NCBI GenBank assembly: GCA_949130485.1
Contig: OX422192.1
Coordinates: forward strand, 3,480,085-3,544,084
Length of the DNA stretch: 64,000 nucleotides
Direction: 5' to 3'
Source of the DNA: Agelas oroides
Taxonomy: Eukaryota > Porifera > Demospongiae > Agelasida > Agelasidae
The notes under the pieces were generated by a model. The model saw only the letters and a program-made list of their open reading frames with translations, made no database searches and was not told the origin of the DNA. This document shows positions 1 to 64,000 of this stretch, one piece after another. The position numbers and the translations under genes are program-made. How positions within the stretch are numbered: the first letter of the stretch is position 1; every line of letters begins with the position of its first letter.

Positions 1-480
1 TCCCATTTCGTCTAACCTTGTTTCGTCCAATGATGTGACTAGTTGATTTTTTCCTTACATTTGTCTGGTAATAGCATATATAGAACCATATAATTCTTTG
101 AAGTCCCTTGGGGGGATGGCATAACAAAGTCAAGGAGATCGCTGGGAAGAGTCACCTCAACGTTTTTGAGATGGTTGAGCTATTCAAGCTTGAATAAGCT
201 TCGACTGAACTCGGCTTAAGGCAGTTGATGGCTGGAGAAGGATTAAAGAGTGTTTCACCCAAACAAAGAACCAAAGAAAGAAGATTAAGAAGAAATTTGA
301 CAATGGAGACTACACACTAGCAAATTATCTTAGTGCTTTAAGATTTTGGGTAGGATTTTAGATTTTTATTTCCAACACCAACATATATTTTTGAATCCTG
401 TGACACTATAATAGAAATTGTCAATCAATGTTAACCTCCATAATTTGCATGGTAGACGAAACAAGATTAGACGAAATGGG
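1..480. mobile_element. Foldback element with ~27-bp terminal inverted repeats, at window edge
   Basis: The first bases (TCCCATTTCGTCTAA, then a second TTTCGTC) reappear as the reverse complement at about 454-480 with one mismatch, giving inverted repeats around about 420 bp of AT-rich DNA with no convincing coding content. The TAGACGAAATGGGA motif inside the repeat continues as short direct repeats to about 525. The pattern fits a non-autonomous DNA transposon or foldback element. The left end is at or beyond the window edge, so no target duplication can be examined. Confidence 0.55.
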
Positions 481-525
481 AGTAGACGAAATGAGAGTAG
501 ACGAAATGGGATTAGACGAACTGGG
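454..525 (+). repeat. Short tandem repeat, TAGACGAAATGGGA-like units
   Basis: About five imperfect 14-16-bp units containing AGACGAAA or AGACGAACT. The first overlaps the right inverted repeat of the adjacent foldback element, so the array probably grew from that terminus. Confidence 0.7.
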
Positions 526-893
526 ACCAACCCAAACCAATGGTACTGATGATTTCACTTGGTGTATTTTGCGCCAAAATGTCTGGACCACTCCTGTTTA
601 GAAACTATTCTTGGTGATATTGTACATTCCCCCATAGAAAAGATTTGTGATAGTTTTAAGTGACTTCTAACAATGAAATGTAGCAAGCACCAGTGAAATT
701 GACCATTGATAGAGTAATAAAATAGCTGGACAACTTTCATGGATATCTGTTGAAAGTATGTTTATATATAATCTCCCATATAAAATCAAAAATCCCACAT
801 TTTGGCACATAAACTTCTGTTGCCTATGCATATTGTTACATACATGCATAAAACAGCCAGTGCAAGACAAGTTATCGAAGGAAAGTGATCACA

Positions 894-985
894 TGTAGTG
901 ATGGAACCCCCCAAAAGCATGCACCTTATATATAAGTAGGAATGACACGATATTTTACACCACCCCTACATTTTGTGCCATGCAT
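894..985 (+). repeat. Diverged copy of a CACATGTAGGGATG-type repeat
   Basis: This segment begins CACATGTAGTGATG and ends CCCCTACATTTTGTGCCA. The same order of blocks occurs in the arms at 45294-45421 and, inverted, at 46603-46732. It is an older, diverged member of that family. The internal ATGTAG...CTACAT pairing suggests a small foldback element. Confidence 0.45.
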
Positions 986-1139
986 TTTTTACAAATGTAC
1001 CCAGGCTGAGCTTGTTATGTAATCTTGTAGCTAGTTGATATACTTGTTCCTGGGCGACTCCCATATTTCTTCTCGCAGCCGCAGAAAAACATCGGGAGAT
1101 AAAATCTGGGCTGTGAGATAAAATCTGCTGGAAATGAGG

Positions 1140-1301
1140 TTTATTTAGCTAAAGAAAACCAGAGAGGAAGTTTCCCAGACCATCATACAACCATGATCTT
1201 GCAGATATAGAAACCACTGAACATCTGTAAGAGAATCATCACATGTACAGCAACATCATATTTTTAAAGTGTAGTTGTAGTGACTCCCACACAGGATGTG
1301 T
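1140..1301 (+). repeat. Fragment of the CACTGCAAAAAC-type TIR element family
   Basis: The stretch with CCAGAGAGGAAG, CATACAACCATGATCTTGCA, CTGAACATCTGTAAGAGA and AGTTGTAGTGACTCCC matches, in the same order, the interior of the element at 4445-4904. Its continuation (GTATGATTTGGGCTCAGG) reappears at about 2799 beyond the gypsy fragment, so the gypsy sequence appears to have inserted into this copy. Confidence 0.6.
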
Positions 1302-1600
1302 AGTATCTTGAACAATGTAATATCTTAGCCACAACTGATTCAAGTCTAGGTACACTCAACAATACACACACTGCTGTGTTACAATAAAAACATCTTACTT
1401 AACTAGAGGCTACATAGCAACCAGGCTAGAATTACAAGTAAACAGGAAAACATGAACCTTATCACTCTAGCAAGATACAATGATAATTAGTGCTAACTAG
1501 CCTACCAGACGATTTACATAACACATTAACAATGTCCCAAACTAAGAAGATACAGTAACTAAAAATAGGTACAGTTCAGAGATCAGGCTATCACACTTCC
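1302..1600 (-). mobile_element. Probable LTR of a Ty3/gypsy retrotransposon
   Basis: Reading the minus strand after the integrase stop, a purine-rich tract (AAGAGGGGGGAAG) is followed at once by TGTGATAGCC, as expected for a polypurine tract and the TG start of a 3' LTR. About 300 bp later the sequence ends near ATACTACACA, where resemblance to the host repeat resumes. Seen: the purine tract, the TG...CA-type ends and the position directly after pol. Inferred: LTR identity. A second LTR was not found, so the far boundary is approximate. Confidence 0.5.
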
Positions 1601-1616
1601 CCCCTCTTAGCAAAAG

Positions 1617-2797
1617 CTACATGTATCGGTCGGGAGGATGTGCAACTCGAGTCGAACGGCGTAGTGGTACAGCTGCAGAGCCTGTTGTCTCAGTTACAGA
1701 GGAATGGTCAGAGCAGGCAATTGCTGTAGGAAGACAATCATCCTCAGTAGTAATCGGACTGGACAAGGATTGAGAGTGTTGCCTGCGAAGATTGTCAACA
1801 TGACGCGTAACAATCCTACCATCTTCTAGCTCAATATCATAAGTCAGCGGTCCCCGTATCTTAACAACTGTTCCGGGTAACCAAGTTGATCTCGAGGGTA
1901 GATCTTGAACATAAACAGCATCATCAATTTGAAACTGACGAACTGGAGTAGATTTGTCATGGTTAAACTTTTGCTTGGTTTGTTTCAAATGCACAGTGGT
2001 GCCCAATTGGGGTTTTAATAGATCCAAACGCGAACGCGGCTTGCGTTGCATTAGAAGCTCTGCTGGAGGGATTCCTGTAGTGGCGTGAGGTGTCATACGG
2101 TAACGAAACAAGAATTTGGATAACTGAGTGTCCAGATCCACGGTTGGTTCTTTCTTCAATGCCTGTTTAAATGTCTGGACTGCTCTTTCGGCTAGTCCGT
2201 TACCAGCTGGATGGTAGGGTGCGGTTGTGATATGACGAATACCGTTCTCTTTAAGGAAAGTCTTAAACTCAATACTCGTGAATGCTGGTCCATTATCAGA
2301 GACAAGAACCTCTGGCAATCCGTGTGTGGCGAATATACTTCGGAGTGCCTTTGTGGTGGCTGCAGATGTTGTGGATGGCACCACGACGACTTCGAGCCAC
2401 TTAGAATGCGCATCTATAACCACCAGAAACAACTTTCCGAGGAAGGGGCCTGCATGGTCAACATGGACTCGGGTCCATGGCCTTCCTGGCCACTCCCATG
2501 GATGCAAAGGAGCTACTGTAGGTGCTCCCCTGGTACGTTGACATTGGTCACATGACTTTACCCTCTCTTCCAGATCCTTATCAATGCTAGGCCACCAGAC
2601 GAATGATCTTGCGAGTTGTTTCATTCTGGTCATCCCTGGGTGACCTTCGTGCAACTCATCAATGACCTTGCTTCGACCTTGTGGTGGGACAATGACTCTA
2701 TTCCCCCACAAGAGACATCCGTCTTGCACACTGAGCTCGTCCTTCCTCCTTGCATAGGATTGCAACACATCATCTGTCGGAGGGTTGTCAATTGTGT
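1617..2797 (-). CDS. Ty3/gypsy-type integrase (3' end of pol), truncated
   Basis: The open frame encodes the C-terminal part of a retrotransposon Pol polyprotein. In order it has an HHCC zinc-binding domain (HEGHPGMTRM...CDQCQ), a DDE catalytic core with the three expected acidic positions (DHAGPF, SDNGPAF and the glutamate in NGLAERAVQTFK), and a basic C-terminal region resembling that of gypsy integrases. Protease, reverse transcriptase and RNase H are absent: host repeat sequence resumes just upstream of the frame, near 2797, so this is a 5'-truncated relic. The frame itself has no stops and seems fairly young. The downstream purine tract and LTR-like end (1302-1600) fit the family layout. 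The initiating codon is not meaningful because the piece is cut from a polyprotein. Confidence 0.9.
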
Positions 2798-3094
2798 AAG
2801 GTATGATTTGGGCTCAGGTACTACGTAACATCATAAGAATAGATCCCTCATTCAGAGGCTCGCGCTATGCGCTTGGCAATTATTGGCAATTATTGGCAGT
2901 CCTGGCCTGAGATTCTGAGCTCTGCGATCGCGTGTTTCGTCGCGTCACAGTGTTGCGTCCAAGCTAGTCCTGTCTGTAATGGCTCGTGGAGGCAACCTTG
3001 AGGTGAGCTAGTAGTATAATAAAAGCGATGACTCCCAAAAAGTATAGTGCCGTACTCTTCTTGCCTTACTTCAGTTGGAATGGGTCGACACTCA

Positions 3095-3160
3095 GCAGGA
3101 ATTGCACGAAATTGCGGATGTACCCAGCAGGAATTGCACGAAATTGCGGATGTACCCGGA
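3095..3160 (+). repeat. 33-bp tandem duplication
   Basis: The unit beginning CAGCAGGAATTGCACGAAAT occurs twice head-to-tail without change. No reading frame around it resembles a known protein. Confidence 0.8.
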
Positions 3161-3531
3161 GCAATTCGCGCCGGCAGTACTAAGAACCCCAAGCAACGGC
3201 TCCAAGATTACAGACAGGAAGGCTACTCCGGTACTATGTACTACACTAGAACAGATAACATGTACCGCGCAGAGACAAGGCTATTGCAGGGACACGAATT
3301 CAGGCATAACATGCATGATGTAAGCAACGCTTCAGAAGAACGAGGTTTCGTGTACGTGGTCAAAGGAAAGAGATTTTCTTAATTGAATGGTGATGATTTC
3401 TCCACCCAAGGGAATTTTCCATTACTGAGTGTTTAGCCACAAATCTATAGCTAAAACCTGTTTGACCATGCATTCGTGTAGACTTATCATTGTCATAGTT
3501 TTGGTATAGTTGTTATTGTGTTTGTCTTTCT

Positions 3532-3602
3532 ACCGTATAGCAGGTTTCTTTCGCATGAGAAAACTTGCGAAAACTTTCCGCAAAAGAAACCTGCTACACG
3601 GT
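3532..3602. mobile_element. Small palindromic MITE, TACCGTATAGC family
   Basis: Left end TACCGTATAGCAGGTTTCTT and right end (reverse complement) TACCGTGTAGCAGGTTTCTT face each other across about 30 bp. The same start motif opens larger inverted-repeat elements near 50759 and 52078. Confidence 0.65.
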
Positions 3603-4444
3603 ACACTACCTTATAACCAAACTATTACTTTACCTTGCTGTTTACCCTATGATATTATTTACAATTGTATACATACCAATTTGTAATGTCAGGAATTCTG
3701 GTTGCAGACTCTTTGGGCCTGTGCCTCCCCCTCCCCACACATCCCACACCTGCATGCCTTCCCCAACCATTGAAGTACTTACATTTTACAACTGACAATT
3801 TTCTGCAGGATATTCAAGATTCCAAGTGTATATGTGTTTTGTTCAACAATCTACTACTGTCACATTCAATCAACTGGAAGTCGACAAGTTGCCCACAGAT
3901 TTAGGCTCTCTTCTCCCAACTACATAGCCTGCCTAGGCATACTTTTGTTTAGGGAGATGTGGTTTGTTGATTGTTCATGCATGGGACCGGAATGAGGGTA
4001 ATATTTGCTACACATGTACAGTACTTGTTTTTGTGCATAGACTGGGGGCTCCCCAGGGAGTTACCCTGGGGAATTCCAGGACTCCACCAGCTAATTATTA
4101 ATGTGGGTATTGACAAGCAATTAAACTGTAACAATTGATCATCTTCAACTTACTCAGACTTGCAGCATTTACTATGCTGTGATGTGGTGCTCCTTGGATT
4201 CAAAAAAATCCATGCATGTGCTGCAACAAGGGCTGTGGTATATAGCCTTCCTACTTTTCACTAAATTGGTCTAAACTTGTTGACAGTGTTAAGTACTTGG
4301 ACATCACTGGACTAAGCATATAAACATTAGCCTCGAACCCAGGCTTTCTGTTCCAGATTTTGTCTCGCAGCTTTGGAGAAAAACTGAAAGCTCATTGGAC
4401 TGCTGTTCCGGCAGTTTTATAGATATGCAGATACAGACATCATT

Positions 4445-4904
4445 CACTGCAAAAACAAATTGGTTGTTTTAACCACAGAGTGGTTACTCTGGTTGCAGAC
4501 AAGCCAAAGAGACAGTGGTTATGTACTATATATTTTGCTGATTACATAAGACAACCGGAGAGGAAGCTTCCCAGACTATCTTACAACCAGCATCTTGCAG
4601 TTCTGAACATCTGTGGTTACACCTGCTTGTATGCAACAACAACCATGATCTTGCAATAGTAACCACTGAACATCTGTGAGGGAGTCACCATGCAGCTTTT
4701 GTCAAAAGCATCATCTTTTAAGTGTGGTTGTAGTGACTCCCTCACAGATGTTCTGTGTAAAGTAATGTATGATTTGGGCTCAGGTTGCTTATGCAATTAT
4801 ATCCTCTAGTACCAAAATAAGGTTCTCATAACCACTGTCTCCTCAGCTTGACTGCAACCAGGGTGACCACTCTGTGGTTAAAACAACCTATATTTTTTGC
4901 AGTG
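4445..4904. mobile_element. Non-autonomous DNA transposon with long CACTGCAAAAA inverted repeats
   Basis: The left end CACTGCAAAAACAAATTGGT continues through GTTTTAACCACAGAGTGGTT. The right end, reverse-complemented, gives CACTGCAAAAAATATAGGTT followed by the same GTTTTAACCACAGAGTGGT block and the later GACAGTGGTTATG segment. Arms are about 80 bp. The interior has no transposase-like frame. Related fragments occur at about 1140, 2799, 4923, 5219 and 10640. Confidence 0.7.
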
Positions 4905-5512
4905 TTCGTAAGCTCTACATTTACTGCAAAAACAAGATAGTTGTTTTAACTACAGAGTAGTTACCATGGTTGCAGACAAACTGGAGATACAGTGGTAATG
5001 AGAGGTTCACTTTTGGTATTGAAGAATTGCATAAGGCAACCCAAGGGGCAGCTGCCCAGTTCATCTTACTACCACAATACACTGACAACCCTCATAACAT
5101 CTGTGATTCCCTCCTTACTGCAACTTTGAAGTGATCGATTCTAGTTAACACACAAGTACAATCACATGCACTGCTGCGCCGAGGGTTTGGCACTTCAGTG
5201 CCTTTCATTGCTTAAGGTAACCAGAGAGGCAGCTGGCCAGTTCATCTTACAACCACAATACACTGACAACCCCCAGAACGTCTGTGAAGGAGCAGGGGCG
5301 GAGATATAGGGGGGGCAGAGGGGGCTTAGGCCCTCCCACTTTTCAGATTGGGGGGGGCTCAGCCCCCCCAATTTTTCTACTAGTTGTACAGAGAAATACA
5401 ATATCATCTCGTTTCCACACCCCACAGCTTAACATTTAGAACATGAGCCCCCCCACTTCTTGGTAGCTGTCTCCGCCTCTGAGGAGTCATTGGGCTATTC
5501 CATTTAATAAGC

Positions 5513-6240
5513 ATACACCCCCTGTGGATGAGCTTTAATTATGTTGAGGGGGGTGTATTGTCAGAATTGTGATTAGTGTCAAGGGGGGTAAAAGTGGTTA
5601 ATCTTAATTACATACAGGGGGGGTATTGTCAGAAGTGTGATTAGTGTCTGGGGGGCCAGTGCTGTCAGAATTATGGATTTGTGTCAAGGGGGGGTAGAAG
5701 TGGATGAGCTTTAATTATGTCAAGGGGGGTGTATTGTCAGAATTGTGATTTGTGTCAAGGGGGGTAGAAGTGGTTAATCTTAATTATGTATGGGGGGGGG
5801 GGGGATATTTGGGTCAAAGGGGGTAAACTTTAAGTAGGATTATGTCTGGGAGCCAGTGTTGTCAGAATTATGATTAGTGTCAAGGGGGTACAAGTGATTC
5901 AAGCTTAATTATGTACAGGGGGTGTATCATATCAGAATTATGATTTGTGTCAAGGGGGGTTGAAGTGGATAAACTTCAACTAGAATTACGTCCAGGGGGG
6001 TGTATTGCCGGAGGTATGATTAGTGTTAAGGGGGGTACAAGTGGTTCAGAGGTAGCCTCGTTCCCATGCCTCCCCCGTTTTCTGTTCTTTGGTTTGCGTT
6101 CAGTATAATATATTGAACGCAAACCGAAGAACAAAAAACGGGGGAGGCCTGGGAATGAGGCTAGTTCAGGGGGTGTGTTGCCAGAATTGTGACTTGCGTC
6201 AAGGGGGATAAATTCTTTAAGTATAATTATGTCCATGGGG
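5513..6240 (+). repeat. Degenerate G-rich tandem array
   Basis: About ten imperfect units of the form GGGGGTGTATTGTCAGAATT, then GTGATTAGTGTCAAGGGGGG and a short AT-rich spacer ending TTAATTATGT. A MULE-like MITE at 6053-6163 interrupts it. All G runs lie on the plus strand. Confidence 0.8.
6053..6163. mobile_element. Palindromic MITE with 9-bp target duplication (MULE-like)
   Basis: TAGCCTCGTTCCCATGCCTC at the left and its near-perfect inverse at the right form a hairpin covering almost the whole 111 bp. The flanks are GTTCAGAGG (6044-6052) and GTTCAGGGG (6164-6172), a 9-bp duplication with one change. A 465-bp relative sits at 54603-55067. Nine-base duplications are typical of Mutator-like elements. 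Confidence 0.75.
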
Positions 6241-6359
6241 TTGTAATACAACTCCGCAGACATCCTGCACAGCTAAAGCCTTTCAGCAACTGTTGGTTAA
6301 CTCTTGTGAGCAGGCGTTGTGGAACTTACATAAAATTACTCAATTTCATAAAAAAATCT

Positions 6360-6440
6360 ATAGCTAAATCATATATAACCAAGTAGCTAGTTTCTATTTC
6401 TGAAAAAAGTAGAAAATAGCTACTTGGTTATACATGATGC
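6360..6440. repeat. Short hairpin
   Basis: ATAACCAAGTAGCTAGTTTC and, after an A-rich loop, the reverse-complementary AAAATAGCTACTTGGTTAT form an imperfect hairpin between the G-rich array and the following unit copies. Confidence 0.55.
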
Positions 6441-6444
6441 CTTA

Positions 6445-6640
6445 ATTCTGTTAATTGTGTCAGGGGGTAGCTACTACATCTCACTTGATTTGCTGTCCAG
6501 GGGGTTGGAAAAGCTGTTAATTATGTCAGGGGGTACTATATCCCATTTGATTGGCTATCCAAGGGGGTAGGTATGCCTTTAATTGTATCAGGGGGGCTCT
6601 AAGTCCCATTTGATTGGCTGTCCAGGGGGGGGGGGGGGGG
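6445..6640 (+). repeat. Three copies of the 63-bp G-rich unit
   Basis: Units containing GTCAGGGGG, CCCATTTGATTGGCTGTCC and AGGGGG are the same repeat that forms the array at 9420-10085, in the same orientation. The repeat therefore borders both sides of the 2.8-kb interior of the large TIR element. The stretch ends in a run of about 15 G. Confidence 0.8.
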
Positions 6641-8490
6641 TGACGAGCACAAAGCGCGAGACACACACTCAGTTTATAACATCGAGTGCAGTATCTTACA
6701 TTGCACGGAAATTAGTGTAAATATGTATTTCAAATAATGGACAAAACTGTGTTGCCAACAACCGAGCGGTGCTTTACAGTAGAGTATTTTAACACTACCT
6801 GTGCATATTGCACATTAGGTGTATGGAACTTAACACTATGCACACTCCAAGTACAGAATAAAGCTTGAAGACTTGTAATTGTAATCTTTGCTTAGTGAAC
6901 ACAAGTACAGTTGTGAAGAGCAGCTGTGTTACTGTACAGTAACTTGTAATAACAACAACGATCAATAAGAGTAATTTGATTACACAGCATGCATGTTAGC
7001 CACACCAGTAGAGTTATGTTTTCTGTGCTCTGGGATCATAAATCTCTAACTATAACGAATCTACAACTTCCTATGAGTTCATTACTTACCTGATACTACA
7101 GAAACAAGAAAGAAGTGGAAAAATTTTATATTCACTGTTTTTGGTCATTTAGGTAGCCAATGTCAATATAATATTATACTGCACCAACAGTATAAGAACT
7201 GTAACAGCTTCGGCACTCTACACCTACAGCACAAAGCTCATTGAGTATTCATTGCACTTCATGCAAAACAACATGGCCTGTAATAGGCTTGCTCACATTA
7301 TTTCATGTGCCAGTTGTTGTCATCACATGCATTACAGAGACAACAGTAATTTTTTGCAATCCCTAACCCATTACACCTACATCTACTACTGCTGTCTCAT
7401 TCTAATTTTTTGGGATGATTTTTGATTTTGCTGCTTGCATTTACTGCAATGAGGGGGTAAAGTTGCCACTTGCCACATAGAGATTGCTAGCGCCTAAGCA
7501 TGTATTGTGGATAGTGATAATTGAAGCCACTTAGATAAGTAAACCGACTGGTCTATATATGGCATGTGGGAGGCAAGCCTACACGCTAACAAGCACAAAT
7601 CTAATTTAGTAGTAGTTCATGGGTTATGTACCTGTAGCACTGTACAAGATTTGACTGATACTTGGCATATCTGCTTGCACAAAAGGGTCATGTACATGTA
7701 CTCTGGAGTGACTGGTAGCTAGATATACAAAAGCATGCTACAGAGCTGTTAGATGTCATCAAGAATATCTGTTTTATAAACATGCACCTAGTGGCTATAA
7801 GTTAAGTGTAGATAATATAGCCCTACTTGCATAAGTTACTTGTCTATGCAGTAGGTATCATCATGGATAACATGTACAGAGCAGGGTGGGATTGGCAATG
7901 GATCTTTATGCCATCATTGATAGCGCAAGCCTCAGAACAAGGATGTACCAACATCATCCACATGGAAAGTCTTCTTGCAATTAGTGGATCCTTTGAGTGG
8001 TCTAGCATACACCTGGCTATACATACATTTTGTGCAGGCCCAACCAACAGATATACACCACGCTTCTGTACGATGTATGTAGCCATTCTTATGTACTCTT
8101 TCTATAGCTACTAGAGGTCATGACCCTATACCATGCATGTATAGGATTGTAGCAAAAGGCTACATCTCAGTCATGTGCTACATTTCCAAGGGGCTACTTG
8201 CAGTCTTACAAGTCTTGCAAGATTTTAGATTCAGATTTACAATATCAAAAGACCAAAATACAATTGTGTGTATGCTAATAACACCAAGGACAAATCAGGT
8301 CAAGTTATTGTATGGTAATTTTAATCTGAGGACAAGGGTTGCTGCACAACTCCAATGGCTACCATGTTATAGTTAAGCATTGTGTACTTCACTTATCATA
8401 GGTTCTTATTGCCTTTTTTATACAGCTGTAAGTTTTTGATTTCTTTTCTGTGTACATGTAGCGAAACAATGATTTTACTGATTGTAAAAA
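6641..8490 (+). other. Interior of the large TIR element, no gene seen
   Basis: AT-rich DNA with only short reading frames. None shows a transposase catalytic motif, zinc finger or other recognised domain. Nothing else is supportable here. Confidence 0.6.
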
Positions 8491-8663
8491 ATATTGCATG
8501 GTAGCTTAGGATTTAGGATCACCAAGTCCAAGGGCAAAGCTGAGAACAAGTTTGCAAGCTATGTGGCTATATACAAGGATTGGTCTTTGTCGTTATTCAT
8601 ACAAGATAGTTTACACTGTAAACAAGGTGGTTTGTATGAAACATCATTCCTACCTCCACACAG

Positions 8664-8900
8664 GCTGTTCCCCACCTGTTACCATAGAAACAAGAACATC
8701 ATTCCTACCCTCTACACATGCTGTTCCCCACCTGTTACCATAGAAACAAGAACATCATTCCTATCCTGTTCCCACCTTTTAACCATAGAAACAAGAACAT
8801 CATTTCTATCCTCTATTCAGGCTGTTCCCCACCTGTTACTATAGAAAAAGAAAACATCATTTCGATCCTCTACTCAGGCTGTTCCCCACCTGTTGCTTGG
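8664..8900 (+). repeat. ~57-bp tandem repeat, five copies
   Basis: Units beginning CTGTTCCCCACCTGTTACCA recur at 8664, 8721, 8766, 8822 and 8879 (spacing 57, 45, 56, 57), each followed by TAGAAACAAGAACATCATT. The short frames across it simply translate the repeat. Confidence 0.85.
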
Positions 8901-9419
8901 AAACAAGGGTAAAGCTGGGAAGATCTTAGCAATGCACTGGTTATTACCAAGGATACAAGGGTTAGTAGGATACACAGTGCACTTACAGCTTGGTAGCCAT
9001 GCATGGGGTTTATATGTAGTTTACTATAACCAATCTTTCTTTTTTTCGATGGAAGTTAAAGGGATACAAGATAGCATAGCTAATGAAAAGCACCCCAGTT
9101 ACAAAATCATAAACAAACAAGATGACAAAGAAGCTAATATTGAAGTTAAACTTACAAAAGTGTGGATATAAAAGCATTTTTTAAACTAGCAGCATTGCGT
9201 ACTTCACCTATTTGTCCTCCTTGAACTTGGGCAGTTACTGAACACAAATTCAATATTATATACAAAGTTTGTAAACTGTAAAAAGTATGTGTCATTATTC
9301 TGTGGCCTAGTTGATGCTAAAGCTTCTGTATATGTTCGGCATAGGTAGTCTTGAGTCACCAGTCAACTAGTGACACTAAATATTTCAGGGATACACAGTG
9401 CATTGTTTGTGCATTTGAT

Positions 9420-10085
9420 TGTGTCAGGGAGACATTACTGATCGGCTGTCCAGGGGGGTGGTCATACAGTTAATCATGTCAGGGGGCACAACATCCCATC
9501 TGATCAGCTGTCCAGGGGGGTGGACATACAGTTAATTGTGTCAGGGGAGCATTACAACCCATTTGATTGGGGTGGACATGCAGTTAATTGTGTCAGGGGA
9601 GCATTACAACCCATTTGATTAGCTGTCCAGGGGGGTGGACATGCAGTTAATTGTGTCAGGGGGGCATTACAACCCATTTGATTAGCTGTCCAGGGGGGTG
9701 GACATGCAGTTAATTGTGTCAGGGGGGGCATTACAACCCATTTGATTAGCTGTCCAGGGGGGTGGACATGCAGTTAATTGTGTCAGGGGGGGGCATTACA
9801 ACCCATTTGATTGGCTGTCCAGGGGGGTGGACATGCAGTTAATTGTGTCAGGGGGGCATTACAACCCATTTGATTAGCTGTCCAGGGGGGTGGACATGCA
9901 GTTAATTGTGTCAGGGGGGGGCATTACAACCCATTTGATTGGCTGTCCAGGGGGGTGGACATGCAGTTAATTGTGTCAGGGGGGCATTACAACCCATTTG
10001 ATTAGCTGTCCAGGGGGGTGGACATGCAGTTAATTGTGTCAGGGGGGCATTACAACCCATTTGATTAGCTGTCCAGGGGGGGTAT
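9420..10085 (+). repeat. 63-bp minisatellite with GGGGGG boxes, about ten copies
   Basis: The unit contains GTCAGGGGGGCATTACAACC, CATTTGATTAGCTGTCCAGG, then GGGGTGGACATGCAGTTAATT. Copies are highly uniform, differing mainly in G-run length and a TTAGC/TTGGC change. The array lies just inside the right terminal inverted repeat of the 5492-10167 element. Confidence 0.9.
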
Positions 10086-10722
10086 TGGCTACTAATTATG
10101 TCTAGGGGGCCATATTACCCAAACTGTCCATCCACAGGGGGTGTATGCTTATTAAATGGAATAGCCCATTACAAATGCACTGTCTCGTGAACAATAGTAT
10201 CATGACGTTTGCTCTCGAGTTGATATGGCATGCCTTTCGATATCAATTCATTCGTAGCATCCAAAACCGTAACGATAAATTACAGGTACAGCAGCTTTAC
10301 ACTGCGGGCATACCTTTGTTCGCAATGAACGTCTCTCCCAAGAACAAAATGGCCGCTAGCCACGTGGTCCAGATTCACACGCATGCGCGTTTTCCGCGGA
10401 GTAAAAAAATGGCCGACTTAGCATGTAGCCGTACCAACAGGAAACGCCCTAGCTTCGCAACAAAGCATTTTCAGAGAAAATCGCTTAAAATTTTCGACCT
10501 TCATCCGCCACTGAGAAGGTTAGTATCGTTTGTGGCACGAATAATCACGTGTAAAGTGAGATGTTGAGTAACAGACACACAGACCAAGTACTGTAACCCT
10601 CGCTGCGCATGCGCGCCGAGGGTTAATTAGTCTTCCATACCTTCCAATAACCACTGTCTCTCCAGCTTCCCATGGTAACCACGCTGTAGTTAAAACAACC
10701 AATTGGTTTTTGCAGTGTTGCT

Positions 10723-11126
10723 ATCGTAAGGCCTCACTTGGAATATGCAAGCCAGGTTTGGGATCTGTATCTACTGAAGGACCAACAAACTCTTGAAAAC
10801 ATTCAAAGATTTGCTTGTAGAATGTGCTTGAAATGGTGGGATTTAAGCTTAGCCTATCGAACTATGCTTGGGGCTCTCAGTATTGCTGCTTTGACTGCAC
10901 ATAGAAAACAACTCAAATTGTGTACCTTCTTCAGCTATATGTGAATCAATTGTCTATTGCCCCTGTTGCTAATCTTATTCACAGAGTACTACCTTTCAAT
11001 CTAGACACATACATGATCTCTCCTTTGTTTGTCCAACCGCTTGCACCAATCAATATACGTATTCTTCTTACCCCCATACAATTTGTTTGTGGAACAAATC
11101 ACCTGATTCTGTAGTTAATTAGCTCC
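10723..11126 (+). pseudogene. LINE reverse transcriptase C-terminal remnant
   Basis: The frame from about 10729 reads VRPHLEYASQVWDLYLLKD, then QTLENIQRFACRMCLKWWD, matching the end of CR1/Jockey-type reverse transcriptases (thumb region after the catalytic palm). It stops at about 10941. A shifted frame further on gives YPHTICLWNKSPDSVVN followed by a stop, the typical C-terminal end of the same ORF2 family, so at least one frameshift separates the two parts. The 5' side is cut at the end of the neighbouring TIR element, and the catalytic part is absent. Confidence 0.75.
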
Positions 11127-11706
11127 TTAGGCACCTTCAAACACTCCCTACAATTGTATCATTGTATTTAGGATGTATGCTAGCATTAGCTGTACGCTAT
11201 TTCATGCATCCTTTGCTTTTATGCATATAGCTATGGCAAATGGAAGTAGCAATGGAAAGGAAGTAGAAGTGAAATGGAAATGAGATGGAATGGAAGAAAT
11301 TATCACCTTAGGCCACCATAACCGTAAAGACAGCAAAGTATGCATGCAGATGCAAGGACACAGCAAGAGCCAGAAGTAGCTAGGTACTTCAACATACTGT
11401 CTTGTAAGAGGTTTCCACATTATCGAGGTAGGACAGCTATATATTCTACATGAACCAGTTACCTTTGCCTGCATGGTGAAGAAAATGTGAACAGAAACTA
11501 CTGATTCCTGTAACTTGGCAGATGCTTCTTCTTCGTATTAAGTATAGCTAGTTGAGAAAGGCTTTGGTAATGGTCCTCTTCCATTCTTGAGGTACTTGGA
11601 TGAAGAACAAGCATGCTTTAAGCACTTCAGTCACTGACAATATCCTGCAGGTCATAGAGGTGTAAGCTTTGAAGAGGAAGCATATCACTGATGTTTTAGC
11701 AAAGGG

Positions 11707-11765
11707 AAACTCCTGACCCTAGTGATATCTGTTCAGGGAACAGATATCACTAGGGTCAGGAGTTT
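11707..11765. repeat. Perfect 28-bp-arm hairpin with 3-nt loop
   Basis: AAACTCCTGACCCTAGTGAT continues with ATCTGTTC. After the loop AGG, the exact reverse complement follows. No mismatch was seen in 28 bp. The function is unknown. Confidence 0.9.
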
Positions 11766-11769
11766 GGGG

Positions 11770-13540
11770 GCACATGTTCCCCAGGGAAACACATATCACT
11801 GCAACATCAGGTACACCAAGGTACATCAAATGATTGTGGATTTGATGCCACTGCTCAGGCAATGGCCAAATCCGTGCTGCAAGTTAAAAAGTAGGGAATG
11901 GATAATTATATTATAGACCTAATAGTCTAGTATAGTGTGGGGGTAATGCCCCCCCTCCCCTTTTGCATGTTGTGGGGGCAACTGTCCGTTTTCTACACCT
12001 ATGTAGTAACATTTAATTGTGCACGTCCTTTAGCAGCCCGATAGCTCTTATCAGTACAGCATGACTGCATGTTGATGTAGTATAACATCATAGAAATGAG
12101 TTGTCAGAGTTCATACATAGCTGTGTATGCATGTTTTTCTCCAGCTACTGGTACTCGTTTGTGCTAGAAGTTGCAAAATTACAGCAGCTAAAAATGCATA
12201 TTCCCCAGAGTGCCAATCATTTTTTTGCTGTAAAAATGACCATAAAATGAATTCCCATTACATTTGGTAATCCATGTAAAGTTAGCTAGTAATACATGAA
12301 GAGGAAGGTCATCTGTTACCAATTAACTCGAGCTCAGAAAATAATTTGCTGACATTTCGACTGAATGCTCCAGTAGTCATTAGGGCGAAAATGAAGAAGT
12401 GTGAACAAATGGTGCTATTTACAGCCATGCACTACTGAGGATACCCGTCATTGGAGGTCAAAGGTCGGTGAGGATTGCTCCTCCCTCGATCCTGCCTCCT
12501 CATCACAGTGGTCCAGCAACCAGGGACTTCCAGTCCTCCATCCTGTAGCCCCTACTTCCGCCGCCCTTTGTCTTCCACTGTTCATCTTGCTTGAATGTTG
12601 CAAGACTTTTGCAATCTGCTGTAAAGTATAATGTTTTGTGTATAGACTGGGGGGGGGGGGGGGGGGGGGGGGGGGGCTTTCCAGGAAATCACCCTTACTC
12701 TAGAAAATTCCAGGGCTCCACCAGCTAATTAATTTGGGTATTGGCAAGCAATATAGACTAAATGTAAATAAACCATGAAATGGGAAAAAAAACTGAGCAT
12801 CTTCGTACATGCATGCAGCATTTACTACACTATGATATGGTCCTTCTCTTCTCCTTGGATTCTCATGCATGAACAATCAACGAACCACATCTCCCTTATA
12901 AAACAGGCCTAGATGTTATGCAAAGTCATGCATGTGCTGCAGCAAGAACAGCTGCACATGGCATATACACCTTCGAGTATATACCTAATCCTGTGACGTC
13001 TACAGTAGTTGTGCTGCCAGTATATTGGTAGTCATCATGGAGGGTCTATAGGAACTTGTTACTCAGTTAACGTACCAAGTGTATATGATTAGTGATGATC
13101 TGACATCATACTTTATTGAGACCCAACTTGGAGGAGGGTGGAGGGAGCCTCGTTCCCAGGCTCTCCCCTCGCCCCTCTGTTTTTTTTTTGTCGGGGCAAG
13201 GGGAATGAGGCTATAACTGGCCTGGTTCTGGACTAATGTTTAGTCAGCAGAACAAGGTACGAAGTTGAAGTCTGAACTTGCCGCAGATATCTTTTGAATT
13301 TAATATACACAACATTTCAACTGATGTTGTCGTCTTCATGTGTATAATATATCATAATACAACAATGCTATGAAAGTAACCCAATAATGGGTATACTTGT
13401 ATATATAGCATACATGAAATAAATTTACTTCATGGCATACTTGGGAAAGAAAGACAGCTATGATATGATATACATATACGGTGAGTAGCTGTAGACACTC
13501 TTACAAGGTGCAGAAAGCTAGTTATTACATAAAAGTCTAG
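11770..13540. other. Gene-free stretch downstream of the acyltransferase gene
   Basis: No recognisable coding exon. It holds a 28-G run (12649-12676), a partial copy of the GGAGATGTGGTT repeat family (about 12870-12960, inverted) and an AGCCTCGTTCCCAGGC foldback at about 13146-13214. On the minus strand an AATAAA at 13112-13117 lies about 430 bp past the acyltransferase stop and could be its polyadenylation signal. Confidence 0.5.
12649..12676 (+). repeat. Uninterrupted run of 28 G
   Basis: A 28-base homopolymer, one of the longest G runs in the window. Its exact length may be unreliable in any assembly. Confidence 0.85.
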
Positions 13541-13542
13541 AA

Positions 13543-16500
13543 TCAATCATTTTTGGTGTTGTTAGAAGACTCTGACTTCAGCACTCTCTCAAAATGGTAC
13601 CTCTGGCTGAAGACATCAATGTAGAAGGAGGCACCATTGTAGCATGCTACTGTCATCACAACCAGCACCAGAACAACATGAAAGTGTTTGCTGTGAGGAA
13701 GAGGAAGGTGCATAGAAAATGATACATTGGCACACCCCTTTAAATTCCTTCCCCCCTCTCATGAAAGGGAGAGTGCCTGTACTTTCCGACTACAATTCTA
13801 CCCACCCCCAGGCTGTTTTTTTTCCATTTGAGCCTGGAAGTGAGATCATTTGCCTACTGACACATTCAACCAATAGTTGAACTTAAGCCATGACTCACAT
13901 GCCACAATTGTGGTGTGTTGTCAATATAGTGTGATTCTTTCAATGAAAAATAATGTGCATTGCAAACACACCTGTGCACACACATTTGTGTAATTGGTAA
14001 AGCTGGCATGCAGGAAGTTTGCACCTGAGATTCAGGCATTGTCTTATTTAGTGCTTTTGGAGTTTCAGGTTTCAGTATTCACTACTAGAGGTGTTTCACT
14101 ACTATATTAGATGAGCTTTTTCAAAAGGCAGAGAATCAGAGAATCACACACACACACACACACACACACAATTCTTACTAGTGGTAGCAGACGTATGCCA
14201 GGAAGATGGAGAGAGTGGTGTAGATAAACTGCCAAACCATGAACATGGTTTTGCGATGTTTGAGACCAAAGATACTAAACAAGCGGAAGAAAAAGCCTTG
14301 TTTTGCTCGCTCCACGATCCACTTGTAGCTGGTGGCATATTGCCTCTCTTCCACCCTTTTCTTTCGCCACACTTCCACCTGAAGACCAATGGTGCAGTAT
14401 TATCTATTGTACAGCCTTGATCATTGACTTACATGTACAGATGCATGCAAGAGGAATTACCACAGAAAATGACTGTTATGTCTGAAACAGAATCAGATAA
14501 TTCCTTACTGTAACAGTATCTTCAATCAACAAGTCTAATTTTTAATGCACAAGGCAAAGTGGAGTATTTAATGAACTTAGCCACACACTTAATACTGCAA
14601 GCAATCCTCGGGGTTAGCCTTTGATGGCATCTACATTGCTAAAGATGTCCCCCGGTGCATCTCCGCACTCAACCATGCATAAGTACAGTACAACTGCAAG
14701 CACATGTTTCACAAGTAAAGATTGCATTGAGACAGTTGACAAAGTTTTACGTGTACAACACACATTCAATGGCAATACACTCAATAACACCAATGGCAAC
14801 TAGGTGGTTGAGGCACAAGCAGTCACAATAACAAAACATGCTTTTTGTTGGATATACAGTCATGCAATAATGAGTCATTTAGTGAACAGAACGTTCACAG
14901 CACGATAAGAGCAGAAACACACAGCAGGCAACAAAAGCTGTGGTGCAAGCCTAGGAAGAGGCTAGGTTGCTGCTACCTGACCTACTGTATAATCTTACCA
15001 CTCCAATGTACAGCAACTGCCAGACAATGTACAGCAGCATTGGGTAGAGTACTATCTCCATCATGTCCACATGCTGGCAGCCGTCTGGCCCAGAGTGGGA
15101 GGGGCTGTAACACAGTGGAAACCCCTGCTCCTCTGAGGTAAACCTTTGTGTTATACAGAAATTCAAACAAGCCCTGTCAGCTAAAACATATATTATAGAG
15201 AGATACATGTACAGTAGGCAGAACTAAACACACTTTTATGTGATAACAATTCCATGCAAACTCTGAAACTTCTTGTGGACTGTTGGTTCAAAGTATCATA
15301 ACTGAAAGTGTACATGTTGGTAACTTTTTTATCATTCTTGAACTGTGTGCTAAATCAAGAAAGGAAATCATGCATACAGTTGTTAGTCTCATTCAAATCT
15401 CATGCCCTCAGTATATATGGTACACACAATTGGGGGTCTCAATGAGGGTCTGAGAATGAGACTATACCCTTTAATTAATGTTTGAAGTGGTCAGGTTACT
15501 AGTACGTGTGTAGGCATGCAACAGCTACGGGGGATCTGGAATAGGTCTATTTTGTAAAGCGTATCTCCAGTCTTGTATTGCCTGAAGAAGACCCCTCAGG
15601 GTTGAAACGTTGCAAAAAGTTTGATGAAGTTTTGTGCATTCGAAGATTGCTCAGATTATTCACTCACGAATATCTACACCTAATGTACCCACACAATCTT
15701 CGGCCCGAGACACAGGTTGTTCGAGGTATAGACTACTAGAAACTCATCATGCAACAGCTAGGGAGGATCTGGGGCATCCTCCCCTGAACTGAAATCGGCA
15801 GCCAGACGACAGATGTTTGCATGCATGAATATCTTCTACCTTTCCTGCCCTTTGCGCCTCACGTCACTAGTTTCGGCTTTCCAATCGATTGCTTGAAGGA
15901 CGGAAAGTATAGTTGGAGGATGGGGCTCATCAGGAAGACTTGGAAAAGACTCTTTCACAGTTCGCAGCTATCTTGCTAGTTTCAATGTGTGGCTTCTGAC
16001 CTGCCAATGCAGCGCGTGGAGCTTGCGTGGGTGACCACCGAGCCATAGTGCTAATTGGCAACACCAAGCAAGCCAAGGGTATGGAAAAAGTGGTCTGGTT
16101 GAAACTGGACTAACCGGACAGGCAGCTACGGCCCTGTTTTCTACATGCACTAACTACATAATCGCATCCACTCACCCCCATATGTATGTACATAATTCAT
16201 ACACCATACACTCACCACCGGATACCCCACATGCACTATAATTTACACACCATACACTAACCACCGGATACCCCACATGCAATATAATTCACACACCATA
16301 CACTCACCACCGGATACCCCACATGCAATATAATTCACACACCATACACTCACCACCGGATACCCCACATGCAATACCACTGGATACCCCACACGCAATA
16401 TAATTCACACACCATACACTCACCACCGGATACCCCACATGCAATATAATTCACACACCATACACTCACCACCGGATACCCCACATGCAATATAATTCAC

Positions 16501-19500
16501 ACACCATACACTCACCACCGGATACCCCACACGCAATATAATTCACACACCATACACTCACCACCGGATACCCCACATGCAATATAATTCACACACCATA
16601 CACTCACCACCGGATACCCCACATGCAATATAATTCACATACCATACACTCACCACCGGATACCCCACATGCAATATAATTCACACACCATACACTCACC
16701 ACCGGATACCCCACATGCAGTATAATTCACACACCATACACTCACCACCGGATACCCCACACGCAATATAATTCACACACCATACACTCACCACCGGATA
16801 CCCCACATGCACTATAATTCACACACCATACACTCACCACCGGATACCCCACATGCAGTATAATTCACACACCATACACTCACCACCGGATACCCCACAT
16901 GCAATACCACTGGATACCCCACACGCAATATAATTCACACACCATACACTCACCACCGGATACCCCACATGCAATATAATTCACACACCATACACTCACC
17001 ACCGGATACCCCACATGCAATATAATTCACACACCATACACTCACCACCGGATACCCCACACGCAATATAATTCACACACCATACACTCACCACCGGATA
17101 CCCCACATGCAATATAATTCACACACCATACACTCACCACCGGATACCCCACATGCAATATAATTCACACACCATACACTCACCACCGGATACCCCACAT
17201 GCAGTATAATTCACACACCATACACTCACCACCGGATACCCCACATGCAATATAATTCACACACCATACACTCACCACCGGATACCCCACATGCACTATA
17301 ATTCACACACCATACACTCACCACCGGATACCCCACATGCAGTATAATTCACACACCATACACTCACCACCGGATACCCCACAATGCCAGTGAAGGAGAC
17401 AAGTGGATGAAGAGAGAGGTCATCTTATCAAGGGAATGTGGGACCACAGAGTTGGTCCAGAGTACTATTGCACTGAGGACGGGCCCGTTTGAGAAGCCAA
17501 AGATGATGGGAAAGAGGAGTCCACGGATGGAGTCTCCAAGAGGCAGCCAAAGGTAAACGAGGATGAAGAAGTTGGTGAAGTAGCAGAAGTCAAACAGGAA
17601 ATAGTGCCAGCGGAGTTTCTTGTATGCGTACCACCGGTAGGAGAGAAGAATGATGGCTTTCTGTGAGAACAGAGAGATAGAACTGAAACTAAAGTCATCA
17701 TTCTGCTGCAATGTTGTAAATATTGTTGCAGTCTCACTCTGAGACACAGCATCCTCCAGCACTAACAGCTTGTGTCATTTGTCAGAATGTACTTATATGC
17801 ACTCATGCAATTAGCTTGTGTCTACTAGCTACAGTACATGTGTATATTACCCCATCCATGCAGAACACAAACTGGCAATCAGATATTCAACTCAGATAGC
17901 TATACAATGCTGCACGAAGCCTTCATGAGCCCCAGCCTACTGTCATCAACAACAAATAATATCAAGGCTCTCAACCTTGTGACATTGCATGTCTACTGCT
18001 ATATGGGGTTGAAATATTTGTGTGTGATGAGTATATAGGTACATTTTCATGTGGATTATCAAAAGAGGCCACCCCCATCTTTTTGAGGTGCCACTAAAGT
18101 TCATCACTCATGGGCATATTTCAGAGGTTACATGATAACAAGGGCACTTTGACCGCCTCGAGAGAAGTTTAATACTTGATGCTGACGATGTGACGGGTAG
18201 TATACAAACCCATCGATACATACATACACATACATACAATGTACATTTAGGCAGTTACAAGTAATTGCCAAGCATACATGTATATACCTGTGTGTGCCAA
18301 AGATAGAAGTACTGAGGCACGTATCCCACTATGAATGCAGTAAGACATATGTTCACCATGAAGATCTGCATGTGACAAAAATGTCATGCATATAAGGTAG
18401 GAGACTATTAACATAACACACGATACTTTACAGTATAGAGTATTAAAAAAATCTAACATACTTAGTAGCCATCATCCCTGTCCTTGTTAACTGACTAATG
18501 AGCTCCTAGACCCTCCATTAATGAGAGGAAAAAACCCTGTTACCATGGTGATGGCTGCTCAAGACTTGTAATTCTTGAAACTTTTGTTTAGTGAACACAA
18601 GTGCAGTTCTGCACTGTTACTTCATTCTCTGCTATATGTCCAGAACTATGCAATAAAGTAGCCTCTGGTAAGGAGACGTACAGTAAACATAAGTTTGTCG
18701 CTTGTAGTGTCACTCAGTTTGAGAATGGTGGCAATGTCGTGAAGTTCTTCATCATGGAACTCAACAAGGTCCAAATCAAGATAATCGGTTTCCTCAGGTG
18801 CTGGGAAGGAGGAGAGGAGGGGAGGAGGAGGAGAGAAGGAAGAGAGGAAGAGGGGAGGAGGAGAGAAAGGGAGGAGGGGAAGAGGAGAGGAGGGGAGGAG
18901 GAGAGAAGGGGAGGAGGAAAGGAGGAGGGGAGATGGGGAGGATCCGGAGGAGAGGAAGGAAGGAGGAGAGGAGGAGAGAAGGAAGGGAGGAAGAGGGGAG
19001 GAGGAGAGAATGGGAGAAGGGGAGGAGGGAGAAAAGGGAAGGAGGATGGAGAGATTATTGAAAGTACAGATTCTATGCTGCATGTTATTCCAACTGTAGT
19101 AGCTAACACTTCCTGTAACCAAACAAAAGATAAGGTGGTCTACTTAATAGTTTTGAACATGCACTGTCAAGTTTGCTACATGCATACTTCACGGATCATG
19201 TGCTCTGTGTGTGTTGGTACTGCTACTGCATGTTAACAACTATTTACATGTTGATCAGTAACTACTCAGTGTACTGCAAAACCTTGAAGATGTCTCCTGG
19301 GAGTAGACCAAATCATTACATCTCGCATGGGAGTAGACCAAATGGGAAGACACCCCCTAAATCATTACATCTCGCATGCTACATTTCAGGCCTTTTTCTA
19401 CCGGGAACATGGCCACAAAGAGCTGAGCTTTTTTGCAGTTGACAATTAATGGTAATCACTGCCACCTGCACGAACATCAGAGAAGTCCCTGATGAGAAAA

Positions 19501-19969
19501 CAAATTGTGTTCTTAATTAAGGACACAATTGGCCTTATTCATCAACTGCGAAAAAGTTTAGCTCTTAGACTCATGCCCATGCTCGCCAGGCTGTGAAAAA
19601 AAAAATTGGAATGTAGCATCTGGAGGTAAGCACTCCAATCTTTATTGTAAATGACCCTGATTTGCTTTGTTTGAGAGAAAGTTGAACACTGAGCAGAAAA
19701 GCTTCTCCATGTGTCAGGTTCAGTAAAAGGATCTAAGCAAATATTCCACACTTCCAACCCCCAGACCCTCTAGTCTCGCGGAGCCAGACTCTCACACAAC
19801 GCAACGAGTCTGGCTACGCGAGACTGCAGACCCTCCTCATTGCTCCTGGCCTCATAAATTTTTGTTTTCTCATGAAGATCTGGGAGCGCAACTAGGGTTG
19901 GAGGGGACCTGGGAACCCAGACTAAGGGAAGCGACACTTACAAGGCCCGGAGTCCTTCTTCTCTGTCAT
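13543..19969 (-). CDS. GPC1: Glycerophosphocholine acyltransferase (Gpc1/DUF2838 family), seven exons
   Basis: Minus-strand exons in transcript order: 19942-19969, 18682-18800, 18288-18365, 17368-17660, 14999-15173, 14179-14378, 13543-13690. They total 1041 nt (346 codons plus stop), and every junction is GT-AG with matching phase. The protein has an acidic cytosolic N-terminus (to about residue 55) and then about eight hydrophobic segments. Family signatures include YFLFDFCYFTNF, the GPVLSAIVLWTNS block with HSLDKMTSLFIH (about residues 134-161), YPMLLYIVWQLLY, RQYATSYKW and a C-terminal YNGASFYIDVF. Characterised yeast and plant Gpc1 proteins transfer an acyl group from acyl-CoA to glycerophosphocholine, making lysophosphatidylcholine in an internal membrane. 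Length is slightly below the yeast protein. The fourth exon's donor lies inside a large minisatellite. The short first exon (MTEKKDSGP) is the least certain part, but phase and donor fit. Confidence 0.85.
14147..14170 (+). repeat. (CA)n microsatellite next to a splice donor
   Basis: About 12 CA units lie a few bases downstream (on the minus strand) of the GTAAGA donor of acyltransferase exon 6. Confidence 0.85.
16172..17385 (-). repeat. 46-bp minisatellite, ~26 copies, derived from an exon-intron junction
   Basis: The plus-strand unit reads CACCACCGGATACCCCACAT, then GCAATATAATTCACACACCA and TACACT. Copies are nearly identical and vary at a few sites (ATGC/ACGC, AATA/ACTA/AGTA). A shortened 24-bp unit occurs at about 16371 and again at 16901, exactly 530 bp apart, indicating a higher-order duplication of about 11 units. 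Read on the minus strand, each unit carries GGGGTATCCGGTGGTGAGTG. These are the last codons and GTGAGT donor of acyltransferase exon 4 (exon end 17368), so the first copy includes real coding sequence and the array extends into the intron. Confidence 0.95.
18801..19055 (+). repeat. Purine tract (GGGAGGA-type), pyrimidine tract of an acceptor on the minus strand
   Basis: About 250 bp of almost pure G/A on the plus strand directly abut the acceptor of acyltransferase exon 2 (exon begins 18800). On the transcribed strand it is an extremely long polypyrimidine tract. The long frames across it are low-complexity artefacts. Confidence 0.85.
19760..19825. repeat. Hairpin in acyltransferase intron 1
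   Basis: AGTCTCGCGGAGCCAGACTC and the inverted GAGTCTGGCTACGCGAGACT are near-perfect complements separated by a short loop, probably a small palindromic MITE. Confidence 0.7.
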
Positions 19970-20190
19970 CCTCCCCAAATCTAATCCTCCCCCTTTCCGC
20001 CAACGTGTCATCAAGTTTAGTAGCCCCTCCCCCACCTTATTTAACATTTGTTTGGTCTATTTACGGTATACTCTAAATAGCGTCATTCCAGATACGGTCT
20101 ACGTATTTTCGAATTTCGGGCGTTGTGTCCCGTTGTGTCGTCCGGATATCCTCGGATTGATGGCGGTTGTACTGCACAACAGCAAACAGC
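19970..20190. promoter_or_regulatory. Probable bidirectional promoter between GPC1 and RAF
   Basis: Only 221 bp separate the two divergent start codons. The interval contains C-rich boxes (CCTCCCCCTTTCCGCC, GCCCCTCCCCCACC), and the Raf-proximal half contains CpGs (GTCGTCCGGATATCCTCGGA). No clear TATA box is correctly placed for either gene. Both 5' UTRs must be short or overlap. Shared regulation is inferred from geometry alone. Confidence 0.6.
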
Positions 20191-57704
<37,514 letters not shown>

Positions 57705-60700
57705 CAATCAATCAGGGAGGCTGTGTCCACATAACATAATTTAATCAAAATGTGTCTTGTACATAATTATTAGTATTAATTTTATGCACATACTACTTGT
57801 ATTTCTTACTGTATAATTTTGGAATCGATTTATCATGTGTTTTATGTTGTCCATCACTTGCACACAGGAAGTCTATTGTTGTGTTGTTGTAGATTGTGAA
57901 AGCCTAATATTTTTTGTGTTACTTTATGTAAGTAATGCATATTGTGGTTTCTGTATATACAGTTCAGTGTACCAGCATCAACCCCTTACTGCCATTCTAG
58001 TAGTCTTGTGGCATTGCACAATAACTTGTTACAAAAGCTGTTGCCAGCACCGTGGCACAATGGGCTGGCTCAACCTTGTACCCCCTAGGCTATCTTAGTT
58101 GTAGTAGCAATGTTTCGGCTTTGCAAATGATGCACCATTCATTTCCGTCGCTCTCTTCTGCCTAGGTAGATATTTTCATGTGCTAATATCTCTCAGACTT
58201 TGTCCTTACATACTGGCCTCATGTGCAAACTGACTATTCACTAAACAGTCGAGTAGCTACTGCCTCCAGTATTTGATCACTTTCTGTTTGCATAACAGAG
58301 GAAGAAGGCATCTTGTCACATGTTGTGATGTCATGTAACATCAGGCAGACAGAAGGTAGGCTTGATCCCCCAACAATAATGTGGTTGCTTCACTGGTCTC
58401 TGTCAGCAAGATACATGGCACTCTCAGAGGAATTGCTGACCTTCATTGTCTCCATGCAGTATTTGATGTTAATTGTAATGCAAATGCGGTGGGATGGGAG
58501 ATCTCATCAAGTGTGGTGATGTCATGTAACATAAGGTAGAAAGAAGGTAGACACAGAAAGCACGCACACGCGATTATGTTGTTATTTAGTTGCATCAATG
58601 AACAGCTGAAATGTGTTGAGATACTTCTGTGAGTTGTCTTCTATTCCCTAGAGCACTGTAGCTTCCGGGGGACTTTTAGAGATGTTACTATTAAAGCAAC
58701 CTTTGTCACTTAAAGCCAGTTTTAACATAGTCTCTTCTTAGAATGGGCTTTATATGTGCTTTTAATCTATGTGTTCTTGTTTTTGTTTTTTATACTTTGT
58801 AATTTCAAGTTGGTTGATGGAGAGTTTGAATCGGCTTTTCTTCGTTTCTTTATGGAATGTGCACATTGTCAAATAAAACTGAGTTCAAGGTTGTTCACAG
58901 TAAATAATCCAAAGTATGCTATTTCAGTTGTGCAAGTAAATAAGGTGCTATAACTATCGTGAGTTAGTGACAAATGTTTAGTATATCTTCCAAAGTCCCA
59001 AGGCACAAATGTTTAGTAAATGCAAAATCCCAAGAGCATGAACTACGAATGTTCATTTACAGTTGATACCACATGTCCCCCAGAAATGACAAGAATTTTA
59101 AACAACTCACAGAAGTAATAAACTCTGCACATTTCAACTGTTCAATGATGCAACTAACAGTCGAATCGCCAGCGTACGTAAAAAAAAACAGGCACTTTAA
59201 TTGCAATGACGTAATCCAAGAGGCACTAGACCTATTTGGAGCGGGTCAGCTGTGTTTGGAAGGCTGACGTTGGAAATGTACGCGGAAATCCTGACTAGAG
59301 GTAAGCTCAGCTGGTATATAGTACAGATAATAGAATGTAGGAATGAGTACTGAAAGCAAGTTGAAAGTTAAGCAGGGTCCAGGAAACTGTGGTGATTGTG
59401 GGGCATGTGGTCACATGTAGGAACGTTTAATGCTCGCTTTCCATAGTGGACACAAACGATCTATGCACTACTAAGAACTACAGCGACTGCAGGTAGCACA
59501 CATGAATTTTGGATGTTGTAGGTGCAGGCTACAGCAGATGTGAAACCGAAATGTGATCTAACATTTGATTATGTGGGGTCTCCACTCCATCATTCATTAC
59601 TGGAGCCTATCTACCTGATATTTGGGGGATATTTTACTTCCATTTGCCCTAGACTACTCAACGAGTATAATACTTGTGTCCCAGTGTTTCCACAGAAAGA
59701 CAAAAATACAAGTTATAACTGTTACCAAGAGCACATTAGATTTTGATGCAATCTAGCTATTGCTGAAGAGCATTCCATCACTGTGTAGCATTCCGCATGT
59801 TAGGTGTTTCAGGACACTGTGGGGGTTGTAAATGCATAAGTATAGCATGCCAAATGTGTGCTGTGCAGGCCATCATTGATTCAGCCATAAATTTGATAAT
59901 GATAATTACTTCCTGTTCTCCAGCAGAGTGTGCCTGAAAGAGCAGTTGAGTATATTCACCACACAGGCCATGTTGGAGTTACCAAAAGTTGCCAGAAGTT
60001 CCCATGGTAACTCTTTTATCCCTGGACTGAGCCCTCTAGCCGGAATTCTGCTCAATCATTATTGTCGTCTCACTGCAACCTTTGTTCGCCTGTTACTGTT
60101 GATTTGTATCCAATTACATGTAAAGCTGATATATCAACCGAAATGAGTTGTGTGTGAACTTGACAGATCGAACAGTGTATCCATGTACATCATAAAAGCA
60201 GTATTTGATACCTATATTTTTGGAACATGCGCTAGACTGTTATGCCACACTGGACACTGATTTTTATGGTCTTGTTATATTACAGCATGCCTTTGGAATA
60301 GTTCCAGCAGGTGGCTACGGCAAATGTTCCAGCTTTGTTTGCACAGTCCTTGAATATCACTCTGCAGCTGCAGTATCTTTGCTCCTAAAGCTGAAATAAG
60401 TCATAAACTTGCTACACATGAAGGCCTACTTATGCATTGCATGTCCTTCTATTTTCATGCTGTTTCTGTATTGGCTTTCTGAGTTACAGCGGTTAAAATT
60501 TACATGCACCTTCCGTGCATTTTCGCGCACCTCCGTATATTATTGCACATGTACGCACGCCGCGCTGCAAATAAATTTGTACGGGCAAGTATCGACTTTA
60601 CGTATGCTGGCGATTCGACTGCTAAAATAAAAATTTTTAGGTTACAACAACACAATCTTTTCTTAGAGTATATATAAGCACATGCAGCACTGATAGATCT

Positions 60701-61665
60701 GTTTAGTGCCTATTTTGTTTTTGACATTGCTTATCCTTTGGCAAGGAAATGAAGCTTACGTTCAGGGGGATCACGGGTCAGTAAGCTATGGTCAAACTGT
60801 AAAGCTGTCAAACAGCTGAACGGTCAAGCATTTGGAACCATTGTCCCGCCTGTGTCTATAGCTACAGTGACTCTTAGAGAATCCTTGACACATAAAACAA
60901 TATTTTATAGCGTAGAGGTTAATTGATCAAGAAATTTCCTTTGTCAACCACTACACTAGTTCAATCACTGCGGCAAACTTATATATAGCATCTATTGTTC
61001 ACCTCGCTTGATGCTCCCATTGTAGGTTCATGGGTAGAACAACTCCACCCACTCATATATACATATATTTTCGCTTACCGGTATATAGCAGAAGACCCTA
61101 GAACACTGAAGTTTTTCCGGGGCAGCATGCCCCAGCTCCCCCCCCCCTCCCTACATGGTAAGGCCTTGCATGTATTGAAACTAGTCGGCATTCATTTTTC
61201 TAGACACGCCACTGTTAGCTATCTGTGGCATCAGTTTGGCTGTACTGTAGTGTTGTTGGTGTTTTGGTGGTTTCAGTGTTTTTTAGTGCATGGTTATCTG
61301 TGGTTTTCCGAAAAATTGTTGGTTTTTATTGGTTCCATTGGTTCTTATCAGTCAGGGTTTAGCCACTACTGTAAGGTGAGTAGTTTCGCGCGCGTGGGGA
61401 CAACCCTTTTAGGCCTTTACAATTATCAGATATACACCGGTCGGTACGCGCAGAGGTCATTGGCATCCGGTCTGGGCAGACGATGACATTGTAGCTAGAC
61501 GACCACGGCTAGGAGAAGTTTCCGGAACAGTTCCCGGAGTCACGAAACAGTTCTCCAAAGCAAATGAAATTTGCTATACGTGCATGATCTAAATTCTGTT
61601 ATCGCGCGCATTTTGGAGAATCTGTGCCTGGTTTCTCTCTTTTCCCTTGAGTCGTTACAGTTGCG
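57705..61665. other. Intergenic region between RAF and the TRIM-NHL gene
   Basis: No frame here resembles a known protein. The first part is the Raf 3' UTR; an AATAAA occurs only at 58872-58877, about 1.17 kb past the stop, so the true poly(A) site is unclear. The last few hundred bases (about 61370-61665) should hold the TRIM-NHL promoter and 5' UTR. Confidence 0.6.
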
Positions 61666-63876
61666 ATGGCGGAAGTCCCGGACCCTGTTGAGAAAGGCTT
61701 GGAGGAGCTGGAGGAGGAGATCACCTGCCCTGTTTGTCAAGAGCACTTCCGCGACCCTAAAGTCCTCCCTTGCCTCCACTACTACTGCAAGGAGTGTATC
61801 CGACAACTGGCCGTCCGAGCAGAGCCAAGTAGCCCCTTTGCGTGCCCCGAGTGCCGAAAGGAAACAGTTTTGCCGCAAAATGACCCCGATCAACTGCCTA
61901 CGGCGTTTTTTGTCAACCGAATGAAAGAACTGCGTACCAAATTGAAGAAGGCTCAAGGAAAAGTGGAAGCTGTTTGTGAAATGTGTTCTAGAGCGAAAGC
62001 TGAAGCATTTTGCCGCCAATGTGCCGAGTTTATCTGTAGCGATTGCGTGAGATCGCACAGACACATGAAAGTATTTGCCAGTCATAAAGTTGTGACCTTT
62101 CAGGAGCTGAAAGAGGGCGGAGGAAAAGAGATCACGCTGAAAGAAGTTCCATCTCCAATCTGTAAAGATCACGATGAGCAGCTAAAGATCTTCTGCTTTG
62201 ATTGCAATTGCCTCGTTTGTCGGGATTGTGTTATTCGTGACCATGCAGGTCATGTGTTTGAGTTTGTGAAGAAATCTGCTCCTCAGTACAAGAAAACAGT
62301 CAAAGAGAATTTGGCTCCACTTAAAAATCTCCAAGCAAATATCTCAGATGCTACCAGCGAGATTGAAATGGTTGAAAGGGAGATTTCTGAGCATCATAAA
62401 GCAACGACAGGTACAATTGAGCAGTCATTTAAGCAACTTTATGAAATCCTACACAAACGTGAGAAGCAACTGCTGGACAGGGCTTCTGGGTGGAAGCAGC
62501 ACAAGCTAGATGCACTGGAAGCACAGAAGAAGGGTTTCACATTGGTCACTAGTGAGATTCAAGGTCTTGTCGAGTTTGTAGAGAGCTGTGTTGAAAATGC
62601 AACTGATGAAGAGTTTATGTCATTACAGCAGCATATTCAACAGCAAATCCAAGAGCAACATGAAAAGCATGAGCACATCAATCTCTTACCAGCAGAGCCG
62701 GTGGCAAACATTAGTGTTAGAGTGGCCTGTGCTGAAGGAATTACCGACCTCTGTCAAAAGAATGCTGAGGTAATAGTCTTGAGAGTGGATCCCTCGAAAT
62801 GTACAGCCGAGGGGTCTGGGACAAAGTATGCTGAGGTTGGGAAGTCAGCTAAGTTTACCGTCCGTACTGTGTACCAAAATGGTCAGTTTTGTAGAGAAAA
62901 GCAGTTGGTCAAGGCAAATGTGCACTCAGTCGTGAGTAATTCCATTATTCATGCAGAAGTCACTTCAAAAGGGAGTGGAGTTTATGAAGTCACTTACACT
63001 CCCAAGGTTCGTGGGAGGCACACCCTGATTGTTAAGGTGAGTGATAACCAAATTGCTGGCAGTCCGCTTCAAGTGTTTGTGAAAATCCATCCCACCCACC
63101 TAGGCAAGCCAGTCAGGGTTGTCAAAGGCATAAATTACCCATTTGGAATAGCGTTCAACAGCAGGCAGCAGTTAGTTGTAGCTGAGTGTAATGGGCAGAA
63201 GATGACAGTGTTTGATAAAGATGGCAAGAAGATACAAACAATCACAAGTGAGAAGTGTTCGTGCCCTGATGGACTAACTGTGGACAAAGATGACAATATC
63301 TATGTGTCTGATGGGAACTCACTTTTCAAGTTTAACAAAGAATGGAAACTTATGCAAGCATTGGAACAACCAGGGAAACATGCAGGAGAGTTCAATGATA
63401 TTGGTTTAATGGAGGCCATCAATGATCAACTGTATGTGTGTGATCGTGGGAATAACAGAATTCAAATTTTGAACACAAAACTTGAGTACGTAAATAGTTT
63501 TGGTTGCCATGGTGATGGAGATGGTCAGTTCAAAAGGCCAACTGGCATTGCCAGGGACAAAGCAGGAAAGATGTATGTGACTGATAGTCATAATCACCGT
63601 GTGCAAGTCTTTGACTACAAGGGACAGTTTTTGTATGCCTTCTGTAGAAAGGGCGCTGCATCCAAACTAAACTATCCTCGTGGCATCTATGTCAGTTCTG
63701 ATCAGTTTGTTTATGTATGTGAGAAGGAGAACAAGTGTGTGTCAGTGTTTAAGACAAGTGGAGAGTTTGTGACCTCATTTGGTCAGTTCAGTTGCCCTGC
63801 AGGTATTGTAATTGATGATGATGGCTTTGTATATGTAGGTGACTTTGTAAGAGAAGGCAGAGTTTACATTTTATGA
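61666..63876 (+). CDS. TRIM-NHL protein (RING, two B-boxes, coiled coil, filamin, NHL), single exon
   Basis: An intact 736-codon frame. The RING finger is complete C3HC4 (C21, C24, C36, H38, C41, C44, C60, C63). Two B-box zinc fingers follow (about 103-145 and 165-205, CKDHDEQLKIFCFDC...), then a coiled coil (about 205-350), a filamin/immunoglobulin-like domain (about 358-470, YEVTYTPKVRGRHTLIVKV) and six NHL propeller blades (about 478-736, for example RPTGIARDKAGKMYVTDSHN). This is the TRIM2/TRIM3/TRIM71 architecture and similar length. The RING suggests E3 ubiquitin ligase activity, and NHL propellers in this group bind RNA or protein. The ATG at 61666 (GCGATGGCG) precedes the RING directly. 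Being intronless differs from vertebrate relatives and may reflect retroposition or family expansion. Orthology to one member cannot be assigned. Confidence 0.93.
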   Translation: MAEVPDPVEKGLEELEEEITCPVCQEHFRDPKVLPCLHYYCKECIRQLAVRAEPSSPFACPECRKETVLPQNDPDQLPTAFFVNRMKELRTKLKKAQGKVEAVCEMCSRAKAEAFCRQCAEFICSDCVRSHRHMKVFASHKVVTFQELKEGGGKEITLKEVPSPICKDHDEQLKIFCFDCNCLVCRDCVIRDHAGHVFEFVKKSAPQYKKTVKENLAPLKNLQANISDATSEIEMVEREISEHHKATTGTIEQSFKQLYEILHKREKQLLDRASGWKQHKLDALEAQKKGFTLVTSEIQGLVEFVESCVENATDEEFMSLQQHIQQQIQEQHEKHEHINLLPAEPVANISVRVACAEGITDLCQKNAEVIVLRVDPSKCTAEGSGTKYAEVGKSAKFTVRTVYQNGQFCREKQLVKANVHSVVSNSIIHAEVTSKGSGVYEVTYTPKVRGRHTLIVKVSDNQIAGSPLQVFVKIHPTHLGKPVRVVKGINYPFGIAFNSRQQLVVAECNGQKMTVFDKDGKKIQTITSEKCSCPDGLTVDKDDNIYVSDGNSLFKFNKEWKLMQALEQPGKHAGEFNDIGLMEAINDQLYVCDRGNNRIQILNTKLEYVNSFGCHGDGDGQFKRPTGIARDKAGKMYVTDSHNHRVQVFDYKGQFLYAFCRKGAASKLNYPRGIYVSSDQFVYVCEKENKCVSVFKTSGEFVTSFGQFSCPAGIVIDDDGFVYVGDFVREGRVYIL

Positions 63877-63938
63877 GTACATTTATACTGAGTGTATAAT
63901 GTTCATCATATATTTAATCATTGTTCTGCTTATGTAAT

Positions 63939-63944
63939 AATAAA
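63939..63944 (+). terminator. Polyadenylation signal AATAAA of the TRIM-NHL gene
   Basis: A canonical hexamer 63 bp after the stop codon, in an AT-rich 3' UTR. Confidence 0.75.
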
Positions 63945-64000
63945 AAGTAGTCGAGTTATAATCCCAGTACTGTTTCTGAAATTGTTAATGAAGTTCACTG

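Follow-up and report, generated by a model that had tools for sequence, protein, structure and literature searches.

A 46-bp minisatellite across the predicted exon 4/intron 4 border of a putative glycerophosphocholine acyltransferase gene in Agelas oroides

The host gene and its exon 4 donor

The window, by which we mean the whole stretch of 64,000 nucleotides that was analysed, carries on its minus strand a seven-exon gene model with GT-AG borders, consistent phases and an open frame. Residues 44-157 of the predicted protein match PF10998/DUF2838 over profile positions 1-111 of 111, with a score of 119.3 bits where the curated cut-off is 25.2. By this domain criterion the host gene belongs to the DUF2838 (GPC1-type) glycerophosphocholine (GPC) acyltransferase family, the activity of its product being putative. 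GPC acyltransferase activity has been reported for yeast and plant members of the family (PMC5122774; this and the other papers are cited from the portions available to us). The coding parts of the model are as follows.

19942..19969, minus strand: coding part of exon 1, start codon at 19969; the weakest part of the model
18682..18800, minus strand: exon 2
18288..18365, minus strand: exon 3
17368..17660, minus strand: exon 4 of the DUF2838/GPC1-like gene, 293 nt, ending in phase 2; based on reading frame, Pfam match and splice signals
14999..15173, minus strand: exon 5, acceptor at 15173
14179..14378, minus strand: exon 6
13543..13690, minus strand: coding part of exon 7, ending at TGA

The Pfam domain ends at residue 157, before the start of exon 5 and about 15 residues short of the exon 4/5 junction. 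Three of the 12 AG sites scanned, at 15173, 15143 and 15104, would start exon 5 in frame. We preferred 15173 because a Trp then arises at the junction (WGIRW); an arginine-tryptophan pair is presumably conserved in the DUF2838/GPC1 family. With a 127-residue query, no protein relative was confirmed among six pattern matches in viral contigs or among 47 in contigs of prokaryotic genomes (bacteria and archaea), and no relative was found among solved structures at E up to 1 with the protein whose exon 5 starts at 15104. This lack says little, because the collections hold viruses, bacteria, archaea and solved structures, and no relative was expected in the viral and prokaryotic sets.

The 3' end of exon 4 is likewise predicted, and its border reads GGTG/GTGAGT (the slash marks the exon end). 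The predicted U1 duplex of this donor (-10.0 kcal/mol, or -11.1 with one more base) is the best among the six donors of the gene model. When 29 GT sites were scored from 17655 to 17300, a range that takes in almost the whole of exon 4 plus the opening 68 bases of the intron, the exon 4 donor was joint best with its own next copy. Its phase is the one that exon 5 requires, and it is the strongest predicted donor that keeps the frame; a weaker in-phase donor (-7.5) lies three bases upstream. Frame, phase, Pfam match and donor strength agree on a predicted coding exon that would be spliced at this donor.

The array and its units

A 46-bp minisatellite starts on the minus strand within the last 16 bases of exon 4 and extends 1.2 kb into intron 4, which it lengthens. 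Its features are listed below.

16183..17383, minus strand: 46-bp minisatellite with 27 unit starts (17380 to 16228), from exon 4 into intron 4
17368..17383, minus strand: final 16 bases of exon 4, TGTGGGGTATCCGGTG, an exact match to the part before the donor in 23 of 23 intact intronic copies
17362..17367, minus strand: predicted authentic 5' splice site GTGAGT of intron 4
17366-17364, minus strand: in-frame TGA reached if the first donor is bypassed, with a stop after residue 173
16210..17321, minus strand: 23 further intact GGTG/GTGAGT donors, first intron bases 17321 to 16215
16897..16920, minus strand: 24-bp short unit starting at 16920, donor deleted
16367..16390, minus strand: second 24-bp short unit (start 16390), identical to the unit at 16920 and without donor
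16229..16274, minus strand: unit 26, with GTTAGT in place of the donor
16183..16228, minus strand: unit 27, donor intact, second half degenerate (9 differences from the consensus)
16170..16175, minus strand: extra GTGAGT (GGG/GTGAGTGG) in degenerate sequence just past the last unit, without the exon-end bases

The 27 unit starts comprise 25 units counted as full-length and two of 24 bp. The last unit, at 16228, is degenerate and is counted as full-length with a 46-base length assigned by script, which also sets the low end of the array at 16183. The intact junction GGTGGTGAGT is present at 24 of the 27 unit starts, that is, in the exon's own donor and 23 copies. The 19-base pattern GGGGTATCCGGTGGTGAGT was matched 25 times at up to three mismatches, 24 of them exactly, against an average of 0.03 in 100 shuffles. 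The earlier note had placed an array with a shared exon junction here on the minus strand, and the unit count and the pattern search bear this out. It had also described about 26 equivalent donors, with the junction contained in every unit. The donors are indeed in tandem, but only 24 are perfect: both 24-bp units lack the donor and have a G-to-A change in their exon-derived part, and unit 26 has the altered GTTAGT. The spacing of the 24 identical donors is mostly 46 bases, with three wider gaps. The 23 intronic copies equal the first donor in predicted U1 binding strength, and the stray GTGAGT at 16175, beyond the array, is predicted to bind slightly more strongly than the array donors (-11.5).

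The exon end is related to the intron copies as had been proposed, over 16 bases and not 13. A longer match of about 24 exon bases, with two one-base gaps, was considered and rejected. Further similarity between exon and array upstream of the shared 16 bases was not significant: 1492 of 20000 shuffles, a figure that refers to the best-matching unit type, and 135 of 892 coding 20-mers were at least as good. As the preceding 20 bases thus failed to beat shuffles, we claim a shared stretch of 16 bases.

Bypassing the first donor reads CGG TGG TGA, so that every later copy meets an immediate TGA, as the earlier note had pointed out. RNA structure hiding the donors was also considered; the 158-nt stretch made of the exon end and about three units showed no folding beyond that of shuffled sequence (z 0.22; 117 of 200 shuffles did as well), and we set this idea aside.

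In pairwise comparison the 23 full units in copies 1-25 differ from one another by 1.9% on average, so that the expansion is recent or the array has been homogenised. In these units only columns 27, 39 and 43 vary, all outside the exon and donor part; three variable columns were too few for a test of selection on the donor positions. The exon-side copy is perfect; decay has gone furthest in unit 27, which closes the array at its far intron end. Units 1-11, the block that starts with the exon-side copy, resemble units 12-23 in order; 5 of 10000 shuffles were as good, with block limits picked after inspection of the units.

A search of the assembly (259 Mb, 141 contigs), which skips common words and limits scoring to the best candidates, located the array at a single place. 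One of the 24 places listed for the array query is the window itself. Another 18 match only or mainly the end of the query (16100-16140), which is a dispersed repeat beyond the array. The other five are partial matches with 67-71% identity to part of the array; the one of these that was inspected holds an 11-bp TGTGTGCATGG array.

In 264 kb (the window and 200 kb flanks), three of 31 arrays carry GGTRAGT in their units where 0.44 were expected (P about 0.01). This expectation assumes a hand-set mean unit length of 40, and the donor-rich arrays themselves contribute to its background rate. Arrays were counted at a period of at least 15 and at least three copies, and overlapping rows were merged with the best score kept, by which one piece only of the array studied here entered the count. 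The two other donor-bearing arrays were assessed by eye and from open reading frame lists, without homology search. The first (L012) lies inside a predicted short intron of 379 bases and does not overlap an exon; for the second (L027) no clear exon was seen. Exon overlap was checked in these three of the 31 arrays, and among them the acyltransferase array alone shares exon sequence.

Relation to known boundary repeats

The closest precedent is the 31-bp VNTR of human CBS, c.1444_1467+7(16_21), which lies at the exon 13/intron 13 boundary in 16-21 copies. We read this notation as 24 exon and 7 intron bases per unit, with the 5' splice site inside the unit; one review, in its available part, puts the repeat in 'non-coding sequence' at the boundary. 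In both arrays the unit would thus hold a coding-exon end and a donor (in the sponge at 24 of 27 unit starts, with 16 exon bases shared), and copy number is similar. They differ in gene and in unit, 31 bp with 24 exon bases in CBS against 46 bp with 16 in the sponge. Polymorphism and enzyme data exist for CBS, whereas the sponge array is known from one assembly. By this comparison the acyltransferase array adds one more case to a known kind of repeat, and its novelty is less than the earlier note implied.

Other systems share part of this arrangement. In human segmental duplications, tandem repeats at exon-intron boundaries (PMC2812944) are likewise border minisatellites that can alter gene structure; for these, the paper discusses how cryptic splice sites lead to new introns in recent paralogues, whereas the intron behind the repeated sponge donor separates coding exons. 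In the 38-bp VNTR in intron 6 of TERT (PMC3948165), copy number influences splicing, for which nine or more repeats are needed. This intronic minisatellite works through RNA:RNA pairing and lies over 1 kb away from exon borders; the exon-side stretch of the sponge array has no unusual folding of its own. CeRep25B of C. elegans (PMC4039745), also a minisatellite, shows enrichment in introns that lie near exons subject to multiple splicing decisions; regulatory motifs are proposed for it, and the part of that paper available to us does not describe it as a copied splice site. Splice signals are also duplicated in intron gain by tandem duplication (potato RdRp, and the ATP2A1 and fission-yeast 24-bp repeats cited in PMC4974935). 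There a new intron arises from the duplicated sequence, while the sponge array apparently amplified the 5' border only.

Origin and consequences of the array

We think it fairly probable that the minisatellite grew by duplication over the border between exon 4 and intron 4 and is for the most part tolerated, with the first donor making the productive mRNA and later copies giving some leakage. A 46-bp segment, with 16 bases from the end of exon 4 and 30 from the start of intron 4, would have undergone tandem duplication, and later expansion, in part by blocks of several units, would have brought it to 27 unit starts. The array would be largely a by-product. Exon 4 would normally be spliced from its own, exon-most donor, because this is the strongest one to keep the frame and selection would keep it intact. 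The 23 downstream copies, equal in predicted U1 binding, may sometimes be used, giving at most non-productive leakage whose products, with their premature TGA, would be lost to nonsense-mediated decay or yield a truncated protein of 173 residues. The array, its junction content, the TGA and the likeness of two unit blocks can be read from the sequence itself, and gene model and donor strength are predictions; we infer the exon origin, the preferred use of the first donor, the leakage and its cost. The suggestion in the earlier note that the 5' splice site was the seed fits the perfect exon-side copy, the decayed far-intron copy and the resembling blocks, the direction of growth again being what we infer. 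If this reading is right, the end of a coding exon can become part of a minisatellite without loss of its frame.

Between two comparable competing donors, the intron-proximal one is reported to be favoured, by a mechanism that is not known (PMC6002489, available part). Under such a preference the downstream copies should be used heavily and at a high cost, which sits uneasily with an array that is tolerated. The earlier note suggested decoy donors and tuning by copy number. Strengthened to a function, this would be an array whose additional donors occupy U1 snRNP or are frequently used, with array length setting the amount of productive acyltransferase mRNA and selection acting on this control; we regard it as unlikely. 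It would suit 23 decoys that match the real site in predicted strength and each lie beyond a premature stop, and a review that reports lower enzyme activity with more copies of the comparable CBS repeat. The same review, in the part available, labels its listed CBS findings inconsistent; moreover, two units have lost the donor and carry the G-to-A change in their exon-derived part, and stronger conservation of the donor positions than of other positions could not be demonstrated. It is possible that copy number tunes dosage. A rheostat, in which the stop-backed decoys compete with the productive donor, array length sets acyltransferase level and a selection-held exon-side copy re-seeds the array, seems to us rather doubtful.

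The reverse order, in which an intronic GTGAGT minisatellite pre-existed and the end of exon 4 was re-set to its first copy, would make the last 16 exon bases array-derived. The nearby minisatellite in the 379-base predicted intron, with GTGAGT in every unit and no exon overlap, and the excess of donor-bearing arrays in the 264 kb speak for it. However, the exon end continues in frame as LALWGIR with a phase that suits exon 5, and the most decayed unit is at the intron end and not at the exon end; we consider this order improbable. That the gene model is wrong at exon 4, or the gene a pseudogene copy, would make the overlap with a coding end meaningless. The Pfam match does stop before the junction and no relative was confirmed in the viral or prokaryotic collections, but seven exons in consistent phase, an open frame and a strong Pfam score make this very improbable. 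We give hardly any credence to tandem U1 sites that aid the authentic donor or guard the intron against premature cleavage and polyadenylation: there are many strong U1-complementary sites in tandem, but intron 4 has no AATAAA and a single ATTAAA, so there would be little premature polyadenylation to guard against.

The 24 identical donors, of which by prediction only the first gives full protein, offer a clean natural test of splice-site choice; the array would equally test whether repeat length sets gene dosage, as reported for human CBS. Two further observations count against the account of the first donor: the stray GTGAGT past the array scores slightly above it, and the weaker in-phase donor lies just upstream.

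The repeated junction of exon 4

The host gene was modelled on the minus strand with seven coding exons, all with GT-AG borders and consistent phase throughout.

Host gene model and array
19969-19942, minus strand, coding exon 1
18800-18682, minus strand, coding exon 2
18365-18288, minus strand, coding exon 3
17660-17368, minus strand, coding exon 4
17383-16183, minus strand, 46-bp minisatellite array
ends 14999, minus strand, coding exon 5
14378-14179, minus strand, coding exon 6
13690-13543, minus strand, coding exon 7

The predicted protein matches Pfam PF10998/DUF2838 over residues 44-157 (119.3 bits, cut-off 25.2). According to PMC5122774, yeast GPC1, a gene with the DUF2838 domain, encodes a glycerophosphocholine acyltransferase and has homologues in animals, with none found in chordates or arthropods. 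Because of this match and the yeast activity, the name acyltransferase is a fair label, by homology only. Three of the 12 AG sites scanned as exon 5 acceptors keep the frame (15173, 15143 and 15104), and all three require the same donor phase. Acceptor 15173, implied by the earlier note, gives Trp at the exon 4/5 junction and a 346-residue protein.

Read on the minus strand, the array begins within the coding end of exon 4 and extends for about 1.2 kb. When a script split it at GGGGTATCC, the unit starts numbered 27, the first at 17380 and the last at 16228, with 25 units of 46 bases and two of 24 bases; the last of the 25 is degenerate and its length was assigned by the script. The junction GGTGGTGAGT is intact in 24 units, a single unit carries GGTGGTTAGT instead, and both short units lack the donor. 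Tandem Repeats Finder reported three 46-bp pieces, with breaks at the two short units. With up to three mismatches allowed, the 19-base junction pattern matched 25 times in the window, exactly in 24 cases; 100 shuffles averaged 0.03 matches. The array and its repeated junction are real and lie where they had been described; the earlier figure of about 26 equivalent donors needs only these small corrections.

The array was located at one place in the assembly by a search that skips common words and scores the best candidates only. Part of a dispersed repeat lies directly past it in intron 4 (16100-16140), and 18 of the 24 places listed for the array query match this end of the query.

Donor strength and choice

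The predicted U1 duplex of the exon 4 donor comes to -10.0 kcal/mol, or to -11.1 if a further base is included; the remaining five donors of the gene model lie between -1.2 and -8.0. Among 29 GT sites from 17655 to 17300, this donor and its first copy tied as the best at -11.1. The third (-7.5), CCG/GTGGTG, lies three bases upstream of the exon 4 donor and is likewise in phase. A stray GTGAGT at 16175, past the array, reached -11.5, slightly above the array donors. From the first donor it is 1152 bases downstream to the last one that is intact in the array. When the first donor is skipped, the frame of the gene model continues as CGG TGG TGA and residue 173 is the last one translated, which bears out the immediate TGA proposed earlier for later donors. 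By prediction, the full protein would require the first donor.

Exon definition would favour the first donor. Folding of the array and exon-end RNA and polyadenylation signals in intron 4 gave no support for an alternative mechanism. As described in PMC6002489, the intron-proximal of two comparable donors is favoured in a way not yet understood, although at an early stage of assembly both are bound equally by U1 (Hodson 2012, cited there). Under this rule the downstream copies should often win, which would carry a cost. Tolerated leakage from these copies is the most likely reading; selected tuning by the array, in line with the earlier suggestion that copy number could tune expression, is possible.

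Strong donor matches were found in the units of 3 of the 31 minisatellites in 264 kb around the host gene. One, at L012:7679-7923 (G000:C10, minus strand), is a 50-bp array of 4.9 copies (100% matching) with GGTGGTGAGTT in every unit. Its five GTGAGT copies lie within an intron of another gene, predicted by eye at 8001-7623 (379 bases), starting 78 bases past the intron's donor and overlapping no exon. This array and the 3 of 31 count, a small sample, hint that decoy donors in tandem are tolerated in this genome. At a second locus, L027:6764-6905, a 47-bp array of 3 copies has ATATGGTGAGTT in every unit; no clear exon was seen adjoining it.

Origin, parallels and neighbouring repeats

Exon 4 and all 23 intact intronic copies are identical over exactly the 16 bases directly before the donor. 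Mean divergence is 1.9% among the 23 full units of copies 1-25; units 26 and 27 differ from the consensus at 3 and 9 positions. We infer that the exon 4 border was the source of the array, since the end of this exon is coding sequence and decay is greatest in the copy farthest from it. By unit type, the order is ABCACCDCCDE in units 1-11 and ABDACFCDCCDE in units 12-23. Since these orders align, a block of about 0.5 kb beginning with the exon-side unit type appears to have been duplicated; in a test whose block limits were picked after inspection, an equally good alignment arose in 5 of 10000 shuffles.

Like the present array, the human CBS 31-bp VNTR and the exon-boundary repeats of PMC2812944 are built at exon borders; these were the only such cases among the matches listed from titles and abstract starts in the open-licence literature. 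The CBS notation c.1444_1467+7(16_21) (PMC2630376) can be read as a unit of the last 24 exon bases and 7 intron bases in 16 to 21 copies. The review PMC5188458, citing Lievers et al. 2001, reports that a higher copy number lowers CBS activity and raises homocysteine; it assigns the repeat to non-coding sequence where exon 13 meets intron 13, and terms the CBS results it compiles inconsistent. From these reports, there is already a known minisatellite that incorporates a 5' splice site, and a claim that copy number matters. As a test of donor choice, the present array has an unusually clean design.

A second repeat array in the host gene, a long CT-rich tandem tract of TCCTCC-like repeats spanning about 220 bases (18807-19028, minus strand), ends intron 1 and abuts the predicted exon 2 acceptor (18800), for which it serves as the polypyrimidine tract. 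Elsewhere in the window are a run of 28 G (12649-12676), a perfect 115-base CTCC array (38312-38426) and an array with eight copies of a 63-bp unit (97% matching; 9569-10081), which has a diverged relative, seen by eye, at 6450-6630 and perhaps also at 5547-5797.
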